From: Nitrospira sp. CG24E
GTDB taxonomy: Bacteria > Nitrospirota > Nitrospiria > Nitrospirales > Nitrospiraceae
NCBI GenBank assembly: GCA_002869895.2
Contig: NEWP02000033.1
Location: forward strand, 44,455-108,454
Reading direction: 5' to 3'
Length of the DNA stretch: 64,000 nucleotides
Below, in pieces: positions 1 to 64,000 of this stretch. Under the pieces are notes generated by a model. That model did not search any database and was not told the DNA's origin. It was given only the letters and a program-made list of their open reading frames with translations. Both the position numbers and the translations under genes were made by a program. Position 1 is the stretch's first letter; the number at the start of each line of letters is the position of its first letter.

Positions 1-193
1 CACCGCGAATTTCCTCGAGTACTGACATAAGACGGTCGGCCATTTCCGGCTGTTCGATTTCCGCTTCCTGAAGCAGGGGAACCGCAGAGGGACCGATGTC
101 GACGAGCTTACCGCTGATGGTCTGGACGATCCTTTCGTCCTCATCGGCCAACAGTCTGATAAGAGCCCGGATTTGACTCTCGTTTACCAACAT
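1..193 (-). CDS. HEAT-repeat-like protein, N-terminal part only
   Basis: Only the first 64 codons are in the window; the gene continues past position 1. It opens with an ATG whose complement is at 191-193 and starts MLVNESQIRALIRLLADEDE, followed by a second helix pair with a DIGPSAVPLLQEAE turn. Such paired amphipathic helices resemble a HEAT-type repeat. In several bacteria this type of N-terminus precedes a SirB1/transglutaminase-like domain, but that domain would lie outside the window, so the full identity is unknown. The start lies 26 bp after the stop of the ABC permease on the same strand, so it is probably the last gene of that set. Function is not assigned. Confidence 0.6.
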   Translation of the reverse strand, partial: MLVNESQIRALIRLLADEDERIVQTISGKLVDIGPSAVPLLQEAEIEQPEMADRLMSVLEEIRG

Positions 194-219
194 CGAAAGA
201 CTCCCCAAGGACCCGCGCA

Positions 220-999
220 TCAGCCCATCGCCCGACAAAAGACTTTCGCGCTCCCGTAGAGACAGACTGCGTCAAACACCACCATGACCACCACGACCAT
301 CCCGACATGGGGGAGCGCCTCGGTCCAACCGGAGAGGATCAATGGCCGCACCGCGTCAATGGCCCAAGTCATTGGATTGAAACGCGCCAGGAACCCCATC
401 CAGGCCGGCATCCCCGCTAAAGGCACCAAGGCCGAGCTCAAGAAAATCATCGGGAGCGACAGGAACCCCAGCACCGAAAAGAAATCTCCGTGACTTTTTA
501 CGGAAAACGCCATCGCCATGGAAATCGCGGTGAGACCGACCCCAAAGAGCATTCCGATCATCAAGATCACGGCGATACCGAGAAGTCCCGTCGCCGGCTG
601 GACACCGAACAGAAAAGCCACTCCAAGGATCACAAGAACTTGGAGCGACGTAATGGTCATCACGAAGATGAAGCGGCTCAGGATCACAGAAGTCCGATGG
701 ATCGGCGTGGTCATCAACCGCTCCAGAAACCCGTTCTCCTTGTCGAACAGCAGATCGACGCCTCCGGCGAGTCCATTGTTCAACACCGTCATGACGACGA
801 CACCGGCTGTCAGGAAACTGATGTAGTCCGGGGCCTGAGTCACTTGCGCATTCGCCGCCTGCTTGAACAGATTGCCGAAGAAGATCAGCCAGAACAGCAT
901 CGGCTGCACGAGGGTAAACAACATGCTGAACTTCTCGCGGCTCAGTCGCCGGACCCACCGCATTGTCAAGGCACTGATCTCCTGCCAATAGTTGCTCAT
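220..999 (-). CDS. ABC-2 type transporter permease (DrrB-like)
   Basis: This 259-residue protein is the membrane half of an ABC exporter. It has about six hydrophobic segments, beginning with FTLVQPMLFWLIFFGNLF near residue 28. The stretch around residues 85-110 (DKENGFLERLMTTPIHR) is the amphipathic coupling region typical of ABC-2 permeases of the daunorubicin-resistance/NodJ type. The partner ATPase lies 89 bp upstream on the same strand. There is no visible Shine-Dalgarno sequence: the bases directly before the ATG are a degenerate 7-nt tandem repeat (1001-1035). The substrate cannot be read from the sequence; drug, lipid or polysaccharide export are all possible. Confidence 0.9.
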   Translation of the reverse strand: MSNYWQEISALTMRWVRRLSREKFSMLFTLVQPMLFWLIFFGNLFKQAANAQVTQAPDYISFLTAGVVVMTVLNNGLAGGVDLLFDKENGFLERLMTTPIHRTSVILSRFIFVMTITSLQVLVILGVAFLFGVQPATGLLGIAVILMIGMLFGVGLTAISMAMAFSVKSHGDFFSVLGFLSLPMIFLSSALVPLAGMPAWMGFLARFNPMTWAIDAVRPLILSGWTEALPHVGMVVVVMVVFDAVCLYGSAKVFCRAMG

Positions 1000-1000
1000 G

Positions 1001-1035
1001 GCGTGAACCGTGAAACGTGAAGCGTGAAGCGTGGT
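1001..1035. repeat. Five-unit degenerate 7-nt tandem repeat
   Basis: Read on the plus strand the units are GCGTGAA, CCGTGAA, ACGTGAA, GCGTGAA and GCGTGGT, in perfect 7-nt register. The array starts one base from the ATG of the minus-strand permease and occupies the place where its ribosome binding site should be. Similar 7-nt arrays occur at 23858-23940, 24159-24259 and 59701-59775. Confidence 0.8.
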
Positions 1036-1088
1036 GCCGGAGCTGCGGAGAACGCGCCGCTTCGGTCTTTCACATCACACATACCGCA

Positions 1089-2063
1089 TCACACTCCCTC
1101 CTTCTGTACAAGAACCTCGTCTTTGATCGATCGGCCCGTATGGGCGATGAACACATCGTCCAGCCTGGGCCGGTGATACTCGATAAACTCCAGTTGGCAA
1201 TCCAACCGATTGGCGCACTCGAGGATAGCCGGCAGGGCCTTTTCAGGTGTTTCGACCCGAATATCCAGACCAGTCGGCGTCGCCTTGACCGCGCGCATCG
1301 CCGGTTGTTTCGTCAAGGCCGACACCAACGTGGGAATCTTGCTCTGATCCTTCACGGTTAACGACACGATATCGCCGCCCAACCCGATCTTCAGCTCGGT
1401 CGGCGATCCGAGCGTCATAATCTTTCCCTTGTCGATGATGGCCAATCGATCGCAAAGCTGGTCCGCCTCATCCAAATAATTCGTCGTCATCACGATCGTC
1501 ATGCCGCGGGCCTTCAACATGCGCACATAATCCCAAATCCTGAGCCGGCTCTGCACATCCAACCCCAACGTCGGCTCATCGAGGAACAGGATCTTGGGAT
1601 CCGGCAAGAGACCGCAAGCGATGTCAAGCTTCCGCTTCATGCCGCCGGAGTAAGTCTTTGCAGGGCGGTCGGCGGCCTCTTCCAATTCCACAAGCTTCAG
1701 CAGTTCAGCGATACGTTTCGCTGCTTCGGCTTTGGAGAGGTGGTATAAGGCGCCGAGGAGTTCGAGATGTTCCCGGCCGGTGAGAAAACGATCGATGGCC
1801 CGCTCTTGAGGCACGTAGCCGATGAGTCTCCGGACGGCATCTGCTTCGCGCACCGTATCGTGGCCCAACACGCTCACCGTGCCAGATGTCGGAGTCAGCA
1901 GCGTGATGATCGTCCGAAGCGTGGTACTTTTCCCCGCCCCGTTCGGCCCCAACAGACCGAAGATCTCCCCTGCATAGACCTGAAACGACAGATCGGAGAC
2001 GGCTGTATGGGCATCATAGGTTTTCGTGAGCCCGGACACCTGGATGGCGACGGCGCGATCCAT
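1089..2063 (-). CDS. ABC transporter ATP-binding protein (DrrA-like)
   Basis: This is the 324-residue ATPase of an ABC exporter. Near the N-terminus it has Walker A GPNGAGKST, then the signature YSGGMKRK, Walker B ILFLDEPTLGLD and a switch-region H replaced by N (MTTNYLDEA). The C-terminal 90 residues resemble the DrrA-type extension. A TTG lies three codons upstream, but the ATG at 2061-2063 is preferred: it overlaps the TGA of the LON-domain gene by one base (TGATG) and is preceded by a G-rich ribosome binding site. The permease follows downstream, so the two should form one transporter. The neighbouring LON-domain gene suggests co-transcription but says nothing about the cargo. Confidence 0.92.
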   Translation of the reverse strand: MDRAVAIQVSGLTKTYDAHTAVSDLSFQVYAGEIFGLLGPNGAGKSTTLRTIITLLTPTSGTVSVLGHDTVREADAVRRLIGYVPQERAIDRFLTGREHLELLGALYHLSKAEAAKRIAELLKLVELEEAADRPAKTYSGGMKRKLDIACGLLPDPKILFLDEPTLGLDVQSRLRIWDYVRMLKARGMTIVMTTNYLDEADQLCDRLAIIDKGKIMTLGSPTELKIGLGGDIVSLTVKDQSKIPTLVSALTKQPAMRAVKATPTGLDIRVETPEKALPAILECANRLDCQLEFIEYHRPRLDDVFIAHTGRSIKDEVLVQKEGV

Positions 2064-2752
2064 CACCCCCAACCCTTCGCGCCGGATCGATCATGCATCA
2101 TGAACTCGACGAGATCGCTGAGACGGCGGGCTTGCTGATGGAGACTATCTGCTTCCAAGAGAAACTGCTTTTCCAAAGGCGTACATTCCAAGTACATCGA
2201 GAGGGCGTTGACGACAATCTCGTCGCTCGCTTCTTCCCGAAAAATCTCCTGCCATGTCGGCACGTCGTCGCGGGACTGGAGATAGGACTCCAGAACGGTG
2301 AACAGGCGCCGGCGCACTGCGGGATCCAGCGACGCCTCCGCACCACGAACAGGAATAGCAATCGTGGCCTCACGATAGGGATTGTCGTACCATTCGCGTT
2401 CGATCTCAAACCGTTGCAGCCCTTGCAGCAGGATGTTGGATCGACCGTCTTCCAGCGGCTGCACACTTGCCAAGCGGCCGACACAACCCGTGGAGAACAC
2501 AGGTGGATGGCCGTAATAGTCCGTTTCCCATCCGTCCTTGAGCAGGGCCATGCCGATGCATTGTCCATCCGTTGCCGCATCGGCAACCATGGCCCGGTAT
2601 CGAGGCTCAAAGATATGGAGGGGAAGATAGGTCCTAGGGAACAGCACCACATTCGGAAGCGGAAACACCGGAATCCGGGATGGAATAGGAAACGGCGCCA
2701 CCGTGTCACGCCGGTTTCGGCCTTGTTGTTCTTGCCCAGGATCGGTCTGCAT
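2063..2752 (-). CDS. LON peptidase substrate-binding domain protein
   Basis: This 229-residue protein contains only the N-terminal substrate-recognition domain of Lon protease and has no AAA+ or protease part. The typical opening IPVFPLPNVVLFPRTYLPLH begins near residue 27 and is followed by FEPRYRAMV. Stand-alone LON-domain proteins of this size are widespread, but their role is not settled. The gene heads a minus-strand set with the ABC ATPase (one-base overlap) and permease. It is divergent from the lipocalin-like gene, with about 170 bp between the starts. Confidence 0.85.
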   Translation of the reverse strand: MQTDPGQEQQGRNRRDTVAPFPIPSRIPVFPLPNVVLFPRTYLPLHIFEPRYRAMVADAATDGQCIGMALLKDGWETDYYGHPPVFSTGCVGRLASVQPLEDGRSNILLQGLQRFEIEREWYDNPYREATIAIPVRGAEASLDPAVRRRLFTVLESYLQSRDDVPTWQEIFREEASDEIVVNALSMYLECTPLEKQFLLEADSLHQQARRLSDLVEFMMHDRSGAKGWG

Positions 2753-2921
2753 GGCTCACGATAGCTGATGGTCGACAAAGTTGTCAAACGGCTCGATCCC
2801 TGCATCAATCACCAATCAAATGAGCGAAAACACGTATCAATACAGGCGATTTGTGCTGTCTCTCGAAGCATGGTATAAGCGCAGGCGGCGATTCACGTCC
2901 CCCTCGGAGCATCCACCCGAC

Positions 2922-4271
2922 ATGCGAAAATTCCGTCGTCAGCTTCGGCCTATCCTGTTTTTCCTGATCAGTCTGGTAGCCGTGGTGCCAGGGCTGGCAG
3001 CCGAAACCGCAGATGAGTTTCCGGTCGCCACGGCAGGCTATCGATACGCCTTCCCGCGCGATCACGGAACGCATGATAAATTTCGAACCGAGTGGTGGTA
3101 CTACACAGGCCAGCTCACGGCGAAGAACGGCCGGCAATTCGGCTATCAACTGACATTTTTCCGCCGCGGCATGCCGCGCGAGCAGACAAAGACCCTCCCA
3201 TCACAGTGGGCCGTCACGCAACTGTATCTGGCCCATTTCGCCATAAGCGATCTCAGCACAGGTCGATTTCACTTTGCGGAAAAAATGAGCCGGGCCGGGC
3301 TGGGTAAGGCCGGCGCGGAACGTGATCGGCTCCACGTCTGGATCGATCGCTGGAAAGCCGAATCGCCGTCGGCTGCGCCCGACACACAGATCCTTGAGGC
3401 GGCAGAGGGCACCCTCGCTATTCATCTGACGGTCTCGCCTGAAAAACCGCTCGTCGTACATGGCAAGGACGGCATTAGCCGTAAGGGCTCGGTTGCGGCC
3501 TCCCATTACTACTCCTTCACAAGACTGGCCACGACCGGGACACTCACGGTCGACAACCAATCGTTCGACGTAACCGGCGCCAGTTGGATGGATCATGAGT
3601 TCGGTTCAGCCGACCTTGCCAAAGATATGGTCGGATGGGACTGGTTCAGCCTCCAACTCGACGACCAGAGGGAGATCATGCTCTATCGACTTCGCCGGAC
3701 CGATGGATCTGCCGATCCGGCCTCGAGCGGTACCATCATTGAGCGCGATGGAAGTGGGCGCCATCTATTGCTGGGAGACTTCACGCTGGAACCGACGAGT
3801 GATTGGACCAGCCCAACCAGCCATGCGCGTTATCCGCAACGCTGGAAACTGACCATTCCGTCACAACAGCTCGCACTCGAAGTCGTCCCCCTCATGGCGG
3901 AACAAGAACTTACTACCACACGCAGTACTCAAGTCACCTACTGGGAAGGCGCGGTCGAAGCCCGCGGCACAACACAAGGACCAGCACATCCATCATGTCG
4001 TACAGGCCTGGAGGTTGCCGGGCTACCCACTGAGCGGCACGCAAGGCCCCTCCGGCAAAGGTATCTCGGCTACTTGCTCGATGTGTCACTTCGATGCGTT
4101 CACCCATTCCGCCGAAGAGAATCGTGTGGTCGCCGACGATGTCGCCGGCACGGATCGTTTGAATTCCGATCTCGCCCTTCTTTCGTTCTCCAATCAGGCC
4201 TTTTCTGGCATAGACGCCGACCTGATTCAGATCGCGGCTCACAGCTTTTGCCAAGACTTCCGCAATCTTGA
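2922..4271 (+). CDS. Lipocalin-like (AttH/CrtC family) exported protein with replaced C-terminus
   Basis: The start chosen is the ATG at 2922, which begins a clear signal peptide (MRKFRRQLRPILFFLISLVA, cleavage near AETADE). Starting at 2781 would add 47 residues with no signal character. Family hallmarks are EWWYYTG, FGYQLTFFR, WMDHEFG and GWDWFSLQLDD, as in AttH and hydroxyneurosporene synthase-like lipocalins. About 350 residues after this start, shortly after VTYWEGAVEARG, the expected short ending is missing. The frame instead runs about 300 bp antisense through dapB, adding roughly 100 Arg/Ser-rich residues that look like antisense translation. The true protein has probably lost its last strand, so it may be non-functional or mis-terminated. 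Function otherwise: periplasmic lipid or carotenoid-type binding, inferred from the family. Confidence 0.75.
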   Translation: MRKFRRQLRPILFFLISLVAVVPGLAAETADEFPVATAGYRYAFPRDHGTHDKFRTEWWYYTGQLTAKNGRQFGYQLTFFRRGMPREQTKTLPSQWAVTQLYLAHFAISDLSTGRFHFAEKMSRAGLGKAGAERDRLHVWIDRWKAESPSAAPDTQILEAAEGTLAIHLTVSPEKPLVVHGKDGISRKGSVAASHYYSFTRLATTGTLTVDNQSFDVTGASWMDHEFGSADLAKDMVGWDWFSLQLDDQREIMLYRLRRTDGSADPASSGTIIERDGSGRHLLLGDFTLEPTSDWTSPTSHARYPQRWKLTIPSQQLALEVVPLMAEQELTTTRSTQVTYWEGAVEARGTTQGPAHPSCRTGLEVAGLPTERHARPLRQRYLGYLLDVSLRCVHPFRRRESCGRRRCRRHGSFEFRSRPSFVLQSGLFWHRRRPDSDRGSQLLPRLPQS

Positions 4272-4773
4272 GCGCCGTCCCGCTCGGTGCATCTTTTTTG
4301 AGACGATGGTGCGCTTCGATCACCTCGATATCGTATTCGTCCCCTAGAGTTTTTGCCATCTCACTGATGACTTTGTAGATGAGATTGATCCCCACGCTCA
4401 TGTTGGGAGAGAAGACGCAGGGAGCTTGGCATGCAAGGGACTGTAGCTCTTCAATCTGGGAAGCGGAAAATCCCGTTGTGCCGATTACCATGGCTCGTTG
4501 GTGTTTTGCCGTTGCACGTAAGTGCTCTAATGTCGCTTCTGGAGAGGAGAAATCGATGGTTACATCGCTTCTGTCAAGAAGCGTCGAAAAATCGTCGGTA
4601 ATTGGAACAGCTGCATGGCCACAGCCTGCTGTCTCTCCTGCGTCGTCACCCAGCGCGCGATGGCCCTTCCCTTCGATGGCGCCAGTCAGCGTCAAGACGG
4701 AGGAGTCCTTAATCAGCGCAACCAATCGACAGCCCATGCGACCAGCAGCCCCTGCAACGATGACCTTGACCAT
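3934..4773 (-). CDS. dapB: 4-hydroxy-tetrahydrodipicolinate reductase
   Basis: This enzyme reduces the DapA product with NAD(P)H in the lysine/diaminopimelate pathway. The N-terminal Rossmann motif VAGAAGRMG, the catalytic EAHHRLKKDAPSGTA segment, IGTTGF and FSPNMSVGIN are all present. The start has AAGGGA five bases ahead. The last expected residues GLYDMMDVL are present, but the usual stop is gone: about 16 extra residues (VLVLCRGLRPRLPSR) are read from the antisense of the convergent lipocalin gene. The two coding frames overlap tail to tail by 338 bp. The enzyme core appears intact. It is the last gene of the arg-lys-dap operon, 23 bp after dapA. Confidence 0.95.
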   Translation of the reverse strand: MVKVIVAGAAGRMGCRLVALIKDSSVLTLTGAIEGKGHRALGDDAGETAGCGHAAVPITDDFSTLLDRSDVTIDFSSPEATLEHLRATAKHQRAMVIGTTGFSASQIEELQSLACQAPCVFSPNMSVGINLIYKVISEMAKTLGDEYDIEVIEAHHRLKKDAPSGTALKIAEVLAKAVSRDLNQVGVYARKGLIGERKKGEIGIQTIRAGDIVGDHTILFGGMGERIEVTHRASSRDTFAGGALRAAQWVARQPPGLYDMMDVLVLVLCRGLRPRLPSR

Positions 4774-4796
4774 TCCCTTATCCCTCGCGCCTCACG

Positions 4797-5669
4797 CTAG
4801 ATGAGGCCTGCGTCCTTTAAGACTCTTGTCAACTGGTCTTTCGTTTCGGACGCCATGGCACAGAGCGGCAGCCGCAACTCAGGATCGATTTTTCCCATCA
4901 TGCCTAATGCAGTTTTTACCGGGATTGGGTTGGTCTCGTAAAAGAGCGCGTTGAACAGCGGCGACAATGCAAAATGCACCCGGCGTGCTTCGTCGATGCG
5001 CCCGCTCAAGAAGGCCTGGACTAATTGAGCCATCTCGGATGGAACAACGTTCGATGTCACGCTGATGACCCCCTTCCCTCCGACCGCCATCATAGGCAAG
5101 GTTAGGGCATCATCTCCCGCCAGAACCGTCATTCGGTCGCCGCAGGCATTCGCAATCTCTGAGGCCTGCTGGACCGATCCGCTCCCCTCTTTGATTCCGA
5201 CAATATTCTGTATGCCACAAAGCCTTGCTACCGTGGGCGGCAACATATTCACACCGGTTCGCCCAGGAATGTTATACAGAATTTGTGGAATGTCCACCGA
5301 CTCGGCAATCGCTTTGTAATGCCGGTACAGTCCCTCTTGCGTCGGCTTGTTGTAATAGGGAGTAATGATCAGCGCCCCATCGGCGCCTGCCTGCTTGGCG
5401 TGTTTCGTGAGCGACACGGCTTCCGCCGTGCTGTTGGAGCCGGTACCGGCAATCACAGGGACGCGCCGGTTGACCACCTCGACGGTCAGTTCGATCACAC
5501 GGTGATGTTCGTGATGTGTGAGGGTGGCGGATTCTCCGGTGGTGCCGCAGGGCACAATCCCGTTCGTCCCGCTGGCAATTTGCCATTCGATGAGATCGCC
5601 GAAGGCCCGTTCATCGACTGCGCCATTCCGGAACGGGGTCACAATGGCAATCAACGCGCCTGTAAACAT
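4797..5669 (-). CDS. dapA: 4-hydroxy-tetrahydrodipicolinate synthase
   Basis: This 290-residue TIM-barrel aldolase condenses pyruvate with aspartate semialdehyde, the first step towards diaminopimelate and lysine. It carries PCGTTGE near residue 41, the catalytic Tyr in ILYNIPGRTG and the Schiff-base Lys in VGIKEGSGS. The length is normal for the family. The ribosome binding site GGAGGG precedes the ATG. It lies between lysA and dapB in the amino-acid operon. Confidence 0.97.
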   Translation of the reverse strand: MFTGALIAIVTPFRNGAVDERAFGDLIEWQIASGTNGIVPCGTTGESATLTHHEHHRVIELTVEVVNRRVPVIAGTGSNSTAEAVSLTKHAKQAGADGALIITPYYNKPTQEGLYRHYKAIAESVDIPQILYNIPGRTGVNMLPPTVARLCGIQNIVGIKEGSGSVQQASEIANACGDRMTVLAGDDALTLPMMAVGGKGVISVTSNVVPSEMAQLVQAFLSGRIDEARRVHFALSPLFNALFYETNPIPVKTALGMMGKIDPELRLPLCAMASETKDQLTRVLKDAGLI

Positions 5670-5710
5670 GTGATTCCCTCCGTCGCAGCCCTGTCTGCCT
5701 CGCCGAGTTT

Positions 5711-6973
5711 TCAGCCGAGAAATGCTGGAATCGTCTCGCCCTTCACCAGATCGTCGTAGGTTTCCCGAGTCTTGATGACGTGGATTTCTCCATCTTTGAT
5801 CAGAACCTCCGGGATCCGTGGCCGCGAATTGTAATTGGAGGCCATCACAAACCCATAGGCTCCAGCGCTCATCACCGCCAGCATGTCGCCCGGGTTGACC
5901 TCCGGCAGCGACCGGTCCTTTGCCAGGAAATCGCCGGACTCACAGACTGGACCGACCACATCCACGATGTGCTTGGGCCGCTGTAATACCGCCTCAGACA
6001 AGGGGCGAATTTCGTGATAGGCCCCGTAGAGACTCGGTCTGATGAGGTCGTTCATTGCCGCATCGACGATAAGAAACCGTTTCGCTTCTCCGTCCTTCCG
6101 ATACAGCACCTTCGTGACGAGGATGCCGGCGTTACCGACGATGACACGGCCTGGTTCCATAACAAGGGTCACATTCAAATTCTTCAAAAGAGGCGATACG
6201 GCATCCGCAAGGTCCTGCGGCAGCGGCGGCGTTTCATCCGAGTAAGTAATCCCAAGACCACCGCCGATATTGACGTATCGGATGTCGATACCCTGGGCTT
6301 TCAGGGCGTCAACCAGTTTCACCACCTTCTTGACGGCCTCGACAAAAGGGGTGACTTCCGTCAACTGCGACCCGATGTGTTTATGAACCCCGACGACATC
6401 GATGTTGGTGAGAGAGGAAGCCAGTGTAAATTCTTCGAGGGCTCGATCGGCGGCGATTCCGAACTTGCTCTTCTTAAGACCGGTCGAAATATAGGGATGG
6501 GTTTTTGGATCGATGTCGGGATTGATGCGCAGTGCGACCCTGGCCTTGGTTCCGACAGAAATCGCGACTTCATTAATGGCCTGCAGCTCGGCGGAAGATT
6601 CAACGTTGAACATCAGGATGTCGGCCTTCAAGGCCTCACGAATTTCTTCTGAGGTCTTGCCGACACCTGCGAACACGATCTTTGAGGGGGGAACACCGGC
6701 CTTGAGGGCTCGAAAAAGCTCTCCGCCCGATACAATATCGACGCCGCTTCCCTCCTGCGCCATGAGACGGAGAATCGCAATATTGGAGTTGGCCTTCATG
6801 GCGAAGGCAATGACATGGGGTATGCTCTTGAAGGCTCCGTCGTAGGCTCGAAAATGGCGTACGAGAGTCTCGTAGCTATAGATATAGCATGGCGTGCCGA
6901 CTTCTTTCGCAATCCGGCTGACCGGCACCTGTTCGCAATAGAGTTCACCCTGTCGATACTCGAAACTATGCAT
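5711..6973 (-). CDS. lysA: Diaminopimelate decarboxylase
   Basis: This PLP enzyme makes lysine from meso-diaminopimelate. The pyridoxal-binding Lys lies in FAMKANSN; the glycine loop NIGGGLGI, the EPGR motif and CESGDFLA are present. The start is taken at the ATG 6971-6973 (MHSFEYRQGELYCE), which matches the family N-terminus and gives 420 residues. An upstream TTG at 7027 would add 18 non-conserved residues and has no ribosome binding site. It follows a small lipoprotein gene, as in many genomes where an LptM-like protein sits beside dap/lys genes. Confidence 0.96.
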   Translation of the reverse strand: MHSFEYRQGELYCEQVPVSRIAKEVGTPCYIYSYETLVRHFRAYDGAFKSIPHVIAFAMKANSNIAILRLMAQEGSGVDIVSGGELFRALKAGVPPSKIVFAGVGKTSEEIREALKADILMFNVESSAELQAINEVAISVGTKARVALRINPDIDPKTHPYISTGLKKSKFGIAADRALEEFTLASSLTNIDVVGVHKHIGSQLTEVTPFVEAVKKVVKLVDALKAQGIDIRYVNIGGGLGITYSDETPPLPQDLADAVSPLLKNLNVTLVMEPGRVIVGNAGILVTKVLYRKDGEAKRFLIVDAAMNDLIRPSLYGAYHEIRPLSEAVLQRPKHIVDVVGPVCESGDFLAKDRSLPEVNPGDMLAVMSAGAYGFVMASNYNSRPRIPEVLIKDGEIHVIKTRETYDDLVKGETIPAFLG

Positions 6974-7087
6974 CACACGAATCTTTCTTGAGGTGATGGT
7001 GTGCTTCAGTCGTTCGTCAACGTTCAACGCGTTTCAGTATAGCTGTATCCGATCTCACAGATCCACCAGCCGATGGCGGTTGCGATA

Positions 7088-7354
7088 TCACCTGGTTCCC
7101 ACTGGCTGTAACGGGGGAAGATTGACATCCTGTCCCTGGAGCGGTGAGTCCGGTTCTGGCTCGGTGGATTCAGCGGCCTCTGTGGCTTTACGCCTGGTCT
7201 CTGCTATCGACTCCGATGTTTTCTGCCGTTCGATGGTTGCATTTACACCGACATTTTCAGGAGGAATCGGCGATCCCACGGCTCCGCAGCCCACCAACAA
7301 TCCCATCATCATACCTATCAGGATGGATATCGCACTTGCCCGGCGCATCTTCAC
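7088..7354 (-). CDS. Small LptM-like lipoprotein
   Basis: This 88-residue protein has a signal peptide ending in the lipobox LLVGCG (Cys near residue 23), followed by a short Pro-rich AVGSPIPPE segment and a charged tail rich in Glu and Pro. The CGxxGPxxxPP-like start of the mature part resembles LptM (YifL), a partner of the LPS transport protein LptD, and its place between argH and lysA is typical of that family. The GTG at 7352-7354 overlaps the argH stop (GTGA); an ATG two codons later is an alternative. The assignment rests on pattern and context only. Confidence 0.7.
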   Translation of the reverse strand: MKMRRASAISILIGMMMGLLVGCGAVGSPIPPENVGVNATIERQKTSESIAETRRKATEAAESTEPEPDSPLQGQDVNLPPLQPVGTR

Positions 7355-8763
7355 GAGAGCATCCGTTCGAGCTCTTTCATGCGCTGCTCCACTCGCGTTT
7401 GGGCCGTTCCGCCTATTTGAGATTTTCGATCAATCGCGGCAGTGACTGTCAATCGAGGGAACAGGCCCTTTTCGATTCGCTCAGAAAATGTCCGCAGCTC
7501 CGCGAGCGAGAAGTCCGTAAGCTCACGGCCCTGATCCAATGAAGCACGCACCAGCCGGCCTGTAATCGCATGCGCTTCGCGAAACGGTACGCCTCGGGTC
7601 ACAAGATAATCCGCAACCTCCGTGGCCAACATACCGCCACCCTGAACCGCCTGCGTGAGCACATCCCGATTCACGGTAAGTCGACGCATCAGTTCTGTCA
7701 AGATCTCCACCGACGCACCTACGGTATCGAGGGCGTCGAAGAGCGCAGGCTTATCCTCCTGAAGATCTCGGTTATAACTCAAGGGCAGGGCCTTGAGCGT
7801 CGTCAAGAGATTGATCAAATGGCCATAGACGCGCCCGGTCTTACCCCGCACTAATTCAGGCACATCGGGATTTTTCTTCTGCGGCATCATGCTGCTGCCG
7901 GTACAGAAGGCATCGGGAAGCTCGACGAATCGGAACTCCTGGGACGACCAGAGAATCAATTCTTCACTGAGCCTAGATAGGTGCATCATGGCGATTGACA
8001 GGGCCGAGGCCACCTCGATCATGAAATCCCGATCCGATACGGCATCGAGACTGTTTTGCGTCACGGTAGGAAAGTTCAACAGCGCAGCGGTGAACCTGCG
8101 GTCGATTGGGTAGTTTGTCCCGGCGAGCGCGCCGGACCCCAATGGCATGACATTCACACGCACTGAGGCATCGCGGAATCGTCCCTTATCCCGCTCGATC
8201 ATTTCCACGTAAGCCAGAAGATGATGAGCAAACAAGACAGGCTGAGCCCGCTGAAGATGCGTATAGCCAGGCATGGCGACCGTTCGATTCGCCTTCGCTT
8301 TCGCCACCAAGACCCGCTGAAAATTTTCCAGACGCGCCACGAGCTGGCCGAGTTGATCACGCAAGTAGAGTCGGATGTCCAGCGCAACTTGATCGTTCCG
8401 GCTCCGGCCCGTGTGCAGCTTGCCGCCGAGCGGACCGATCAATTCTGTCAGCCGGCGCTCGATAGCCAGATGAATGTCTTCGTCTCGCCGTGTGAAGTGA
8501 AAGCGTCCGCGGTCCAGCTCCTTCTTCACCGACTCCAGGCCCCGCACGATCGTCTTGGTTTCAGAAGCGGTCAGTACGTGAGCCTTCCCCAACGTCTTGC
8601 AATGGGCGATGCTCCCCCGAATGTCATAGGCATAGAGCCGGCGATCGACCGCCACCGACACAGTGAAGGCTTCGACGAGACGGTTCGTTTTCTGCCGAAA
8701 CCGTCCCGCCCACGCCTTCTCGGCTGCCGGACGCCCTGGCTGATGTCCGCTCTGTCGGCCCAT
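7351..8763 (-). CDS. argH: Argininosuccinate lyase
   Basis: This is the last enzyme of arginine synthesis, splitting argininosuccinate into arginine and fumarate. The 470-residue protein carries the fumarase/aspartase signature GSSMMPQKKNPD and the conserved HTGRSRNDQ and TVTQNSLDAVSDRDF segments. Its ATG overlaps the argG stop by one base (TGATG), and its own stop overlaps the lipoprotein start, indicating translational coupling across the operon. Confidence 0.97.
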   Translation of the reverse strand: MGRQSGHQPGRPAAEKAWAGRFRQKTNRLVEAFTVSVAVDRRLYAYDIRGSIAHCKTLGKAHVLTASETKTIVRGLESVKKELDRGRFHFTRRDEDIHLAIERRLTELIGPLGGKLHTGRSRNDQVALDIRLYLRDQLGQLVARLENFQRVLVAKAKANRTVAMPGYTHLQRAQPVLFAHHLLAYVEMIERDKGRFRDASVRVNVMPLGSGALAGTNYPIDRRFTAALLNFPTVTQNSLDAVSDRDFMIEVASALSIAMMHLSRLSEELILWSSQEFRFVELPDAFCTGSSMMPQKKNPDVPELVRGKTGRVYGHLINLLTTLKALPLSYNRDLQEDKPALFDALDTVGASVEILTELMRRLTVNRDVLTQAVQGGGMLATEVADYLVTRGVPFREAHAITGRLVRASLDQGRELTDFSLAELRTFSERIEKGLFPRLTVTAAIDRKSQIGGTAQTRVEQRMKELERMLS

Positions 8764-9974
8764 CAGGCCGAACCCTTTCGCCGTTGCGCTCTGATTTTCA
8801 GACGCAACGCATTCAGACGGATGAACCCTTCGGCATCTTTCTGGTCGTATACGTCGTCTTCTTCAAACGTCGCAATATCAAGACGGTACAGTGAATTCTT
8901 GGACTTCCGTCCGACCACCGTACAGCTGCCCTTGTACAACTTCACACGCACGGTCCCCGACACATCCTTCTGCGCCTCATCCATGGCCGTCTGCACCATT
9001 TCCCGTTCAGGACTGAACCAATAGCCGTTATAGATCAGGTCGGCAAAACGAGGAATCAAACTGTCTCTGAAATGGAGCACTTCGCGATCCATGGTCAACG
9101 ATTCGAGGCCGCGATGCGCGGCATGCAACATCGTTCCGCCCGGTGTCTCATACACGCCGCGCGATTTCATGCCGACGTAACGGTTCTCGACCAGATCGAC
9201 ACGCCCGACCCCATGGGCGCCGCCCAGCTTGTTGAGATGGGCCAGCAACGTGGCCGGACTCATTTTTTTTCCATCTACGGCCACCGGATTGCCGGCCTCA
9301 TACCCGATCTCGACTTCCAGCGGCTTGTCCGGCGCCTGTTCCGGCGACAGAGTCATCTGAAAAATTTCATCAGGCGGCGCTTTCCAGGGGTCTTCGAGAA
9401 TGCCTCCCTCGTAACTGACGTGAAACAAGTTCAGATCCATGCTGTAGGGTTTCGCTTTGGTCGCGGTCACCGGGATGCCGTGCCGATCGGCATACTCGAT
9501 CAATTCCCGCCGCGAGCGCATCGTCCACTCCCGCCAAGGCGCAATGATCTTGAGCGTCGGTGCGAGAGCCGTATAGGTCAGTTCGAACCGCACCTGATCG
9601 TTTCCCTTTCCCGTCGCGCCATGCGAGACTGCCTCGGCACCCTCTTGCAGCGCGATTTCTGCTTGCCTCCGCGCGATGAGCGGGCGGGCAATCGATGTTC
9701 CCAACAAATAGCACCCTTCATACATGGCGTTGCCGCGCAACATCGGGAACACATAGTCTCTGACGAAGGTCTCACGCAGATCTTCCACATAAACCTTTTT
9801 CACGCCGAGCGCCTTCGCTTTTGCCTTGATGGTCTGGAGATCCTCCCCCTGACCGAGGTCCGCACAGAAGGCAATGACTTCGGCGTCGTACGTTTCCTGC
9901 AGCCACTTCAAGATCACAGAAGTATCGAGCCCGCCGGAATAGGCCAACACCACTTTTTTGATCGCGCGACTCAT
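8763..9974 (-). CDS. argG: Argininosuccinate synthase
   Basis: This enzyme joins citrulline and aspartate using ATP. The ATP-binding P-loop [12 protein letters not shown] lies within the first 20 residues; [15 protein letters not shown] and the C-terminal SLTMDREV follow. The start at 9974 gives 403 residues, the normal family length, and overlaps the argF stop as ATGA. The same frame is open another 87 codons upstream, but that part is antisense-like sequence over argF and is not included. Confidence 0.97.
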
Positions 9975-10942
9975 CGTCTTGTCTGGCTCCTCTTGCCTAA
10001 GAGATTGGTTAAGATGGCTTTCTGCATATGCAACCGATTCTCCGCCTGGTCGATAATCACTGACCGGGGACCATCCAGCACCTCGGCGCTGATTTCTTCT
10101 CCCCGATGGGCGGGCAAACAGTGCATGACGATCGCATCGGGCTTGGCGCGATGCAGCAAACGGCTGTTCACTTGATACGGCGCCAGGACTTTGAGCCGTC
10201 GCGCCTGCTCCCGTTCCCGTCCCATACTGATCCAAACGTCGGTATAGATCACGTCCGCTTCCTTTGCCGCGATGTGGGGATCGTGTCCGATCTCGATCAC
10301 TGCTCCGGTCTTTGCAGCCTCTACCCTCGCCTTATCGACGACATGCTGCTCCGGCTGATACCCCACCGGACAACAGAGCGTGATGATCATCCCCATCTTC
10401 GCCGCCGCCTCGATCAGAGAATTCGCCACATTGTTGCCGTCGCCGATATAGGCGAGCTTAATCCCCTTCAACCGGCCCTTCTTCTCGCGGATAGTCAGGA
10501 GGTCTGAGAGGGCCTGACAAGGATGGCTCAGGTCGGTCAGCCCATTGATCACCGGCATCGTCGCTTCTCTCGCCCATTCCTCCACGATGGAGTGATCATA
10601 GGTGCGGATGACGATCGCATCGAGATAACGCGACAACACGCGCGCGGTATCGGCGACACTTTCCCCGCGCGAGAGCTGGATATCGGCCAGGGGTAACACC
10701 AGCGCATGGCCACCCAAATGGTTCATGCCCGCCTCGAAGGACACCCTTGTCCTCGTCGACGGTTTCTGAAACAGGAGACCCAGGGTCTTCCCAGGTAGAA
10801 GTGGATGAAGAATCCCGCGCCGCTGCTTGTCTTTCAATAGGGCTGCCGACGCCAGTAACCTCTCCACCTCCGCCTTGCTGATGGCCGCAACATCCAGAAA
10901 ATCTTTTTTGCCGGTCCTCATGCCTGTCGCTCGTGTCGTCAT
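9971..10942 (-). CDS. argF: Ornithine carbamoyltransferase
   Basis: This 323-residue enzyme makes citrulline from ornithine and carbamoyl phosphate. The carbamoyl-phosphate site [11 protein letters not shown], the HPCQALSD motif and the ornithine-binding [11 protein letters not shown] are all present. The gene sits 30 bp after argD and overlaps argG by 4 bp. A second in-frame ATG seven codons in is possible but has no better ribosome binding site. Confidence 0.97.
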
Positions 10943-10972
10943 CTCTCTGTGTCCGTTCGTCGTGAGTCTGCC

Positions 10973-12169
10973 TTACGCAGCCTGCGCGCTGAAAATCTGA
11001 GCGAGGGTATCGAGCAGTCGATCGATTTCTGCCTCGGTGATGATGAGGGACGGCACGAACCGCAGCACATGCTCGCCGGCTGCATTAATCAGAATGCCTC
11101 GGGCCAAACAGTCGCTCACGACGGCTTTGGCGTCCATATCGAGATCCATCCCCCGCAAGAGCCCGAGGCCGCGCACCTCTCGCACTACTCGATGCCGCGC
11201 CTTGCAGTCGGACAAGCCCTTTGCAAAATACTCCCCCATCAGGCGCGCATGATCGAGGAGCTTCCCTTCCAACAGTGCATGACAGACCGCCAATCCGGCC
11301 GCACAGGCGAGTGGGTTGCCACCGAATGTCGAGGCATGACTACCGGGCGAGAAGGCCTTGGCGACAGAGTCCGTCGCCAGACAGGCTCCAATAGGCACAC
11401 CGCCTCCCAATGCTTTTGCCAAGGTCATGATATCCGGCTGCATGCCGAACTGCTCATACGCAAACAGGGTTCCGGTGCGTCCCATGCCAGTCTGGATTTC
11501 ATCGAATATCAACAGCACATCCTTTTTGGAGCACAGATCTCTCACCTGCTTGAGGTACGTTCGGTCCGCGGGATGGACACCACCCTCGCCCTGAATCGGC
11601 TCAAGCATGATCGCGGCGGTCTTGTCGGTCACGGCCCGTTCAAGCGCTTCCAGATTGTTGAAGGGGACATAGCTGAACCCTTGCAGCAACGGATCGTAGC
11701 CCTTCTGAACCTTGTCCTGGCCCGTCGCCGTCAACGTCGCCATCGTCCGGCCATGGAACGAGTTCTTCATCGTGATGATCTCGAACCGCCCGGCCCCATA
11801 CTTGTCATGGGAATAGCGCCGCGCCAGTTTGATCGCGGCTTCATTCGCTTCAGCCCCGCTGTTGCAGAAGAACACCTTGTCAGCAAAGGAATGTTCCACC
11901 AGGATCTGCGCCAGCTTCACCTGTGGCTCGGTGTAATAGAGGTTCGACGTATGGATCAGCTGAGCGGCTTGATGCTGGATTGCCTGAACGAGATCCGGAT
12001 GTCCATGTCCGAGGACGTTGACCGCAATCCCGCCGACGAAATCGAGGTACTCTCGCCCATCGAGATCGTAGACCTTCGTCCCGCGCCCTCGTACTATCGA
12101 GAGCGGCTGGCGCGTATAGGTCTGCATCAGATAACGTGCCGCGTCCTGCTGCAGTTCTTCCATCGACAT
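10973..12169 (-). CDS. argD: Acetylornithine aminotransferase
   Basis: This class-III PLP aminotransferase of arginine synthesis may also act on succinyl-diaminopimelate. The start at 12169 is preferred over 12208 because AAAGGGA lies about 10 bases ahead; it gives 398 residues. Motifs are GGIAVNVLGHGHP, NSGAEANEAAIK, LIFDEIQTGMGRTG and the PLP Lys in TLAKALGGG. It is the first gene of the arg-lys-dap operon. About 270 bp separate it from the next gene upstream, and any promoter should lie there. Confidence 0.96.
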   Translation of the reverse strand: MSMEELQQDAARYLMQTYTRQPLSIVRGRGTKVYDLDGREYLDFVGGIAVNVLGHGHPDLVQAIQHQAAQLIHTSNLYYTEPQVKLAQILVEHSFADKVFFCNSGAEANEAAIKLARRYSHDKYGAGRFEIITMKNSFHGRTMATLTATGQDKVQKGYDPLLQGFSYVPFNNLEALERAVTDKTAAIMLEPIQGEGGVHPADRTYLKQVRDLCSKKDVLLIFDEIQTGMGRTGTLFAYEQFGMQPDIMTLAKALGGGVPIGACLATDSVAKAFSPGSHASTFGGNPLACAAGLAVCHALLEGKLLDHARLMGEYFAKGLSDCKARHRVVREVRGLGLLRGMDLDMDAKAVVSDCLARGILINAAGEHVLRFVPSLIITEAEIDRLLDTLAQIFSAQAA

Positions 12170-12274
12170 AACAGACGTATCCCTTTGTAAAGTAAGGGAA
12201 GGTAGCATAGGACTGTTCTGGGAAGCAACTTGATAGGGGCGGTAGAAGCTGTGGGTAGAGTCACAGTGCTTCAG

Positions 12275-12395
12275 CCTGCATTGTTCATGACAGTTCGTCG
12301 CGAAATCGCGCAGTCGCGTTGCGAGCCTGCCCGCCGAAGGCTTGTCGCAGCAGCGAATCCGCGGTTGCGACAGCAGCGCTCATGAATAATGCGGG
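12275..12395. repeat. 121-bp palindromic element
   Basis: The element is bounded by CCTGCATTGTTCATGA (12275-12290) and TCATGAATAATGCGGG (12380-12395), which are inverted copies with two mismatches. The arms continue imperfectly inward with runs such as GTCGC, TCGC and TGCGA, so the whole unit can fold as one long hairpin around CCTGCCCGCCGAAGG. It lies between the divergent argD and zinc-ribbon genes. It looks like a REP- or MITE-type element. No second copy was noticed in the window. Confidence 0.65.
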
Positions 12396-12436
12396 TTAGT
12401 ACCAGGTGCTGTCTCTATTGTGCTATTCTCTGCTGC

Positions 12437-13078
12437 ATGAAACCCTGCTCGCAGTGCCAACAGCAGAACCAGGAAGACGCGAAATTCTGTCATCAATGCG
12501 GCAACACCCTGACCACCGAGCCTGAAGCCCCGATCGCTGCCCCAGTGGCTTCCGTGACACAGGCCGATGAACAGCTATGGCGCCAATTTATCGGCCCCTA
12601 CGCCGATCATTACCTGCATCATTTTAGAAAGTTTGGGCTAGGGGGAGAACCGAAGTTCGCCTTGACATGGAATTGGCCGGCCTTTCTCTATATTTCATTC
12701 CTCTGGTTTCTCTACCGAAAGATGTATGTCTATGCGCTGGTCTACGCCCTCGGTCCGATGATCTCGACCTACTTGACCGGCGACATTACCGTGGGTCTTA
12801 TCTGGAGCATCATGGCCGGAGCCACGGCGAACTATGTTTATTACTGGCACTGCCGTGAACGGATCAGAGCGATCAAGGAGGGATCATGGACGGATCCAGC
12901 CAAGCGGGATGAAACATTGAAGGAGACCGGAGGGGTCCAGCCCTACTTGATCTACGTCGGTATCGCCCTCTACGTGCTGTTCGTATTGTCTATGATCAAA
13001 ATGGTTCAGGACGGACCGCCAGACGGGGATCACTCACCAGAAAAACCGGCAAAGCCGGTTTCGGCAAGCAGCGTGTGA
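12437..13078 (+). CDS. Zinc-ribbon membrane protein (DUF2628-like)
   Basis: This protein has about 213 residues. It opens with a zinc-ribbon of the form CSQCQQQNQ...FCHQCG and continues through an Ala/Pro-rich linker to a region with about four hydrophobic segments (ALTWNWPAFLYISFLWFLYR onward). That fold, with the conserved WNWPAFL, is typical of the DUF2628 family of unknown function. The ATG at 12437 places the zinc ribbon at the very N-terminus; an earlier ATG at 12389 would fall inside the palindromic element. No clear ribosome binding site is seen. It is transcribed away from argD. Confidence 0.75.
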   Translation: MKPCSQCQQQNQEDAKFCHQCGNTLTTEPEAPIAAPVASVTQADEQLWRQFIGPYADHYLHHFRKFGLGGEPKFALTWNWPAFLYISFLWFLYRKMYVYALVYALGPMISTYLTGDITVGLIWSIMAGATANYVYYWHCRERIRAIKEGSWTDPAKRDETLKETGGVQPYLIYVGIALYVLFVLSMIKMVQDGPPDGDHSPEKPAKPVSASSV

Positions 13079-13146
13079 TGAGCGGAGGCAATGGCTGATC
13101 GGTGCCGGCCATGGCCTCGAAGTAAGCCCTGTCCTCCCGGCATCTA

Positions 13147-13410
13147 TCAAAACTGTTTGACCTGGGTCACGAGCATGGCTGCGACAAGATCCAAGTCGCA
13201 TGGCCAAGCGTAGCGGAGCGCAATATCTGGATATTGTGTCCGGGGCTGCTCAAGGATCTCGGCGATCTCAATTTCCAAGTGCGATCCGCCGGGAGTGAAC
13301 ATCGTTGTCGCCACGGTAATGTGTGGTGCACCTTTCTCGATCAACTCCTCCACGGACTCTTCCAACGTCGGTGCGCAGCACTCGAAGAAGCGAAGAGGCA
13401 GGCGCTGCAC
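13147..13410 (-). pseudogene. CbiX/SirB-type chelatase fragment
   Basis: The open stretch of 87 codons matches the pattern of the second half of a CbiX repeat: FFECCAPTLEESVEELIEKG, HITVATTMFTPGGSH and EIAEILEQ...YPDIALRYAWP. Sirohydrochlorin/cobalt chelatases of this family normally begin 40-50 residues earlier with a VGHGSR-type strand. Here the frame upstream is closed by a stop and only GTG can serve as start. The lack of the metal-binding N-terminus and the neighbouring debris mark it as a remnant. The family assignment is from recollected motifs, not an alignment. Confidence 0.6.
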
Positions 13411-13544
13411 TTCGTGTGGGCCGTTCGTCCCTGCTTATGGATCTTGTCGAACGGACAAGACCGTCTGGTGGTGTATTCTACGAACGACTTGGTGTGTACT
13501 GGGTCGATGCCAGCCCTGTCGGGGCGTTCAGGCTAGCATCCCGT

Positions 13545-13745
13545 TCAAGGCTTATGATCCGTGTGTTCAGAGGGTTTATCCTCATGGGAGAACTGATGTA
13601 CGAATGCGATCACCTGCCAGATCTGCTCTTCTGAGAGGTGCGACTTCCAAGCTTTCATTGTCGTCTTTGGGACCCCTTCCGCCACTCGCCAGAACCAATA
13701 GCTGTCTGAGAAACGGCTGGTGTTTTTCTGGTCACGAAGCCCTCT
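13545..13745 (-). pseudogene. Cytochrome c C-terminal fragment
   Basis: Reading the minus strand from 13745 gives an open frame of about 66 codons with no start codon of its own. It contains SDSYWFWRVAEGVPKTTMKA, then WKSHLSEEQIWQVIAFVHQF, then a His-rich tail and a stop. This is the usual end of a small c-type cytochrome: the axial Met in the TMKAW loop and the C-terminal helix WQVIAFV. The haem-binding CxxCH part is missing; just upstream the frame is closed by TGA and then the 223-bp inverted-repeat element begins. Confidence 0.6.
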
Positions 13746-13780
13746 TCACTCTCTCTCCCTCTCGGCCGGTGTCATTTTTT

Positions 13781-14003
13781 AGGGCCAGGGCTGGGAGGCT
13801 CTCGGAGCGTGATCAGAGCGTCGTTGGGTTACCGCTCTTGCTGAGCCGGAACGGCTGCCGCAGGCAGTGGCGACGAATGTCCAAAGCCACACCTTTGCAA
13901 AGCAAGTGGTGTGGCAAGTTTTTGTCGCCAAGTGGAGGCGAAGCCTAGAGCGATCAACGGCGCTCTGTGGCCGCGAGCGGAGAGAGCCTCCCGGCCCTGG
14001 CCT
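13781..14003. repeat. 223-bp inverted-repeat element
   Basis: The left end AGGGCCAGGGCTGGGAGGCT (from 13781) and the right end AGAGAGCCTCCCGGCCCTGG (from 13981) are near-perfect inverted copies over about 22 bp. The similarity continues imperfectly inward (AGAGCGTCGTTG on the left against the complement AGAGCGCCGTTG on the right), so each arm is about 60 bp. No transposase gene lies inside. It sits between the cytochrome fragment and tenA, and the size and structure suit a non-autonomous (MITE-like) element. Confidence 0.6.
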
Positions 14004-14010
14004 ACCCAAC

Positions 14011-14679
14011 TCACACCGGCCACTTTTCCTCGTTCCACGCCATCTCCCAAAACATCCACTCATACCGCGAGCTGATTACAAACGCTTCTTCCATCCGCCG
14101 CTTCTCTTCTTTGCCTGCCGTCTTGGCCCACTGATCCACTTTCTTTCTCATCCAGCGCTGGACCTCGGCAAACTCAGGCGAAGCGTAGAGCATGAGCCAG
14201 TCCCAATAGGGATGGTTCTTTTTGGGCGGGCCCTGTTTCAAGAGATGCTGCCCGACGGCGCAGTAGATCCAGGCGCAGGGGAGGGCGACGACGAGTGTCT
14301 CTGCTGCCGAACCAGTATTGGCGACGGTGAGCAAGTGCCTGGTGTAGGCGTAGTTTGTCGGCGCCATGGGCACGGACGACATCTCTTTAGCGCTCATCTT
14401 CCAGCGTGCCCCGTATCCCTCGTGCAGGCTGCGTTCCACTACGATGGTGTCTTCGGCCAGCTTTGTCAGACGCAGAGCCGACTCTGAATCCGGCGCTCTC
14501 ATCGCTCCGGCAGAGAAGACACGGGCGAGGTCGCCGAGAAAACGTGCGTCTTGCAAGATGTAGTACTTGAATTTGCGTTCCGGCAAGGTCCCCTTGCCCA
14601 GGGCCGCGACGAATGGATGGGTGAGCTGCTCGTTCCATATCGGCTTGGCGAGTTGCCTCAAATGATTTGAGAAAGACAT
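14011..14679 (-). CDS. tenA: TenA family protein (aminopyrimidine aminohydrolase-like)
   Basis: TenA proteins hydrolyse aminopyrimidine breakdown products of thiamin, in thiamin salvage. The 222-residue all-helical protein shows the family pattern HPFVAALGKGTLP, KYYILQDARFL and the active-site segment VALPCAWIYCAVG, where the Cys is expected to be catalytic; a second conserved acidic end is WEMAWNEEK. The ATG at 14679 has AGAGGT just ahead. A longer frame (56 more codons) would translate the 9-nt repeat upstream and is rejected. No thiamin (TPP) riboswitch was recognised. Confidence 0.88.
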   Translation of the reverse strand: MSFSNHLRQLAKPIWNEQLTHPFVAALGKGTLPERKFKYYILQDARFLGDLARVFSAGAMRAPDSESALRLTKLAEDTIVVERSLHEGYGARWKMSAKEMSSVPMAPTNYAYTRHLLTVANTGSAAETLVVALPCAWIYCAVGQHLLKQGPPKKNHPYWDWLMLYASPEFAEVQRWMRKKVDQWAKTAGKEEKRRMEEAFVISSRYEWMFWEMAWNEEKWPV

Positions 14680-14762
14680 GTGACCTCTTTCTATGGTGAG
14701 GGTCGTTCGTGGATTACGAGCAAGAAAAGCTAGACCTGTGCAACAGACGCGATGACTATTAC

Positions 14763-14843
14763 TCGTCTCGCTCATCGCGCGTTTCTCGCGCGTCGTGCCT
14801 ATCTCGCCAGTCTCGCTCTTCTCGCACGTCTCGCGCGTTCCGC
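14763..14843. repeat. Nine-unit degenerate 9-nt tandem repeat
   Basis: Nine consecutive 9-mers follow the consensus NNNTCTCGC on the plus strand: TCGTCTCGC, TCATCGCGC, GTTTCTCGC, GCGTCGTGC, CTATCTCGC, CAGTCTCGC, TCTTCTCGC, ACGTCTCGC and GCGTTCCGC. It fills the space between the start of tenA and the end of the transhydrogenase gene. Because 9 is a multiple of 3, the array reads as X-Ser-Arg repeats in one frame, but no convincing gene uses it. Confidence 0.8.
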
Positions 14844-14862
14844 CCAAATAACGAGATACGCT

Positions 14863-16275
14863 TCACGAATTTTTCTTGTGCGGCATCCAGGGCCTTGGCA
14901 AACGATTGATGCCGTCGAGTGCGGCAACTCGGTAACATTCTGCCAGGGTTGGGTAGTTGAAGATCGTGTCGATGAAGTAATCGATCTTTCCCTGGTAAGC
15001 CATGACGGCCTGGCCGATATGAATGAGCTCCGTGGCTCCTTCTCCGATGGCATGGACGCCCAGAAGTGCGCGACTGTGGCGATGGAAGAGTAGCTTCACC
15101 ATACCGGTCTCATCGCCGATGAGCTGGCCTCGTGCAATTTCCCGATAATGGGCGATGCCGACCCCATAGGGAATCTCTGCCTTGGTCAGTTCTTCCTCAT
15201 TCCGCCCTACTGTGGAAATCTCCGGAATGGCATAGATCCCGTAGGGTAGGAGGTCTGTGTCGGTGCTGTCGGGATGGCCAAAGGCATGGCAGGAGGCATG
15301 GCGTCCTTGCTGCATGGAGGTGGAGGCCAAGGCGGGAAAGCCGATGACGTCGCCGACGGCGTAGATATGGGGGACCGAGGTTTGGAAATGGTCGTTCACG
15401 ATCACACGGCCTCGCGCATCCGGTGTAATGCCGACAACTTCCATGTTCAAGCGCTTCGTTGCGCCGATGCGGCCGATGGCATACATGAGTGTCTGGGTAG
15501 TGATTGGTGGTTTGTGTGCCAGCGAGACGGTCACCTGCCCATCGGACTCTTTCCGGATCGCAACCACTCTTTCTTCATGGTAGAGCGTGACGCCGATCGC
15601 GGCCATCTGTTTTTGCAGGGCGTCGATGATCTGGCCGTCGACAAATTCCAACAAGCGCGGCCGCTTGTCGATCAGAATGACCGGCACGCCTATCATGGCC
15701 AAGATCGACGCATATTCTGTGCCGATCACGCCGCCGCCGACGATGACCATCGATGTCGGAAGGTGTTTGAGCGTGAGTAAGCCGTCTGTGTCGATGATGG
15801 TGTCCTCGTCGAAGGGAATCTCAGCCGGCCGGGCCGGTTCAGTTCCGACGGCGATGACGATCACATGCGCGCGATGTTCTGTCGTCGTGCCGGCCCGTTG
15901 AATATTGAGCCGGTGGGGATCGATGAAGCTGGCCTCTCCATAGATCAGATCGATGCCGTTGCGCGCCATCTGGTTCTGCACAATCGCAATTTCATTCTTG
16001 ATGACGTGGTCGGCGCGAAAGGCGAGATCTTGGATCGTAATCGTCTTTTTCAGGCGATACTCAGCTCCATACAGGGTGCGTTGGCGAAACCCCGCGAGAT
16101 ACAGAACCGCTTCGCGGAGGGCTTTGCTGGGGATGGTGCCGGTGTTGGTGCTGACCCCGCCGACGACTTCTTTGCGCTCGATGATGCCGACTTTTTTCCC
16201 GAGCTTGGCGGCCTGGACCGCAGCCTTTTGGCCAGCTGGCCCGGTCCCTATGACAAGAAGATCGTAATGGGCCAT
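14863..16275 (-). CDS. sthA: Soluble pyridine nucleotide transhydrogenase-like flavoprotein
   Basis: This 470-residue FAD protein of the pyridine-nucleotide disulfide oxidoreductase class has an N-terminal FAD motif VIGTGPAGQKAAVQAAKLG, an NAD(P) motif VIVGGGVIGTEYASILAMIG and the second FAD motif YAVGDVIGFPALA. The redox-active cysteine pair of lipoamide dehydrogenases is absent: the segment reads GGVSTNTGTIPSK. That fits SthA-type transhydrogenases, which pass hydride between NADPH and NAD+, although E. coli SthA, from memory, keeps the first Cys. The C-terminal dimer domain (VHAIGEGATELIHIG) is complete. The gene is monocistronic by spacing. Confidence 0.88.
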   Translation of the reverse strand: MAHYDLLVIGTGPAGQKAAVQAAKLGKKVGIIERKEVVGGVSTNTGTIPSKALREAVLYLAGFRQRTLYGAEYRLKKTITIQDLAFRADHVIKNEIAIVQNQMARNGIDLIYGEASFIDPHRLNIQRAGTTTEHRAHVIVIAVGTEPARPAEIPFDEDTIIDTDGLLTLKHLPTSMVIVGGGVIGTEYASILAMIGVPVILIDKRPRLLEFVDGQIIDALQKQMAAIGVTLYHEERVVAIRKESDGQVTVSLAHKPPITTQTLMYAIGRIGATKRLNMEVVGITPDARGRVIVNDHFQTSVPHIYAVGDVIGFPALASTSMQQGRHASCHAFGHPDSTDTDLLPYGIYAIPEISTVGRNEEELTKAEIPYGVGIAHYREIARGQLIGDETGMVKLLFHRHSRALLGVHAIGEGATELIHIGQAVMAYQGKIDYFIDTIFNYPTLAECYRVAALDGINRLPRPWMPHKKNS

Positions 16276-16292
16276 CGGTTCATTCTAAAGGA

Positions 16293-16354
16293 AGGCTGAG
16301 GTTAAGGCTAAGGCTAGGGGAAAGTGTGCGTTTCCCTCTCCTCAGCCTCAACCT
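16293..16354. repeat. Short direct and inverted repeats between sthA and tpx
   Basis: The segment reads AGGCTGAGGTTAAGGCTAAG followed by GCTAGGGG, then 20 bases later CTCAGCCTCAACCT. AAGGCT recurs every 6 bases on the left, and AGGCTGAG/CTCAGCCT are exact inverted copies. It can fold as a hairpin downstream of the tpx-like gene, and could act as its terminator. Confidence 0.45.
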
Positions 16355-16376
16355 GGACCGCAGTCTTTTCTCCGGC

Positions 16377-17033
16377 CTAACTTCCGGTGATCAATGATTT
16401 GGCCACTGCGAAGGCCTCATCCAGATTCGGCAGCTGAGTCAGTTCGGGAGTGATTTGCAGATACCGCACGGTGTTGTTGGCGTCGACGACCATGACGGTA
16501 CGAGCCAGAACGTGGGGTCCCTTGAGGAAGAGTCCATAGGCTGTCCCGAATTCAGCGCCTCGGTGGTCCGAGAGAAACGTCACGTTGTTGATATGGGCTT
16601 CTCCCGCGAATCGTTTTTGCGCAAAGGGAGTGTCAAGGCTCACGGTCACCAGCTCGACCATCTTGTCGAGGCCTTTGTTTTTCTCGCTCAGGTAGTGGGT
16701 CTGCTGTTCGCAGACCGGAGTATCGAGAGAGGGGACGACGCTGATGATCCGAACCTTGCCTTTACCCTTGGTTTCGGTGATGGAGATTGGCGACAGGTCT
16801 CCCTGTGTCAGGTTCACCTCCCGAAGGCGGTCGCCAACTTTAACTCCGGTTCCCGAGAGGGCGAGGGGGGTTCCCTTAAAGAGGACCGTATGGCCGTCCC
16901 CTGCCACGGTGCTGCCTTCGGCAACGGTGATGTTCTTGTAGAGAAAATTCGCGCCGCCGGTCGTTCCGCATCCGGTGAGTCCGAGCGTCATGCACAGTGC
17001 GGCCCCGATGATCATCTGATGTGCTGCCCTCAT
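16377..17033 (-). CDS. Lipid-anchored Tpx-like peroxiredoxin
   Basis: Starting at the ATG 17031-17033, with a strong AAGGAGGG ribosome binding site, the 218-residue protein begins with a lipoprotein signal ending LTGCG (Cys 22). The rest matches thiol peroxidase Tpx: SVVPSLDTPVC with the peroxidatic Cys at residue 108, SLDTPFAQKRF and the RGAEFGTAYGLFLKG strand. In Tpx the resolving Cys follows RF; here that residue is Ala (143), so the protein should act as a 1-Cys enzyme or depend on an outside thiol. The lipid anchor is unusual too, since Tpx is normally soluble. The likely role is peroxide removal at the membrane. Confidence 0.85.
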   Translation of the reverse strand: MRAAHQMIIGAALCMTLGLTGCGTTGGANFLYKNITVAEGSTVAGDGHTVLFKGTPLALSGTGVKVGDRLREVNLTQGDLSPISITETKGKGKVRIISVVPSLDTPVCEQQTHYLSEKNKGLDKMVELVTVSLDTPFAQKRFAGEAHINNVTFLSDHRGAEFGTAYGLFLKGPHVLARTVMVVDANNTVRYLQITPELTQLPNLDEAFAVAKSLITGS

Positions 17034-17240
17034 TATGCCCTCCTTAGTGAAGTGACGATGCCCAGTTGATCGAGAACACGTTGGTTCGTACCTGCGTCCT
17101 GCAGGGGATAGAAGCAGGATCCGCACTGCAGAGACTTGTCGATCTTCATGTATACAGCGCAAGAGCATACCATCCCGCAGGGTCATCCTGCGAGACAGGC
17201 TCCATAACAATATTCGAGTTGGCGGATTACCGGCATCCTG

Positions 17241-18233
17241 TTACGGCTCAATAAACGTGATGAGTTCCTGGTTGACCACATCCGGTCGTTCCCACTGCGG
17301 GATGTGTCCTGCAGCGGGTATTCGCGCGAATCGCGATCCCTTGATGGTCCGGTGGAGTTCTTCGCCCACGGCGATGGGGAACACCCGGTCTTCTTCTCCC
17401 CAGATCACCAATGTCGGGTGGATAATATCACCGATGCGTGTGGCAAATCCCGACTCCCATAACGGCAGGTTTTCTCTGGCGGTCAGAAGGGGTTTAATGA
17501 GACCAGGCCTTTGACGGTTTCGGTTGGATCGTTCGATGACCGTCGGTGTGAGGAGTGCCGGATTATGCACGATTTCTTGTAAGACGGACTCGATCATCAG
17601 TCTGCCGAAGAGCATGTTGCCGAACGAAACGAGCCAGGATGGCGCACTGGTTTCTAAGGCTCTCCTGACTGACGGGCTGGTCAGTTTGGTCATGACCTGT
17701 TGTGGCAAGCCGTCGATCAGGACGAGCTTATCGACTCGTGAGGGGTGTGTCAGCGCCATACCGATAGCCAAGCCGGCGCCCATAGAATTGCCGACTAAAG
17801 TGGCCTGTGGGATCTTCACGCCGTCCATGAATCCGACCAAGTAGTCCAACATCTGGTCCGGTCTGTAATCCATCTCAGGTTTATCGGACAGTCCGGAGCC
17901 CGGCAGATCGAGCGTGATGACGCGAAAGTGCTGTGACAGTCCGTGCTGCTGATACTCCCATTGCCAGATCGATCCCCCGAATCCGTGGATCAGAATGACC
18001 GGCGGGCCTGTGCCGACGTCCAGATAGGCGATTCGCTGGTCGTGGACGAGAACGGTCTGGACGGGCATGCGTTCAATTGCATCAATTTGTGCTGGAATGG
18101 ACGGTGGGGATGAGCAGGCGGTCATGATATGGCACAGGAGAGTAAACGCGAACAGCGTCACGAGACGTTGTCCGCATACACGACTGAGGACACAAGGGTC
18201 TATTGGCCTACTCCAACTGGATGACTGTCTCAT
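17241..18233 (-). CDS. Alpha/beta hydrolase, probable lipoprotein
   Basis: This 330-residue serine hydrolase has a hydrophobic N-terminal segment with a lipobox-like IMTACSS near residue 40. Fold landmarks are the oxyanion loop ILIHGFGGSIWQWEY, the nucleophile elbow GNSMGAG, the Asp in VIWGEEDRVFPI and the His in AAGHIPQWERP. It overlaps the end of pycB by 26 bp on the same strand and so is probably co-transcribed. The substrate is unknown; relatives include esterases, haloalkane/epoxide hydrolase-like enzymes and lactonases. The exact start is uncertain, because a GTG 23 codons in would give a shorter signal. Confidence 0.85.
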   Translation of the reverse strand: MRQSSSWSRPIDPCVLSRVCGQRLVTLFAFTLLCHIMTACSSPPSIPAQIDAIERMPVQTVLVHDQRIAYLDVGTGPPVILIHGFGGSIWQWEYQQHGLSQHFRVITLDLPGSGLSDKPEMDYRPDQMLDYLVGFMDGVKIPQATLVGNSMGAGLAIGMALTHPSRVDKLVLIDGLPQQVMTKLTSPSVRRALETSAPSWLVSFGNMLFGRLMIESVLQEIVHNPALLTPTVIERSNRNRQRPGLIKPLLTARENLPLWESGFATRIGDIIHPTLVIWGEEDRVFPIAVGEELHRTIKGSRFARIPAAGHIPQWERPDVVNQELITFIEP

Positions 18234-20160
18234 CCGTCTTCACGTTGTCGCCTTCGGCGACCAGGATGGCGGTCACTTTTCCATCGATCGGCGCCGGAAC
18301 CTGACTCTCCATCTTCATGGCTTCGATGATCATGAGCGGGGTGCCGGCCTTAACCAGAGTATCGATCCCGACAAGCACCTTGACGACGCGACCAGGCATG
18401 GGTGGGGCCACGTCTCCCGGTTTGGAAGGCCTGGGCCGTTTCCGTTTGGCGCCACCCTCGGCGCCGGGGGCTTCCGGCACTCCGGCCAGGATTTCCTGGA
18501 TCGGCTCCAACGAGACTTCTTCGAGCTTGTCGTTGACCCGGATGTAATAGGGTTTTCGGCCGTCGACTTTCCGCCCAGAACCTGACACAGCTATGTGGTA
18601 GGTCTCGCCGTGGACCGTGACATTGAATTCGGCTGGGGCCAAATGGAGCTCGGTGGCAGCAGCCGATCCGCTGGATGAGAAACTCTCGAGGGGCTCCAGG
18701 GTCAGGTCTCCCTTCTCGCGCGCCTCAAAGAAGTCCCGCGCGATCGAGGGGAATAGGGCGAAGGACAGCTGATCTTCCACCGTCGTGGCTGAGGCTGGCA
18801 GATCTTTTCTGATGGATTCGAGTTCAGGTTCCAAGCGATCGGCAGGCCGCGTCTTGATCGGCTGGTCGTCTCCGATTGCACGGGCCATGATATCGTGGTC
18901 GAGTGGCCCCGGCGCCCGCCCGTAGAGTCCGAGGAAGTAGTTCTTGGTTTCCGTGGTGATGACTTTGTACCGTTCACCAGTCAAGACGTTGAGCGTGGCT
19001 TGGGTGCCCACGATCTGGCTGGTTGGGGTGACAAGCGGGGGATAGCCCATTTCCTTTCGGACGCGCGGCACTTCGTCCAAGACCTCTTTAATCCGGTCGA
19101 GCGCATTCTGCTCAGTCAGCTGGGAGGCCAGATTCGAGAGCATGCCTCCGGGAATTTGCGAGGTGAGGATCTCGGCATCCACCCCGGTGAACTCGCTTTC
19201 GAACTGCCGATACTTTCGTCGGACGGTGCGGAAGTATTCGGTGATCGGGAGGAACGATGCGAGGTCCAGCCCTGTATCGTACGGGGTGTTGCGCAACGAG
19301 GCGACCAGCGTTTCCGTCGATGGATGCGACGTGCCGCCGGCCAAGGGCGAGATGGACGTATCCAGCATGTCCAACCCTCCCAGGATTGCCATAAGAGAGG
19401 TCATGGAGGCCATTCCCGAGGTGTAGTGCGAATGCAAATGAAGCGGGACCTTGACCGCTGCTTTGATCCGGCGAACGAGATGGTAGGCATCGAGCGGCGC
19501 CAAGAGCCCGGCCATGTCCTTGATACAGAGTGTGTCGGTTCCCAAATCCTCAAGCTGTTTCGCCATATCGACAAAACGATCGACACTGTGGACAGGACTG
19601 ACGGTATAACTGATGGCGGCCTCGACATGTTTGCCGCAGGCTTTCACTTCCCGCATGGCCCGTTCGACGTTCCGGATATCGTTCAGGGCGTCGAAGATGC
19701 GAAAGACATCGATACCATTGGCGGCGGACCGTTCGATGAACCGTTCCAGCACATCGTCGGCATAGTGTCGATATCCGACCAAGTTCTGCCCTCGGAGCAG
19801 CATCTGGAGCTTGGTATTGGGCATGGCGGCACGCAGCGCGCGGAGCCGTTCCCAGGGATCCTCTTTGAGGAAGCGGAGGCAGGTGTCGAAAGTCGCGCCA
19901 CCCCAGACCTCGAGTGACCAATAGCCGACGGCGTCGAGCTTTTGGGCGATGGGTAGCATGTCCTCGGTCCGCATGCGCGTGGCCAGGAGCGACTGATGGC
20001 CGTCGCGCAAGGCGACATCGGTGATCAGGATGGGTTTGCCCGCCGCCGGTTGGATCGTGAGCTCTTGGCTACTGCGGGCACGTGTCTTCGACGTCCGGAC
20101 GGCTGGTCCGGCTGTCCGCTTCTTGGGGGCCTGTGTGCGTGAGGGTCGTCGTGTCGCCAT
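18208..20160 (-). CDS. pycB: Pyruvate carboxylase subunit B (carboxyltransferase plus biotin carrier)
   Basis: This 650-residue protein transfers carboxyl from biotin to pyruvate to make oxaloacetate. After a basic Thr/Arg/Lys-rich N-terminus of about 40 residues comes the DRE-TIM barrel (ITDVALRDGHQSLLATRM) with metal ligands in LHLHSHYTSG. The conserved carboxylase domain follows, then a Pro/Lys-rich linker, and a biotinyl domain at the end with the biotin Lys in EAMKMES. It follows pycA by 62 bp and together they form the two-subunit enzyme. An oxaloacetate decarboxylase alpha subunit has the same architecture, but no sodium-pump subunits are present, which favours carboxylation. Confidence 0.93.
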   Translation of the reverse strand: MATRRPSRTQAPKKRTAGPAVRTSKTRARSSQELTIQPAAGKPILITDVALRDGHQSLLATRMRTEDMLPIAQKLDAVGYWSLEVWGGATFDTCLRFLKEDPWERLRALRAAMPNTKLQMLLRGQNLVGYRHYADDVLERFIERSAANGIDVFRIFDALNDIRNVERAMREVKACGKHVEAAISYTVSPVHSVDRFVDMAKQLEDLGTDTLCIKDMAGLLAPLDAYHLVRRIKAAVKVPLHLHSHYTSGMASMTSLMAILGGLDMLDTSISPLAGGTSHPSTETLVASLRNTPYDTGLDLASFLPITEYFRTVRRKYRQFESEFTGVDAEILTSQIPGGMLSNLASQLTEQNALDRIKEVLDEVPRVRKEMGYPPLVTPTSQIVGTQATLNVLTGERYKVITTETKNYFLGLYGRAPGPLDHDIMARAIGDDQPIKTRPADRLEPELESIRKDLPASATTVEDQLSFALFPSIARDFFEAREKGDLTLEPLESFSSSGSAAATELHLAPAEFNVTVHGETYHIAVSGSGRKVDGRKPYYIRVNDKLEEVSLEPIQEILAGVPEAPGAEGGAKRKRPRPSKPGDVAPPMPGRVVKVLVGIDTLVKAGTPLMIIEAMKMESQVPAPIDGKVTAILVAEGDNVKTDETVIQLE

Positions 20161-20222
20161 GATGTCCTGATCTGCGCCTTATCTCATCATCGGATCGCTG
20201 GGGTTGTCATGAGCCTGTCCAG

Positions 20223-21641
20223 CTACAGCCCTTCGTAGGCGGCGATAGCGGCAGAGAGCGCCAGCACCAGATCCTCCGGCTGCTCAAAGTCGTGGTAGTT
20301 GAACAGGTCAGGATGTGTCTCCAGATAGGACGTGTCGAAATGCCCCGCCATGAAATCCTGGTCCTGCATGATCTCCATCATAAAGGGGATCGTCGTCTTC
20401 ACCCCGCGCAAGACGTACTCTTCGAGCGATCGTCTCATGCGGCTGACGGTTTCCTCCCACGTACGGCCGCGCACGGTGAGTTTGGCCAAGAGGGCGTCAT
20501 AGTAGGGTGGTACGGTGTAGTCCTTGTAGACCGCTCCATCGATACGGACCCCGATCCCGCCTGGCGAGAGATAGGCGGTGATGGTGCCGGTACAAGGCCG
20601 GAAGTTGTTCTTCGGGTCTTCCGCGTTGATGCGGCACTGGATGGCATGGCCTTGGAGCGTGACCTCCTGCTGCGTGATCTCCAGAGGCAGGCCGGCTGCA
20701 ATGGCGATCTGGTTGCGCACGATGTCGATCGCCGTGATCTGCTCAGTCACGGTATGTTCGACTTGGAGGCGCGGGTTCATCTCCATGAAGTAATAGCGGC
20801 TGTCCTGATCGAGGAGAAACTCGACGGTGCCGGCATTGTCATAATCGACAGCCTTGGCGATGGCGATGGCCGCTTCACCCATTTCAGTACGAAGCTGTGG
20901 GGTGAGAATCAAGGATGGAGCAATTTCGATAAGCTTTTGATGCCGGCGCTGGATCGAGCAATCGCGTTCGCCCAAGTGGATGATGTTGCCGTGCCGATCG
21001 GCTAGGATCTGGAATTCGATATGATGGGGTCGCTCGATATACTTTTCAAGGAAGACCACTCCGTTTCCGAAGGCAGACTGGGCCTCTCGTGACGCGACCG
21101 CCATATTCTCACGAAGCTCGGTATCCGATCGCACCACCCGGAGACCGCGTCCTCCTCCGCCTGCGCTTGCCTTAATAATGACGGGATAGCCGGTGTCATG
21201 TGCGAAGGAGAGGGCTTCCTTCACGTCGGTGACTCCACCATCGGTTCCAGGGACGATCGGTACCCCAACCCGCTTGGCCAGCTCGCGGGCTTTGATCTTG
21301 CTCCCCATCAAATCGATGGCCTCTGGTGACGGGCCGATGAAGGTAATACCGGAGGTGTGGCAGAGCTGCGCAAACTGCGAGTTTTCCGAGAGAAATCCAT
21401 AGCCTGGATGAATGGCATCGGCGCCGATCCGTTTTGCCAGACTCACGATCTGTTGGCTGTCCAGAAAACCTTTGACGGGTCCTGGGCCGACCATATAGGC
21501 CTCGTCGGCCTTCTTGACGTAGATGCCGGTCGAGTCTGCTTCGGAATAGATGGCTGCGGTGGCGATGTTCAATTCGCGGCAGGCGCGGATAATCCGCATG
21601 GCGATTTCGCCGCGATTGGCCACCAGAATTTTCTTGAACAT
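20223..21641 (-). CDS. pycA: Pyruvate carboxylase subunit A (biotin carboxylase)
   Basis: This 472-residue ATP-grasp enzyme carboxylates the biotin carried by subunit B. It carries KILVANRGEIAMRIIRA at the N-terminus, IHPGYGFLSEN, the ATP loop ASAGGGGRGLRVV and MNPRLQVEHTVTEQ. AccC of acetyl-CoA carboxylase is nearly identical in fold, but pairing with pycB points to pyruvate. The gene begins an operon with pycB and the hydrolase. Confidence 0.93.
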   Translation of the reverse strand: MFKKILVANRGEIAMRIIRACRELNIATAAIYSEADSTGIYVKKADEAYMVGPGPVKGFLDSQQIVSLAKRIGADAIHPGYGFLSENSQFAQLCHTSGITFIGPSPEAIDLMGSKIKARELAKRVGVPIVPGTDGGVTDVKEALSFAHDTGYPVIIKASAGGGGRGLRVVRSDTELRENMAVASREAQSAFGNGVVFLEKYIERPHHIEFQILADRHGNIIHLGERDCSIQRRHQKLIEIAPSLILTPQLRTEMGEAAIAIAKAVDYDNAGTVEFLLDQDSRYYFMEMNPRLQVEHTVTEQITAIDIVRNQIAIAAGLPLEITQQEVTLQGHAIQCRINAEDPKNNFRPCTGTITAYLSPGGIGVRIDGAVYKDYTVPPYYDALLAKLTVRGRTWEETVSRMRRSLEEYVLRGVKTTIPFMMEIMQDQDFMAGHFDTSYLETHPDLFNYHDFEQPEDLVLALSAAIAAYEGL

Positions 21642-21855
21642 ACCGGTCCCAGTCCCTCAGATCGCGTGCGATTGTGGACGAGTTTTCAGGCGAAAATGAG
21701 CGCGTAAACTAGCATAGGATCTGGAGTCCTGTCGAGGGAGGCGGGGTGAAAATAGGCCTGGCTTTATCGGGATATCGATACAGTTTCGGTAGTCTTCGCC
21801 CAAGCGCGCAAGCCGTACCTGCGACTTGCAACGAGCGTCGTCTTCCTGGGCGAGC

Positions 21856-22314
21856 CTATTTAGACTTGATCAAGACCGGTTTTGACTGCGCGCTTCCGCC
21901 GCCAGCCACGATGATGACGAATGACATCCCCGCTTTTGCCTCCGGCACGGTGGCTTCGATCACCGAATCGCTCATGAATTTGAAGTCCACGGGCTTGTTT
22001 GAGGCGGCGCTGAAGGTCACTGCATGAAAGCACTCTTTCGTGCCGAAATTCTCGCCGGTGATGACGACTTTATCCCCAGGCTTGGCCTCGTCCGGCTCGA
22101 CTCTAGCGATCCGTGGGCGTTTGTTCCGATCGCAGATAGGATCGCGTTCGACCTTCCCAGCGTCGAACCCCTTGATCGATTCTGTACCGTAGAGGGTAAA
22201 CCCTGCGCCGTCTACCATCGCACCTTGCTCCTCTCCATAGGAAACCGTGATGGGCAATGCTATGGATAGGAAGAGTCCCAATAATATGGACCTCGACAAT
22301 TGCCATTTCTGCAT
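21856..22314 (-). CDS. Exported IPT/TIG-domain protein
   Basis: This 152-residue protein has an N-terminal signal peptide (SILLGLFLSIALPITVSYG). A single immunoglobulin-like IPT/TIG domain follows: PRIARVEPDEAKPGDKVVIT, then GENFG, and AEATVPEAKAG-like strands to the end. The ATG at 22314 has a perfect AAGGAGGT ribosome binding site. Two Cys residues (DPICDR and KECFHA) could form a disulfide. It lies 36 bp after the reconstructed end of the phosphate-binding-like gene on the same strand, so the two may be co-expressed. Function is unknown; such domains bind proteins or sugars at the cell surface. Confidence 0.8.
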   Translation of the reverse strand: MQKWQLSRSILLGLFLSIALPITVSYGEEQGAMVDGAGFTLYGTESIKGFDAGKVERDPICDRNKRPRIARVEPDEAKPGDKVVITGENFGTKECFHAVTFSAASNKPVDFKFMSDSVIEATVPEAKAGMSFVIIVAGGGSAQSKPVLIKSK

Positions 22315-22388
22315 AGGCACCTCCTTCAAACAATGAAGATATCATACGATCATTTTTCTTTGATCGTAACATAGGTCTCGGCAATGAG

Positions 22389-23183
22389 CTATTGACCGGC
22401 TGGAGACAGGGCGAACTGGGTGAATGCCTCAGCCAGGGGATTCGGTGCTTTCTTGGACAAGAGTAGGACGGATCGTCGGAGCGGATAACGTCCGTCTTTA
22501 ACGGTGGGGCCCTCCGGTTCGACTTTGTCGACGGGCAAGAGCCTGACAGCGACACCGTTTGAGACGACGGATAATCCTTGGCTCAGGGAGAGATAGGCGA
22601 CTGCAGAGAGAGGGGGCACGGTTCCTACGACGGTTTTGACGACCTGCTCATCAGAGCCGATCGTCCTGGCTGCGCTTGTAATCTTGCCGGCTATTCCAAG
22701 TTGCGACTCAAATGCATCGCGGAGGTTTTGGTTCCGAGGCCGGTCGATGACCAATATTTTTGTCTCAGGACCGCCGAGTTCTGACCACAGTGCGATCTTG
22801 CCCGAGAAAATATCGGCCACCTGTTGCTTCGTCACTTCTTTCGTGAAATTAGAAAGATGTACAAGGACGCCGATTCCATCCCACGCGATGGGCGTCGCCG
22901 CGAGGCTCGGATCTTCGGTTCCGGTCACGGCCATATGGGCCTGGCCGGACTTTACCATCTCCACAGGCCTTGAATTACCGTCCCAGACGACATCGAGGTA
23001 GGCCCGAGGGTTGGCCCTTTCAAATGCATGGGCAAGGGATTCGATGGTCGATAACTCCGGTCCATTGCCGGCGATGGTAAGATTTCCTGCGATCTCTGCA
23101 GGGGCGGCAAAGGCTATGTCCCAGTTAAGCAGAATGCTGAGACCTAGAGAGCACAGGAGCCCCGCGATCATACTCATCTCCAT
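22389..23183 (-). CDS. PstS-like phosphate-binding protein, cut short by an amber codon
   Basis: This periplasmic substrate-binding protein of the PstS-like superfamily has a signal peptide (IAGLLCSLGLSILLNWDIAFAA without its last residues), then NLTIAGNGPELSTIE, AVTGTEDP, the strand FTKEVTKQQVADIFSGKI and WSELGG. It ends at LSPAGQ-TAG, 264 residues after the ATG at 23183. Continuing past the TAG, the same frame reads LIAETYVTIKEK and then TGA (at 22350). That looks like the natural family ending after SPxGQ. The lesion would remove the last 12 residues, and the protein may still fold. Alternative starts at 23177 or 23171 exist; GGAG lies before the latter. Confidence 0.82.
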   Translation of the reverse strand: MEMSMIAGLLCSLGLSILLNWDIAFAAPAEIAGNLTIAGNGPELSTIESLAHAFERANPRAYLDVVWDGNSRPVEMVKSGQAHMAVTGTEDPSLAATPIAWDGIGVLVHLSNFTKEVTKQQVADIFSGKIALWSELGGPETKILVIDRPRNQNLRDAFESQLGIAGKITSAARTIGSDEQVVKTVVGTVPPLSAVAYLSLSQGLSVVSNGVAVRLLPVDKVEPEGPTVKDGRYPLRRSVLLLSKKAPNPLAEAFTQFALSPAGQ

Positions 23184-23244
23184 GGGATAGGGTAGATGGG
23201 AGAGGGGAGGACAGCGCTTATTCACATGCAGGCTATAATTCGGC

Positions 23245-23553
23245 TTAGTTTTCCATTGTGCCGCCGGTTGTGGGATCGGCAGCTGGAGCCTCGGCTGGGG
23301 CGGCGCGTTTGCTCATCAGGGGCGGAAGTTTGGCGAACTTATCCATCCGCTCATCTAACATACTATAGGCTTTCATTTCGGCGAAGCCGGTTTTGCGGGT
23401 TCCTTTCACTTGAGTTGTGCAGGTTGACAGTAACCGCGTGGCGCTCTGGGCATTACAGTGGGGGCAGAGGGTGTCTTCCGCTCTGGCATGAACGGATTGG
23501 TTGGCATCGAAGTGTTTCTCGCATTGGCCGCAACGATACTCGTAGATCGGCAT
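23245..23553 (-). CDS. FmdB-type zinc-ribbon protein
   Basis: This 102-residue protein starts MPIYEYRCGQCEKHFDANQS, the FmdB/CxxC regulatory domain, with a second Cys pair in CPHCNAQS forming the zinc site. The C-terminal half is Lys, Ala and Pro-rich and low in complexity. AAGGAG precedes the ATG. FmdB proteins are suspected regulators, first described with formamidase genes, but their function is not established. Confidence 0.88.
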   Translation of the reverse strand: MPIYEYRCGQCEKHFDANQSVHARAEDTLCPHCNAQSATRLLSTCTTQVKGTRKTGFAEMKAYSMLDERMDKFAKLPPLMSKRAAPAEAPAADPTTGGTMEN

Positions 23554-23680
23554 GGTTCGTCTCCTTACGCGAGCTCAAAAAGAGCACAACAAGAGGTCGC
23601 TCTTGACCGACTGTTGAGATTTGCCTTATTGTACTCATCTTGTTGGCCTGACTTCCAGTGGTTCAAGGAGGAGGATTTCG

Positions 23681-23857
23681 ATGTCTCTGTTGATTCGGAA
23701 GTATAAGAGTGTCGGTGGAATGATGCAGGAAGAGCGGATCGACGATCCGGATCGAATCGAGCGGTATATGAGGCTTTTTGAGAAGGACGATATCAAGAAG
23801 CTCGAGACGGGCGTAAAGGTTTTCATTGAAAAGGATGAGTGGCAACTCCTGCCCTGA
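23681..23857 (+). CDS. Conserved-looking small protein, 58 residues
   Basis: The ATG at 23681 is preceded by AAGGAGGAGG, one of the strongest ribosome binding sites in the window. The protein (MSLLIRKYKSVGGMMQEERI and onward) is charged, with a predicted helix RIERYMRLFEKDDIKKLETG, and has no signal or membrane segment. Its family is not recognised. It is divergent from the FmdB-type gene and is followed by a 7-nt repeat region and another small gene. Confidence 0.7.
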   Translation: MSLLIRKYKSVGGMMQEERIDDPDRIERYMRLFEKDDIKKLETGVKVFIEKDEWQLLP

Positions 23858-23940
23858 GTGAGGGGTAAAGGGTAAGGAGCGATGGATTAAGGTGGCTTCG
23901 TTCTCATACCCCCTCACGCTTCACGCCTAACTGGTCCTCC
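23858..23940. repeat. Degenerate 7-nt repeat pair
   Basis: The left part reads TGAGGGG TAAAGGG TAAGGAG and the right part TACCCCC TCACGCT TCACGCC TAACTGG, in 7-nt register. The two parts are roughly inverted copies, so the transcript can fold back on itself. It fills the whole space between two small plus-strand genes. Confidence 0.5.
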
Positions 23941-24150
23941 ATGGCCTATTGGATTCACATCGCGCGCTCAATCGATCGAGTCACGCTCCATAAGGATCGT
24001 TGTTCCGAGGTTCCGTCGACATCGATCGGCTCCTCAACCGATTTTTGGGAAGGCGGATGGTTCGATTACAGGGATAAGGAGAGAGCCCTGGCGGCAATGG
24101 AACAGGCAGGGACAACTGAACGGCGGCGTTGTGCGTTGTGCAAAGCCTAA
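23941..24150 (+). CDS. Small Cys-containing protein, 69 residues
   Basis: The product starts MAYWIHIARSIDRVTLHKDRC and ends RRRCALCKA. The pattern of an early His-x-x-x-Cys, a central WxxGWFDYRDKERALAAM helix and a terminal CxxC recalls small bacterial proteins of unknown function that probably bind a metal. There is no obvious ribosome binding site, so translation may be coupled to the gene before it. It lies between two 7-nt repeat regions. Confidence 0.6.
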   Translation: MAYWIHIARSIDRVTLHKDRCSEVPSTSIGSSTDFWEGGWFDYRDKERALAAMEQAGTTERRRCALCKA

Positions 24151-24158
24151 ACAGTCGA

Positions 24159-24259
24159 AGTTCTGAGCGCTGGGTTCCAAGTGCTGAGTTGCGGACAGCT
24201 CGGTTGCTTCGGTTTCGCCCGAATACTCAGAACCCATAACTCAACACTCAGCACTGCTT
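24159..24259. repeat. Inverted pair of degenerate 7-nt tandem repeats
   Basis: Left array: AGTTCTG, AGCGCTG, GGTTCCA, AGTGCTG, AGTTGCG (24159-24193). Right array: ACTCAGA, ACCCATA, ACTCAAC, ACTCAGC, ACTGCTT (24225-24259). The right array is essentially the reverse complement of the left, so a long imperfect hairpin forms about 7 bp before the EamA gene. Confidence 0.75.
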
Positions 24260-24266
24260 CGATTCC

Positions 24267-25136
24267 ATGCCACGATTTGCACTCCTATTGACCACGTTTA
24301 TCTGGGGCGCGACGTTTCCCGCCACCAAAGCGGTGTTGGAGCAGCTTCCCCCACTGTCATTTCTCTTTCTTCGATTTCTCCTGGGAGCGTTGCTGGTCGG
24401 CGGCGGGTTTTTATTGTGGCGATTGCGTTTGCACCGTGAGCAGGCAGTCTTGCGTGCCAGCGCGATCGCCACCAGCTGGTTGTTTCTCGGCTATGTCTTC
24501 CAGACGGTCGGACTGTACTATACGACCTCTTCGAATTCTGCTTTCATTACGGCGCTCTATGTCGTTATCGTGCCATTGATTCTGCGCCGATTCGGCTGGC
24601 GTGTGTGGTTAGCGACGGGAATTGCTACGGTGGGGCTTTGGTTGCTGGTGAAGCCAAGCGCATCGGGCAATCTTGGGGACTTCTTGACGCTCGGCGGTGC
24701 GATCGCGTTTGCCGCTCACATTGCCTGCCTCGAGCGGTTTACCCGCGAGGTGGATGCGCCCTCCCTGTTTGCTTGGCAAATGGCGGCGATGGTCGTGTTG
24801 CTGCTTCCCACCCTTCTGATTGAACGGGCGCCGGTTCAGGCCTTTGCTCCGACGGCACTGTTGCTAGTCGGACTGGGGGTGACCGGGGGACTGGCAACCG
24901 GAGCCTTTGCCGTTCAAATGTGGGTGCAGCGCATTGTACCGGCGCAGCAGGTGGCGTTGATTTTTGCCTCAGAACCGGCTTATGCAGCCGGGCTCTCCTG
25001 GTACTTTCTGGGAGAAACATTGGACCTTCAGGGGTGGGTTGGGAGTGGGCTGATTTTGTTGGCGGTGTTGGTGGGCGCTTATGGAAGCGGCCCGCAGCCG
25101 CCGTTACCCTCGGTCGGCACTGTGCAGCCGGCTTAA
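24267..25136 (+). CDS. EamA/DMT-family permease
   Basis: This 289-residue protein has about ten hydrophobic segments in two repeated halves, each an EamA domain. The N-terminal half has FIWGATFPATKAVLE and FLFLRFLLGALLVGG; the second half carries IFASEPAYAAGLSWYFLGE, a motif typical of drug/metabolite exporters. The substrate cannot be told from sequence. A folded 7-nt repeat lies immediately upstream. Confidence 0.9.
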   Translation: MPRFALLLTTFIWGATFPATKAVLEQLPPLSFLFLRFLLGALLVGGGFLLWRLRLHREQAVLRASAIATSWLFLGYVFQTVGLYYTTSSNSAFITALYVVIVPLILRRFGWRVWLATGIATVGLWLLVKPSASGNLGDFLTLGGAIAFAAHIACLERFTREVDAPSLFAWQMAAMVVLLLPTLLIERAPVQAFAPTALLLVGLGVTGGLATGAFAVQMWVQRIVPAQQVALIFASEPAYAAGLSWYFLGETLDLQGWVGSGLILLAVLVGAYGSGPQPPLPSVGTVQPA

Positions 25137-25154
25137 CTCATTACGGGGAGTCAC

Positions 25155-25622
25155 ATGTCGCAAAAATTTGGCAATGGACGCTGGGTGCAAGAGGGGTTTC
25201 TGGATAATCGCGTGAATGGATCAATCGTGGGACGGATCGTGTTTGCGGTGATCGGTCCTGTCGATATGTATTTACGAGGCAATTTCAAGCCCGATATCGA
25301 GGGACAAGTCATTCAGTTTCGGAACCATCGATTTGAGGACGAAGATGTTGCCGGGCAGGTGCTTGGCGATATGGAAAACCCACAGATCGGGGATGTGAAC
25401 CTGATTTCGTTCGACCCCCATCCGAACCTCGCTCCTCATCCGTACATCGAATGGTTCTCTGCGGGGAAGAGGCACTATCGGATCGAACTGGAACCGCCGG
25501 ATGCCTGGATCGTTCCTGCCTCTGATGTGGGAGAGCTAGACCTGGTGAGCCGAACGATTCGTGAGGCGCTTGCCGGGCGTGTGACGGAGTCACCGGCCAG
25601 GCAAGCCACTGATTGGATGTAA
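25155..25622 (+). CDS. Hypothetical protein, 155 residues
   Basis: The ATG has GGGGAG six bases ahead and lies 18 bp after the EamA gene, so both are probably one operon. The sequence (MSQKFGNGRWVQEGFLDNRV onward) is soluble, beta-rich and Pro-containing, with GPVDMYLRGNFKPDIEG and IEWFSAGKRHYRIELEP segments. No signal peptide or known motif is seen and no family is recognised. A perfect 13-bp hairpin overlaps its stop codon. Confidence 0.75.
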   Translation: MSQKFGNGRWVQEGFLDNRVNGSIVGRIVFAVIGPVDMYLRGNFKPDIEGQVIQFRNHRFEDEDVAGQVLGDMENPQIGDVNLISFDPHPNLAPHPYIEWFSAGKRHYRIELEPPDAWIVPASDVGELDLVSRTIREALAGRVTESPARQATDWM

Positions 25623-25657
25623 TGGCCTATGGGAAGGCAGGCAATCCCATAGGCCAT
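25622..25657. terminator. Bidirectional stem-loop terminator
   Basis: ATGGCCTATGGGA (25622-25634) and TCCCATAGGCCAT (25645-25657) are exact inverted copies with a 10-base loop. The stem begins within the stop codon of the plus-strand gene, is followed by CTCCTTTATTTA, and lies before the end of the convergent rlpA gene, so it can serve both. Confidence 0.75.
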
Positions 25658-25669
25658 ACGCTCCTTTAT

Positions 25670-26512
25670 TTAGACGAGAAATGAACGAGGCCTACTTTGA
25701 TAAGCCTTCGTAATGTCAAGATTTTTTGAGTATGGCGTAAGGCCAGACGCCGGGTCTGAAGAGGAAGCCCCAATAGTTCTGTTGTGCCATACCCACGACC
25801 GTTCAAAAAATGAAACTCCGGCAGCCAGGCTGAGAGGCTGAGGGAACTGGGCGACAATGGCGGTCGAAATTTCCGTATGGTCTGTATAGTCTGGCGCCTG
25901 CAGCCCTATCAAACGTCTGGCACGTTGCTGGATCCAGATATCGCCAAACGGTTGCCGAATGGGATAGGCCAGTTGGGGGGCAGACTTTTCCCAATCTGAA
26001 AAAGAGGCCTCTGTGGCCCCTGATGGGATTAGACTACCGAGAATGAGGGCAACCGATGCTGTCTCCATGGCCTTAGAAGAGAGCAGGGCAGATGGCCGTC
26101 GTTCTCCAACCACCTGAACCCGTACAACGGAAAGGCCCCCTTCCGTCATTCCTAACTGAGCTGCTGCCCCGCGAGAAAGATCGAGGATCCTATTTTTGAC
26201 ATAGGGACCCCGGTCGGTGATTTTCACATGGGCATGCTTTCCATTCTTGAGATTGACAACTCGGACTACGCTGCCGAGCGGGAGGGTCCTATGGGCAGCG
26301 GTCAAGGCTTCCATGTCAAACAGCTCACCGTTGGCCGCCTGTTTGCCATGAAACGATTGGCCATACCAGGATGCGACCCCGCGATCCTCAATCCCCACGT
26401 CCAAGGGAGAGGCCCCTTTGGGGACCCATGAACAGGCACTCAGGAGCATCCCCAGACTGAGACTCAGCACCCATAACAGCTGCCGGCTGCCTCCGAGAAA
26501 TCGACTGAGCAT
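25670..26512 (-). CDS. rlpA: RlpA-like septal ring lytic transglycosylase lipoprotein
   Basis: RlpA proteins cleave naked glycan strands at the division septum. From the ATG at 26512 (AAGAGGTG ahead) the 280-residue protein has a lipobox LLSACS near residue 24. The double-psi beta-barrel domain follows: GVASWYGQSFHGKQAANGE with the catalytic-type Glu, TLPLGSVVRVVNLKNGK, and VKITDRGPYVKNRILDLSRG with the conserved Asp. Instead of a SPOR domain, the C-terminal 150 residues are of unrecognised type. An upstream start at 26602 would add 30 unlikely residues. Confidence 0.88.
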   Translation of the reverse strand: MLSRFLGGSRQLLWVLSLSLGMLLSACSWVPKGASPLDVGIEDRGVASWYGQSFHGKQAANGELFDMEALTAAHRTLPLGSVVRVVNLKNGKHAHVKITDRGPYVKNRILDLSRGAAAQLGMTEGGLSVVRVQVVGERRPSALLSSKAMETASVALILGSLIPSGATEASFSDWEKSAPQLAYPIRQPFGDIWIQQRARRLIGLQAPDYTDHTEISTAIVAQFPQPLSLAAGVSFFERSWVWHNRTIGASSSDPASGLTPYSKNLDITKAYQSRPRSFLV

Positions 26513-27082
26513 CAAACACCTCTTGTTCCTGGTTAAGCCGACTGTCACACAGGATACTGGCCTGTGTTCCCCCACAGTACGGCCCAACTGGTCGTTCAAC
26601 AATACCGAGAGCGTAGCCCTATCCCCCTACCTTGGGATGAAGGGACCGAGTAAGGCTGCCAGAAAACTGTACGACAATGAACCATCAATAAATATTGGCC
26701 TGTACCCTACTTGGCAGCTGAAAAACCATCTCGGTACGTGAAACGCCCGTAGTCCGCATGCCAGGCTCAACAGGGGCACAGGTTTCCAGGTTGTTCGAAA
26801 AGGCCGTCTTCCTCGTTTGTCTTCTCTGGCAGACTCAGGTAGAGAACTCTCGTGTGCTGCGCTCCACAGATTTCGAGAAAGCAGCCGACGGACTTTTCAC
26901 CAGGATATTAGGGGGCCATTTATAGAAGAAAGTACTTGTTCCCGTCAACCCATGATCGGTACAAACAAGGAGGGTTTGATTCACCAGGATTGAAACTGCC
27001 AACAGCCCATCTACCTCGAAGATTACCCTTGGACCCAGTAACGACCCCACCCGGTACAGTTCAATGGCCTGAATCAGAAGCG
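26513..27082. other. Gene-free stretch
   Basis: About 570 bp between rlpA and a small exported protein, both on the minus strand. A few open frames exist (for example 26835-27050 minus), but none has a ribosome binding site or recognisable protein character. It should contain the rlpA promoter; no convincing -35/-10 pair was found. Confidence 0.5.
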
Positions 27083-27427
27083 CTATTGAACTTGAATGGT
27101 CTGAGCAATAACCCCATCACGCTGTTTGACATAGGTCAGCCATGCCTCCTCACCCACTCTGATCATTTGCAGCGCGATCCTTGTCCTTTTTCGTACAATC
27201 CTGGTTTGTGCTGTGACCTTAGCCCCAACCGTCATATCGTTGTGCCGGGTCAAGGGTGTCTTGATGACAATCATGTAGGGGGCTTGGGCGATATTCACGG
27301 CGATGACTTGGCCATGGACCCGATAGGTCCGTCCATCGGCTGCCTCAACGTCAGATGGGATAGAGGACAGTATTATCAACGTAGCGACAGCGAACAATGC
27401 CATCCACGCTTGACCCGTCCTGAACAT
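27083..27427 (-). CDS. Small exported protein, 114 residues
   Basis: From the ATG at 27427 (AAAGGAAA ahead) the protein has a signal peptide, with the hydrophobic core MALFAVATLIILSSIPSDV and cleavage near VEAADG. A mature part of about 85 residues follows with strands RTYRVHGQVIAVNI, YMIVIKT and VGAKVTAQTRIV, suggesting a small OB-like beta-barrel. No family is recognised with confidence. An in-frame extension to 27559 has no ribosome binding site and spoils the signal peptide. Confidence 0.7.
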   Translation of the reverse strand: MFRTGQAWMALFAVATLIILSSIPSDVEAADGRTYRVHGQVIAVNIAQAPYMIVIKTPLTRHNDMTVGAKVTAQTRIVRKRTRIALQMIRVGEEAWLTYVKQRDGVIAQTIQVQ

Positions 27428-27629
27428 GGATAGATTTCCTTTCGGCAGGCCTGTGCATGCGAGGGCGGACTCTATCAGGGTGGAGAAAATGTGTAAAGTT
27501 ACACGGATTGGAACACGATATTGACTGCCCCAATCCGACTGAGTAAGATGCCGACGCACTGCCTGGTAGGGTGCCTCTTGACCAACCAGCGGGCAATATT
27601 CCCCAACTCAATCGCTCCAATCACCACAT

Positions 27630-28601
27630 ATGATTGAAGTTCAGCAGATTACGAAGCGGTATGGACAACATACCGCTCTAGATCGCGTCAGTTTCTCCGT
27701 TGCCAAGGGCGAGGTGTTGGCATTCCTGGGTCCGAACGGGGCCGGTAAGACCACCACGATGCGTATCCTGACCTGTTTTATGCCATCCACCGAGGGGACC
27801 GCGAAGGTAGCAGGATTTGATTGTGCGGACCAGCCAATGGAGGTGAAGCGCCGGATTGGCTATTTACCTGAGACGCCTCCGGTATACCAGGAATTGACGG
27901 TCGCAGAATATCTTACGTTCGTGGGCCGCCTTCGCGGTCTGAGCGGGAAAACTCTCACCTCATCCATGCAGCGTGAAGTCGAGCGGCTCGGTCTTGGCAC
28001 GGTACAACAGCGGCTCATCGGGAATCTGTCGCGCGGATTTCGTCAACGAGTTGGGTTGGCCCAAGCGCTGCTGCACGATCCCCCGATCTTAATTCTGGAT
28101 GAACCGACCGTCGGCCTCGATCCCAAACAGATTATCGAAATTCGAGAATTGATCAAGAACCTGGCGGGTTCCCATTCTGTGATTCTGAGCACCCACATTC
28201 TCCCCGAAGCCACCGCCGTCTGTCAGCGCGTGGTGATCATCAGCGGCGGGCGTATCGTGGCCGAAGATACACCGGAGCAGCTTTCGGCTCGCCTACGCCA
28301 GTCCGAGAAGATTTCGCTGACACTCAAATCACCCGCCGCCGACACGAACAGTCGTTTGAAGGCAGTGCGGGGGGTTCAAAACGTTTTTTCGAGTGGCGAC
28401 TCCGGTACCTATCTTCTGGAGTGCGAGCTTGGGAAGGACGTGCGGGAAGAAGTCGCCCGCTTGGCGGTTGCCAGTGGATGGGGACTGCTCGAACTGAAAG
28501 CCATTTCCATGACGTTGGAAGACGTGTTCCTTCAATTGACCAGACATGAGGAAGCTCTCGCGCCGGAAGCGGTAGTCGCCTCAGTAGAACCGGCCGGTTA
28601 G
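27630..28601 (+). CDS. ABC transporter ATP-binding protein (GldA-like)
   Basis: This 323-residue ATPase has Walker A GPNGAGKTTTMRIL, the signature LSRGFRQRVGLAQAL, Walker B ILILDEPTVGLDPKQ and the switch His in LSTHILPEA. The C-terminal part resembles the domain of GldA/Nod-type exporters. It is the first gene of a four-gene operon: six bp before a permease, then a GldG-like protein and a DUF4340 protein. In Bacteroidetes GldA, GldF and GldG form an ABC complex needed for gliding; similar sets occur in many non-gliding bacteria, where the role is unclear. Confidence 0.93.
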   Translation: MIEVQQITKRYGQHTALDRVSFSVAKGEVLAFLGPNGAGKTTTMRILTCFMPSTEGTAKVAGFDCADQPMEVKRRIGYLPETPPVYQELTVAEYLTFVGRLRGLSGKTLTSSMQREVERLGLGTVQQRLIGNLSRGFRQRVGLAQALLHDPPILILDEPTVGLDPKQIIEIRELIKNLAGSHSVILSTHILPEATAVCQRVVIISGGRIVAEDTPEQLSARLRQSEKISLTLKSPAADTNSRLKAVRGVQNVFSSGDSGTYLLECELGKDVREEVARLAVASGWGLLELKAISMTLEDVFLQLTRHEEALAPEAVVASVEPAG

Positions 28602-28606
28602 CCAGC

Positions 28607-29374
28607 ATGACTCCAGTCCAAGCGATCATTGCAAAAGAGCTGCGTTCGTATTTCGTCTCGCCCGTGGTGTATGCGGTGGGAGCCGTGTTTCTCCTGGTCG
28701 TGGGGCTGCTCGCCTATCTCTATGTGGTCTTTGCCGGAGCCCAGGCCATTCAACTGATGCAGGTGCAGGGAAGCGCCCAACTCAATCTGAACGATCTGGT
28801 CTTCCGAAATCTGTTTGCCAGCACCAGGTTTATCCTTCTGATTATTCTGCCCATCCTGACGATGCGGTTATTCGCCGAAGAACGCAAGCTCCGCACCTTT
28901 GAATTCTTACTGACCTCTCCGATCCGTATCAATGAAATCGTAATCGGCAAGTTCATGGGCGTATTTCTCGTGTTTCTGGGCTTACTCGGACTGACCAGCA
29001 TTATGCCGCTCATGCTCGCCCTATTCAGCGATTTCGATTGGTATCCCATACTGACCGGGTATCTTGGATTGGTCCTACTCGGCGCCCTCTTTCTCTCCGT
29101 CGGCGTGCTGGCCTCGGCCTTGACCGAAAACCAGATTGTCGCAGCCTTCGTGAGTATCGGCCTGTTACTGGTCCTCTGGCTCCTCTCGGGATTGGGATCA
29201 CTGCTGGGGGATACGGCAGTCGGGCAGGCTGTTTCGTATGTGTCGTTCATGGAGCACTACGATCATTTGGTCCGTGGGCTGGTCGACACGAAGGACCTCG
29301 TGTATTTTTTCAGCGCGGTGGTCTTGATGCTCTTTTTAGCCCACCGGGTGGTGGACTCGGCACGGTGGAAATGA
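28607..29374 (+). CDS. ABC-2 type permease (GldF-like)
   Basis: This 255-residue membrane protein has about six transmembrane segments. The N-terminal IAKELRSYFVSPVVYAVGAV and the internal RLFAEERKLRTFEFLLTSPI are characteristic of GldF/YhfA-like ABC-2 permeases. It pairs with the ATPase just upstream, and its stop overlaps the ATG of the GldG-like gene (ATGA at 29371-29374). Confidence 0.92.
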   Translation: MTPVQAIIAKELRSYFVSPVVYAVGAVFLLVVGLLAYLYVVFAGAQAIQLMQVQGSAQLNLNDLVFRNLFASTRFILLIILPILTMRLFAEERKLRTFEFLLTSPIRINEIVIGKFMGVFLVFLGLLGLTSIMPLMLALFSDFDWYPILTGYLGLVLLGALFLSVGVLASALTENQIVAAFVSIGLLLVLWLLSGLGSLLGDTAVGQAVSYVSFMEHYDHLVRGLVDTKDLVYFFSAVVLMLFLAHRVVDSARWK

Positions 29375-30894
29375 ACCTCAAGACGATTCCGCTTGGCATA
29401 ATCGGAGTGACTCTCGCCGTGGCCGGAGCGATCGGCTACAGCCTCGTCCCGGAGAAACTCTGGCTGGTCACTCTCCTCGAAGGATCGGCGCTCCTCTGCC
29501 TCATTGTTTTTTTTGTCGTTCATTTCATCAGCCTGAAAGCCTTCTCCTCCCGCCGTTCTACGCGCATGGGCGCAAACAGTCTGCTGATGATTGTCCTGTT
29601 CATCGGTATTCTCCTGATCGTCAATTTTCTTGCCGCCCGCCACTCCATTCGCTGGGATCTGTCGGAGAACCAGAACTTCTCCCTCGCTCCTCAAACGTAT
29701 CGCATATTGCGGAATCTCTCGCGGGAGGTGAGCATCACCGTCTTCACCAGAGAAAAGGATCCCGGTTATCAATCGTACAAAGAACGGCTTGACAGTTATC
29801 GGCAGGCAAGCCCGAAGATCTCAGTGGAGTTCGTGGATCCGGAGCGCCAGCCAAAAATCGCCCAAAACTATGGCATTACAAGAACCGATATGGCCATTTT
29901 CCAAAGCGCCGGTCAGACGGTTCGGGTCACCGCTCCCTCGGAAGTGGAACTGACAGGGGCTCTGATCCGCGTGTCTCAAGACAGTAAGAAACAGGTGTTG
30001 TTTCTCGAAGGGCACGGGGAACCGAGTCTCGACGATCGAGAGCGAACGGGACTATTTTCCGCGCGAGAGATCTTGATCAAGCAGGGCTACGATGTCGGCA
30101 CGGTCAGCTTGCTCAAAGAGGAGGCGGTGCCGGATCACACCGCCATTCTCGTCGTAGCTGGGCCTCGTCGTCCGGTAATCGCCGAGGAGCAAGAGCGGAT
30201 TCACAGCTATGTCGAAAAGGGCGGCCATCTTCTGCTCCTCATCGACCCTGATACCCAGGCCGACCTGAATCCTCTGCTCAAGCGATGGGGCCTGGGAGTC
30301 GGTCCCGGAGCGCTGGTCGATTTGCAAGATCGGCTTGCCCAAGCGGATCTGACGTCTCTGCTTGTCCGCACGTTCACAGAACATGAGATTACACAGGACC
30401 TCTCTGCCGCTGTGCTGTTTCCTCTCGCGCGACATATTACCTTTGATGAACAGGCCGGCAACGCATGGGACTATGTACCGCTTGCCAGAACGTCGCCGAA
30501 CAGCTGGGCAGAAACCGACATGAAGGGCCGCGTCGTGAGTCTCGACGAAAAGGAAGATATCAAAGGCCCTCTGTCGATGGCCGCGGCCCTCTCACCGAAG
30601 ACCGTGCAGGAGGAAGGCAAACCGCATCCTGCGATCGTAGTCATCGGCAATTCTACATTTGCGACCAATGCCTTTGTGAATTTTCCCGGCAACAGCGACT
30701 TTTTCCTCCACACGGCTGCGTGGCTGGCTGAAGAACGGAACATGATGGCGATCGTTCCAAAAGATTCCGCGCTTCGCCCATTTACCCCCAACCCCTTGCA
30801 GGAACGAGCGCTGCTTTACCTCCAGGTCATTCTTCTGCCTGCCGCCATGTTGTTCTCCGGAATTGTCGTTTGGCGCAAACGACGACGATTGTAG
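29371..30894 (+). CDS. GldG-like ABC auxiliary protein
   Basis: This 507-residue protein has three N-terminal hydrophobic segments (LGIIGVTLAVAGAIGYSL, LEGSALLCLIVFFVVHFIS, SLLMIVLFIGILLIVNFLAA). A large extracytoplasmic domain of the ABC_transp_aux type follows, with RWDLSENQNFSLAPQTYRIL and TVFTREKDPGYQSYKERLD, and a final membrane helix ends KRRRL. The ATG at 29371 is preferred over earlier in-frame starts, which lie inside the permease gene in another frame. It is the third gene of the operon. Confidence 0.92.
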   Translation: MNLKTIPLGIIGVTLAVAGAIGYSLVPEKLWLVTLLEGSALLCLIVFFVVHFISLKAFSSRRSTRMGANSLLMIVLFIGILLIVNFLAARHSIRWDLSENQNFSLAPQTYRILRNLSREVSITVFTREKDPGYQSYKERLDSYRQASPKISVEFVDPERQPKIAQNYGITRTDMAIFQSAGQTVRVTAPSEVELTGALIRVSQDSKKQVLFLEGHGEPSLDDRERTGLFSAREILIKQGYDVGTVSLLKEEAVPDHTAILVVAGPRRPVIAEEQERIHSYVEKGGHLLLLIDPDTQADLNPLLKRWGLGVGPGALVDLQDRLAQADLTSLLVRTFTEHEITQDLSAAVLFPLARHITFDEQAGNAWDYVPLARTSPNSWAETDMKGRVVSLDEKEDIKGPLSMAAALSPKTVQEEGKPHPAIVVIGNSTFATNAFVNFPGNSDFFLHTAAWLAEERNMMAIVPKDSALRPFTPNPLQERALLYLQVILLPAAMLFSGIVVWRKRRRL

Positions 30895-30898
30895 ATCG

Positions 30899-32266
30899 AT
30901 GCGTTACTGGCCCACACTCCTCATGGTATTCGTGCTGGCCGGACTCGGCCTGTATCTCTATGTCATCGAACTCCCACAGAAAGAATCGCACGAGCGACAG
31001 GATACCGCGGACAAGAAGGTGTTGCTCTTCGATCAGGACACCCTCTCCGGGATCACGATCAAGACCGACCGGCAGGAAATTGCCTTCGCTCGGACTCCCC
31101 AGCAAGGTTGGGTATTGACCGCGCCCCTCAAGACCGAAGCCGATCAGCGGGAAGTACAAAATCTGATCCGAGCATTGGTGACCGGAACTGTGACCCGCGT
31201 CGTTGAGGATCGACCGACCAATCTGGGTCCCTTTGGACTCGACAATCCGGTGACGACTATCACCGTCATAGCCGGCACCGCGCGGGAGACCTTCTCCATC
31301 GGGGATAGCGGTCCCCTCTCTTCCAGCCTCTATGTCCTACGTGAGTCGGACCGGAAGGTCTTGCTTACCACTTTGGCTCCAAAAGACTTCGTGAACAAGA
31401 CCGTCATGACCTTTCGGCGTAAGGATATTTTGCATGTCTCGCAAGGCGACGTCGAACGGATACGCCTCACCTATCCCACTACCGAAATCGTGCTCTATCA
31501 GGGGCAGGAGAAACCCAAGAGCAAGTGGAAACTTCGCTACCCGATCGAAGCCGAAGCCGATCAGACGGAGGTGAGAACCCTTCTGTTTAGGCTCGAAGAC
31601 CTCAGGGCACAGGGCATTGTCGATCCAGGACCCGAACGCGACGCCTTGGCCAAAACACTCACCCTACCCAAAGTGAAAGTTGCCATTCACACGACCGATG
31701 GCGATCAGACAGTCAAACTGTACCAACCGAGCGAGGCGGGCGGCGCAGCGATTGCGGAGACGAGCCACGACGGCCCGCTCTATCGCGTCAATGCCACTGT
31801 CATCAAAGACCTGACCAAGGAACTATTCATATTCCAGGACAAACGGCTGCTCGGCATTGATTACACCGACATCGCCATCCTTTCGGTTAAGACGCTGACC
31901 GAACAATATGTGCTGATCAATCAACAGAACGAGTGGGTCCTCGAAGATCGTCCGGCTGAGAAGCTGGACCAACAGGCCACCGACTTGTTTGTCAGCCGTG
32001 TCGCCAATGTCCCAGCCGAAGAACGTGTGATCAAACAGGCAGGGCCACTGGCGCCCTACGGCCTCGTGACGCCGGCTGCCGAGTTTACTGCCACGGGAAG
32101 GAATGGAAAGATCGCGGGAAAACTCTCGATTGGTAGCCATGCTGACGGCCTTGCCTACGCCATGGGGCAGCGGATACCAGGCATATTCCAGATTCGCGCC
32201 GACCTGCTTACCCAGATTCCTACGAAGAACGAACTCTTGACTGCCAAGTCAGAGAAAGCGCCGTAG
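30899..32266 (+). CDS. DUF4340 membrane-anchored protein
   Basis: This 455-residue protein has one N-terminal anchor (YWPTLLMVFVLAGLGLYLYV) and a large extracytoplasmic region built from repeats. The pattern of ITIKTDRQEIAFARTPQQGW and GPFGLDNPVTTITV-like blocks recurs near the end as LAPYGLVTPAAEFTAT, as in DUF4340 proteins that accompany GldG. The start at 30899 lies 4 bp after the previous stop; an earlier TTG would overlap it. It closes the operon. The role is inferred only from association with the transporter. Confidence 0.9.
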   Translation: MRYWPTLLMVFVLAGLGLYLYVIELPQKESHERQDTADKKVLLFDQDTLSGITIKTDRQEIAFARTPQQGWVLTAPLKTEADQREVQNLIRALVTGTVTRVVEDRPTNLGPFGLDNPVTTITVIAGTARETFSIGDSGPLSSSLYVLRESDRKVLLTTLAPKDFVNKTVMTFRRKDILHVSQGDVERIRLTYPTTEIVLYQGQEKPKSKWKLRYPIEAEADQTEVRTLLFRLEDLRAQGIVDPGPERDALAKTLTLPKVKVAIHTTDGDQTVKLYQPSEAGGAAIAETSHDGPLYRVNATVIKDLTKELFIFQDKRLLGIDYTDIAILSVKTLTEQYVLINQQNEWVLEDRPAEKLDQQATDLFVSRVANVPAEERVIKQAGPLAPYGLVTPAAEFTATGRNGKIAGKLSIGSHADGLAYAMGQRIPGIFQIRADLLTQIPTKNELLTAKSEKAP

Positions 32267-32382
32267 AGTCTCTCCACTTAAGTTTCCGACATCCGAACCG
32301 ATAGAGACGTAGAGTATCGAACACCTACAAACACGACGATCGGTTTCACCGGTTCGGTATCTGTCAGAACCAGGAGGTCTTC

Positions 32383-32889
32383 ATGGACGAGCAGACACCG
32401 ATGCAGCCTTCCCTCGCGAAAACGATTCTGGTCGTTGACGACGACCCGTCAATGAGGTTGATCTGTGTCAAAACACTCCGTGCCGAAGGGTTCACCGTCC
32501 TTGAGGCGGAAGGCAGTTCAGAATCTTTGAAGATTTTGGCTACCTACAAGCAGCCAATCGATCTGTTGCTGACCGACCTGATGCTGCCCCCGCCTGACTT
32601 TCAGATGACCTCCACCGGAAATCCATATCCGAGGGTCCATGGTCACGAAATCATCCAACGGACTCTGGCCATGAAGAAGACCTTCCGTGTGATCCTGATG
32701 TCGAGCCTGTCGGAACAAGAGCGCAAGGCATACAGAATCGGCAGCAATCAGGTTCCGTTTCTCCAGAAACCCTTTTCTGTCGAGGCCATGATGCAACTGG
32801 TCCATTCCGTGCTCGCAGCGCCTCCACTTTCTTTCGATGACTCCACCATGAGGTCGATCGCCCAGCAAGGCGTTCGATGGTATGGCTAA
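32383..32889 (+). CDS. Single-domain response regulator with a loop insertion
   Basis: This 168-residue receiver protein has no output domain. The acidic pocket VVDDDPSMR is near residue 18, the phospho-acceptor Asp is in LLLTDLMLPP near residue 66, and the conserved Lys is in FLQKPFSVEAM. Between the phospho-acceptor strand and the next helix there is an insertion of roughly 15 residues (PPPDFQMTSTGNPYPRVH) not usual in CheY-like domains. The ribosome binding site is AGGAGG, seven bases ahead. No kinase lies next to it, so its partner is unknown. Confidence 0.88.
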   Translation: MDEQTPMQPSLAKTILVVDDDPSMRLICVKTLRAEGFTVLEAEGSSESLKILATYKQPIDLLLTDLMLPPPDFQMTSTGNPYPRVHGHEIIQRTLAMKKTFRVILMSSLSEQERKAYRIGSNQVPFLQKPFSVEAMMQLVHSVLAAPPLSFDDSTMRSIAQQGVRWYG

Positions 32890-33050
32890 TCTCCCGCTTC
32901 ACCTCACCTGAATCGCGACCGTCCAATCATCCATAACTAACCGCGGTAGATCGCATCCCGTTGCCGGCCTCGACGCACCTTGTTATATTCCATTGTCCGA
33001 TCAAAGTAGAATCGTTATCCTCTATCGCTGCTGGAAGAGAGGCAGGGCAG

Positions 33051-33437
33051 ATGAATCCATCTACAGTTTTGGGGTTCCTTTTCTTGGTCGCAACGAGTGC
33101 TGTGCTACCGGCAATCGCAACGTCGAGCGCTGAAGAGGTTGTATACATTCAGATGCAGTCGACGCAGATGAATCAAGGCGCGCGCCCAGGGCAGCCACTT
33201 CCAGGTGTGCCGGTTGTGCGACCCTCTCTAAGAGAACGCGATGCGATCAGCGAAGTCCTCACGACCAAACCACGACCGAAGTCTCTGACCGATGCCGACA
33301 TCAAATACCTTAAGGAGTTACGCAACAAGCCGACATGGTTTGGATTCGAGCAACGAATCGTGCATGAAATATGGGCAGAGGTGAACGGGACGGAATGGAG
33401 TGATACTGAGGGCACAGGTTCTATTAAAAAGAATTAG
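33051..33437 (+). CDS. Exported protein, 128 residues
   Basis: The ATG at 33051 has GAGAGGCAGGG ahead and starts a signal peptide (STVLGFLFLVATSAVLPAIA). The mature part is Gln/Met-rich at first (QMQSTQMNQGARPGQPLPG) and then helical (SLTDADIKYLKELRNKPTWF). A weak promoter-like pair TTGTCC/TATCCT lies at 32994-33021. No family is recognised. Its 3' end overlaps the tail of an antisense MFS remnant, so the last residues may have been altered. Confidence 0.6.
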   Translation: MNPSTVLGFLFLVATSAVLPAIATSSAEEVVYIQMQSTQMNQGARPGQPLPGVPVVRPSLRERDAISEVLTTKPRPKSLTDADIKYLKELRNKPTWFGFEQRIVHEIWAEVNGTEWSDTEGTGSIKKN

Positions 33438-33611
33438 AAAGGCCAGCACCGCCAGTGCGCCCGGGATGACGGAGAGCCACAGCACGAAGCGGAATGGGCC
33501 TGAGACATCGTTCCAGTGCCAATCCTGGGCCAGACCCAGCAGCGCCACGCCCAATAACGGGCCGATTACCGCGCCAACGGTGTCCGCCGCGCGGTGAAAA
33601 CCGAGAATTGA
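33420..33611 (-). pseudogene. MFS transporter fragment
   Basis: The minus strand from 33611 down reads ILGFHRAADTVGAVIGPLLG, then VALLGLAQDW, then PFRFVLWLSVIPGALAVLAF, an unmistakable piece of a major facilitator transporter (end of one membrane helix, loop, next helix). It is bounded upstream by TAA at 33612-33614 and loses similarity after about position 33425. Only about 60 of the usual 400 residues remain, so it is a dead remnant. Confidence 0.75.
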
Positions 33612-33626
33612 TTAATTTTCAACGTG

Positions 33627-33776
33627 ATGGCAGTAAAGCCAAAGTGTAACAAGTGCGGCAAGTCCTGGCGGTGTTGCTCACGTATCGGTTGGCCGGCGAA
33701 GGAGGCGAAGACTTTGAACCGTGGGCAGAATGCGAGGAAAGGAAGTGTGTTCGGAATCGGAAGGAAGACACGCTGA
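33627..33776 (+). CDS. Possible small Cys-rich protein, 49 residues
   Basis: A short frame gives MAVKPKCNKCGKSWRCCSRI and a basic tail ending IGRKTR. The CNKCGKSWRCC cluster could bind zinc, or the frame may be a fragment of a larger zinc-ribbon protein. There is no ribosome binding site, and the surrounding DNA looks eroded, so it may not be expressed. Confidence 0.3.
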   Translation: MAVKPKCNKCGKSWRCCSRIGWPAKEAKTLNRGQNARKGSVFGIGRKTR

Positions 33777-33797
33777 GTTCCACAGGCAGCCAGGACG

Positions 33798-34004
33798 TCA
33801 GATGTCGTCAGGTCGAGGACTCTGAGAAGCTGCTGATTTCTGGCGATGAAGAGGATCGGAACCCAGGAGTCTTATTCGGTGCTCCTCCTCGTCAATTCTA
33901 GTTACTCTCTGCCAATACTCATTCAACACCATTAGCCCGAGGATAACGGCCCCCCCTATAAGGGTCCACACCATATCTCCCAATACCCAATCCGAATCTT
34001 TCAT
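33798..34004 (-). CDS. Small membrane protein, 68 residues
   Basis: The ATG at 34004 has AAGGAA eight bases ahead. The protein has one membrane helix (MVWTLIGGAVILGLMVLNEY) and a charged cytoplasmic-type tail rich in Glu and Arg (RIDEEEHRIRLLGSDPLHRQ). It is not recognised. It is the only reasonable gene in an otherwise gene-poor kilobase. Confidence 0.5.
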   Translation of the reverse strand: MKDSDWVLGDMVWTLIGGAVILGLMVLNEYWQRVTRIDEEEHRIRLLGSDPLHRQKSAASQSPRPDDI

Positions 34005-34494
34005 CAGAGCAGTTCCTTCCCGAGTGAGTTTTTCGGCACACTATCTTCCAGGCAACACTTCTACCTCACAAACATAAACTCGTACGTCATGGCTTTCAAT
34101 CACAAAGTCTGTCCCAAGAATAGAGATAGAAATTTGGAAGAACACGGCGTTGGCTCCGGCATGGCCACACGGCAGTTGTTCCATCCCCAATTTAACTCCT
34201 TAGTTGAAGTTCTCGGCGCCAGCTTATGGGGGAGTGGCCCTGGAATTGAGACCATCCATCCCGATCACTTGCGTGCAAACCTGTTGGCGTGGACCATCCA
34301 CGCACCATCTTACGTATCATTAAGCATTTCTATCTGTTCGCATCATGGGTACATTCCCACCGGCCTGCGGCGAAGCCGTTGTCCTCAATAGTCCCTAACT
34401 GTCCTAAGCAGGCCTAAGTAGGGTACTTCTCATCATCATCTCACACCAGTATGGTCAGCGCCGTGCTGAGTTATGTCGGCAGAAAGGACGGAGC
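34005..34494. other. Gene-free, relatively AT-rich stretch
   Basis: About 490 bp without a supportable gene. The longest frame (34089-34391 plus) has no ribosome binding site and no protein-like character. The composition looks lower in GC than in the flanking genes. Together with the MFS remnant and the HTH gene it suggests the scar of an inserted element beside tRNA-Arg. Confidence 0.45.
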
Positions 34495-34752
34495 ATGAAG
34501 AAGGAGTTGCTCACGGTGAAAGAATTGGCGGCGGAACTGCGCATGAGCGTGAAGTCGATCCAGCGGGCCTACCGCGCGGGCGAGATCCCGGTGGAGTGGA
34601 TGCGTCGCATGGCGCGGTTCGATCTCGCACAAGTCCGTCGGGCGATGAAGCGCACCCCGCAGATCGCCCCGTTCGGTAAAACGGGGGCTGTATTTAAAGT
34701 GTACCTAACTGATGTTCTCATGAGTGCATGGACATGCCTGCTCGGTATGTGA
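34495..34752 (+). CDS. Excisionase-like helix-turn-helix protein
   Basis: This 85-residue protein begins with a MerR/AlpA-type DNA-binding domain: LLTVKELAAELRMSVKSIQR, YRAGEIPVEWMRR and FDLAQVRRAM, the usual length of excisionase-family domains (about 55 residues). The C-terminal 30 residues do not resemble the family and may be read-through after a truncation. AAAGGACGGAG lies before the ATG. Its position 85 bp before a tRNA gene is typical of the control end of an integrative element, but no integrase is found. Confidence 0.7.
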   Translation: MKKELLTVKELAAELRMSVKSIQRAYRAGEIPVEWMRRMARFDLAQVRRAMKRTPQIAPFGKTGAVFKVYLTDVLMSAWTCLLGM

Positions 34753-34837
34753 GAGATTCTGACAATGAGGATCTCCAAGCACAAGCCCCTCAATCTCTCC
34801 TTCCAATCCTCCCGTAAGTGCGCTAAATTCACGTCAT

Positions 34838-34914
34838 GCCCCCGTAGCTCAGTTGGATAGAGCAGCGGTTTCCTAAACCGTTTGTCGTACGTTCAATTCG
34901 TATCGGGGGCACCA
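34838..34914 (+). tRNA. tRNA-Arg (anticodon CCT)
   Basis: The 77 bases fold as a cloverleaf: acceptor GCCCCCG/CGGGGGC, D stem GCTC/GAGC, anticodon stem GCGGT/ACCGT with loop TTCCTAA, and T stem GTACG/CGTAT with loop TTCAATT. The 3' CCA is encoded. The anticodon at 34872-34874 is CCT, reading AGG codons. A weak promoter-like TAAATT lies just upstream. Confidence 0.95.
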
Positions 34915-35098
34915 ATTCAAGATCGCTCTCTCTTTCGAGCTTCTTCCTCACCCTCGCGGCAGAATCAGTCCGGCTACCGGTCTCTGTTACAGGCTCGTGA
35001 TAGACCATCCTATCGTGACCGGCTTCCAAAGTGCCTGCTCGCTTTCCCATGTTCTCTTGCCACGTTGTGGGGCCTGGGCTAGTATTTTCCCAGACTCT

Positions 35099-36460
35099 AT
35101 GGCACGAGCAAAAACATCAGAACAGTCCCGCTTGCGGTCCAAATCCGCCACGATAGAAGAGCTCACCCGCGGCGTCGGAAACCTTCAGGAATTCCTCGCG
35201 CAGGTGGAAGACCTTGGTCGAGAAGGCTTCCCCTATCTTGACGCGGCGAGGGCCAGAACAGAGTTGCAATTTCGTGAGTGCATTCGTCGCACGTTTGGCG
35301 AGAAGTCCCCCGAGTTCCAAGAACATCGGCAGCACAAGCTCCTCATGGGCAGTCCTGAGGAGACGCAGCAGAACATCGCACTCATCAGAACTTTTATCGC
35401 CACGCTTGAGCAGAAGAAACGTGATCTTCAAGGAGGACCGCCTCCTGCGCAGGCCCCACCACCGATCTCGAATGCACCGATACCCATGCATCCACAGATG
35501 ACGTTAGTGCCGCCGACAAACCAGACGGTTCAGATGACCATGATGCAAACGGCACCGATTACGCCGCCGCCAGTGCTCATGTCCGTCGCGATGACCACGA
35601 ATCTTGACCTGTCTTCAGCTACGGCGGCGCCGATTTCACCGCAGCACCCTCTCGCACCGGCAGCTTCTCCAAAAGTGCAGGAGCCTCCGAGTTCGCCTGG
35701 CCCTCAGCCCGAACCATCGCCGGTTTCAGTAGCCCCGAGTCTGTCGGCGCTCTCCCCGGTACCCCTGCAACGGCCTCCACAGACTCCACAAATCGAGCAG
35801 GCTGCTTCAGCACATGCCGGCAAACCAGTCCAGCCATTACGACGTGAAGAGGAGCCCATCATGCAGCCCATTCCATCCGTCAGGTCGGAGCACCAGATAC
35901 AGGAATTGCCTACCGTCCCTCCGCAGTTGCAGTCGAGGCCCGCAATGACGACCGGGCCATCCTCGCACCAGGCGCCCGTCGCTCAGTCTCCTCAGGCCGG
36001 ATCGGACACAGCCGAACTTGTGAAGATGCTCTGTGGTCGATTCCACTCGGTCGCACGGCAGTTGCGGCTGCGCGGGGAATATCGAGCCACATTAAACGTG
36101 GAAGACGAGATCGATGTGCAAGACCTGCTGCATGCACTCCTGCGGGTTCATTTTGATAATGTCGACACGGATGAATGGACGCCGAACTATTCAAGCGGAG
36201 CCCCGCGTACGACGCTCTTGCTGGACGACGGTCGATTTGCGGTCATCGTCAAGAAAACACGCCCAGGGCTCAACGTCAAAGACCTTAGCGACCAACTTCA
36301 GATTGACATAGAGCGGTATCGATCCCATGGTCGCTGTTCGACACTCCTCTGCTTTATGTACGACCCGGAAGGTCGCATCGGAAACCCTCGGGGGCTCGAA
36401 GCGAGCCTCATGAGCGTGAGCAAATCATTTGTCGTCGATCTACTCGTCGCACCGAAATGA
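35099..36460 (+). CDS. Proline-rich protein with degenerate PD-(D/E)XK nuclease-like C-terminus
   Basis: The protein has 453 residues in three parts. Residues 1-115 form a helical domain (YLDAARARTELQFRECIRRT...EETQQNIALIRTFIATLEQK). Residues 115-300 are a Pro/Gln/Ser-rich linker. Residues 310-453 form a restriction-nuclease-like fold with VQDLLHALLRVHFDNVDTDE, VKKTRPGLNVKDLSDQL and CFMYDPEGRIGNPRGLE. Active relatives, from memory, have R-x-D-F-L-L and I-E-V-K-K-T-R. Here these read RTTLLL and AVIVKKTR, so both acidic metal ligands are replaced and only the Lys remains. It is probably a binding, not cutting, protein. The stop overlaps an alternative ATG of the next gene. Confidence 0.75.
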   Translation: MARAKTSEQSRLRSKSATIEELTRGVGNLQEFLAQVEDLGREGFPYLDAARARTELQFRECIRRTFGEKSPEFQEHRQHKLLMGSPEETQQNIALIRTFIATLEQKKRDLQGGPPPAQAPPPISNAPIPMHPQMTLVPPTNQTVQMTMMQTAPITPPPVLMSVAMTTNLDLSSATAAPISPQHPLAPAASPKVQEPPSSPGPQPEPSPVSVAPSLSALSPVPLQRPPQTPQIEQAASAHAGKPVQPLRREEEPIMQPIPSVRSEHQIQELPTVPPQLQSRPAMTTGPSSHQAPVAQSPQAGSDTAELVKMLCGRFHSVARQLRLRGEYRATLNVEDEIDVQDLLHALLRVHFDNVDTDEWTPNYSSGAPRTTLLLDDGRFAVIVKKTRPGLNVKDLSDQLQIDIERYRSHGRCSTLLCFMYDPEGRIGNPRGLEASLMSVSKSFVVDLLVAPK

Positions 36461-36468
36461 GGTCATCC

Positions 36469-36879
36469 ATGAAGAAGTCTAAATCCGTTGTCGCCGCACC
36501 CTCCCTGGCGTCCGTCAGTCCTCGCGCATCGACACAGGCGACAGATCTTCGCCACGTTGATGCCGATGCCGAAATTTCCGCTGTGCCGAGTACGATTCAC
36601 GCCCCGGTCGATGGTGGGAGGATCCTGTCGGATCGGGCCTACGTGCTTATCAATGTCCTGCCGGGACGTACGAGCGATGTGGTTCGAGCTTTGTCCGGAA
36701 TCAAGCAGCTCAAGACGATCGATCCCTGCTGGGGCAAGCCGGATATTATTGTGGTGGCCGAGGTGCCGGATCAGGACGCTCTGACCCAGTTGGTCCTGAG
36801 TCGTATTCATGAGATCGAGGGTGTCTCGCAGACGGACACTCATCTCGTCTATCGATTGAAGGCCGATAACGGCAAATGA
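36469..36879 (+). CDS. Stand-alone Lrp/AsnC-type RAM domain protein
   Basis: This 136-residue protein has no helix-turn-helix. After about 60 low-complexity residues comes the effector-binding RAM domain of Lrp/AsnC regulators: RAYVLINVLPGRTSDVVRAL, CWGKPDIIVVAEVPD and LVLSRIHEIEGVSQTDTHLV. The ATG at 36469 is chosen for its GAGGT ribosome binding site; an ATG at 36457 overlapping the previous stop would add four residues. Tight coupling to the pseudonuclease gene implies a joint role, possibly sensing a small molecule. It is convergent with the NtrC-type gene. Confidence 0.85.
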   Translation: MKKSKSVVAAPSLASVSPRASTQATDLRHVDADAEISAVPSTIHAPVDGGRILSDRAYVLINVLPGRTSDVVRALSGIKQLKTIDPCWGKPDIIVVAEVPDQDALTQLVLSRIHEIEGVSQTDTHLVYRLKADNGK

Positions 36880-36896
36880 CCCCTGTAGATATGCGA

Positions 36897-38300
36897 TTAT
36901 TCTAACTCTCCACTGTCGGCATCGTCCCCCAGATCCAATCCAAACCGCTCAGCCATCCGATAGAGCGTGCGCCGGTCAATGCCGAGAATCTTCGCAGCTT
37001 TGACCTTATTCCCCTTGGTTTCCTTCAGCACGCGGACGATATGTCGTTTTTCTATCTCTTCAAGCGACAGACTCCCCTCATCGTTGTGGCTGATCGACCC
37101 GGCGGCTTCTTTCGACGGTAGCCCGGTTCGGCGGATCGACGCAGGAAGATCGTCCGGCGTGAGGAAGGGACCGTGACTCAGCGAGACGGCCCGCTCGATG
37201 GCGTTTTCCAATTCTCGTACATTCCCAGGCCATCGGTATTGCAGCAACAAGGTCATCGTTTCCGGCAAGACCCCGCGCACCGCATGCGCTCCCCCTGCCG
37301 CGCATTTCTGTAAGAAGTGATGGACCAACATCGGAATATCCTCTCGCCGCTCCACAAGGGACGGCAAGGTGATGCGTACGACATTGAGCCGGTAAAATAA
37401 GTCGTCTCGATACTTCCCCTCCTTGACGAGCTGCTCGAGGTCTCGATTTGTCGCGGCGATGATGCGGACATCGACCTTCGTCGATGTCGTGCCGCCGACG
37501 CGGCGGACTTCGTGGTCTTGCATGACCCGCAACAGCTTGACTTGCACGGCTTGTCCCAACTCTCCTATTTCATCGAGAAATAACGTGCCTCCATTCGCCG
37601 ATTCAAAGAGGCCGACTTTGTTCCCCACCGCGCCGGTAAAGGCGCCCTTTTCATACCCGAACATTTCCGACTCCATCAGGGTATCCGGCAACGCCCCGCA
37701 ATTCACCGGAATAAACGGCTTGTCTCGACGAGGCCCATTTGTATGGATGGCCCGAGCGATCAGCTCCTTGCCGGTCCCGCTTTCTCCCTGCAGGAGGACC
37801 GTGCTCTTGCTCTCGGAGACCCGAGCGACCAGCGTATAGACCTCCAACATAGCCGGACTGCTTCCCACCAGCGGAGACCATTCATCTTTGGTTTTCAACT
37901 CTTCACGAAACCGGGTATTTTCTCGGACAAGTCGACAGTGCTCGAGACTGCGTTTCACCACGAGCGTGATATCTTCTTTCTTAAACGGTTTTGCGAGATA
38001 GTCGTAGGCTCCTTGTTTGATCGCTTCAATCGCGCCTTCAAGAGATCCGAACGAGGTCAGCACCACGACCGCCGTATCGGGATTCATGCGTTTAAATTCA
38101 CGCAAGACAGTGAGCCCATCGACTGCGCCCATACGAATATCTGTCAACACCAGATCCACTTGCCCCTGGCGTCCGCGAGCGATGATTTCTTCTCCGCTGC
38201 CAAAGGCTTCGACGGCATAGCCTTCGTTTTTTAGCGCCTCAGCCAAGAGCTCACGCGCTACCGCATCGTCGTCTGCTACGAGAATATTCGCTGGTTTCAT
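36897..38300 (-). CDS. NtrC-type sigma-54 response regulator
   Basis: This 467-residue activator has a receiver domain (VADDDAVARE, phospho-acceptor in VLTDIRMG, Lys in YLAKPFKKED). The AAA+ domain has Walker A GESGTGKE, the sigma-54 contact loop GAFTGA, Walker B LFLDEIGEL and YRWPGNVRELEN. A Fis-type HTH ends the protein (NKVKAAKILGIDRRTLYRMA). It overlaps the histidine kinase gene by 4 bp (ATGA), so the two form one system acting on sigma-54 promoters. The targets are not visible. Confidence 0.95.
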   Translation of the reverse strand: MKPANILVADDDAVARELLAEALKNEGYAVEAFGSGEEIIARGRQGQVDLVLTDIRMGAVDGLTVLREFKRMNPDTAVVVLTSFGSLEGAIEAIKQGAYDYLAKPFKKEDITLVVKRSLEHCRLVRENTRFREELKTKDEWSPLVGSSPAMLEVYTLVARVSESKSTVLLQGESGTGKELIARAIHTNGPRRDKPFIPVNCGALPDTLMESEMFGYEKGAFTGAVGNKVGLFESANGGTLFLDEIGELGQAVQVKLLRVMQDHEVRRVGGTTSTKVDVRIIAATNRDLEQLVKEGKYRDDLFYRLNVVRITLPSLVERREDIPMLVHHFLQKCAAGGAHAVRGVLPETMTLLLQYRWPGNVRELENAIERAVSLSHGPFLTPDDLPASIRRTGLPSKEAAGSISHNDEGSLSLEEIEKRHIVRVLKETKGNKVKAAKILGIDRRTLYRMAERFGLDLGDDADSGELE

Positions 38301-39463
38301 CGGTCCCTCTCCGGCAGGTGCGTCGGCTCGGTTTTCAATCCAGGTAGAGTTACGGTCACGGTTGTGCCCTGCCCTGTTTCGCTCTCGAGTGAAAGACTGC
38401 CTCCATGGGCTAGGACTGTCTCGCGACTCAAGAATAGCCCCAATCCTGTGCCAGTACCAACGGCCTTGGTTGTAAAAAATGGTTCAAAGGCTTTCTGCAC
38501 ATCGGCTTCCGGCATGCCACATCCCGTATCCCGTACCGCGATTGTGACCACCAGCGGTGACATTCCATCGGTCACCCGACGGCCACGGTCGAATTCATCG
38601 GACGAAGCCGCACGCGCTCCCACGAATACGCTCACCGTTCCATGTGGTTGAGTGGCGGCCAGGGCATTGGCCAATATATTGACTAACACTTGATGCATCT
38701 TTTCCGCATCAGCCCAGACGAGCGGGACATCCTTGGAAATCTCAGCCGTCATGGTAATTTCTTTTGCATGGAAGGCCGGCTCCATGAGCGCCGTCGCCGG
38801 GCGGATGATCTGTTCCGCTGGCAACCAGGCCGGTTCAGGCTGCCGCTGTCTGGTTGAGGACAGTAAATCTTGAATGATCCGAACAACCCGTGTGAGCTGT
38901 TCATCGATCACTGTGACCCGTTTCTTCATCTCAGGCGTGACGCCCGGTTCTTCAGCCAGGGCCTGTACATGCCAGGCAATCGAGTGCAGCGGCGTGCCGA
39001 CTTCATGGGCCACGGATGCCACCAATTGCCCCACTGCGGCTAAGCGTTCCGATCGATTCAGCTGGTCTTTCGCATTGACCAGTTGCGTATTGGCCTTCAG
39101 CAGGCTTTCCGTTTCTCGGGCAAGAGCTGCACGCGCTGCCTCCTCTCTCGCCTTACGCTCCTCCCACGTCATGCCGATATAGGCCACGACTAGGAGGACT
39201 CCCGCAACGACACTGCGATTGATCACCGCCGCTTGAAGCCGCCCCGGCTTGGTCGGTTGTAACAACCCGATATAGGTCGCCACGATACAGGCGACAACCG
39301 TCAGAAGCATCAAGCCGCGACTGCGTACGGTCGCCACCAAGAGAATCGGCAATACAAGGCCGTAAGCAGCGACAATGTTGGCCGGAGCGGCCATTTCGAG
39401 AACGACAATCGCCAGGAACACCGTTCCCGCAATCGCCAGCACGATGCGATTTTGCTTCAGCAT
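38297..39463 (-). CDS. Membrane sensor histidine kinase
   Basis: This 388-residue kinase has about four N-terminal membrane helices up to residue 105 and no large periplasmic domain. A coiled segment follows, then the H-box SVAHEVGTPLHSIAWHV with the phospho-accepting His, the N-box VNILANALAATQPHG, and DTGCGMP, FFTTKAVGTGTGLGL and GTTVTVTLPG of the ATPase. The H-box HEVGTPL variant is common in NtrB-like kinases of the same operon type. The signal is probably sensed in the membrane. Confidence 0.94.
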   Translation of the reverse strand: MLKQNRIVLAIAGTVFLAIVVLEMAAPANIVAAYGLVLPILLVATVRSRGLMLLTVVACIVATYIGLLQPTKPGRLQAAVINRSVVAGVLLVVAYIGMTWEERKAREEAARAALARETESLLKANTQLVNAKDQLNRSERLAAVGQLVASVAHEVGTPLHSIAWHVQALAEEPGVTPEMKKRVTVIDEQLTRVVRIIQDLLSSTRQRQPEPAWLPAEQIIRPATALMEPAFHAKEITMTAEISKDVPLVWADAEKMHQVLVNILANALAATQPHGTVSVFVGARAASSDEFDRGRRVTDGMSPLVVTIAVRDTGCGMPEADVQKAFEPFFTTKAVGTGTGLGLFLSRETVLAHGGSLSLESETGQGTTVTVTLPGLKTEPTHLPERDR

Positions 39464-39540
39464 GGGTACCGAGAGCCAGCCGGATGTTGAATCAGTGGAT
39501 CGGCGCCACTGTTGTTTGTTCCTCGGCCTGATGGAGGGTC

Positions 39541-41790
39541 TTACCCTAGCGGGCGGGTCGAACGCAAGACAGATCCAAGTTGCTGAAGACGTTCATCGCG
39601 AAAAATGCCGGCTACCGGAACCGCATACTTACGGATCCAGTTCGGATGACTGTCAACTGTCCCTGGCAGGTTGGTTTGAGACAGTTCGCCCAAGGCATCT
39701 TCAAGATTTGCCAATACGATACAGGAGGGCGTGCGAGCCAGGTAGAGATGAATGGCTCGGCAGAGATCGGTCGTCATGACCGGCGCGGTGGCTAAGTCTT
39801 CAGTCATGCCATGTGGCAGAAGGCCTTCCCGTTTTAGTGCAGTGAGGATGCCTGCCTTGTCGCGTTGGCGCTCTTCCCAGGCCCGATGGTGCGCTGCGTC
39901 ATCTGTAAAGGCGCTCAACTTCGCCCGCACTTGTAAATCTTCGCCGGACCAAAACCCGGTGAGCGTCGGCAAGTCATGTGTCGTGGCCACAGCCAGCGAT
40001 TGGGCAGGATAGTCGCCAGGAGACTTCATGGCGCCGTCTTGAGCGCGCTCGAAGTAAAAGACACGGTACGACAGCACTCGCGCTATTGCCAACTGCTCCC
40101 TGACCCAATCGGGGACCGTGCCGAGGTCTTCTCCGATCACGAGAGTCTTAGATCGAACGCTCTCCAATGCCAGGATTGCCAGCAAGTCTTCAAAGGGGTA
40201 CTGCACATAGGTGCCTTCGGACGCAGGCCTCCCGCGCGGAATCCAAAAGAGACGGAAGAATGCCATGACATGGTCCAATCGGATGGCTCCGCCGGATCGG
40301 AAATTCTTGCGCAATAATTGGATCACCAGCTCATAGCCGTTGGCGCGTAGCGCGTGGGGGTTCATCGGGGGTAAGCCCCAATTCTGCCCCTCCGGCGCAA
40401 AGGCGTCTGGTGGGCAGCCGGAATCGGCTCCGAACGCCAGCGCCGATTGATAGGTCCAGGCCTCGGCTCCATTTCGATCGGCGCCAAGAGCTAAATCCTG
40501 ATAGAGCCCGATCGGCATTCCTAGTTGCTCGGCTGTTCGGCGGATCTCATGGAGCTGTTCGCTGGCCACCCACTGAATATATTGAAAGAAATGAATGCGC
40601 TTCCGGTGGCGCTCCGCATATTCACGAACCGGTTGGCCTGGCGTTAGAAATTGTTGAGGCCATTCATGCCAGGTGTCCGGCTTGGATTGAGTCAGTCGGC
40701 ATTCTTCTTCTAACGTCTGGAAAGTGGCATAGAGCTCGAGCGGCGCGCCCTCGGATTGAATAAACTGCTCGAAGTGCCTGGCGCGCGCCGTTATCGGTTG
40801 AAGATCCGACTCTTCTCCCTTGTAGGCTTCTGTGAGGAAGCTACTGTAGGCCAACTCGAGCATTGTGCGTTTAGCGGTCCCAATGGCGTCGTAGTCCACC
40901 TGCCGGCTCTCTCGCATTGTCCGAAGCTTGGCTTGAAACTCGGGAGCAAGCAACCGTTGCTGTGCTTCCTTCGACCCATAAAACTCCGGCAGCCGCTCAA
41001 GATCGATATAGAGTTCGTTGAGATACAGCCGGCTGTTCGGCGCATAGGGACTGATATGATAGGGTGCGGTATTCCGCAACGCATGCAGCGGGTTAAGTCC
41101 GATAACTCCGGCGCCGAGTTCCTTCCCGGCCCACTCCACCATACACCTGAGATCGGTGAAATCTCCGCATCCCCAATTTCGATCGGAGGATAATGAATAG
41201 AGCTGTAAGCCCAGTCCCCACAGCCGTTGGTTTGCTTCGAGCCACGGTGGGACATAACAGTGACGGGGCGCGACAATGACACGCATCCTCCCCAAGAATC
41301 CCCCGACCAGGCCCTCAGCCCGTATTGTCAAACTGTAATATCCAAGTGAGAGACCAGAGGGGGCAGGTAGTTCGATACGCACATGCCGATGACCATTGAG
41401 AAAACGAACCTCTAGAACGGCAAGCTTGGGCCCTGCCAGCCCTTCCTGCACCACAACGTTCGTTTCGTCGTGGATCTGCCAGTCCACCGTAACGGACTCT
41501 TCTTTTCCCTCTTCAAGCGCCAGATAGCAGGATAGTGGAGGTCCTGTTTCACCGACTCGCAGGACCAGTACCGGGTCGCAGGGTCGTTGCCATGGCGTTT
41601 CATCCCATTTTTGCAGCGCCTGACTCAACGATGCCGACGAATCGACGGTAAAACCCATGGCAGTCAAGATCGCGCGCCTGCTGTCGTCAGATGTAAGGTG
41701 AAGGGTGCCGGCGATATCGTGGTAGTCATTCACGATGCCAGCGCGCTCAGCGAGTTTGGCAAGAAGCGTCTGCTCCGTCTGATCCTGCAT
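39541..41790 (-). CDS. malQ: 4-alpha-glucanotransferase (amylomaltase)
   Basis: This 749-residue GH77 enzyme rearranges alpha-1,4-glucans, in glycogen/maltodextrin turnover. An extra N-terminal region of about 180 residues precedes the barrel, as in MalQ of the E. coli type. The catalytic nucleophile Asp lies in AIRLDHVMAFFRLFWIP, the acid/base Glu in VIGEDLGTVPDWV and the transition-state Asp in TTHDLPTLTGFW. RDRNWGCGDFTDL-like substrate loop residues are also seen. The gene is monocistronic, with 360 bp of non-coding DNA upstream. Confidence 0.94.
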   Translation of the reverse strand: MQDQTEQTLLAKLAERAGIVNDYHDIAGTLHLTSDDSRRAILTAMGFTVDSSASLSQALQKWDETPWQRPCDPVLVLRVGETGPPLSCYLALEEGKEESVTVDWQIHDETNVVVQEGLAGPKLAVLEVRFLNGHRHVRIELPAPSGLSLGYYSLTIRAEGLVGGFLGRMRVIVAPRHCYVPPWLEANQRLWGLGLQLYSLSSDRNWGCGDFTDLRCMVEWAGKELGAGVIGLNPLHALRNTAPYHISPYAPNSRLYLNELYIDLERLPEFYGSKEAQQRLLAPEFQAKLRTMRESRQVDYDAIGTAKRTMLELAYSSFLTEAYKGEESDLQPITARARHFEQFIQSEGAPLELYATFQTLEEECRLTQSKPDTWHEWPQQFLTPGQPVREYAERHRKRIHFFQYIQWVASEQLHEIRRTAEQLGMPIGLYQDLALGADRNGAEAWTYQSALAFGADSGCPPDAFAPEGQNWGLPPMNPHALRANGYELVIQLLRKNFRSGGAIRLDHVMAFFRLFWIPRGRPASEGTYVQYPFEDLLAILALESVRSKTLVIGEDLGTVPDWVREQLAIARVLSYRVFYFERAQDGAMKSPGDYPAQSLAVATTHDLPTLTGFWSGEDLQVRAKLSAFTDDAAHHRAWEERQRDKAGILTALKREGLLPHGMTEDLATAPVMTTDLCRAIHLYLARTPSCIVLANLEDALGELSQTNLPGTVDSHPNWIRKYAVPVAGIFRDERLQQLGSVLRSTRPLG

Positions 41791-42082
41791 GAACAGCAGT
41801 CTGCGTGAAGGTTATTAGCAAGTCAAGCTATCCCGTTGTTCTTAAAGATAAATTCCTCTCATCTTTCTTTTTGAACCTACGGTTTCACGCTCGGCATCCG
41901 TTCTGTTCTCGCAGAGCGGACCAATGTCCGTAGGCCGGTGAATTCACGACTCATCCTTACCACGCTGTGTTGTCTTGTCGCTGCCCAGGACCCAAGTCTT
42001 TCCTGAGATGATGCTCGCAGCAACATGTTAACGATCGGGCACAAGTGAAAGGATGGATTCCGCTCATGCGTTTAGCCGTTTC

Positions 42083-42111
42083 TTGCAAGTTCCCAGGTCG
42101 TCCGATAAAAT
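42083..42111 (+). promoter_or_regulatory. Sigma-70-type promoter
   Basis: TTGCAA (42083-42088) and TAAAAT (42106-42111) are separated by exactly 17 bases, giving a good match to the consensus. The start of transcription would be near 42118, about 80 bases before the exported-protein gene. The rest of the 41791-42151 gap shows no gene or RNA that could be recognised. Confidence 0.55.
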
Positions 42112-42196
42112 GCGCTAGCTGCATTGGTTCCCACCAATCTCAACAACAAGTTTGCGTACCATACACCTCTCAGAACCCATGGGTAAGGATAAGTCG

Positions 42197-42730
42197 ATGA
42201 AGTATCTGCTGCGAGTTGTTGCGCTAACCTGCATGGTGATGGCCGGAGTCGGCCTTTGGGTGCCTAGTGGGTATAGTGAGCCCTATGAACTGAGCAAGAG
42301 CGATGTGATGGACCCGAAGGCCTTGAAGAGTACGGAGATCACCCTGTTTGGAGTTAAATTGGGTGATTCAGAAGCCAAAGCCTTGGATTCTCTGGTGAAT
42401 GAAAAAATTCCTGGAGTGAAAGTGGAACAGGAAGCCTTGTTTATCTTCTTGCTCGACCAACGTAAACCAACCGGTCCCATGGCTGGTGTGCGTATTCAGG
42501 ACGGCAAGGTCGATCTGATTTTCATCAATAATCGATTCTCTTACAAGACTCGAGGCATCTTTCGCAACGTGTTGAACAGCGAAAGCCCCGACGACGTGAG
42601 AAAACAATTGGGACAGGAAGACTATGGGGATGAAAATGTGATGGGCGCCATACTGGCTTACGATAAACAGGGGTTCGTCATCAACTATTTGGGGAAAGAT
42701 ATCAACGTGGAGTTTTCTCCTCTCCGGTAG
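42197..42730 (+). CDS. Exported protein, 177 residues
   Basis: The ATG at 42197 has AAGGA eight bases ahead and begins a signal peptide (KYLLRVVALTCMVMAGVGLW, cleavage near GYSEP). The mature part resembles small periplasmic proteins that track a conserved parameter along a curved sheet: ITLFGVKLGDSEAKALDSLV, GVRIQDGKVDLIFINNRFSY and LGQEDYGDENVMG. No named family is certain. It is preceded by a sigma-70-type promoter and is convergent with the D,D-peptidase gene. Confidence 0.75.
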   Translation: MKYLLRVVALTCMVMAGVGLWVPSGYSEPYELSKSDVMDPKALKSTEITLFGVKLGDSEAKALDSLVNEKIPGVKVEQEALFIFLLDQRKPTGPMAGVRIQDGKVDLIFINNRFSYKTRGIFRNVLNSESPDDVRKQLGQEDYGDENVMGAILAYDKQGFVINYLGKDINVEFSPLR

Positions 42731-42829
42731 TCATGGGGGCTGCAGCTCCAACATAGGCCTGCAGCTATAGATTACTTCCGTTCCCGCATTGCTCCCTTCT
42801 CTCGGCTTTCTTACGCCAATATGAAAAAC

Positions 42830-43774
42830 TCAGTGTGGCGCTTCAGCTGCCTGTAGCCCGTAGGTAATGAGGTTTGTCGCAGTATTCCAACGACGTTTGG
42901 AGTTGAGGATGACGAGGAGAAGATCGCTCCCGTTCTGAGAGACTTTGGCAATGAGGCAGCGCCCGGCTTTGGATGTAAATCCGGTCTTTACTCCTTCCAC
43001 GCCCGGGATGCGGCCTAACAGTCGATTGGTATTGTGCAGGACGTAGGCACGGTGGCCGCTGATCGGGGTGATCAGCGCACGTTCCTCGCGGACTAACTGC
43101 CGGAAGACCGGCTGATCGAGGGCAATGACACTCAACGTGGCGAGGTCCTCGGCCGTCGAGTAATGGTCAGGATTATCGAACCCGCAGCCATTGCTGAAAT
43201 GGGTATCGGCCAAACCGAGGGCCATAGCCTTGTCATTCATCAGAGCGACGAACTGCGCTTCATCGCCACCGACATGTTCCACCGCTGCAAGGCAGGCATC
43301 GTTCGCGGACATGATCAACATGGCTTTCAGCAGATCGTCCAGCCTAAAGACTTGCCCTGCCTTCATGCGCAGGTGTGTCTTGTGAGCTCGTGCGGCATTG
43401 GGACTTATCGTGACGAGATCATCCAACTGACCCTTCTCCAGAATGACCAGGGCCGACATGATTTTGGTGAGGCTGGCAGGGGACATTCGCTTTCCGGCAT
43501 CGTGTTCGTACAGCACGCGCCCGCTGTTGAGTTCTTTGAGAAGAATGCCGTGGGCCGGCGCAACGCGCCACGGAGGGAACTGGCGCGAAGCAATCGCCGT
43601 TCGGACCTGTGCCGGTTGAGTAGCCATGCTGTTCGCAGTAGCGATGGAAGGAGCGAGGCTCTCTAAACCGATCAATAGGAGACCAAGGAGTGTCCCAACA
43701 ATCTGAGTGAGAAATGGCGACCGATAGGATCTCTCGCATTCTGCTGTCATCATAAAACCCTGGCTCCTACTCAT
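42830..43774 (-). CDS. D-alanyl-D-alanine carboxypeptidase (PBP5/DacF type)
   Basis: This periplasmic serine peptidase trims the terminal D-Ala of peptidoglycan stem peptides. The SxxK motif is SLTK in RMSPASLTKIMSALV, the SxN motif is SAN in MIMSANDACLA, and KTG is in GVEGVKTGFTSKAGRC. A membrane segment near residue 24-40 is the signal anchor or signal peptide. It has no long C-terminal PBP5 domain. The ATG at 43774 overlaps the previous stop (ATGA), but the ATG at 43753 has a better ribosome binding site (AGGAG), so the start is uncertain by seven residues. Confidence 0.92.
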   Translation of the reverse strand: MSRSQGFMMTAECERSYRSPFLTQIVGTLLGLLLIGLESLAPSIATANSMATQPAQVRTAIASRQFPPWRVAPAHGILLKELNSGRVLYEHDAGKRMSPASLTKIMSALVILEKGQLDDLVTISPNAARAHKTHLRMKAGQVFRLDDLLKAMLIMSANDACLAAVEHVGGDEAQFVALMNDKAMALGLADTHFSNGCGFDNPDHYSTAEDLATLSVIALDQPVFRQLVREERALITPISGHRAYVLHNTNRLLGRIPGVEGVKTGFTSKAGRCLIAKVSQNGSDLLLVILNSKRRWNTATNLITYGLQAAEAPH

Positions 43775-43959
43775 AGGGTATAGGATTCCCGCACCTTCCC
43801 GCCGCGAAACCCGCTATCAATGACTTTGTGAAAGAAACGGAGCAGATCGGCAAGGTCGATCCAGAATCCGCAATTCAAACAACGGGCATAGAGTCTCCGG
43901 TTCACCAGCGTATAGTGACGCTCGACCATCATGAAGCCCTTGCATCTCAAACAGTGCAT
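43771..43959 (-). CDS. Small zinc-ribbon protein, 62 residues
   Basis: The protein begins MHCLRCKGFMMVERHYTLVN and contains a second pair ARCLNCGFW, so two CxxC knuckles form one zinc site. The rest is a short helix and a basic tail. It overlaps the carboxypeptidase gene by 4 bp and is probably translated with it. No function is known. Confidence 0.75.
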   Translation of the reverse strand: MHCLRCKGFMMVERHYTLVNRRLYARCLNCGFWIDLADLLRFFHKVIDSGFRGGKVRESYTL

Positions 43960-43987
43960 TGCCGCGCCTAATCTTCAGACTCTGTAC

Positions 43988-44188
43988 CTACCGGAGTCGA
44001 TTCATCACCAATGCCAAGCAACCAGCTAACAGGCCTCCGCCAATAATCGTGGTGCCGAACGAGAGGTACGCACTCGCCCCACTCCCGAGAGGAGGGCCGT
44101 CGAGCAGATCTCGCACGCCACCCTGTACCATCAGCACGGAAAGGGTGAGCAAGGCGCCCATAGCAAACCACCATCTAAAGGATCTCAC
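43988..44188 (-). CDS. Small membrane protein, 66 residues
   Basis: Two hydrophobic helices are seen: FAMGALLTLSVLMVQGGV and YLSFGTTIIGGGLLAGCLAL. The GTG at 44188 has GGGGA ahead and is preferred; a TTG at 44212 would add eight residues without a ribosome binding site. It lies 28 bp before the zinc-ribbon gene on the same strand, in a three-gene string. The family is not recognised. Confidence 0.6.
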   Translation of the reverse strand: MRSFRWWFAMGALLTLSVLMVQGGVRDLLDGPPLGSGASAYLSFGTTIIGGGLLAGCLALVMNRLR

Positions 44189-44254
44189 CGGTGTCCCCAA
44201 ACAGAGCGCCAAGAGGCCTGGAAACAGCGCCCCTGGGCCACTCTAGCCGAGGGG

Positions 44255-44307
44255 CGATAGGCTGTCAAGAAGACTGCCTATCGACTCATGTCTGCCTTGC
44301 GGCAGAC
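44255..44307 (-). terminator. Two stem-loops after the FG-GAP gene
   Basis: GTCTGCC/GGCAGAC (44290-44307, loop TTGC) and CGATAGGC/GCCTATCG (44255-44283, 13-base loop) are perfect stems just beyond the stop of the minus-strand FG-GAP gene. No U-tract follows, so this may be a rho-assisted or attenuating structure. Confidence 0.5.
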
Positions 44308-44319
44308 GTCGTGCAGGCC

Positions 44320-45639
44320 TCACGGAGGGGGCGCAACAGGAGCGGACGCCGCTTTCAATCCTCGATGGAGAAAAATGGAAACGCTTCCATTGCCGTTGTC
44401 CGCCGTCACGAGTCCAGGCTCTTCGTCTTCTTTCGTGGTGACGCGAAATGACGCCAGAGCGAAGGGGCCTGGTTTTGTCCGATAGTTTCTCGGCGGATAT
44501 TCGAACGTGCCGTCGTCACGACCGAAGAGAATCGAGAGATCGCTCGATTGAAGGTTCACGATCGCCACGTCGGTTCGACGGTCACCGTTGAAGTCGCGAG
44601 CGAGCCCAAAGTTCGGTCCTGCGTCGGCGCCGGAATCGTGCCCCGGTTTGAATGTCCCGTTCCCTACTCCGAGAAAGGTCGTAAAACTATCCTGTACACC
44701 GTTGATGACGAGTAGATCACGGATTCGATCATGATTGAAGTCGGCAAAGCTGACTCCCAGCGGACGCTTTCCCGTCTTATAGTCGGTGGGAGGGCGAAAT
44801 GTGCCGTTGCCATTTCCCATCCAGATGGAAACCGCGTTCAACATCGGACCCCCGTTTGTCACAGCCAAGTCGATCTTCCCATCGCCATCCAAGTCGGCTA
44901 GGGCCACAGATGTCGGCGTATCGCCATACTCGTACTGCGCTCCATGGGTAAATTCACCGGTCCCGGTCCCCAGGAATACTTTGATCTTGTCGTTGCGCAG
45001 CGCAACCACGAGGTCGAGCACCTGATCCCCGTTCAGATCGTCGATGGCGATGGCGATAGGAGTCCGATGCACAGGATAGCGGGTCCCCTCTTGAAATTTT
45101 CCGTCGGCCCGACCGAATAGTACAGCCACTTCGTCGGCTCCCGAACAGGCCAAGACCACATCAGGGAAGGGATCTGAGTTGAACAGCCCGAGCGCGAGCG
45201 AGCGAGGCTCTTTACACACATTCAGTTCGATCTGATCCCCGAAGGTACCGTCTCCATTGCCTAAGAGAATTGAAAGGGTGTTGCTGCCCATGTTCGTTGT
45301 CACCAGATCCGTATAGCCGTCCTGATTGACGTCGGTGGTGGTGATGGTCGTCGGATTCTTGCCAACTTTGTAGCTGGCAAAGTAGTAGAAGAGATCTGGT
45401 GGAGAGTAGGGGTCCTGCTTAGTGCAGCCATTTGCCATAAGCAAGAGAAGGCTTGTCGCCGTGACCAGTAGACTTCGCGCGCCAGCAGAATGAGGGAGAT
45501 TCACAAGGGCAAAGACTTTCTCAGAATGTTCAACCAGCCTATTCAGTAAGGATGCAACAAGTGAGAAGGCTAGGCGTGCGTTTCGGTACATTGAGTATGT
45601 GAGAGAAGCGAGAACGCCGCCGCCGGAATTTTTTAGCAT
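44320..45639 (-). CDS. FG-GAP/VCBS repeat lipoprotein
   Basis: This 439-residue protein has a long N-terminus with a lipobox-like MANGCTK near residue 72, then about six tandem beta-propeller blades. Each carries a calcium-loop motif: DVNQDGYTD, DLNGDQVLD, DLDGDGKID, DFNHDRIRD and DFNGDRRTD, alternating with ILLGNGDGTF-type turns. Such FG-GAP proteins bind calcium and often mediate surface contacts. The N-terminal 60 residues before the lipobox are unusually long; a start closer to the lipobox (a GTG or TTG near residue 60) is possible. It is followed by two stem-loops. Confidence 0.85.
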   Translation of the reverse strand: MLKNSGGGVLASLTYSMYRNARLAFSLVASLLNRLVEHSEKVFALVNLPHSAGARSLLVTATSLLLLMANGCTKQDPYSPPDLFYYFASYKVGKNPTTITTTDVNQDGYTDLVTTNMGSNTLSILLGNGDGTFGDQIELNVCKEPRSLALGLFNSDPFPDVVLACSGADEVAVLFGRADGKFQEGTRYPVHRTPIAIAIDDLNGDQVLDLVVALRNDKIKVFLGTGTGEFTHGAQYEYGDTPTSVALADLDGDGKIDLAVTNGGPMLNAVSIWMGNGNGTFRPPTDYKTGKRPLGVSFADFNHDRIRDLLVINGVQDSFTTFLGVGNGTFKPGHDSGADAGPNFGLARDFNGDRRTDVAIVNLQSSDLSILFGRDDGTFEYPPRNYRTKPGPFALASFRVTTKEDEEPGLVTADNGNGSVSIFLHRGLKAASAPVAPPP

Positions 45640-45879
45640 CCTGTCAGACCTGTGTGACTGTCAGCCGAGCTCCTGGGCCGACACTTCCGACATCTATCGA
45701 AAGAAAGCCCAGCGGCGCGATGATTCGTCCACATGAACAGACCCCGCTCCATCAGGATTTCCCGTCGCAACGAGACTGGTCAGTATACAGACCAGCGCTT
45801 TCTCCTGGCAAACAATCTCAATGCGCGACGATTTTCGTAAAAGCGCGGCTTCCCAATCCTGGCCTACTCGAAGACCACT

Positions 45880-45909
45880 TTGTAAATGGAGTAATGTTTG
45901 AGGTACAAT
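45880..45909 (+). promoter_or_regulatory. Sigma-70-type promoter
   Basis: TTGTAA (45880-45885) and TACAAT (45904-45909) are 18 bases apart; the -10 box matches five of six consensus bases. Transcription would begin near 45916, giving a short leader with AAGGAGG before the ATG at 45933. Confidence 0.6.
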
Positions 45910-45932
45910 GGCCTCTTGGTAAGGAGGAGTCC

Positions 45933-46253
45933 ATGAGCAAGCTATTGAAGATTGAGTTGTCGATGTACGGAATTGCCGAAGTACTGCATTGGTGTCACGA
46001 CCGGAATAACGGCCGTGTTCCTGGGGTAGACACAGCAGGTTTCGAGAAGATGAAGGTACTCTTGGCTGAGAAGCCGCAGTCGGGTGATTACTTTACCCTC
46101 GATCAATTTTGGAAAAAGAGGGTCACCTTAGACTTGACCGAAGATGAAGTGGCGACGATCGATCGCTGTCTCTACGACATCCCAAATTTCGACAGCGAGC
46201 CCCTTCCACAAATCAGACATAAATTCTGGCCGCAAGAGACAGCAGCCCACTGA
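45933..46253 (+). CDS. Hypothetical protein, 106 residues
   Basis: The ATG at 45933 has a strong AAGGAGGAG ribosome binding site and a promoter close by. The protein (MSKLLKIELSMYGIAEVLHW onward) is soluble and helical, with YFTLDQFWKKRVTLDLTEDEV-like charged helices and no known motif. It ends before a clear hairpin terminator, so it is a single-gene transcript. The strong signals for expression make it a real gene, but its function is unknown. Confidence 0.75.
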   Translation: MSKLLKIELSMYGIAEVLHWCHDRNNGRVPGVDTAGFEKMKVLLAEKPQSGDYFTLDQFWKKRVTLDLTEDEVATIDRCLYDIPNFDSEPLPQIRHKFWPQETAAH

Positions 46254-46260
46254 TAGAGCG

Positions 46261-46281
46261 GAGGCCGCTTTAAACGGCCTC
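46261..46281 (+). terminator. Hairpin terminator
   Basis: GAGGCCG (46261-46267) and CGGCCTC (46275-46281) form a 7-bp GC-rich stem with loop CTTTAAA, followed after a few bases by a TTTT run. It lies just after the stop of the 106-residue gene. Confidence 0.65.
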
Positions 46282-46427
46282 TCCCTCATCCCGATTTTCG
46301 GTTTGACCGTTCTCGATTCGGTGCGAATGGTGCGAAGAATCCGAGGGGCTCATGGGAGTCGTGAAGAGAAAGACCTGTCGGAGAAGAGCAGTATTGGTAA
46401 CGGTAGGCAGACTCAGGGGTGTCGCGG

Positions 46428-47429
46428 CTAGAGCGTCCCTTCTCCTTTAAGGTAGTTGCGAAAGCGGTCCATCAAATCAGCGCCGAGTGTCCCACCCTCC
46501 GGCTTCTTCGTCTCAGGATCTGAAAAATGCACGCGAATTTCCTGGAGGCGTTTTTCTGCCTGCTCATTTCCTTGGAGCCGCTTGGTTCGTTCTAGCGCCG
46601 TATCGAAGGCGTCAAACGTCAATTCCTTGTATCCGAATGAACGGATCCGTTTGACGGCCTTCATCATGGCCTGATTGCGGAATGTGGTCAGATGGTCGGA
46701 GTCGATTTCCTTGAGTCCCAACTTGCGGGCTCGCCGCTCGGCCGCTTTCCGGATACCGCTCCGCACAAAGTCCGGAGACGTCTGTAACCGTTTCCATGCT
46801 TCATCCGCCCAGGTCACACGCTCTTGAGGCTCATCCCATAACTGTACCAGTGCTTGTTCGTCGATTTGGGCGATCCCTTTTTCTCGCGCCAAATCTTCAG
46901 TATCCCGCTTGAGCATGTCGGTCACAAACTCAGCCGCGATCGGAGGTGATTGTTGCAATTTTTTTTGCAATCTCGCCAAGGCCCCCTGCGTCCAGGGAAG
47001 AGAAACGGAAGCCGATTCACGGATATCTCCCAGCGCCTCGACCTTCTCAAAGAGATCGATATTCACTTCCAGGTGTCCATCTTTCTTCGCCACTTCCTCC
47101 GCAATCTGCTTGATCATGGCTCGCATGAACTCTGGAACGCCGCTCAACCGTTCCTTCGCGGCGGCAGTCCATGGCAGCCGGCCTTGTGCCATCGCTTCCG
47201 CCGCTTCCGCCATGCCGGACTCTCCGCCCATACCGCCCATCATTTGGTTTTTGAATTGATCGAGAAGTTCCGCCGTAATCTCCGCGCAGCCAAGTTCTCG
47301 GGCCTTTTTTTCCGCCAGACGACGAACCATGCCGCGCAAAAATGACGGTGCCCGCTCCAAACGCTTGGAAGCCTCCTCCGTCCAACGGACATCGATTCCA
47401 ACTGCATCGTGAGAGTCTGGTGCGTTCAT
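46428..47429 (-). CDS. Protein with four PCP_red-type domains
   Basis: The 333-residue protein carries four tandem copies of a motif of about 45 residues known from the end of light-independent protochlorophyllide reductase subunit B. The copies begin VRWTEEASKRLERAPSFLRG, LPWTAAAKERLSGVPEFMRA, LPWTQGALARLQKKLQQSPP and VTWADEAWKRLQTSPDFVRS. Each continues with a basic helix and a segment rich in Arg/Lys and Glu. The lineage is not photosynthetic, so the domain is used for another purpose, perhaps protein or cofactor binding. It is the last gene of the large biosynthetic operon. Confidence 0.85.
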   Translation of the reverse strand: MNAPDSHDAVGIDVRWTEEASKRLERAPSFLRGMVRRLAEKKARELGCAEITAELLDQFKNQMMGGMGGESGMAEAAEAMAQGRLPWTAAAKERLSGVPEFMRAMIKQIAEEVAKKDGHLEVNIDLFEKVEALGDIRESASVSLPWTQGALARLQKKLQQSPPIAAEFVTDMLKRDTEDLAREKGIAQIDEQALVQLWDEPQERVTWADEAWKRLQTSPDFVRSGIRKAAERRARKLGLKEIDSDHLTTFRNQAMMKAVKRIRSFGYKELTFDAFDTALERTKRLQGNEQAEKRLQEIRVHFSDPETKKPEGGTLGADLMDRFRNYLKGEGTL

Positions 47430-47441
47430 GAGAGCGTCCTG

Positions 47442-47723
47442 TTACGACTGGTTCAGGAGTTCCTTCAATTCCTTCCCGGCCTTGAAGAACGGAACCTTCT
47501 TGGCAGGGACCGCCACGGTGGCGCCGGTCTTGGGATTCCGCCCTTCTTTCATTCGACGAGCCCGAAGCCGAAAACTGCCGAACCCTCGAATCTCGGTCTT
47601 ATCGCCATTCTTCAACGAATCCCGCACACAGTCGAAAATCGTGTTGACGACGACTTCGGCCTGTCGCTTCGTCAAGGTCGTGACCTGTTCGGACACGCGC
47701 TCGATGATTTGGGCCTTCGTCAT
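47442..47723 (-). CDS. ihfB: IHF beta/HU-type DNA-binding protein
   Basis: This 93-residue protein of the HU/IHF fold bends DNA. MTKAQIIERVSEQVTTLTKR starts the helical part, FGSFRLRARRMKEGRNPKTG is the beta-arm and its Pro-containing tip, and VPFFKAGKELKELLN ends the fold. The RNPKTG tip and the basic arm favour IHF beta over HU. It lies at the end of the aroA-rpsA string, the usual place for ihfB. Confidence 0.9.
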   Translation of the reverse strand: MTKAQIIERVSEQVTTLTKRQAEVVVNTIFDCVRDSLKNGDKTEIRGFGSFRLRARRMKEGRNPKTGATVAVPAKKVPFFKAGKELKELLNQS

Positions 47724-47775
47724 ATTGGACCCCCTTTCGTAGTGATGAAACCGCCTGCCTGTCGATCCGATCGCG

Positions 47776-48672
47776 CTAGAATGCCATGAGATACTTAAGA
47801 CTGACCCCGGAGTAAAAGTCCAACTTTGGGAAGAGCCCCGACAACCGTGAATCGATCAGCTCTCTGACCGAAAATCGCCGGCGTGGCTCAATGACTTTCG
47901 GCTCACCCTCGATGCCCGCCACATCCGCCGCAAGCTGGATGGCCGCTTGGAGATCGCCGAGTTCGTCTACAAGCTTTGAGGCTTTGGCCTGACGTCCTGT
48001 GAAGATACGACCGTCCGCCAAGTCTTGCACAGCCGAGATGTCGAGTCCGCGCCCCTCCGCCACCGCCTCAATGAACTGTTTATGGACATCGTCCATGACC
48101 GATTGGAGGAGCTGGCGTTCTTCATCGCTCATTTTTCTGAGCGGCGATCCCACATCCTTGAAGCGGCCGCTTTTAATCACGACACCTTCAACCCCGATCT
48201 TCTGAAGTAGCCCCTCGACATTGGCCATTTCCATGATAACCCCGATACTTCCCGTCAATGTCCCCGAATTGGCCATGATCCGGTCGGTCGCGACCGCAAT
48301 ATAGTAGCCTCCTGACGCTGCCACTGTACCCATTGAGGCAATGACTGCCTTATTGCTTTTGTTTCGAACCCGCTGGACCGCATCATGGATTTCTTGCGAC
48401 GGCACGACCCCGCCTCCCGGGCTGTCGATTCGCAAGACGATGGCTTTTACGGAAGGATTGTCGGCAAAACGCTTCAATTCGCTGATCGTGGATTGCGCAT
48501 CGACAATGACGCCTTCGATGCGAATCAATCCGATCCGATCCTCCATTGAAACGTCGAGGTCGGGAAAGAACAGGTTCGTCAAAAAGAGCACACCCAACCC
48601 GATACCGAGTGCCCAAAGCACTCTGCGAAAGATCCCGCGCTTGGCCGGTCTCTGTGCTGTATCGTCATTCAT
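47776..48672 (-). CDS. sppA: Signal peptide peptidase SppA (short form)
   Basis: This 298-residue membrane-bound serine protease of family S49 degrades cleaved signal peptides. It has one N-terminal membrane helix (VLWALGIGLGVLFLTNLFF) and the S49 core VLRIDSPGGGVVPSQEIHDA. The catalytic Ser lies in GTVAASGGYYIAVATD, and the Lys is expected in VVIKSGRFKDVGS. The length is that of the single-domain form. It follows rpsA, separated by a strong stem-loop. Confidence 0.92.
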   Translation of the reverse strand: MNDDTAQRPAKRGIFRRVLWALGIGLGVLFLTNLFFPDLDVSMEDRIGLIRIEGVIVDAQSTISELKRFADNPSVKAIVLRIDSPGGGVVPSQEIHDAVQRVRNKSNKAVIASMGTVAASGGYYIAVATDRIMANSGTLTGSIGVIMEMANVEGLLQKIGVEGVVIKSGRFKDVGSPLRKMSDEERQLLQSVMDDVHKQFIEAVAEGRGLDISAVQDLADGRIFTGRQAKASKLVDELGDLQAAIQLAADVAGIEGEPKVIEPRRRFSVRELIDSRLSGLFPKLDFYSGVSLKYLMAF

Positions 48673-48688
48673 GGTTCTGTTGTCTCAC

Positions 48689-48714
48689 AGCGGGGGGCAC
48701 GCACGCCCCCCGCT
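48689..48714 (-). terminator. Strong stem-loop between rpsA and sppA
   Basis: AGCGGGGGGC (48689-48698) and GCCCCCCGCT (48705-48714) form a perfect 10-bp GC-rich stem with loop ACGCAC. It lies between the stop of rpsA and the start of sppA. No U-tract follows, so it may act as a partial terminator or an RNA stabiliser. Confidence 0.6.
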
Positions 48715-48738
48715 TACATCGAGATCTAGGGCGTCGAT

Positions 48739-50454
48739 CTATTTATCGTCATCGGCCTCGCCACGTTTCCGGTTCTGTTTCGCCGCCCGACCCAAGCTTT
48801 GGTCCAACGCGCCTTGCGTGGCATGAAATTCGTCGACCTTCCGGCGGTCGGTATCCATTTCATGATCGCGAAGGCTGAGCGCGATCTTCCGCTCCTCACG
48901 ATCGACTTTGATGATCTTGGCCGTGACTTCGTCCATGAGTTTGAATTTCTCTTCGAGTTTAGCCTGCTGGTCGAGACTCGCTTCGCTGATGTGAATCAAC
49001 CCTTCGACTCCTCCATCCAGCTCGATGAAGATGCCGAAGTCGGCGACCTTGCTGACCTTCCCAACCGCCACATCTCCGACCGCATATCGGCTCGGAATCT
49101 CGTCGTCCCATGGATCGCTCTTGAGCTGTTTATACCCGAGCGAGAGCCGCTCCTTTTCCTTGTCGATTCGCAAAACTACCGCATCGACCTTTTGCCCCTT
49201 CTTGAAGAGTTCAGAGGGATGCTTGATATGCTTGGTCCAAGACATGTCGGAAATGTGGATCAATCCATCGATGCCCTCTTCGAGTCCGACGAACGCGCCA
49301 AAGTCGGTGAGGCTTTTGACTTTCCCTTCGATGCGCGTGCCGATGGCGTACTTCCCTTCCACCATATCCCAGGGGTTCGGCGCAGTCTGTTTCATGCCGA
49401 GCGAGATCTTCCTGCTGGCCGGATCGACATTCAACACTGCCGCTTCAACCTGATCTCCAATGGAGACGACGCGCGACGGATGGCGCACTTCGTGCGTCCA
49501 TGACATGACGGAGACATGCACCAGTCCTTCGACGCCAGGCTCGAGCTCGATGAACGCTCCGTAGTCGGTCAGACTTACGACACGACCTCGGACGCGGGTA
49601 CCGATCGCATACTTCGTGGCCACACCGGTCCAGGGATCGGCGCTTTTTTGTTTCAGGCCGAGTGAAATGCGTCCGGTCTCTCGATCGTACTTGAGCACGC
49701 TGACTTCCACCTTGTCGCCGATATTGAACATTTCCGATGGATGGCCGACACGGCCCCATGACATGTCCGTGATGTGGAGGAGCCCGTCGATCCCGCCGAG
49801 GTCGATGAACGCACCGTAATCCGTAATGTTCTTCACCACGCCTTGGATCAATTGCCCTTCCTTCAACGTGGAGAGGGTCGTCTTCCGCTTCGAATCCCTC
49901 GTCTCTTCCAGGAGCACACGCCTTGATACGACGACGTTGCCGCGCCGATGGTTGATCTTGATGATCTTGAGCGGGAATGTGCGCCCAACCAATCCGTCAA
50001 GATCCCGCACTGGATGGAGATCGATCTGCGAACCGGGCAGAAACGCCTTCACGCCGATATCCACCATCATCCCGCCTTTGATTCTCGCCACGATCTTGCC
50101 GTCGATGCTTTTCCCGTCGTTGAAGAGCTTCTCCAGCTCTTCCCAAATCTTCATCTTGTCGGCTTTTTCCTTGGAGAGAACCAGATTGCCGTCCGCGTCT
50201 TCGCACTCCTCGATGTAGACTTGAAACCGATCGTCCACCTTGATGTTCTGAAGTTCCTCGGTGGAGAACTGATCGTTCGGAATCATGCCCTCGGACTTAT
50301 ACCCGATGTCGACGATCACCTTGTCTTTGGTCACGGCGACGACACGGCCCTCTGTAATGGTGCCCTCTTCGAGGTTTTTGAAGGTCTCCTCGTAGAGGGC
50401 CGCTAGGGCCGCTCGGTCCAACTGCTGGTCATTCGATGGCGAAACCGTACTCAT
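48739..50454 (-). CDS. rpsA: 30S ribosomal protein S1
   Basis: This 571-residue protein has six S1 (OB-fold) domains that feed mRNA to the ribosome. The repeats begin near residues 30, 115, 200, 290, 375 and 460, each in the form G-x-V-x-x-x-x-D-x-G-A-F-I with L-H-I-S-D/V-M-S endings. The first two (GYKSEGMIPNDQF and GVKAFLPGSQIDL) are the divergent ribosome-binding pair. The tail (GRAAKQNRKRGEADDDK) is charged. It follows plsC by 55 bp in the operon. Confidence 0.96.
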   Translation of the reverse strand: MSTVSPSNDQQLDRAALAALYEETFKNLEEGTITEGRVVAVTKDKVIVDIGYKSEGMIPNDQFSTEELQNIKVDDRFQVYIEECEDADGNLVLSKEKADKMKIWEELEKLFNDGKSIDGKIVARIKGGMMVDIGVKAFLPGSQIDLHPVRDLDGLVGRTFPLKIIKINHRRGNVVVSRRVLLEETRDSKRKTTLSTLKEGQLIQGVVKNITDYGAFIDLGGIDGLLHITDMSWGRVGHPSEMFNIGDKVEVSVLKYDRETGRISLGLKQKSADPWTGVATKYAIGTRVRGRVVSLTDYGAFIELEPGVEGLVHVSVMSWTHEVRHPSRVVSIGDQVEAAVLNVDPASRKISLGMKQTAPNPWDMVEGKYAIGTRIEGKVKSLTDFGAFVGLEEGIDGLIHISDMSWTKHIKHPSELFKKGQKVDAVVLRIDKEKERLSLGYKQLKSDPWDDEIPSRYAVGDVAVGKVSKVADFGIFIELDGGVEGLIHISEASLDQQAKLEEKFKLMDEVTAKIIKVDREERKIALSLRDHEMDTDRRKVDEFHATQGALDQSLGRAAKQNRKRGEADDDK

Positions 50455-50509
50455 GTGTGAATCCTACTCTTCCGACAGAAGTCGGGTGCTGATGGTTATA
50501 CACCGACAT

Positions 50510-51166
50510 TCACTCAGCCTTGCGAATGTCGGCACTGGACTGCCGTACGGGAGACTCTACTGCACCTAAGGTCGCAATGCGATCCATGACGGTGCGACTG
50601 ACCTCCTGATAAAACTGCTTGGACTCTCCATTCTCGCCACTCCGGGGAAACGTCAGGGAGTCTCCATAGAGAACGGTCACGGGACGAAAGCGCGGCCACT
50701 TGGCTCCCGACGGTAACACGTCGAATGTTCCTTTCAAATAGGCCGGCACTACGGGGCAACCGGTTTGCGCGACAATTACACCGATCCCGGGCTTGGGAGG
50801 CTGCAATCGGCCGTCCTGGCTGCGGCTGCCTTCCGGAAAGATCACCACGACCTTTCCTTCTTTGATCAGCGCGACTGCCTTGCTGAAAGCATCACGGTCT
50901 AATCGGCCGGTTCGCAACGGTATCCATCCCAGCCATTGGCAGATCGCTCTCAGCCCTGGAACCGGAAAAAGATCACTCCGCCCCAAGTACCAGGCCCGCC
51001 GCTGCATTCCGCAACCCAGAAGGGGAATATCCAGGTAGCTGGCATGGTTCGCTGCGACTATGAACCCACCGGTCCTCGGAACTTCACCGACGACTCGAAA
51101 GTGAAAACAGACTCGGCCGATGGTCCTGGAAAGGATCCACAGGATCCCGTAGAGGACCGAACTCAC
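50510..51166 (-). CDS. plsC: 1-acyl-glycerol-3-phosphate acyltransferase
   Basis: This 218-residue membrane acyltransferase of phospholipid synthesis has the catalytic motif NHASYLDIPL (H-x4-D) near residue 41, FPEGSRSQDG for phosphate binding, and VPAYLKGTFD. An N-terminal hydrophobic helix anchors it. The GTG start overlaps the cmk stop (GTGA at 51163-51166). Confidence 0.92.
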   Translation of the reverse strand: MSSVLYGILWILSRTIGRVCFHFRVVGEVPRTGGFIVAANHASYLDIPLLGCGMQRRAWYLGRSDLFPVPGLRAICQWLGWIPLRTGRLDRDAFSKAVALIKEGKVVVIFPEGSRSQDGRLQPPKPGIGVIVAQTGCPVVPAYLKGTFDVLPSGAKWPRFRPVTVLYGDSLTFPRSGENGESKQFYQEVSRTVMDRIATLGAVESPVRQSSADIRKAE

Positions 51167-51885
51167 AATCTGGCCGCAATCACACCCATCATCTGGTCCA
51201 CGACCTCAGCGACGGATAATATCGAGGTGTCGATGAAGCGGGCGTTTTCAGCGGGAACCAGCGGGGCGATCGAACGGGAACGGTCTCGCGTATCGCGTCC
51301 CGCCAGATCGGCCGTCGTCTCTTCAAGCGCTCCGGAATGTCCCGCCGCAACGAGTTCCCGATGTCGGCGTTGAGCCCTGACGGTCGGATCCGCTTCCAGA
51401 AAAAATTTCACGTCTGCCGCAGGGAATACGTTCGTCCCCATGTCCCGTCCTTCAGCCACTACCGCTCCGTCCTGTCCGATTTGTTGCTGAATCGGCAACA
51501 ACCAGGCCCGGACCGCTTGAATGGCCGAGACCACCGATGCCGCATCCGACACCTCAGGCGTCCGGAGATCGCCGGTCACGTTCTTGCCGTTGACCAACAC
51601 CGTTGCGGTTCCGTGATGGAACTGCATTTGGAGCGAGAGAGCGGGCAATAGAGCGGTAACCGCCTCGGCATCCGCAGGGTCCCTGCCGGATGCAGTCACA
51701 GCCCAGGCTACCGCGCGGTAGAGGGCTCCCGTGTCGAGATACAGGTAGCCCAATCGGGATGCCAACAGCCTGGCTACGGTACTTTTGCCGACACCGGCCG
51801 GACCGTCGATCGCGACAATCAGCCGACTCGCTTGCTTGTTCTCCGCAATATGTCCCACGTTGTGGTTCCGTATTATAGCCGTCAC
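51163..51885 (-). CDS. cmk: Cytidylate kinase
   Basis: This 240-residue CMP/dCMP kinase has a P-loop IDGPAGVGKSTVARLLASRL near residue 26, LDTGALYRAVAW and EGRDMGTNVFP. The GTG start overlaps the aroA stop as GTGA; another GTG nine codons in would match the family N-terminus more closely. It lies between aroA and plsC, a conserved arrangement ahead of rpsA in many bacteria. Confidence 0.94.
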   Translation of the reverse strand: MTAIIRNHNVGHIAENKQASRLIVAIDGPAGVGKSTVARLLASRLGYLYLDTGALYRAVAWAVTASGRDPADAEAVTALLPALSLQMQFHHGTATVLVNGKNVTGDLRTPEVSDAASVVSAIQAVRAWLLPIQQQIGQDGAVVAEGRDMGTNVFPAADVKFFLEADPTVRAQRRHRELVAAGHSGALEETTADLAGRDTRDRSRSIAPLVPAENARFIDTSILSVAEVVDQMMGVIAARL

Positions 51886-53204
51886 CGGCGCTCAGTCAAT
51901 AATTCCAAAAGTGTGCGATGAAACGTCGGAAACGATGTCTCGATGCAAGCAGTCTCGTCAATCGCGGTTGATGCCGAAGCGGTCAGCCCCGCGATGGCCA
52001 ACGACATTGCCACCCGGTGATCGCCATGGCTACGGCCATGGGTAGCCTGTAATCGACCGTTATCTTCTGTTGTGCCAAGCCCTTGCACAATCATCCCATC
52101 GTGATTTTCTGCGATCTGAGCCCCCATTGCGCGTAACTCTGCCGACATCGTCGCTATCCGATCGCTCTCTTTGACCCGCAATTCTTCGGCCCCGGAGATG
52201 GTCGTCTGGCCTTCCGCAACTGCCGCTGCGACAGAGAGAATGGGAAATTCATCGATCGTCTTGGGGATCAAGTCAGGCCCAACGGCCACTCCCCGCAGGC
52301 GCGAAGACTTCACTCGGATGTCCGCGATCGGTTCTCCTGCCTCTTCCCGCCGGTTGAGCAATTGAATATCCGCGCCCATCCTCGTCATGATTTCCAATAG
52401 CCCAGTCCTTGTAGGATTGATCCCGACCTGCTGAATCGTCACATCCGAGCCGGGAACAATCGTTGCGCCCACGATAAAGAATGCAGCGGCTGAGAAATCG
52501 CCGGGCACAACTAATCTTGGCGCCGCATTCCACCCAACGGACGGTCGTCCGTCGAGCAGCAAGGTTGCCCCTTCCCGTCGAAGCGCAATGCCGAAAAACT
52601 GGAACAACCGTTCTGTATGGTCCCGCGAGAGGCGAGGTTCTGTAATGCGAGTCGTCCCTTCGGCAAACAGGGCTGAGAGCAACAACGCCGACTTGATTTG
52701 TGCGCTGGCCACCGGCGAGGCATAGGCGATAGCGCGGAGCCGGCTTCCCACCACGGCTAAAGGTGCCAGTTCGCCGCCTTTGCGTCCGGCGATCGTCGCC
52801 CCCATTTCCCGCAAGGGCTTGACGATCCGACCCATCGGACGGCGACGAATCGATTCGTCGCCGGTCAGCACCGTAAAAAAGTCCTGACCAGCCAGCAGGC
52901 CGGTCAGGAGACGGATACCCGTCCCGGAATTCCCGCAATCAATCGGTCCATTCGGCTCGGTCAGACCCCAGAGCCCCTTGCCATACACACGAAGTTCCTC
53001 AACCGATTCATCGATGCGTATACCGAGAGCCTGAAAGGCCCGCATCGTATTGAGGCAGTCTTCGCCTCGACAATAGTCTGCAACCGTGCTGACCCCGTTC
53101 GCCAAGGCTGTCAGGATCACGGCGCGATGGGTGATCGATTTATCGCCAGGAACGGAAATCGTTCCCCGTAAAGGCCCGCCTGGTGTGATGGTCAAAGATG
53201 TCAT
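51882..53204 (-). CDS. aroA: 3-phosphoshikimate 1-carboxyvinyltransferase (EPSP synthase)
   Basis: This 440-residue enzyme joins shikimate-3-phosphate to phosphoenolpyruvate, the sixth step of the chorismate pathway. It has SVPGDKSITHRAVILTALA near the N-terminus, GNSGTGIRLLTGL with the conserved Arg, and KESDRIATMSAELRAMGA near the C-terminus. The ATG at 53204 has AAGAGG close ahead; a longer frame to 53294 overlaps tyrA and is rejected. Confidence 0.95.
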   Translation of the reverse strand: MTSLTITPGGPLRGTISVPGDKSITHRAVILTALANGVSTVADYCRGEDCLNTMRAFQALGIRIDESVEELRVYGKGLWGLTEPNGPIDCGNSGTGIRLLTGLLAGQDFFTVLTGDESIRRRPMGRIVKPLREMGATIAGRKGGELAPLAVVGSRLRAIAYASPVASAQIKSALLLSALFAEGTTRITEPRLSRDHTERLFQFFGIALRREGATLLLDGRPSVGWNAAPRLVVPGDFSAAAFFIVGATIVPGSDVTIQQVGINPTRTGLLEIMTRMGADIQLLNRREEAGEPIADIRVKSSRLRGVAVGPDLIPKTIDEFPILSVAAAVAEGQTTISGAEELRVKESDRIATMSAELRAMGAQIAENHDGMIVQGLGTTEDNGRLQATHGRSHGDHRVAMSLAIAGLTASASTAIDETACIETSFPTFHRTLLELLTERR

Positions 53205-53211
53205 CGGCCTC

Positions 53212-54105
53212 TTATGCGGACACCGTGGGTCGCGCGGAGAGCTTCTCTCGCTCCTGCCTGGCTCGCTCGAGTTCCTTCTCAATACCCGATGCATCGCCCA
53301 GTTGAATGAGCTGTTTCAATTGGCTCAACGAGCGTTCATAGGCTTCGATGAAGGTGACGACATTGTCGCGGTTCCAGAGAAAAATATCGCGCCACATTTC
53401 AGGAGAACTCGCGGCAATCCTGGTCGTGTCCCGCAGCCCACCGCCTGAATGGCCTGCCAGATCGAGCGAGGGAACTTGCCGATCGCGAATCTCAGACAGG
53501 GCATTGATCAAGGCAAAGGCTGCCACATGAGGCAGATGGCTGACTGCTCCGAGGATCTTATCATGGAGGTGGGCATCCATCGTGAGCACCACCGAGCCGG
53601 TCTCTTGCCACATCGTTCGGACCTGCTCAAGCGCCTGGGGATCCGTCGTTTTTGTCGGAGTGATGATACAGCGTGCACCGACAAAAAGCTGATCCGATCC
53701 GGCTGCCACACCGGTCTTTTCCTTACCGGCAATGGGATGGGCTCCGATAAAATGGACACCGGCCGGCATGGCTCGTTCAGCCTGTTCCACCAGCAGACCC
53801 TTCACGCTTCCAACATCGGTCACAATCGCGCCTTTTTTCAAGCAAGACGCCCACTCGGTCAGATGCCGGTCGTATGTATCGACCGGCGTGGCCAGTACGA
53901 CCAGATCGGCATCCCTCACACCGTCTTTGGAATCGACGACGTAGCGGTCGATCGCGCCCAGCTCGACCGCCGTTTTCAAGTTTTCGACTCGCCTCCCAAC
54001 CCCGATGACCCTTGTCGCCAACCCCTTTCGGCGTAGAATCATCCCCAGCGATCCGCCGATCAGCCCGACTCCGATAATCGTCACTTGGGTGAAATGCAGC
54101 GCCAT
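53212..54105 (-). CDS. tyrA: Prephenate dehydrogenase
   Basis: This 297-residue NAD(P)-dependent enzyme converts prephenate (or arogenate) on the way to tyrosine. The N-terminal Rossmann motif is VTIIGVGLIGGSLGM, followed by DVGSVKG and FIGAHPIAGKEKTG. The start at 54105 is chosen because it begins MALHFTQVTIIGVG; a TTG at 54150 would add 15 residues but also has a fair ribosome binding site. No ACT or chorismate mutase domain is fused. Confidence 0.92.
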   Translation of the reverse strand: MALHFTQVTIIGVGLIGGSLGMILRRKGLATRVIGVGRRVENLKTAVELGAIDRYVVDSKDGVRDADLVVLATPVDTYDRHLTEWASCLKKGAIVTDVGSVKGLLVEQAERAMPAGVHFIGAHPIAGKEKTGVAAGSDQLFVGARCIITPTKTTDPQALEQVRTMWQETGSVVLTMDAHLHDKILGAVSHLPHVAAFALINALSEIRDRQVPSLDLAGHSGGGLRDTTRIAASSPEMWRDIFLWNRDNVVTFIEAYERSLSQLKQLIQLGDASGIEKELERARQEREKLSARPTVSA

Positions 54106-54165
54106 GCTTCTCGTTGGACCGAGGTCGCCCCTCAATCCTGATTCCTTCAAGCCCGGTCCTTCCGA

Positions 54166-55179
54166 CTACAGTTCCCGACCGACCGCCACTGCGATTTTCC
54201 CCATGTCCCGCATCAGCTCTTTGAACTGGCTTGGCTTAATGGATTCTTCACCGTCGCACAGAGCACATTCCGGGTTCGAATGGACTTCGATCAGAATGCC
54301 GTCCGCTCCCGCGGCCACTGCGGCCTTCGACATCGGTGCTACCAGATTCCACTTGCCGGTGGCATGGCTGGGATCGACGATGACGGGCAAATGCGAAAGT
54401 TCCTTCAATGTCGGAACGGCAGCGAGATCGAGCGTATTGCGGTACTGCGTTTCGAAGGTTCTGATCCCCCGTTCGCACAAGATGACGTTCTGATTCCCGC
54501 GGGACATGATGTATTCCGCCGACAGGAGGAATTCCTTGATCGTCGCCGAAAGTCCTCGCTTCAACAGGACCGGCTTGTCGTAGGCTCCAACTTCCTTGAG
54601 GAGTTCAAAATTCTGCATATTGCGGGCGCCGATCTGGATAATGTCGGCTTTTTCGAGAAACAGTTCGATGTCGCGGGTATCCAGAATTTCACTGACCACC
54701 GGCAACCCGGTTTGTTTCTTTGCCTCGACCAGGTAGTCCAATCCTTCACGTCCTAACCCCTGAAAGGAATAGGGCGAAGTCCGTGGCTTGTAGGCGCCGC
54801 CGCGTAAAATACTCGCCCCGGCCGCCTTGACCTCGTGAGCGATGCCGACCGTGATCTCGAGCCGCTCCACCGCGCAGGGTCCCGCCATAATGATCAGCTT
54901 GTTGCCGCCGATCTTCGCGCCGCCCACATCGATAATCGTACCTTCACGCTTGAACTCCCGGCTGACAAGCTTCCAAGGCGCGAGAATCGGGAGCACGCTT
55001 TCAACGCCCGGCATGGCCGTGAGCGGTTGGTTATGCAGAATGCGATCGTCGCCGACGACGCCGATGATCGTCCGTTCCTGGCCGGTCGAGAGTTGCGACT
55101 TCAGCCCCAGCTCGCGGAGCCGATCGATAATGTGGTCGACTTCCCGTTCACTAGCTTCTGGTTTTAATACAATGATCAT
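54166..55179 (-). CDS. aroF: 3-deoxy-7-phosphoheptulonate synthase (DAHP synthase)
   Basis: This 337-residue enzyme starts the shikimate pathway by joining PEP and erythrose-4-phosphate. An N-terminal ferredoxin-like domain of about 85 residues precedes the barrel, typical of the type-I beta form with feedback by tyrosine or phenylalanine. Barrel motifs are IIMAGPCAVERLE, RGGAYKPRTSPYSFQG and DPSHATGKW. GAGGACAAC precedes the ATG. Confidence 0.94.
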   Translation of the reverse strand: MIIVLKPEASEREVDHIIDRLRELGLKSQLSTGQERTIIGVVGDDRILHNQPLTAMPGVESVLPILAPWKLVSREFKREGTIIDVGGAKIGGNKLIIMAGPCAVERLEITVGIAHEVKAAGASILRGGAYKPRTSPYSFQGLGREGLDYLVEAKKQTGLPVVSEILDTRDIELFLEKADIIQIGARNMQNFELLKEVGAYDKPVLLKRGLSATIKEFLLSAEYIMSRGNQNVILCERGIRTFETQYRNTLDLAAVPTLKELSHLPVIVDPSHATGKWNLVAPMSKAAVAAGADGILIEVHSNPECALCDGEESIKPSQFKELMRDMGKIAVAVGREL

Positions 55180-55197
55180 GTTGTCCTCACCATGCGC

Positions 55198-56280
55198 TCA
55201 ATGCGATTGGATGACCCGCTTGAGCACAGCCAAGAATTCGCTGTTTTCTTCTTCCAGACCGACGGTCACTCGAACCATAGACCCCTCGATGTGACGAACG
55301 ATGATGCCCTCTCTCAGCATGGCCTCGAACAACGTACGGCCGTCTCGCCCGACATCGACATAGACAAAATTTGCTTCGCTCGGTATCGGTGAAAACCCGA
55401 GGATGGACAAGCCTTTAACTATCTGCTCCATCCCCGCTTCATTCACCGCTCGACTGCGAGCCACATGTTCGTCGTCGCCGAGGGCGGCGAGTGCGGCTCG
55501 CTGCGCCAGGCTATTGGCGTTGAAGGGAGGGCGGACTCGATTCAGGAAATTGATGATCTCCGCTGTGGCCACGCCGTACCCGATTCGCAATCCCGCGAGG
55601 CCATAGATTTTTGAAAATGTCCGCAGCACGATCACGTTCCGTCCCTGCTTCACATAGGCCATGGAGTCCGGAAACTGCCGGCTCCGGACGTACTCGAAGT
55701 AGGCTTCATCGAACACCACGACGACGTGCGACGGCACACGCGCGAGCAGCAGCTCGACTTCATCGGTTGACACCATCGTTCCGGTAGGATTATTAGGGTT
55801 ACAGAGGAACAGGAGCCTCGTCCGGTCGGTGATGGCGTCCGCCATCGCCGGAAGATCGTGCCGCCATTGCTTCAACGGGATGATGATGGGCTTCCCGTGG
55901 GCTGCCGTCACTTCCATCTTGTAGATGACGAAGGTCTGATCGGCCATGACCGCTTCATCGCCCGGGGCTAGAAACGTACGGGCGAGAAGGCCCAGAATTT
56001 CATCCGATCCATTTCCGAGTATGATTTGATCCCGGTTCACCTTCCAACGGTCCGCCAGGGCTTCTCGTAGGCGGAATGCACCGCCGTCGGGATAGCGATG
56101 CAGAGTCGCAGCCCCCTCACTCAACGCGGCGAGCGCCCTTGGAGATGATCCTAATGGATTCTCGTTGGACGCCAGCTTAATGACACGTGCGAGTCCTAGT
56201 TCTCGCTGGAGTTCCTCAATCGGCTTCCCGGGAACATAGGGACTCAGCGAGGCAATATCTGGATGGATCTTCAATGACAT
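55198..56280 (-). CDS. hisC: Histidinol-phosphate aminotransferase (or aromatic aminotransferase)
   Basis: This 360-residue PLP aminotransferase has KLASNENPLG, ILGNGSDEIL, FLCNPNNPTGTMV and the PLP Lys in RTFSKIYGLAGLRIGYG. The family is HisC-like. Its position between pheA and aroF suggests it may act mainly on phenylpyruvate or prephenate, as aromatic aminotransferases in such operons do; sequence alone does not decide. Confidence 0.92.
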   Translation of the reverse strand: MSLKIHPDIASLSPYVPGKPIEELQRELGLARVIKLASNENPLGSSPRALAALSEGAATLHRYPDGGAFRLREALADRWKVNRDQIILGNGSDEILGLLARTFLAPGDEAVMADQTFVIYKMEVTAAHGKPIIIPLKQWRHDLPAMADAITDRTRLLFLCNPNNPTGTMVSTDEVELLLARVPSHVVVVFDEAYFEYVRSRQFPDSMAYVKQGRNVIVLRTFSKIYGLAGLRIGYGVATAEIINFLNRVRPPFNANSLAQRAALAALGDDEHVARSRAVNEAGMEQIVKGLSILGFSPIPSEANFVYVDVGRDGRTLFEAMLREGIIVRHIEGSMVRVTVGLEEENSEFLAVLKRVIQSH

Positions 56281-56284
56281 GACA

Positions 56285-57361
56285 TCAACTGTGGGCCGGA
56301 TAGGATCCGAGGACCTTCATGAACAGGCAGCGTCCGACAATTTCATCGACGGCTTTCTTGACCCGCTCTTCCTGAATATGGCCTTCGATATCGACGAAAA
56401 AAATGTACTCCCAGGCTTTTCGTCTGGAAGGGCGCGATTCGATCTTGGTCAGGCTCAGACCATGAGAAGCAAAGGGCCTGAGAAGATCGTACAGGGCGCC
56501 GACCTTGTCTTTTACCGAGAGCATTAAGGAGGTCTTGTCTTTTCCCGTACGCTCTGGCGGCTTCTGAGAGAGGACGAGAAAGCGCGTCATGTTGTACATA
56601 TTATCTTCGATGCGGGCCTTGATGACCTTCAAGCCGTACATCTGGGCCGCCAGCTCCGATGCGATAGCGGCAGCCATCTGATTCTCCACGCATAGCTCCG
56701 CCGCGCGTGCGGTGCTGGCCACTTCCGACCAAGGCACGCCGGGCAGATTCGTTTCCAGCCAATTCCGACATTGGGCAATGGCCTGGGGATGAGAATGAAT
56801 CGTTTTCACCTCTTCCATCACGCCGGACTTCGACATCAAATGATGGGAGACTTCTTGAAGAACCTCGCCGTAGATCAGGAGGTCGGAATCGATGAACATA
56901 TCGAGTGTGTGGGTCACGACACCTTCCGTCGTATTCTCGATCGGGACCACGCCGAAATTGGCGCGCCCCCGTTCGACCTCACTGAATACTTCCCTGATGC
57001 TATTGACCGGAATATATTGGGCAGACGATCCAAATTTCTGCATGCAAGCCATATGCGTGAACGTCGCCCTGGGGCCAAGATAGGCGACCTTCTGAGGGCC
57101 TTCGAGAGAGAGGGAGGCGGACATGATTTCTCGATAGACTGGCCGGATTGCCTCGGAGGGAAATGGCCCGGAGTTCTGCTGTACGAGGCGCTCGATTATT
57201 GCCGCTTCCCGCGCGGATGTGTGGAGATTGGCGTCCGCATCCTGCTGTTTCTTAATCTTACCGATCTCGATGACGCTTTTGGACCGCACATTCAGCAGTC
57301 GCAAAATCTCGTCATCGATGCGATCGATCTCTTGCCGGTACTTGGAAAAGTCTCCGGACAC
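56285..57361 (-). CDS. pheA: Bifunctional chorismate mutase/prephenate dehydratase
   Basis: This 358-residue P-protein makes phenylpyruvate. The AroQ chorismate mutase lies at about residues 1-85 (YRQEIDRIDDEILRLLNVRS). Prephenate dehydratase follows at 90-265 (KVAYLGPRATFTHMA, ENTTEGVV, NMTRFLVLSQ), and the ACT domain at 275-350 (LMLSVKDKVGALYDLLRPF with ESRPSRRKAWEY, the Phe-binding site). The start is GTG with AGAGGGGG ahead. It is the first gene of the aromatic/translation operon. A possible promoter is at 57400-57428. Confidence 0.95.
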   Translation of the reverse strand: MSGDFSKYRQEIDRIDDEILRLLNVRSKSVIEIGKIKKQQDADANLHTSAREAAIIERLVQQNSGPFPSEAIRPVYREIMSASLSLEGPQKVAYLGPRATFTHMACMQKFGSSAQYIPVNSIREVFSEVERGRANFGVVPIENTTEGVVTHTLDMFIDSDLLIYGEVLQEVSHHLMSKSGVMEEVKTIHSHPQAIAQCRNWLETNLPGVPWSEVASTARAAELCVENQMAAAIASELAAQMYGLKVIKARIEDNMYNMTRFLVLSQKPPERTGKDKTSLMLSVKDKVGALYDLLRPFASHGLSLTKIESRPSRRKAWEYIFFVDIEGHIQEERVKKAVDEIVGRCLFMKVLGSYPAHS

Positions 57362-57399
57362 AACGATCCCCCTCTTTCCAACCTGAGGATGCGGTCATC

Positions 57400-57428
57400 T
57401 ATTTATCGGTTGGGGTGGCACAAGCCAA
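57400..57428 (-). promoter_or_regulatory. Possible promoter of the pheA operon
   Basis: On the minus strand TTGGCT (complement of 57423-57428) and TAAATA (57400-57405) are 17 bases apart, about 40 bases before the GTG of pheA. The -35 box is fair and the -10 box weak. Confidence 0.35.
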
Positions 57429-57551
57429 GTGGGAAATGATACAGGAACCATTCCTGGCAATGCAAGGAGACCCTAGAGGTTTCAAAAGCTTGTGCGATGT
57501 ATCCGTATGTTCGTATCTGCCGTCAGCAGGATGTAGCTGGGGCCTGGTTTC

Positions 57552-58559
57552 TCACGAGAAGAGGGGGGAAGTCGGTCTTTTGAAATGATCGAAAGCCAGC
57601 TTCGTGGCTTGACGGCCCCGACCGGTTCGCTCGAGAAAGCCGGCCTGAATCAGATAGGGCTCATGGACATCTTCGAGGGTGCCCTTGTCTTCCTGGACCG
57701 CGGCAGCCAGAGATTCCACTCCAACCGGCCCTCCGGCAAACTTGTCGATGATGGTCAGAAGAATCTGGCGATCCATCTCATCGAACCCCGCTTCATCCAC
57801 GCCCAACCAGACGAGGGCCTCCTGGGCAACGGCTTGAGTTACGCGTCCCGCTGCCTTGACCTGCGCATAGTCGCGCACCCGTTTGATAAGCCGGTTGACG
57901 ATGCGAGGAGTTCCTCGCGCACGACCGGCAATTTCTTGTGCTCCCCCGGAGTCGATGGGGATTCCGAGCACTCCGGCCGAGCGCGTGACGATGGTCTGCA
58001 ATTCCACTGGAGAATAAAACTCCAGACGGTGGACGAGGCCAAATCGGTCCCGTAGTGGGGAGGTCAGGGCACCGGCCCTGGTGGTAGCCCCGACGAGCGT
58101 AAATTGGGGGAGATCTAATTTCACTGTCCTGGCGGCAGGTCCCTGACCGATCACGAGGTCGAGCTGATAGTCCTCCATTGCTGGGTAGAGCGCTTCCTCG
58201 ACAGAGGCAGGGAGCCGGTGAATCTCGTCGATGAACAGGACATCGTGCTCTTGGAGGTTTGTCAGGATGGCGGCCAGATCTCCCGCATGGGCCAACACGA
58301 GACCGGAGGTCGAGCGGAGCGCAGCCCCCATCTCACGAGCAATGATGTGGGCAATGGTCGTTTTTCCCAACCCAGGGGGGCCATAAAAGATCGTATGATC
58401 AAGCGCTTCATTCCGCTGCTTTGCCGCCTCGATGCAGATCCGCAGAGACTCTTTCATCCGCTCCTGGCCGATGTATTCCTCTAAAGTCTGCGGACGCAGC
58501 ACCGTTTCAATACTGCGCTCTTCGTCCGTGATCTGCGTACCGACAACCCGCTCGATCAT
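57552..58559 (-). CDS. ruvB: Holliday junction branch migration helicase RuvB
   Basis: This 335-residue AAA+ motor drives Holliday junction branch migration together with RuvA. It has the N-terminal [20 protein letters not shown], Walker [18 protein letters not shown], Walker [21 protein letters not shown], sensor [18 protein letters not shown] and the C-terminal winged helix ([18 protein letters not shown]). AAGGGGG precedes the ATG. A Cys-rich exported protein gene separates it from ruvA. Confidence 0.97.
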
Positions 58560-58581
58560 CGATGGCCCCCTTGTTCTGGTC

Positions 58582-59070
58582 TTACCTCTTTTCGGGCGTT
58601 GGGAGGTATTTGGGTGGAGGCGGCAAGGCGCCCTGCCCCGGTGTTGCCGTACTACCGCAATCCGGCGGGCAGGTCTTACCGCCTTGAGTCGGATCCGGAA
58701 GGTTCAGCTCCATCTTTTCCAACTGACATTGTGTGAGCAGTCCACCGTCACGATTTCCACACCGAGCCGGTACTGTCGAGTTGCCGATTTCACGGTAACC
58801 CTGGGGGCAGGATCCGCAGACAGACAGCAGATTGGCCCCCAGTGGGACGCACTGTACGAGTGTGGGGTCGCCCTCTTTGCAGATTTCTTTGGCCTCGGTC
58901 ACGCCAGTCGTTGCATAGCCGTCAGGACAGCTCCCACAAGTTTTGCGAATGCTTTTGGGCTCATTCGATTCTTCGGCTTGCACAGGCATTGCTCCCAGCC
59001 CCAGTAGGAGTACCACAAGCCCCAGGGGCAATTGAGTCCGGACTATTCGTTGGACCAATCTGGTCATCAT
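58582..59070 (-). CDS. Cys-rich exported protein, 162 residues
   Basis: The signal peptide has the core [19 protein letters not shown]. The mature part has two repeats of a Cys pattern: [20 protein letters not shown]...CVPLG and [20 protein letters not shown]...CQLEK, about 45 residues each. A Pro-rich tail with one more Cys pair (KTCPPDCG) follows. The pattern suggests disulfide-stabilised modules outside the cytoplasm. It lies 2 bp after ruvA and 22 bp before ruvB, an odd place for an exported protein. No family is recognised. Confidence 0.75.
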
Positions 59071-59072
59071 TA

Positions 59073-59681
59073 TTACCCCCTTGCCAATTCCTTCAGAGAC
59101 TCACGAATCATGTCTTTGAGCGCCATAGATTCAGTGTTGGCCTTCTTCACCTGTTTCAACGCCTCTTTGGCATCTTGCGGGCGATAGCCCAAATTCACGA
59201 GGGCCGACAGGGCGTCGTCGAAGACGCCATCTTGTCCCTGCCGGGGTACGTCATTTCCTGCCGCGAGGCCAGGGTCGAGTTTTCCGATTTTGTCCTTGAG
59301 TTCCAGCACAAGGCGGCTGGCCGACTTGTTACCGATCCCTGGAACCGTCGTCAACTTCTCGACATCTCCCGACTGAATCGACGAGACCAGGTCGGACACC
59401 GGGAGGGCCGACAATACGCTGAGCGCCAGTTTGGGTCCGACGCCCGACACACTGGTCAACAGCACGAAGGCATCTTTTTCCTGCGACGTCAGAAAGCCGA
59501 ATAGTTGAATCGCGTCTTCACGGACATGGGTGTGAACGCTCAGCGAGGTGCTTTCACTGAGATTGGACAACCCGTAATAGGTGCTGAGAGGGATAAACAC
59601 TTCATACCCGACCCCGTGCACGTCGAGGACCAGATAGGTCGGCGCCTTGAAGGCCAATCGGCCTGTCAGTGAGGCGATCAT
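59073..59681 (-). CDS. ruvA: Holliday junction DNA helicase subunit RuvA
   Basis: This 202-residue protein binds Holliday junctions as a tetramer and recruits RuvB. It has the N-terminal OB-fold (MIASLTGRLAFKAPTYLVLD...), then the helix-hairpin-helix pair VSGVGPKLALSVLSALP and VPGIGNKSASRLVLELKDK, and the C-terminal RuvB-binding domain (DDALSALVNLGYRPQDAKEA). RuvC, often found between yebC and ruvA, is not present here. Confidence 0.97.
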   Translation of the reverse strand: MIASLTGRLAFKAPTYLVLDVHGVGYEVFIPLSTYYGLSNLSESTSLSVHTHVREDAIQLFGFLTSQEKDAFVLLTSVSGVGPKLALSVLSALPVSDLVSSIQSGDVEKLTTVPGIGNKSASRLVLELKDKIGKLDPGLAAGNDVPRQGQDGVFDDALSALVNLGYRPQDAKEALKQVKKANTESMALKDMIRESLKELARG

Positions 59682-59700
59682 ACTCTAAGAGGCAACATGG

Positions 59701-59775
59701 GCTGAAGGTGTTCAGGCTGAAGGCTGAAGTGTTCGGAGCTCCGACCTTCAGCCTGAACACCTTCAGGCTGAACAC
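59701..59775. repeat. Palindromic degenerate 7-nt repeats between yebC and ruvA
   Basis: GAAGGTGTTCAGGCTGAAG (59704-59722) and its exact inverse CTTCAGCCTGAACACCTTC (59746-59764) form a 19-bp stem around the palindrome CGGAGCTCCG. The arms are made of 7-nt units such as GCTGAAG, GTGTTCA, GGCTGAA, GGCTGAA and GTGTTCG. It may stop or stabilise the yebC transcript. Confidence 0.8.
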
Positions 59776-59796
59776 CTGAGTAGCTACCGCTGTTGC

Positions 59797-60549
59797 TCAT
59801 CCAGCAGCGGCCACTTTCTCCATCACCTCGTCAGAAATGTCAAAGTTGGCATGAACCTTCTGTACGTCGTCATGCTCATCCAAGACCTCCATCAACTTGA
59901 GCATTTGTTCCGCTGCCTTTTCCTCAAGTCTGATCGTATTTTGCGGAACGTAGGCCACCTCGGCAAACGAGGTGGCGATCTTGGCGTCGACGAGGGCCTT
60001 TTTTACCTGCTCAAAATAGTGCGGATCCGTGATGACCTCAAAGCTCTTGTCCCCCACCTTCACATCCTCGGCTCCCGCGTCGAGAACGAGAGACATCAGC
60101 GTGTCTTCGTCGACGGAGGTCTTCTCAATCGCGAGCAGCCCCTTTTTATGAAACTGCCAGGAGACGGCGCCTGCTTCCGCCATATTGCCATGATTCTTTG
60201 TGAGGAGGTTTCGTAGTTCTGCAACGGTTCGATTGCGGTTGTCACTCGTGATTTCCATCAATATGCCGGTTCCTCCAGGCCCATAGGCTTCCAGATTGAA
60301 CTCTTCATAGACCAGGCCGGGCAACTCTCCCGTACCGCGCTGAATGGCTTTTTTCAGCGTATCGCCAGGCATGTTGGCTTCTTTCGCCTTCATGATGGCC
60401 AAACGCAGTCTCGGATTACCGTCTGGATCGGCGCCTGAGCGTGCCGCAATCGCCACCTCGCGGATGATTCGGGTGAAGATCTTTCCGCGTTTGACGTCCT
60501 GGGCGCCTTTATGTCGTTTGACCGTTGCCCAATGGCTATGTCCACCCAT
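59797..60549 (-). CDS. yebC: YebC/PmpR family protein (TACO1-type)
   Basis: This 250-residue protein of the TACO1/YebC family has GGHSHWATVKRHKGAQDVKR at the start, IMKAKEANMPGDTLKKAIQRG, and VEFVDYTEE-like strands replaced by VNMPLTPE-type segments later. The three-domain length is normal. Members act in translation of difficult peptide motifs or as regulators. GGAGTAATC precedes the ATG. It is usually the neighbour of ruvC-ruvA-ruvB. Confidence 0.93.
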   Translation of the reverse strand: MGGHSHWATVKRHKGAQDVKRGKIFTRIIREVAIAARSGADPDGNPRLRLAIMKAKEANMPGDTLKKAIQRGTGELPGLVYEEFNLEAYGPGGTGILMEITSDNRNRTVAELRNLLTKNHGNMAEAGAVSWQFHKKGLLAIEKTSVDEDTLMSLVLDAGAEDVKVGDKSFEVITDPHYFEQVKKALVDAKIATSFAEVAYVPQNTIRLEEKAAEQMLKLMEVLDEHDDVQKVHANFDISDEVMEKVAAAG

Positions 60550-60680
60550 GATTACTCCATGCAGTGCGACTCAGGAGTCCGACCCTACCCGATACCATCC
60601 CGCTTGCTCAGAGCTCGTACTCGTAGCACAGGGTTTGGAAGGGTGTCAATTATGACGGGAGGCATCGGGTACAGAACTCA

Positions 60681-61457
60681 TTACTCTGAGTAGATCAACA
60701 GCTGGACCCCGATGAGTAGGATCAATCCAGCCCAGAGTAACTCCCATCGGGAGGACCGACCCAGCCATGGGGAGCGGAACCAATCGGATAGGAGTTTACA
60801 GGAGCCGGCGGTCACGGACATCGAGCCCATGATCATATGGTCCAGAGCGATCTTATCAGCCGAAGGATGAAGACCGTGCGAGTGGCCGAACAGCATTAGC
60901 CCCCCGATGATGGCAAACGATGGCAGGGGTGGGACCCAGACCGCATGGCCAATCCATCCAAGTCGACGGAGCAGCTCGACGGTCCCTACCGTTAACGACA
61001 GGAGGGCGTAACTCTTATGCTGAAAGATCTCCAAGTCACTGCCGAAAAACGTCTGCACGAAACCGAGCGAACCCATCGGCCAGGCTTCATGGTCGCTCCA
61101 GACGAAGAGATAAAATCCTGCCGTGAGTAAGGCTCCGGGAAGAAGAAATCTGGTCCAAGCCCAGAATGGTATTGCCAGCGCCTGGCGAAGCTCGCTGAGA
61201 CCGATGATGAGCACCAACAATCCGGTAAGGTGGTGATTAAACTCCGAATAGGCCACGCCTTGGGCTGAGCCCTCCCACCCACTACTGCTCGCTCCATGAT
61301 GAGCGTGCTCATACGGATGTCGGTTTTCGCTCGGCTGGGCGTAGAGGGGAGCTGTGTTCACGGGCAGAGGAATGGTACAGAGGATGGCCAGGAGGATTGC
61401 CATCGTTACGTTCGTTAACTGGAGCCCTGCCCACGACGGAAATTGTCGTTGCATCAT
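60681..61457 (-). CDS. Polytopic membrane protein, 258 residues
   Basis: After a signal-like first helix (NVTMAILLAILCTIPLPVNT) and a His-rich segment (RHPYEHAHHG), about six further membrane helices follow, including HLTGLLVLIIGLSELRQALA, FLLPGALLTAGFYLFVWSD and FAIIGGLMLFGHSHG. Conserved-looking His and Asp residues near the membrane edge (FNHHLTG, WSDHEAW, FQHKSYA, GHSHGLHP, LDHMIMG) suggest metal or haem binding. It follows a 97-residue gene by 8 bp. No family is named. Confidence 0.75.
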   Translation of the reverse strand: MMQRQFPSWAGLQLTNVTMAILLAILCTIPLPVNTAPLYAQPSENRHPYEHAHHGASSSGWEGSAQGVAYSEFNHHLTGLLVLIIGLSELRQALAIPFWAWTRFLLPGALLTAGFYLFVWSDHEAWPMGSLGFVQTFFGSDLEIFQHKSYALLSLTVGTVELLRRLGWIGHAVWVPPLPSFAIIGGLMLFGHSHGLHPSADKIALDHMIMGSMSVTAGSCKLLSDWFRSPWLGRSSRWELLWAGLILLIGVQLLIYSE

Positions 61458-61465
61458 GAGTGAAA

Positions 61466-61759
61466 TTAGCTGGCGCGGTGAGTGGTGATGAGGAGGGATC
61501 CGAGCTGGCGGAGTCGTTGAAAATATGGCTGGTATCCTTCCTCAACCTCGTCAGTCAGGGTATCCAGATCCGCGATACAGTCTTCAAGGATTCCAATCCG
61601 CTGAACATCAAGCCCTTCGGGAGTATCAAGAAAGTACACGACGCATCCGCTAATCACGGTATCCAGGGTCATCAGCGGCCCCTCATGTTGGCCTCCTACC
61701 TGAGGCCAGCGGTCGTTTTTGTGGTCTTCCCAGAGAGACAGTACAACGTTTCGATCCAT
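61466..61759 (-). CDS. Hypothetical protein, 97 residues
   Basis: The ATG has AGAGGA ahead. The product (MDRNVVLSLWEDHKNDRWPQ onward) is small, acidic and soluble, with a hydrophobic strand TVISGCVVYFLD and a helix GILEDCIADLDTLTDEVEEG. It is probably co-transcribed with the membrane protein that follows it by 8 bp. No family is recognised. Confidence 0.65.
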   Translation of the reverse strand: MDRNVVLSLWEDHKNDRWPQVGGQHEGPLMTLDTVISGCVVYFLDTPEGLDVQRIGILEDCIADLDTLTDEVEEGYQPYFQRLRQLGSLLITTHRAS

Positions 61760-61872
61760 CCCAAAGTCCTCTTTAATCCCGCCTGACTCAGATTCAACCC
61801 ATCTACCCTAGCGCAGAGAGCAACGGGGTCGCAAGCTTACAGGGACCAAATCCCGTACGTAACAGGTGAAAC

Positions 61873-63129
61873 TCATGGATAGAGTCCACGATGGAGGTGA
61901 GCTTGAGCCACTTTATCGATCCCGCTCATCAGGGCGGCCATACGCATGGAGGTATGTTTGGCGACGGAGAACTGTAATGTTCGATGGAAGGCGGAGGTTA
62001 GAATATCCTGCAAACGCTCCTGGATATCCGTCGCTTTCCAGAAAAAGCGCTGCACATCCTGCACCCACTCGAAGTAGGAGACGATGACACCGCCGGAGTT
62101 AGCCAGGATATCGGGAATGATAAAGACTCCCTGGTCCTGCAGGATGCGATCGGCCTCCAGGGTCGTCGGACCGTTTGCCCCTTCGGCGAGAATCCGGCAG
62201 CGTAGCTTTGTGGCATTGCGTTCGGTGATCTGCTCGGAGAGTGCAGCGGGAACCAGGACGGTGCAGTCGAGTTGCAGCAATTCGTCATTGGAGAGCCAGT
62301 CTCCCAGTTTAGTGTCGCGGAGGGATTGCCCTTTTGTTTTGTAGCGTGCGAGAAGTTCAGGGATATCCAAACCGTTCGAATTATGGATGCCGCCATGCAC
62401 GTCGCTCACGGCGATCACTCGTGCGCCGCATTCCTGCATGATGCGGGCCGTATGGGCTCCGACGTTACCGAACCCCTGTATGGCTACGGTGGTGTTCCGA
62501 ATGTCGAGCTTGAGGTGGCGAAGCGCTTCCAAAGTGACATAGACCACTCCGCGGCCAGTGGCCTCCTCACGCCCCAGGCTTCCTCCGATCGATAAAGGCT
62601 TGCCCGTGACGACGCCGGGCACTGCATACCCGACTTGCTGGCTGTATGTATCCATGATCCAGGCCATCACCTGAGCGTCTGTGCCGACATCCGGGGCCGG
62701 CACGTCTTTGTCTGGCCCGATCAAGGGGAAGATCTCCGCTGCATAGCGCCGAGTCAATCGTTGTAATTCCGGTCGTGACAACTGTTTCGGGTTGATCGCG
62801 ATGCCGCCTTTGGCTCCGCCATAAGGCAGGTCGGCTAACGCGCATTTCCAGGTCATCCACATGGCGAGAGCGGCGACTTCACCAAGATTCACCTCCTGGT
62901 GGTAGCGGATGCCGCCTTTTGTAGGCCCGCGGGCAGAATCGTGCTGCACACGATAACCGGTATAGACCTCGACGCGGCCGTCATCCATCCGGACTGGCAG
63001 GCTGAGAATCAGCGATCTCTGTGGAAGCTTCAGCCGCTCACGTAAATTATGATCAAGCTCCATGGCCTCGGCCGCTTGATCGAACTGTGCAACTGCCAAT
63101 CGGAAGGTCGGTGTCTCGAGTTCATGCAT
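61873..63129 (-). CDS. gdhA: Glutamate dehydrogenase (Glu/Leu/Phe/Val family)
   Basis: This 418-residue hexameric enzyme interconverts glutamate and 2-oxoglutarate plus ammonia. The start at 63129 (MHELETPTFRLAVAQFDQAA, AAAGGAAC ahead) gives the family length. Motifs are GPTKGGIRYHQEVNLGEV, the catalytic Lys in LPYGGAKGGIAI and the NAD(P) motif VAIQGFGNVGAHTA. A longer frame to 63273 overlaps lipB and is rejected. It lies 16 bp after lipB. Confidence 0.94.
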   Translation of the reverse strand: MHELETPTFRLAVAQFDQAAEAMELDHNLRERLKLPQRSLILSLPVRMDDGRVEVYTGYRVQHDSARGPTKGGIRYHQEVNLGEVAALAMWMTWKCALADLPYGGAKGGIAINPKQLSRPELQRLTRRYAAEIFPLIGPDKDVPAPDVGTDAQVMAWIMDTYSQQVGYAVPGVVTGKPLSIGGSLGREEATGRGVVYVTLEALRHLKLDIRNTTVAIQGFGNVGAHTARIMQECGARVIAVSDVHGGIHNSNGLDIPELLARYKTKGQSLRDTKLGDWLSNDELLQLDCTVLVPAALSEQITERNATKLRCRILAEGANGPTTLEADRILQDQGVFIIPDILANSGGVIVSYFEWVQDVQRFFWKATDIQERLQDILTSAFHRTLQFSVAKHTSMRMAALMSGIDKVAQAHLHRGLYP

Positions 63130-63145
63130 GTGAATGTTCCTTTGG

Positions 63146-63952
63146 TCAGGTGCGCTGTGAGGATGTCGATGCAAGAGAATGGCAGTGCTGCTCCCGCTCC
63201 ATGATGTCGGGGGAGAGATCCATCCATTGGATATTGAATACTCGCGAGAACTCCTGCGCGATCTGCTGCGCAACGGCTGAAGGCGACAGGGCTGATTGCT
63301 TTACCTCGGCCATGGAGGTGATGGGGCACTGCGCCAGGCCGCAGGGCATGATATGGGAGAAAGGGGAGAGGTCCAGATCGACGTTGAGCGCAAAGCCATG
63401 AATCGTGACTCCATGATCGATCCGTACTCCGATTGCGGCGATCTTTGCATCAGCCAGCTTCCAACGCACCCAGACGCCGGGTTTCTTTTCGAGGCGATAG
63501 CCCTCAATCCCCCATCGCAAAAGTGTATGGATCAAGACCTCCTCCAACTTCCGCACATACTGTTTCGGCCCTGAACAATAGCGCGACAGCTTGAGGATGG
63601 GATAGCCCACGACCTGCCCAGGTCCATGATAGGTAATTGAGCCGCCACGATCTACGGAGTGAAGGTTGGCGCCTGTCCGGCGGAGGGTTTCTTCTCCGCA
63701 GTTCCAATGTGCTGGCTGGGTGGTACGCCCTAGGGTATAGGTCGGCGAGTGCTCAAGAAGCAATAAGACATCTTCTCGCTTATCCGTCATCCGGTCTTGA
63801 TGTAACTGTTTCTGAATGGTCCAGGCCTCAGCATAGGGGACCGGTTCAGAAAACCGGAGGAGCATACCCGCTTGCATGGTACCTGTCGGGAGATGATTGC
63901 TTCCCTCTCCTGGGAAAGCCTGATTTGGGTATGGTCTATCTGTGAGACTCAT
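63146..63952 (-). CDS. lipB: Octanoyltransferase LipB
   Basis: This 268-residue enzyme transfers octanoyl from acyl carrier protein to lipoyl domains. RGGSITYHGPGQVVGYPIL, AKIAAIGVRI, the catalytic-type Lys, and HIMPCGLAQCPITSM with the active Cys are all present. About 25 residues at the N-terminus (MSLTDRPYPNQAFPGEGSNH) are outside the usual domain; an ATG at 63877 with AGGT ahead would remove them and may be the true start. The gene is transcribed ahead of gdhA. The 48 bases beyond its start hold no recognisable gene end. Confidence 0.92.
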   Translation of the reverse strand: MSLTDRPYPNQAFPGEGSNHLPTGTMQAGMLLRFSEPVPYAEAWTIQKQLHQDRMTDKREDVLLLLEHSPTYTLGRTTQPAHWNCGEETLRRTGANLHSVDRGGSITYHGPGQVVGYPILKLSRYCSGPKQYVRKLEEVLIHTLLRWGIEGYRLEKKPGVWVRWKLADAKIAAIGVRIDHGVTIHGFALNVDLDLSPFSHIMPCGLAQCPITSMAEVKQSALSPSAVAQQIAQEFSRVFNIQWMDLSPDIMEREQHCHSLASTSSQRT

Positions 63953-64000
63953 GGGGCCTCGTCTACTCGAGTGGGCCTCATTGTCGCATAAGCGCTGTCA

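Follow-up and report, generated by a model that had tools for sequence, protein, structure and literature searches.

To our knowledge, an over-representation of heptamer repeats in bacterial genomes has been reported since 2007, with slippage as the only cause offered, and the 23S rRNA intervening-sequence protein (IVP, or S23) is a protein of solved structure with no assigned function and no known catalytic activity. In the 23S rRNA intervening sequence (IVS) of Coxiella, a variable number of heptamers (GACAGAT) precedes the S23p ORF, and RNase III cleaves the IVS at the first heptamer (PMC4990558). The P6b stem of the Nostoc trnL intron is built of Class I (TDNGATT) or Class II (NNTGAGT) heptads, and the class has been replaced repeatedly (PMC4476775). 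For Xanthomonas, 70–75 inverted GGGAATC pairs are given in PMC4692102, and the TAACTGA repeats of Beggiatoaceae are interpreted as regulatory in PMC4679880. Avd, a protein of diversity-generating retroelements, belongs to the same fold family as IVP (PMC10053308).

Hairpins and arrays of the window

The window, i.e., the whole 64,000 nt stretch that was analysed, corresponds to nt 44455–108454 of contig C27 in a 3.45 Mb draft genome of 99 contigs. The YebC protein that it encodes is 99% identical to one from a Nitrospiraceae MAG, which places the organism in the Nitrospira clade. The arrays of the window and the features next to them are listed below, with self-matches given as identical positions at the stated lag.

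1001–1035, + strand: 7-nt array of the GCGTGAA family (lag 7, 23/28)
1066–1096, + strand: weak partner array of 1001–1035 (lag 7, 12/24, P = 0.03)
14797–14839, + strand: member of a period-9 class, with GCGAGA-type units
16276–16376, − strand: spacer hairpin with 6-nt units (AAGGCT), not 7 (lag 6, 15/20; fold z −4.0 on the − strand)
23858–23940, + strand: second inverted pair of 7-nt arrays (period 7 in both arms, P 0.002–0.003; orthologous hairpins in L085 and L087)
23941–24150, + strand: small ORF of 69 aa between the two hairpins
24159–24193, + strand: left arm, degenerate 7-nt units AGTTCTG AGCGCTG GGTTCCA AGTGCTG AGTT (lag 7, 14/28, P = 0.004 by shuffling; lag 14, 14/21)
24194–24221, + strand: loop or inner hairpin of the 24159–24259 element in the MFE fold, partly conserved in L082–L085 and L089
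24222–24258, + strand: right arm, reverse-complement 7-nt units ACTCAGA ACCCATA ACTCAAC ACTCAGC ACT (lag 7, 19/30, P < 0.0005)
24267–25136, + strand: EamA transporter gene (PF00892), downstream of the 24159 hairpin
59682–59796, − strand: spacer separating a YebC-family gene from a RuvA-like gene, with a GGCTGAA hairpin of 15-nt (8+7) units

The inverted 7-nt arrays that a preliminary description had placed at 24159–24259 are present, and their arms are imperfect reverse complements of each other. The spacer that holds them (24151–24266) folds moderately on either strand (z about −2.8). The same design had been described at 23858–23940 and was confirmed there; this pair takes up all the DNA between the stop codon ending at 23857 and the ATG at 23941, with a fold z of only −1.3 to −1.8. 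The 69-aa ORF that separates the two hairpins is 83–99% identical in congeners across the genus and has no Pfam match. The 7-nt array described at 1001–1035 was also found, directly upstream of an ABC-2 transporter gene (220–999, − strand), and folding of the 1000–1088 spacer is not significant (z about −0.4).

At two other positions the description needs correction. The arrays at 59701–59775 do form a strong hairpin (z −5.4 to −6.9 for the spacer 59682–59796), but not with the 7-nt unit of the other sites: the right arm has a period of 15 (18/19) and not of 7 (9/27, P = 0.23). The array at 16293–16354, described as having 6–7-nt units, has period 6 and not 7.

The window arrays fill spacers between co-directional genes, with left arms beginning at the stop codon or shortly behind it and right arms ending from a few to about 20 bases before the next start. 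Read from the sequence, they do not resemble intrinsic terminators, as the stem is not followed by a T tract and the right arms run into the start-codon region. A tRNA was the sole match in an Rfam scan of the window.

The spacer at 24151–24266 was compared between the source genome and 24 congeners with spacers of similar length. Most orthologues carry a hairpin (mean fold z −3.4 over the 25 spacers), but some have AGTGCTG as its unit, others GTGATGA, and two GTCAATG or GTCATTG, with both arms switching unit together. The earlier statement that the register is common to the arrays while their sequence varies is correct, and orthologous positions in close relatives have different units. Array length, proposed earlier for comparison between strains, varies as well: relatives differ by a whole 15-nt step in the 59701 hairpin. 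A further case is L097 against L098, where the upstream gene and spacer are 100% identical and the flanking genes 97%, while the spacer of the 24151–24266 type is only 53% identical. The L098 version is similar to that of L100 and L107, so recombination between strains is as possible as a new insertion. Across relatives, the YebC–RuvA spacer contains a GGCTGAA, an AACGATG or a GAGTGAT hairpin, or none, and in most Nitrospira it is without one.

Periodicity across the genome and the genus

An excess of period-7 signal in intergenic DNA over shuffled controls had been named as the test of the repeat family. It was applied to 285 spacers from 464 kb of the source genome, counting self-matches of at least 15/21 at a given lag; genes were called by a codon-usage script, which is approximate and misses small genes (e.g., the 69-aa ORF at 23941–24150). 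At lag 7, 23 spacers reached the threshold, compared with 0.6 in shuffles, and at lag 14 there were 16, compared with 0.4. In 81 loci of Nitrospira relatives the lag-7 counts were 21 and 2.3, with almost none in coding DNA. The excess predicted by the preliminary description is thus clear. A search for exact tandem families was abandoned, as too few were found because the units are degenerate, and a single 7-nt rule was ruled out by units of 6, 8, 9 and 15 nt.

Most other lags were near background in the 285 spacers, with lag 9 also raised, although this is partly an artefact, since runs of N account for about a quarter of its rows. The remaining rows are GGTTTGTTT/AAACAAACC and GCGAGA-type arrays. 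These make up a further class of inverted arrays, built of 9-nt units and seen at 14797–14839 in the window and in spacers of contigs C20 and C6 of the source genome; arrays of 9-nt units also surround some IVP genes (L138, L160 and L168). Other short dispersed repeats of about 100–130 nt (L175:4106–4236; L174:7775–7865, 8711–8816 and 12767–12867) are present in many copies per genome across the genus.

The arrays had been judged not to be copies of one element, a view that the wider sample shows to be wrong or at least incomplete. The unit pair CGTGAARCGTGAARCG, formed by the units of the 1001–1035 array, has 110 matches in the source genome and 2–125 occurrences in congeners, and the reversed control pattern has none in either. 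The 59701 GGCTGAA hairpin is likewise a dispersed, MITE-like family with further copies in congeners, and arms are shared by IVP genes at unrelated sites (see below). Across 32 genomes, the number of CGTGAARCGTGAARCG copies correlates with the number of IVP genes (Spearman 0.69; 0.54 per Mb). Solo hairpins are also present in genomes in which no IVP was detected, and unit copies are few there (2–17).

IVP genes between inverted arrays

Eleven IVP genes (PF05635, TIGR02436) are present in the source genome, and none was found in 14 control genomes. Their link with arrays was first noticed around one gene during tests of Y1 transposases. Most of the 11 are directly bracketed by inverted 7-, 8- or 9-nt arrays, each locus with its own unit sequence, and the full-length element of about 0.43 kb, found outside the window, consists of a left arm, the IVP gene and an inverted right arm. 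Both proteins tested match TIGR02436, and the one also scanned against Pfam matches PF05635. Their nearest solved structure, 2gsc of the protein XCC0516, was deposited as five chains, and the protein is described as a homopentamer (PMC4990558). The match to the Avd profile of diversity-generating retroelements (NF033474) was weak, at 40 bits against a curated cut-off of 80.

Flanking arrays were scored by a self-match of at least 14/21 at the same lag (7, 8 or 9) on both sides of the gene. They were found at 25/40 IVP loci of the genus compared with 1/379 other genes of the source genome (Fisher 9e-29), the controls all coming from one genome and the IVP loci including orthologous sites, so that the counts are not independent. 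In other Nitrospirota genera, 17/28 IVP loci had two-sided arrays, as did 13/14 in a small but diverse set from plasmids (13 cyanobacterial, one from Azospirillum). Inverted complementarity of at least 12 between the flanks was seen at 80% of the genus IVP loci and at 5% of controls. At L222, L225 and L233, on cyanobacterial plasmids, IVP elements lie inside CRISPR operons (cas6-IVP-cas4, cas10-IVP-cmr3). At L207 and L212, which have their downstream gene in common, the right arm overlaps the start codon and seems to code for the N-terminal residues of the protein that follows.

Arms and gene behave as a single unit, which occurs at unrelated sites. Arms are common to IVP pairs or groups at non-syntenic positions (L220/L221, L224/L226/L227, L228/L230, L195/L211 and L229/L235), and in the first four of these the proteins are 72–97% identical, reaching 96.5% for L220/L221, from genomes of different families. 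Local alignments of such pairs stop at the outer arm ends or no more than about 25 bases away, the left end of L220/L221 being excepted as L221 starts at a contig end. The pair L161/L218 proved to be syntenic and was excluded as evidence. At some sites IVP has been kept vertically across genera (L146/L159/L215/L217), so movement of the element may be rare.

Orthologous positions with and without the gene were compared at four IVP sites between the source genome and five congeners. At site 3, the arms enclose IVP in the source genome, and the same GCGTGAA arms enclose a short loop in G007, G016 and G019, while in G002 a GGCTGAA hairpin is nested between remnants of the GCGTGAA arms. At site 2, G015 retains both arms around an IVP shortened by internal deletion, and at site 4 the same genome has no hairpin. 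At site 1, L173 carries the element in the opposite orientation to L135, L150, L152 and L153, the site is nearly empty in G016, the arms of G002 and G019 hold another repeat in the loop, and G015 has a broken DUF559 gene there (L179, C100:88650–89450; PF04480, 1e-20). DUF559 was rejected as a general second cargo, since both matches of the source genome are part of long ORFs of 691 and 1732 aa. These differences are compatible with gain or loss of the IVP gene and do not tell the direction, and a clean target-site duplication or unoccupied site was not found among the four.

Origin of the hairpins and comparison with known systems

The window hairpins are, we think likely, gene-less, MITE-like members of a family of IVS-like selfish hairpin elements whose full form carries IVP. 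They contain no IVP gene themselves and are assigned to the family by the type of their arms and by orthologous sites in other places. Short, gene-less copies with inverted ends and a gene-bearing relative are seen at orthologous site 3 and among the dispersed GGCTGAA hairpins.

A neutral origin, in which polymerase slippage generates the 7-nt repeats, template switching at quasi-palindromes generates the inverted copy and IVP merely tends to insert there, appears unlikely. It would fit the degenerate units, their 6-, 7-, 8-, 9- and 15-nt variants and the changes in length by unit steps, as well as the great excess of solo hairpins over IVP genes, and Mrazek proposed slippage for heptamers, as cited in PMC4679880. 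It does not predict that arms and IVP are common to non-syntenic sites with homology stopping near the arm ends, that both arms recur at plasmid IVP genes of other phyla, or that whole hairpins are swapped between relatives as close as L097 and L098. The common generating process first suggested for the arrays is therefore retained only in part: slippage probably explains array length and degeneracy, but does not account for the gene association or for whole-hairpin replacement. We would give rather little credence to a host-useful RNA, i.e., a hairpin between cistrons that would stabilise transcripts, process them or keep them apart and be selected for structure only. Structure is indeed retained across orthologous spacers despite different units, and arrays occur in 29/216 co-directional spacers compared with 3/69 others (p = 0.047), but this orientation bias is weak, many orthologous spacers (such as yebC–ruvA) have no hairpin, and the IVP gene in the loop and the plasmid and cross-phylum copies would be left unexplained.

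Inverted pairs with variable loops look like BIMEs, and the source genome has three Y1 transposase genes; none of the three is flanked by heptad arrays, however, whereas IVP genes are, and on this ground it was rejected as very improbable that the hairpins are palindromes of the REP/BIME type, mobilised by a REP-associated tyrosine transposase (RAYT). It is equally hard to believe that a translational regulator binds the arrays close to start codons, a role suggested for the TAACTGA repeats of Beggiatoaceae. Right arms do end a few bases from start codons, but left arms begin where the preceding gene ends, at its stop codon, the units vary from site to site, and the pairing of the arms would have no explanation.

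For the selfish hairpin element, the following course of events may be envisaged. It would sit in transcribed spacers, as the IVS does in 23S rRNA, and its RNA would fold into a long stem that RNase III, by analogy, could excise, making the insertion tolerable. IVP may help copies, including those without the gene, to spread or to be kept; no transposase or other mobility enzyme of the element was identified. With units of 7 nt, the arms could slip and lengthen and then pair again in register, so that their sequence changes fast while the stem persists. A broader proposal is offered tentatively, and we hold it as doubtful: that inverted heptamer arrays across bacteria, including cyanobacterial STRRs, the trnL P6b stem, the Xanthomonas GGGAATC pairs, the Coxiella 23S IVS and the Nitrospira hairpins, are all ends or remnants of one widespread class of selfish hairpin, whose 7-nt register exists because each subunit of the pentameric IVP reads one unit of the arms. 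Heptamer repeats and IVP occur together in three phyla, which provides a testable setting for both. The IVP link may account for a class of 7-base repeats that is widespread in bacteria. It would also provide an origin for much of the spacer DNA of Nitrospira and cyanobacteria, and a means of recognising such hairpin elements in annotation.

Intergenic tandem heptamers are common to the cyanobacterial STRRs, the Beggiatoaceae TAACTGA repeats, the Xanthomonas GGGAATC pairs and the Nitrospira arrays, and the available text of the papers on the first three (PMC4692102, PMC4679880) does not connect them with IVP genes or with a mobile unit. Within the open-licence literature, no paper was found that ties intergenic heptad arrays to IVP genes outside rRNA. 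Like MITEs, the Nitrospira hairpins are short, have inverted ends, carry no gene and presumably depend on a gene-bearing relative, but in place of a fixed terminal sequence they end in degenerate periodic arrays, and duplication of the target was not observed. Similarly, the P6b stem of the Nostoc trnL intron consists of 7-nt units on both strands and has undergone independent class replacements, and its Class II motif NNTGAGT fits the Nitrospira units GCTGAGT and GATGAGT (PMC4476775); it is one intron stem, however, whereas the Nitrospira hairpins occupy spacers genome-wide and include IVP-bearing copies. The full-length elements share with the 23S rRNA IVS the S23p/IVP ORF inside, the complementary ends that form a long stem and the size of about 0.43 kb, and with the Coxiella IVS also the tandem heptamers next to the ORF (PMC4990558). 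The loci examined lie between protein-coding genes, so the element is not classed as a 23S IVS, and it differs further in having many copies per genome, most of them gene-less, each site with its own unit.
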